From NCBI GenBank assembly GCA_030621075.1, contig JAUXII010000033.1, forward strand, positions 1-7,539: a DNA stretch of 7,539 bases, written 5' to 3'. The DNA is from Lentimicrobiaceae bacterium. Its GTDB lineage: Bacteria > Bacteroidota > Bacteroidia > Bacteroidales > JAGONC01. A program made the translations under genes and the position numbers. Positions 1-7,539 of the stretch are shown here, one piece after another (position 1 is the stretch's first letter; each line of letters begins with the position of its first letter). The notes under the pieces were generated by a model that saw nothing but the letters and a program-made list of their open reading frames with translations, ran no database searches and was not told the DNA's origin.

Positions 1-933
1 CATCATAACCATAGTAAAAATGGAGGATATGAATGTGGCAAAAACCAGGATAGTAGTCAGCTCAGCATCGCAACCATACCTTTTCGCAAAAACTGCCGAT
101 AGTGCCGCTGTGGGCATGGCAGATTCCAGTACAACAATTTGACGCCACAATTCAGGAAAGTCCAAAATATTTGCCTGGTAAGAAGAAAGAAGCGGTTGAA
201 TAAATAATTTAATAATACATGCCAAAAGAACGATAGGAATAGCTTTTCTCATGTCCTTAAAATGCATCATAATACCTATGGTTAGTGTTACAAGCAGTGT
301 GTTGGCCGTGCTGACAATTCCCAGGGCCCTGTAAAAACCAGCCACAATAACATTATCCATGGGTAATTTAATAAAAGAGGCAAGTATTCCTGCTATCAAC
401 GAGAAAAATATAGGTGAACGAAAAAACTTTAGTGCTTCGGCCATTTTTTCCTTTGAACTGGCCTGGTGGGTGCCGAATTGAATAGCTATCAAAACACCAA
501 AAGTAAAAATCACAGTTGCTACCCCCAGTTCGCTCACAATAGCAGCATCCGATAATGCTTCCGTATTGTGAAAATATATTTCTTTTACCACCGCATAACC
601 CAAAAAACCTGAACTGGTAAACGTTGAAGCAAGGATAAGTGCTCCTTTCCGGGGCCTCGAAAGTTTCAACAACGAGCCAACACCCCATGCCAGCAATGCA
701 CACACCAGTTGTGAAACGATCATTACCGCAGCCAGCAGTAATTTACTCGTATCAAAGTCACTGGTTGATAAAGCATGAAAAATCAGGGCCGGCAAAGTGT
801 ATTGTGTGATCATCCTGGCAAATAATCCGCCGTCTTCTTCTTTCAGCACGCCTAATTTTCTGAAGCCCATGCCACCCAAAATCAGAATAACTATTATGCT
901 GATTGATTGTATCGCTGCCTGATCAAAATTCAT
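1..933 (-). CDS. AEC-family (auxin efflux carrier-like) membrane transporter, partial at 3' end
   Basis: The reverse strand reads as one open frame of 311 codons from the ATG at 933 to the left edge, with no stop reached. The protein is strongly hydrophobic with about 8-10 membrane segments, beginning with a segment in residues 8-22 (SISIIVILILGG). Later segments include one with TSSGFLGYAVV and a helix carrying ESAMPTAALSAVFA, which resembles the conserved helix of the AEC/Mem_trans family. AEC proteins usually have 300-320 residues, so probably only a few C-terminal residues are missing. Known members are secondary carriers of organic anions or auxin-like compounds in the cytoplasmic membrane; the substrate here cannot be predicted. 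It is divergent from the selenocysteine cluster and probably functionally unrelated. The chosen start places the first membrane helix right after a short N-terminus; no Shine-Dalgarno is seen, as is usual in this phylum. Confidence 0.88.
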   Translation of the reverse strand, partial: MNFDQAAIQSISIIVILILGGMGFRKLGVLKEEDGGLFARMITQYTLPALIFHALSTSDFDTSKLLLAAVMIVSQLVCALLAWGVGSLLKLSRPRKGALILASTFTSSGFLGYAVVKEIYFHNTEALSDAAIVSELGVATVIFTFGVLIAIQFGTHQASSKEKMAEALKFFRSPIFFSLIAGILASFIKLPMDNVIVAGFYRALGIVSTANTLLVTLTIGIMMHFKDMRKAIPIVLLACIIKLFIQPLLSSYQANILDFPELWRQIVVLESAMPTAALSAVFAKRYGCDAELTTILVFATFISSIFTMVMM

Positions 934-956
934 TTGGCTAATGTTTTGATTTTATA

Positions 957-964
957 CAAATATA
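957..964 (-). promoter_or_regulatory. Candidate -7 promoter box for the AEC transporter
   Basis: Read on the minus strand these bases are TATATTTG, a full match to the Bacteroidota sigma-factor -7 consensus TAnnTTTG, 23 bases upstream of the ATG at 933. No clear TTTG -33 element is visible at the expected distance, so this is a candidate only. Confidence 0.4.
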
Positions 965-1057
965 GTAACTTTTTTGATTCTGTGAATTAACCTGAATTGG
1001 GGAAAGATGCTTCTTTTCTCCAACCATTCTACCTAAATAATGGCTGATTGAACAAAT

Positions 1058-1107
1058 TTTGTATTTTTGTATTTATATATATGAATTTGCCTTGAAACGC
1101 CAGGCAA
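1058..1107 (+). promoter_or_regulatory. Candidate promoter of the selenocysteine cluster, with an overlapping inverted repeat
   Basis: TTTG at 1058-1061 is followed after 20 bases by TGAATTTG at 1082-1089. This matches the Bacteroidota -33/-7 layout (TTTG, about 20 bp, TAnnTTTG) with one mismatch. An alternative -7 box, TATTTTTG at 1062-1069, matches fully but lacks a -33 partner. Transcription from the first would start near 1096 and leave a leader of about 80 nt. A perfect 6-bp inverted repeat, TTGCCT at 1087-1092 and AGGCAA at 1102-1107, spans the end of the -7 box and the predicted start, a position where an operator could act. The second arm could also pair with TTGCT at 1112-1116. The rest of 1108-1176 shows nothing distinct. 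No Shine-Dalgarno precedes the ATG at 1177. Confidence 0.35.
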
Positions 1108-1176
1108 CCTATTGCTGCTTGCAGGATATGTTTAAATGTAAATAATAACATAACAATGTCTAATTAAATACATATT

Positions 1177-2973
1177 ATGAGGAAACTACTGATCTTATTG
1201 GTGGTGGTTTTGCTTTTTAAGCCTCCACTAGTAGCCCAAACACCCGTCTGGGAGGAAAATTTTCTGGAAACGCCTCCAGGGTGGGCTCTTGATGACAACT
1301 GGAGCCTTACCACCGGAAGACTGGTTTTTGACTGGACACCGGTGATACTAAATTATGACCTGTCGGCAATTTCACCTGTTATTTCATTGCCGGAAAACGT
1401 TGAGGAATTAATAATATCCCAATATCTCTTAATGTATATGTGGAGTGTTACAACTGAACAGTGTGAGATTTCAATTATTGTTGAAGAAGAAGAGAATGTT
1501 GTTTGGACTTATGAATGTATACATGGAGATTGGGGATCGCCTGGTGGGAGTGATATCTTATTCTCACTGTCTGATTATGGCGGGCAAGACATTCAAATAA
1601 AATTCAGAACATGGGGCCCCACCACAGATGCATGGTATAATTGGGATGTTTACAACCTGGCAATAATGGCTTACCTTAATAATGATCTGGCTGCTAAGCA
1701 AGTATCTGGCCCAAACAACATCGATATTGGTCAGCCCGGAAATTGGGAGGTAAAGGTGAAAAATTTAGGACAATTGCCCCAATCTGATTTTACCGTTAAA
1801 CTTTTCAGTCATAAATCAGGTGAAGAAATCGGAAGCGTGAATTCGTCCGAAACGCTGAACCCGGGAGAATCTGCTGATTTTAATTTTAACTGGACATCTG
1901 ACGAACCTCACAACACATGCCTGTATGGCGTAGTTCTTCTTGAAGGAGATGAATTTGAAAACAATAATTATTCGAAAAGTTATTTTGTAAGGATCGAACC
2001 TGATCTTGAATATAACATTCTGGTTTGGAATAATGACAATGGTAATTCAACAGTCTATAATATCGAAACCGGGGAATATGAAGAGTGTCACATAGGGCTG
2101 ATAAGTTCACTCAGTAAAGCCGGCATTTCATATAACATGGTATCGTATCTCCCAAATGACCTGTCGCTGTATGATATTGTATTAAGCACTATGGGATGCT
2201 ACTGTTTAAGCTGAGGCCTTACCCCTCCTGGCTCTGTAAATGCAACAGAACAGGCAAAGCTCATAAATTACCTCGAACAGGGTGGTAATTTATACATTGA
2301 AAGTGTTAACCTTGGATTAAACCTAACTGGTACAGAATTAATAGACTATCTTGGAATTAATTTTTTAAATGATGGTGGTGAATATGAAGTAGATGAGTTA
2401 ATCGGAAATGTAGAAAATTTTATGGCTAATGTGAATTATTTGTATGCCGGAGGAAATGACCCTCACTATAGTGTGGATAAATTATCGGCTAATGATGCTG
2501 ACATTTTGTATTGTTCCACATTGGGAACAGGCAGGGTGTTTTCCAAAACCGGGGATAATTATAAAGTTGTATCTTCTTCCACGGTATTGGGAGCTATGAA
2601 CAATGGAAACACGTTAAATATTAAACCTTATTATTTAAGTGAGATCATTAACTATTTCCTGGATGTGCTGTATGTTTCAGTTGAAGAATACACCGTACGA
2701 TCAATTTTGAGCCATAATTACCCAAATCCGTTTAATGATATTACCAATATTGAATTTACAACTTTAGAATCAGGAAAAGTACATGTGGAGATCTTTGACC
2801 TGAAGGGTCAAATGGTGAAAAAATTAATTGATAAACAACTTTCGCCGGGTACCTATTCAACTACATGGAACGGAACCAATGAAAATGGCGATTTGGTTAA
2901 TAACGGATTCTATTTTTATACGTTGACCGTTGGTGCTGTTACACTATCTGAAAAAATGATTCTGCTCAGATAG
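1177..2973 (+). CDS. Secreted T9SS selenoprotein with adhesin-like, CARDB-like and GATase-like domains (Sec at residue 346, TGA 2212-2214)
   Basis: This is one frame of 598 residues if the TGA at 2212-2214 is read as selenocysteine; it ends at TAG 2971-2973. Residues 1-20 are a signal peptide (MRKLLILLVVVLL..., cleavage likely VA|QTP). Residues about 22-165 resemble choice-of-anchor J/cleaved-adhesin jelly-roll domains. Residues about 167-275 look like a CARDB-type Ig domain. Residues about 278-495 form an alpha/beta domain resembling the glutamine-amidotransferase/ThuA-like fold (YDIVLSTMG strand, then helix and LEQGGNLYIES strand). Sec346 sits right after the YDIVLSTMG strand in CYCLSU, with Cys341 and Cys343. 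Residues about 505-598 are a T9SS type A sorting domain (YPNPFN at 515-520, IFDLKGQMV, NGFYFYTL, final KMILLR). The 69 codons after the TGA are open and continue the fold without a new start. It is therefore predicted to be exported by Sec, then T9SS, to the cell surface. The catalytic role is unknown. It is first in the cluster and its stop overlaps selC. The alternative is a nonsense-mutated pseudogene. Confidence 0.85.
2212..2214 (+). other. Recoded UGA: selenocysteine codon
   Basis: The in-frame TGA lies in the context CYCLS-TGA-GLTPP. Selenocysteine rather than termination is supported by five points: the same frame stays open for another 252 sense codons, those codons encode the rest of a recognisable fold plus an intact C-terminal sorting domain, a Cys lies three residues before (CxxU), a hairpin follows, and tRNA-Sec, selA and selB lie immediately downstream. 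TGA terminates selA (4502-4504) and selB (6454-6456), so general TGA reassignment is excluded. Confidence 0.85.
2227..2254 (+). promoter_or_regulatory. Candidate bacterial SECIS hairpin after the Sec codon
   Basis: Inside the reading frame, CCTG (2227-2230) pairs with CAGG (2251-2254) and TCTGT (2233-2237) pairs with ACAGA (2245-2249). An internal loop of GC (2231-2232) opposite A (2250) separates the two helices, and the apical loop is AAATGCA (2238-2244). The stem starts 12 nt after the UGA and the apical loop lies 23 nt after it, within the spacing known for bacterial SECIS elements, which SelB binds to deliver Sec-tRNA. One departure is that bacterial SECIS loops usually have a G in the first two loop positions. 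Here that G (2236) is in the loop only if the top two pairs open. The structure was read by eye with no folding energy calculated. Confidence 0.65.
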
Positions 2974-3063
2974 AGAGGACGGATCTGGTGTTCCATCTGG
3001 TCTTCAAAACCAGAAGCAGACGGATAAAACCGGCTGTGGCAGGTTCGATTCCTGCCCTCTCTG
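2972..3063 (+). tRNA. selC: tRNA-Sec, anticodon UCA
   Basis: The acceptor stem is AGAGAGG (2972-2978) with CCTCTCT (3056-3062). The D arm is GGATC (2981-2985)/GTTCC (2990-2994) with loop TGGT and one U·U mismatch. The anticodon stem CTGGT (2997-3001)/ACCAG (3009-3013) encloses loop CTTCAAA with anticodon TCA at 3004-3006, nearly the same anticodon arm as E. coli selC. A long variable arm follows, with GCAG (3016-3019)/CTGT (3034-3037) and CGG (3021-3023)/CCG (3030-3032). The T arm is GCAGG (3039-3043), TTCGATT, CCTGC (3051-3055). It delivers Sec at UGA after charging with serine and conversion by SelA. G3063 would be discriminator G73. The next bases are CAA, so the CCA end must be added by enzyme. 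The acceptor has 7 Watson-Crick pairs; the 8 typical of bacterial tRNA-Sec require a terminal U2971·G3063 wobble. The 5' end overlaps the preceding stop codon. Confidence 0.95.
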
Positions 3064-3085
3064 CAATTACATCAAATCCGCCTCT

Positions 3086-4504
3086 ATGAAACAAAAAACA
3101 GACGACTATAAAAATCTTCCCGGGGTTGATAACCTTCTAAACACTCCCGAAATTAAAGCTATGGTTGTGGAACACGGTTCCGGGTTGGTTAAATATGCCA
3201 TTAACCAGGTCCTTGGATTTCATAGAAAACAAATTGCCGCAAAAGGTGTTGCCTCTCCCCTGACAGCAATTATTGAACAAATCAAACTTGAAATAAATCC
3301 ATTAAAAGAAAAAAACCTGCGCCCGGTAATCAATGCCACCGGGGTTATCATTCATACTAACCTGGGGCGTGCACCTTTCGGAAAAGAGACCCTTGAGGAC
3401 GTTTTGCAAACCCTATCCGGTTATAATAACCTGGAGTTTGATCTTGTTAATGCCACCAGGGGGACAAGGTACTCCCACATCTCTGAGTTACTCAAATATT
3501 TAACCGGCGCCGAGGCTGTTTTAATTGTAAACAATAATGCTGCAGCCGTTATGCTTTCACTAAGAACATTTGCAAAAAACAGAGAGGTTGTTGTCTCAAG
3601 AGGTGAACTTATCGAAATTGGGGGTTCCTTTCGCCTGCCTGAGATTTTAGAAGCTTCTGATTGTATAATGAAAGAAGTTGGAACCACCAATAAAACAAAC
3701 GAACATGATTATCAAAATGCCATTAATGAGCATACAGCAATATTGCTGAAAGTCCATAAATCAAATTATGTAATTAAAGGATTTACCCACGAAGTAAAAC
3801 TATCAGCCCTTGTTAATATCGGCAAGAAAAATGATGTCCCGGTAATCTATGATATGGGCTCGGGTTTATTAAAAAAGGCATCTGTTGAATTCTTACATGA
3901 TGAACCGGATGTAAAACAAACACTGGCAACCGGAGTTGACCTGGTTTGTTTCAGTGGGGACAAACTACTTGGCGGGCCACAGGCAGGAATCATTGCAGGT
4001 AAAAAAGAGATGATTGCCCGCTTAAAAAAGGAACCAATGCTTCGCGCGTTAAGGGTGGGCAAAACAACATTGGCACTGCTCGAATCAGCTTGCTTGAATT
4101 ATTTAGATGAAGATCAGCTTCTTAAAAAAAACCGGGTTTTTCGTATGCTCAATAAAACACCGGGGGAGCTTAAGGAAAAAGCAATGCTGCTACAAAAGGA
4201 ACTTAAAAAACGTAACATTGAGTCAACAGTAGTTACAAGCAAAGGACATTGCGGTGGCGGGGCCTTACCTGAAAAAGAAATCGATACCTGGGCGGTCTTG
4301 ATTGAAAAAAAAGATGTAACAGGAAAAAAGAAATCTGAATTCTCTGAAAAAATGTTTCATGCCCTGCTGAATCATGACCGTCCTGTGCTGGGAATACTGA
4401 AAAAGGGAATGCTCTATTTTGATCTGCTCACCATCACATCCAGTGAGATTCCGGATGTGGCGAATACCATACATGATGTTTATAAAAAAACAACCTCGTT
4501 ATGA
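3086..4504 (+). CDS. selA: L-seryl-tRNA(Sec) selenium transferase (selenocysteine synthase)
   Basis: This is a full-length SelA of 472 residues (E. coli SelA has 463). SelA is a cytoplasmic PLP enzyme, a decameric ring in studied bacteria, that converts seryl-tRNA(Sec) to selenocysteinyl-tRNA(Sec) using selenophosphate. The N-terminal tRNA-binding region carries LPGVDNLLNTPEI (residues 11-23). The hallmark INATGVIIHTNLGRAPF lies at residues 82-98. SRGELIEIGGSFRLPEI and KEVGTTNKT follow in the PLP-binding core. The PLP lysine is expected at Lys293 in SGDKLLGGPQAG. No key motif appears missing. The start at 3086 lies about 20 nt after the tRNA-Sec gene, and the N-terminus is the expected length. 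There is no room for a terminator between, so it is probably co-transcribed with selC. The stop overlaps the selB start by four bases (ATGA), which suggests translational coupling. The required selenophosphate source, SelD, is not in this window. Confidence 0.97.
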   Translation: MKQKTDDYKNLPGVDNLLNTPEIKAMVVEHGSGLVKYAINQVLGFHRKQIAAKGVASPLTAIIEQIKLEINPLKEKNLRPVINATGVIIHTNLGRAPFGKETLEDVLQTLSGYNNLEFDLVNATRGTRYSHISELLKYLTGAEAVLIVNNNAAAVMLSLRTFAKNREVVVSRGELIEIGGSFRLPEILEASDCIMKEVGTTNKTNEHDYQNAINEHTAILLKVHKSNYVIKGFTHEVKLSALVNIGKKNDVPVIYDMGSGLLKKASVEFLHDEPDVKQTLATGVDLVCFSGDKLLGGPQAGIIAGKKEMIARLKKEPMLRALRVGKTTLALLESACLNYLDEDQLLKKNRVFRMLNKTPGELKEKAMLLQKELKKRNIESTVVTSKGHCGGGALPEKEIDTWAVLIEKKDVTGKKKSEFSEKMFHALLNHDRPVLGILKKGMLYFDLLTITSSEIPDVANTIHDVYKKTTSL

Positions 4505-6456
4505 AGCACCTGATCATGGGGACTGCCGGCCATGTTGATCATGGCAAAACCGCTTTGATCAAGGCTCTTACAGGAATTGACTGCGATACCCATAAACAAG
4601 AAAAGGAAAGAGGAATCACCATTAACCTCGGGTTTTCTCACCTGGATCTTCCTTCAGGAACATCGATCGGGATAATTGATGTTCCTGGCCATAAAAATTT
4701 GGTTAAAACAATGGTTGCCGGGGCTTTTGGAATTGATTTTGTTCTCCTTGTTATCGCTGCCGACAGCGGAATCATGCCACAAACCATTGAGCATCTCAAT
4801 ATCATTGAAATGCTGGGAGTAAAAAAGGGCATTATTGCATTAACCAAAATTGATCTTGTTGATGAAGAAACCCTGGAACTGGCCGAACTTGAAATTATTG
4901 AATACCTGGAAGGTACTTCTCTGGAAAATGCTCCGATTGTTAGCGTCTCCGCGGTAACCGGTCAGGGGTTGGGCGAATTAATTGAACATATCACTTCTAT
5001 TATTCCTGAAATTCCTGAAAAAGAAAAAGGAGATTTCTTCAGAATGTATATCGACAGAATTTTTAACATCACAGGGATTGGATATGTTGTTACCGGGTCG
5101 GTAATGAATGGCGAAGCAGAAACAGGGCAGGAGTTATTCTTACTCCCCGGAACCAGGAAAAAAACGAAAATAAAAAGTATTGAACGACATGGCGAACAAG
5201 TCAAAAAAATCTTTTGTGGCGACAGGGCTGCGATAAATTTATACGGGCTTAAAATCGATGATTTTAAACGGGGGATGGTATTGTCTGACATACATATTAA
5301 CGAAACCAGGGTTGTCGATGCTCTATTATCTTTATTCGATATTTCTGCTCAACTGGGAATGTGGTCAACTGTTATTTTTCACTCGGGAACCATTGAATGC
5401 ATGGCTAAAATTCATCTTCTTGACAAAAGAGATTTAAAACCCAAAAACAAAGCTATTGTACAAATACATCTTGACAAACCCGCCATTCTACAAAAAAAAG
5501 ATAAATTCATTATTAGAAATACATCAAATGACCTGACTTTAGGAGGGGGTGTCATTTTTGATACTTCTCCACTTCATCATAAAAGAAGGACTCCCAAACT
5601 TATTGAGAGCCTGAATGAGGTTATTACAGCGACATTATACAGCCTTTCTCTTTTTGAGATGGCAAAAAACGAACTAAAAAGAAAAATGAAACCGCTTTTG
5701 TCTGATGATCTGGCAAAAAAAATTAATGCTGATGAAAAAGAAATAATCCGTGAATTTAAGGAAAATAGAGGTAACGGCGTTCAACTATATTATATTGATG
5801 GAAAGTATATTTTTATTTATGCCCAAACTGACAAAGAAAATTATGATAAAATCATAGACTATTTGACACAATGGCATCAAAAAAATCCCTTGCTGGAAAA
5901 AGGATTCGATGTTAATGAATTTGCGGGAAAGATGGGGTATTCTTCCGATAATACAGGGAAACGATATTTAAAAGGGTTGTTACAAAGAATGAATAAAGAC
6001 AAAGTGATTGAGCGAACTGAAAGTACCTGGAGGTTAATGGGCCATTCGGTTAAACCCGACCCAAAAACCCTAAAACAACTTAGTTGGTTAGAAGGGGAAT
6101 TAAAAAATTACCAAATGCAGAAACCCGTCATGGCCGAAATAGAATCATCGGCCCAATCAAACAAGATAACGAAAGACCGCCTAAAGATGCTATTAACCTT
6201 TCTGGCCAAAACCAACAAGGTATATTCCCATAATAATGACTATATTCATTCGTCTATTGTTGATAAATGCAGAAAAACACTACTTCATGAATTAGAAAAC
6301 AAAGAGCAGGGTATTAATGAAAAAGAATTCCGCTTGCTCATTAACGGAACAAAAAAAATATGCCGGTTGTTATTGGATATTTATGAAAAAGAAAATATAG
6401 TTGTTAAAAAATCATTTTTTATTCACATAACAGAGAAAGGAAAAAATTTGCTATGA
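4501..6456 (+). CDS. selB: Selenocysteine-specific translation elongation factor
   Basis: This is a full-length SelB of 651 residues (E. coli SelB has 614). SelB is an EF-Tu-like GTPase that carries Sec-tRNA(Sec) to the ribosome and binds the mRNA SECIS hairpin. The GTPase motifs are intact: G1 GHVDHGKT (residues 10-17), G2 RGIT (37-40), G3 DVPGHKNL (60-67), G4 TKID (115-118) and a G5-like VSA (149-151). Beta-barrel domains II and III follow at about 170-360, including FNITGIGYVVTGSV and the FIIRNTSNDLTLGGGVIFD segment typical of SelB. The last roughly 270 residues are rich in Lys and Glu and match the C-terminal winged-helix array that recognises SECIS RNA. Its specificity should fit the hairpin at 2227-2254. 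The ATG overlaps the selA stop, and its own TGA overlaps the next ATG, so it sits mid-operon. Confidence 0.97.
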   Translation: MKHLIMGTAGHVDHGKTALIKALTGIDCDTHKQEKERGITINLGFSHLDLPSGTSIGIIDVPGHKNLVKTMVAGAFGIDFVLLVIAADSGIMPQTIEHLNIIEMLGVKKGIIALTKIDLVDEETLELAELEIIEYLEGTSLENAPIVSVSAVTGQGLGELIEHITSIIPEIPEKEKGDFFRMYIDRIFNITGIGYVVTGSVMNGEAETGQELFLLPGTRKKTKIKSIERHGEQVKKIFCGDRAAINLYGLKIDDFKRGMVLSDIHINETRVVDALLSLFDISAQLGMWSTVIFHSGTIECMAKIHLLDKRDLKPKNKAIVQIHLDKPAILQKKDKFIIRNTSNDLTLGGGVIFDTSPLHHKRRTPKLIESLNEVITATLYSLSLFEMAKNELKRKMKPLLSDDLAKKINADEKEIIREFKENRGNGVQLYYIDGKYIFIYAQTDKENYDKIIDYLTQWHQKNPLLEKGFDVNEFAGKMGYSSDNTGKRYLKGLLQRMNKDKVIERTESTWRLMGHSVKPDPKTLKQLSWLEGELKNYQMQKPVMAEIESSAQSNKITKDRLKMLLTFLAKTNKVYSHNNDYIHSSIVDKCRKTLLHELENKEQGINEKEFRLLINGTKKICRLLLDIYEKENIVVKKSFFIHITEKGKNLL

Positions 6457-7241
6457 AAAAAAGAATTTTACTCGCAACAATGACCCTTTTATTAACCAGT
6501 GCTATCCACGCACAAACCCCATTAACCGAGGCGGTTGATTTTTCAAAACCCGATCTTAATGGAAACATGATCCATCTTTTTGATATTCTCGACAGCGGGC
6601 AATATGTTGTAATTGATTTCTTCTTTGTTGATTGCATACCTTGTCAGGCGGTTTCACCCTTAATAAACCAGTCGTACCGCGATTTTGGATGCAATGAGCA
6701 TGATGTCTTTTATATGTCAGTTGATGACGGCGACACCACTGAAGATTGCGTAGAATATGACGAAACCTATGGTGTGGAGTTTCCAACCATCAGTGGTATT
6801 CAGGGAGGGGGAACGAAAATTGCCCAAAATTATAAGATACAATCATACCCAACGGTTATTTTAATAGCGCCAAATCGTGAAATCATCGAACAGCATATCC
6901 TTCCAATTGAAAGTGTTGAAGATATCAATGCTCCTGTTCTGGAGGCAGGGTGTAATTTTGCCGAATGTTCAAGCGGAATTTGGGGAAATGAATTAGCAAC
7001 TATTAATATCTACCCGAACCCTTCAAACGGGCAGTTTCAGATTAAACTTGATCAGGTTAGAGATGTAAACGTCAGGGTTCTTAATTTGCTGGGGAATGTG
7101 CTAATAAATGAAGATATCAGGGTTGACCAACAATCATTTATTTATGACTTAAACCTAACAACCCTGCCCGAAGGAATATACCTTGTATCGATCAGGCATG
7201 ATGATCAATATATCAGTAAGCGGATAGCTATTGTGCGATAA
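6453..7241 (+). CDS. Secreted thioredoxin-fold (TlpA/redoxin-like) protein with T9SS sorting domain
   Basis: This is a 262-residue protein. Residues 1-20 are a signal peptide (MKKRILLATMTLLL..., cleavage likely HA|QTP). Residues about 24-165 form a thioredoxin-like domain: YVVIDFFFVDCIPCQAVSPL gives the redox pair Cys61-x-x-Cys64, and SYPT at 131-134 supplies the cis-proline next to the active site. Extra cysteines are at 80, 99, 167 and 172. Residues about 182-262 are a T9SS type A sorting domain (IYPNPSNGQF, VRVLNLLGNV, LPEGIYLVSI, basic end KRIAIVR). It is predicted to be exported and attached to or released from the cell surface, with a thiol-disulfide oxidoreductase role. Its ATG overlaps the selB stop (ATGA), so it belongs to the Sec operon. 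Its signal cleavage region (A|QTP) and sorting domain type match those of the selenoprotein at the other end, which suggests a shared location. The partnership is inferred. Confidence 0.9.
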   Translation: MKKRILLATMTLLLTSAIHAQTPLTEAVDFSKPDLNGNMIHLFDILDSGQYVVIDFFFVDCIPCQAVSPLINQSYRDFGCNEHDVFYMSVDDGDTTEDCVEYDETYGVEFPTISGIQGGGTKIAQNYKIQSYPTVILIAPNREIIEQHILPIESVEDINAPVLEAGCNFAECSSGIWGNELATINIYPNPSNGQFQIKLDQVRDVNVRVLNLLGNVLINEDIRVDQQSFIYDLNLTTLPEGIYLVSIRHDDQYISKRIAIVR

Positions 7242-7278
7242 TGCTAACACATGCGGTATAAAAATCCCGTGTTTGGCA
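7242..7278 (+). terminator. Terminator-like hairpin ending the Sec operon
   Basis: Directly after the TAA at 7239-7241, TGCTAACAC (7242-7250) pairs with GTGTTTGGCA (7269-7278). This makes nine pairs with one bulged T and one T·G. The T-tract after it is poor (TTCGTGCATTACTTTTG), so it may be an imperfect intrinsic terminator or an mRNA 3'-end stabilising hairpin. Confidence 0.5.
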
Positions 7279-7326
7279 TTCGTGCATTACTTTTGCCTGA
7301 TGAATCAGTTTACCATAACCTCTGTT

Positions 7327-7340
7327 CCATTGTCCATTGT
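7327..7340 (+). repeat. Two tandem copies of the heptamer CCATTGT
   Basis: CCATTGT at 7327-7333 is repeated exactly at 7334-7340. It is a short low-complexity repeat in the noncoding stretch between the Sec operon and the next gene. The remainder of 7279-7394 contains no convincing gene, only a weak TGAAG (7347-7351)/CTTCA (7367-7371) inverted pair. Confidence 0.5.
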
Positions 7341-7394
7341 ACAGAATGAAGCCGCACTGTATGCTACTTCATCAATAGAAAAGCGAGCAAGGAA

Positions 7395-7440
7395 TAGCAA
7401 AATGCGAATTAATATCAGCCATTAATCATTAATTTTGCTA
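7395..7440 (+). repeat. Large AT-rich inverted repeat upstream of the 7471 gene
   Basis: TAGCAAAAT (7395-7403) is a perfect 9-bp inverted match to ATTTTGCTA (7432-7440). Inside it ATTAAT (7408-7413) can pair with ATTAAT (7421-7426) around loop ATCAGCC. TGCTAA (7436-7441) also forms an inverted pair with TTAGCA (7455-7460), so three copies of a TAGCA/TGCTA core flank the start region. These could be binding sites for a regulator of the downstream gene or an AT-rich transcript end; the sequence alone does not decide. Confidence 0.55.
7430..7437 (+). promoter_or_regulatory. Candidate -7 promoter box for the 7471 gene
   Basis: TAATTTTG is a full match to the Bacteroidota -7 consensus TAnnTTTG, 33 bases before the ATG at 7471. 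It lies in the right arm of the inverted repeat, which would let a repeat-binding protein block it. No good -33 TTTG is present at the expected spacing. Confidence 0.4.
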
Positions 7441-7470
7441 ATTTCATACCGGATTTAGCATAAATAAAAT

Positions 7471-7539
7471 ATGAACCACACTATCCTCACACCCCGAAAA
7501 ACCCTTAATAAAGCCTACCAGAAAAAAAGTATCTATATT
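7471..7539 (+). CDS. Start of a gene running off the right edge; possibly a DUF7149/Eco57I-type restriction-modification protein
   Basis: ATG at 7471 opens 23 codons with no stop before the edge (MNHTILTPRKTLNKAYQKKS...). The candidate promoter and AT-rich leader upstream, and the position after a terminator-like hairpin, fit a real gene start. The motif ILTPRKTLNKAY resembles, from memory, the N-terminus of large Bacteroidota type IIG/Eco57I-like restriction-methylase proteins (LTPRKALNKAF...). With so few residues this is a suggestion only; the remainder of the gene would settle it. Confidence 0.55.
   Translation, partial: MNHTILTPRKTLNKAYQKKSIYI

Follow-up and report, generated by a model that had tools for sequence, protein, structure and literature searches.

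Class I glutamine amidotransferase enzymes carry their nucleophile Cys at the usual elbow place of the catalytic triad, and in the CTP synthase C-terminal region-related selenoprotein family (NF004836) the Sec of a GxUxG motif replaces this residue. TonB-dependent receptors, for their part, sit in the outer membrane. The available parts of PMC13188914 and PMC12013277 present NF004836 as a class I glutamine amidotransferase-like selenoprotein, and the available part of PMC13188914 also contains a predicted CxxU selenoprotein, the FCYXU motif-type TonB-dependent receptor (NF049945). This receptor is reported from Desulfosarcina sp. BuS5. Two other groups invite comparison, namely the C25 (gingipain-like) peptidases secreted by the type IX secretion system (T9SS) and the ThuA-like/GATase1-like proteins of known structure (3soz, 2gk3, 3rht, 4jqs).

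Here, we describe a gene in a 7,539-nucleotide stretch of DNA from a Lentimicrobiaceae bacterium (contig JAUXII010000033.1), referred to in its full length as the window, whose predicted product differs from each of these. It showed no match to the NF004836 model, and its putative Sec does not lie in GxUxG but in a C-x-x-U motif on a loop that follows the third strand in an alpha/beta domain, within a multidomain protein with a T9SS tail. The NF049945 model did not match either. The C25 peptidases share with the window protein a relative of the alpha/beta domain and the T9SS tail, but their domain lacks the CxxU loop, and a Pfam search detected no peptidase domain in the window protein. Identity between the ThuA-like/GATase1-like structures and the domain containing the UGA (hereafter the Sec domain) is 13-16%, and this common fold shows no function. 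The family is not named in a 2026 catalogue of 119 selenoprotein families (PMC13188914, Table 1). The literature searched, including the available parts of PMC13188914, PMC12013277, PMC5330540 and PMC9312934, contains no such selenoprotein; a groundwater-MAG study or Haft and Tolstoy 2025 might mention one. As far as this literature reaches, the protein represents a new selenoprotein family, and its T9SS address and CxxU setting are new as well.

We consider it highly probable that positions 1177-2973 encode one protein of 598 residues, in which UGA 346 is very likely read as Sec, C343-x-x-U346 is a likely redox site and export to the surface via T9SS is predicted. The only in-frame stop within this frame is the TGA of codon 346, and the frame ends with a TAG (2971-2973). 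Given the base composition of the window, the 252 stop-free codons 3' of the TGA would be expected by chance with a probability of about 4e-8. This bears out a sequence-only reading of the same DNA, which had proposed a single 598-codon frame broken only by this TGA.

The same reading had placed a complete T9SS sorting domain behind the TGA, and this domain was recovered by PF18962 (Por_Secre_tail; E 4e-9, 37.1 bits with a cut-off of 27, profile positions 2-74 of 75) and TIGR04183 (34.8 bits, cut-off 23). The region in front of the TGA had been called adhesin-like; domains are indeed present there, and structure comparison refines them to a MAM-like jelly roll followed by a CARDB domain. The proposed continuation of an alpha/beta domain past the TGA agrees with the AlphaFold2 models, which gave a mean pLDDT of 86.9 for the whole protein and 95.3 (pTM 0.92) for residues 276-502 alone. 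These residues are predicted to form one domain with a class I glutamine amidotransferase/ThuA-like fold.

Table 1 Features of the window. Residue numbers refer to the 598-residue read-through protein.
Feature	Position	Strand	Basis or remark
Membrane transport protein, auxin-efflux type	1-933	-	PF03547; also beside the gene in L001
Selenoprotein gene, 598 residues, read through one UGA	1177-2973	+	Frame, relatives, codon at the aligned site
Likely signal peptide, residues 1-21	1177-1239	+	Judged by eye; helix 2-13 in the AlphaFold2 model
MAM-like jelly-roll domain, residues 22-165	1240-1671	+	Structure comparison
CARDB Ig-like domain, residues 164-276	1666-2004	+	Structure comparison
Class I glutamine amidotransferase/ThuA-like alpha/beta domain spanning the UGA, residues 276-502	2002-2682	+	Predicted structure
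CxxU loop, residues 343-352 (C-L-S-U-G-L-T-P-P-G)	2203-2232	+	Missing where relatives have neither Sec nor Cys
In-frame UGA, codon 346, predicted selenocysteine	2212-2214	+	TGA 76/78, Cys codon 2/78
Candidate SECIS hairpin: two 5-bp arms, one bulged base, 7-nt loop	2227-2254	+	Does not fit the published SECIS rule for bacteria
T9SS sorting domain at the C-terminus, residues 515-595	2719-2961	+	PF18962, TIGR04183
tRNA-Sec (selC), start overlapping the TAG stop	2971-3064	+	ARAGORN 2972-3064; Rfam 2971-3063
selA, selenocysteine synthase, TGA stop	3086-4504	+	PF03841 E 1.4e-132
selB, Sec-specific elongation factor, TGA stop	4501-6456	+	PF00009, PF25461, PF03144
AhpC/TSA thioredoxin-like protein (C-I-P-C), own T9SS sorting domain	6453-7241	+	PF00578 E 6.4e-11, PF18962 E 5.3e-13

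To assess how the UGA is kept among relatives, the aligned codon was read at the DNA level in 78 family members, comprising the window, 37 loci from a genome scan and 40 further Cloacimonadota copies. Besides 76 TGA codons, only two Cys codons (TGC) were present, with no TAA, no TAG and no other sense codon. The genome scan was based on two peptide patterns, neither of which includes the aligned codon, and yielded TGA in 35/37 loci and TGC in the remaining two (L029 and L036). When 124 Cloacimonadota genomes were searched with a profile, 52 matches over the site reached 170 bits or more, a cut chosen after the list was seen; all 52 sites were read in DNA, 12 of them also belonging to the 37 loci, and again TGA (50) was found together with TGC in L029 and L036 only. 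Below 125 bits, and outside these 52, all 14 matches that cover the site and were read lack the loop, while two low-scoring matches (L137 and L139) begin 3' of the site. In the 35 TGA loci of the genome scan, the residues after the UGA read, as a rule, G-x-T-P-P-G-x-V...Q..L..YL..GG.LYIE. Homologues with TGA or Cys at position 346 had been named beforehand as the test of the family, and unrelated sense codons at this position as evidence against it. A sequencing error at the TGA was rejected, as the site is conserved and the closest relative (L001, 93% identity over residues 1-345) has the same TGA. These alignments make it very likely that Sec is inserted at the UGA of codon 346.

In protein databases the family appears mainly in truncated form. 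The read-through protein was compared with 5.8 billion proteins, and 74 matches were obtained (7993 candidates scored), of which 51 are clusters of 328-361 residues with 39-90% identity to the query. All but one of these stop at the UGA, three residues past the same Cys; the exception, P0017, ends in ...FASCG and lacks the CxxU context at the protein level. For most of the remaining 23 matches, the alignment spans just 12-19% of the query and lies in T9SS-tailed proteins. As the sequence-only reading had anticipated, gene callers thus cut the gene at the TGA, leaving downstream orphans such as P0053 and P0081-P0084. Both observations would also be expected if the UGA were a true stop that ends a 345-residue protein, followed by a separate or dead gene. 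We regard this explanation as very improbable, since neither TAA nor TAG occurs at the site in any of the 78 members, the Cys forms read straight through, the codons downstream of the UGA evolve under purifying selection (see below), and a stop here would cut the alpha/beta domain after residue 70 of 227.

Five protein clusters represent the Cys form, with the motif C-x-G-C; two of them correspond to the L029 and L036 loci, P0076 being 100% identical to L036. A tree of 85 domain sequences was computed after removal of three partial sequences (L007, L097, L098) and 12 duplicates of genomes already included. In this tree the five Cys rows sit among Sec rows (fork of 9 rows, support 86/85), and therefore the Cys form looks derived from the Sec form, with moderate support. 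The 23 rows with Bacteroidota or Chlorobiota titles, including the window, form one group (100/100). The UGA form was present in 44 of the 124 sampled Cloacimonadota genomes. A sample of 395 Bacteroidota genomes contained a single match with TGA, which was G010's own, and the family therefore appears to be rare in Bacteroidota. In two loci, L003 (354-4083) and L004 (8072-11800), the selenoprotein gene is duplicated in tandem, and both copies contain an in-frame TGA.

The coding constraint on both sides of the UGA was estimated from dN/dS values. Upstream of the UGA these were 0.13-0.21; downstream they were 0.28 for the window against L001, 0.23 against L002, and 0.09, 0.06 and 0.16 for three other pairs. 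For the closest pair (window and L001), the downstream value is double the upstream one (0.28 vs 0.14) and reaches 0.39 for residues 347-500. By this measure, the codons downstream of the UGA are under purifying selection, and the decay after the TGA that the sequence-only reading had listed as contrary evidence was not seen. A pseudogene was likewise rejected on the basis of the conserved site and purifying selection.

The genes following the selenoprotein gene in the window encode the machinery for Sec insertion. The tRNA-Sec scored 60.9 bits with Rfam (cut-off 47). Its start overlaps the TAG that closes the selenoprotein gene, and an overlap of two bases is likewise present in L001. Among the 37 loci, tRNA-Sec directly follows the gene in 17, with a gap of 43-206 bases in the 16 other than L001 and on the opposite strand in L018. 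A selA gene is nearby in 17/37 loci and selB in 18/37, a weak match in L032 being left out; 3' of selB, seven loci encode a TusA/DsrE-type protein and SelD. The AhpC/TSA gene keeps its position in L001 and L005. Together with the conserved TGA/Cys site, this linkage supports the earlier suggestion that the gene is the cognate selenoprotein of the sel cluster and that its homologues are linked to sel genes.

On the genome level, SelB exceeded the curated cut-off in 30 of the 37 genomes and was partial in three more; the L012 contig contains its first 40 residues, and no SelB was found in G003, G007 and G021. In Cloacimonadota, SelB over the cut-off was detected in 36/44 genomes with the UGA form vs 20/80 without it (Fisher p 1.3e-9). 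The eight misses among the 44 comprise three genomes that hold part of SelB and five in which none was found. SelD was over the cut-off in 27/29 relatives' genomes. Eight genomes (G026, G028, G030, G031, G033, G034, G035 and G037; six Cloacimonadota, one Zixiibacteriota and one titled 'bacterium') encode a SelD with one in-frame TGA, and therefore SelD may be a selenoprotein there too. A search for formate dehydrogenase (TIGR01591) in 18 Bacteroidota-type genomes gave 20 matches in 12 of them, one over the cut-off and none with TGA.

The operon itself speaks to the possibility that UGA is a sense codon throughout the genome, as in a Trp or Gly code. The frame would be open under any code in which UGA is sense, but both selA and selB end in TGA, and UGA is therefore still a stop in the window genome. 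Six family members (L006, L009, L010, L017, L020 and L021) use TGA as their own stop codon behind the sorting domain, and the presence of tRNA-Sec, SelA and SelB also contradicts a reassigned codon, which we consider hardly credible.

A candidate SECIS hairpin begins 12 bases 3' of the UGA, with the loop AAAUGCA in the window. We compared the 51 bases 3' of the site with synonymous-codon shuffles and observed a mean z of -1.22, with 36/38 values negative (p 1.8e-11; two Cys forms among the 38). A second set showed the same tendency (mean z -0.49, 32/40 negative, p 1.9e-4), and eight control stretches had mean z values of -0.44 to +0.16, with p-values of 0.22-0.83 except for one of 0.026. For the window itself, the hairpin is weak (z -0.31). 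The Cys forms L029 (10193) and L036 (588) have a stable stretch 3' of the site (z -2.2 and -2.7), which is perhaps a SECIS relic.

In an alignment of 24 rows (L018 plus the 23 of Bacteroidota/Chlorobiota type), 86.7% of the stem cells are paired, compared to 18-45% when the stem is slid, while column shuffles also reach 85.4%; two-sided changes occur in 3/10 pairs. RNAalifold returned no such stem from these rows. According to the available part of PMC13188914, the published bacterial SECIS model calls for a G within the first two positions of the loop, 16-37 bases from the UGA. With our own implementation of this rule (unbulged stem of at least 5 bp, energy not used), 47/52 rows from Cloacimonadota and other lineages fit (20.2 expected), but 0/24 of the Bacteroidota-type rows (2.6 expected). 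The best SelB match to TIGR00475 was examined as well. Among the 17 Bacteroidota-type genomes with a full frame, it stops at position 349-420 of 581 in 15 and at 494 and 564 in the other two (G022 and G023, respectively), whereas it ends at 574-579 in 10/11 genomes of other types. The window SelB gave no winged-helix match over the cut-off. The Bacteroidota-type hairpin and SelB may have diverged together, while G023, which combines a long SelB match with the odd hairpin, argues against a strict link between the two.

The Sec domain has no family in Pfam, and no NCBIfam model (June 2026) covered residues 277-500 at E values up to 0.1; the same was true for five relatives. Searching the PDB sequences with a profile produced no credible relative (best E 0.05). 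The full-length Foldseek matches listed had GH2-type glycosidases on top at a TM of ~0.2 and were set aside. The folds matched are not named as oxidoreductases. According to the model, the third strand of the domain is followed by the loop that carries the C343/U346 pair. In 45 domain sequences, C343 and C/U346 are two of just five invariant columns, and no other Cys column is invariant; the family sequence after the fourth strand is Y-x-E, and D287 and E375 are nearly invariant. The short CxxU loop is missing in all 29 inspected relatives without Sec.

The relatives of this kind that could be typed are accessory domains of secreted peptidases, mostly of the C25 (gingipain-like) type. In G010, four of five non-Sec paralogs of the domain occur in T9SS-tailed C25 peptidases and the fifth in a subtilase. 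C25 gingipain-like genes with T9SS tails are located directly 5' of the selenoprotein gene in L018 (2158-5727) and L005 (1-4074), and the upstream peptidase in L018 carries a loop-less relative of the Sec domain. It may be speculated from these paralogs, and from the short distances in L005 (108 bases) and L018 (74 bases), that the protein serves secreted C25 cysteine peptidases by keeping their catalytic Cys reduced or by maturing them. Such a neighbour was found in only 2/37 loci, counting the neighbour ORFs that were typed after being picked by size and clustering, and the window has no C25 gene upstream on its strand, which makes this role quite unlikely.

We infer a redox role for C343-x-x-U346. 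In the mechanism we propose, U346 would be the attacking nucleophile and C343 the resolving thiol, acting at the cell surface. As U346 reduces an extracellular substrate, a selenenylsulfide between it and C343 would be made and opened again; disulfides, peroxides and oxidised secreted proteins are conceivable substrates. Recharging could be provided by a secreted thioredoxin-like partner, for example the AhpC/TSA protein encoded at 6453-7241. Genes for T9SS-tailed CxxC thioredoxin-like proteins are located at most 4 kb away in 7/38 loci, a figure that comes without a background rate. These are of the AhpC/TSA type in the window, L001 and L005 and of the Omp28 type (C-V-S-C) in L007, L008, L012 and L015, where Pfam was run on L007 alone.

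CxxC-like pairs can also bind metals, and the same surface selenoprotein might use its CxxU to bind a metal or metalloid or to sense, without redox turnover. The nearly invariant acidic residues D287 and E375 would fit such a role, as would the response-regulator-like genes directly upstream in three Cloacimonadota loci. In these loci (L024, L027 and L028), kinase-like genes were also noted by eye, as were the response-regulator-like ones, directly 5' of the Sec gene. According to the available part of PMC13188914, many uncharacterised selenoproteins carry UxxC or CxxU, and most of these likely have redox functions, which speaks against binding or sensing; we judge this alternative to be unlikely and favour the redox site.

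We predict that T9SS carries the window protein to the cell surface. The T9SS sortase PorU was over the cut-off in 28/37 relatives' genomes, including all 23 with Bacteroidota or Chlorobiota titles. The sorting signal is encoded 3' of the UGA, and therefore a product stopped at residue 345 is predicted to stay inside the cell. With the signal in this position, presumably only the selenium-containing product would reach the surface.

These observations can be joined into a wider reading, which we put forward tentatively and hold somewhat more likely to fail than to stand. The family would then consist of widespread surface-displayed selenoproteins, in which an accessory domain of gingipain-like peptidases gained the CxxU loop. 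Selenium supply would gate the display, because the export signal lies 3' of the UGA and only the Sec-loaded protein would be exported. The Bacteroidota copy would be the first gene of a sel operon, and its SECIS would belong to a class that the published model does not cover and that is read by a SelB with a co-diverged C-terminus.

With this family, for which the comparative support is strong, the prokaryotic selenoproteome is extended to an unusual address, type IX secretion, and to a fold that is unusual for CxxU motifs. The family is frequent in Cloacimonadota, yet it is split in two by gene callers. It gives a number of sel operons in Bacteroidota a use, their SECIS/SelB pair may lie outside the current model, and the family offers a natural test of selenium-dependent protein export.
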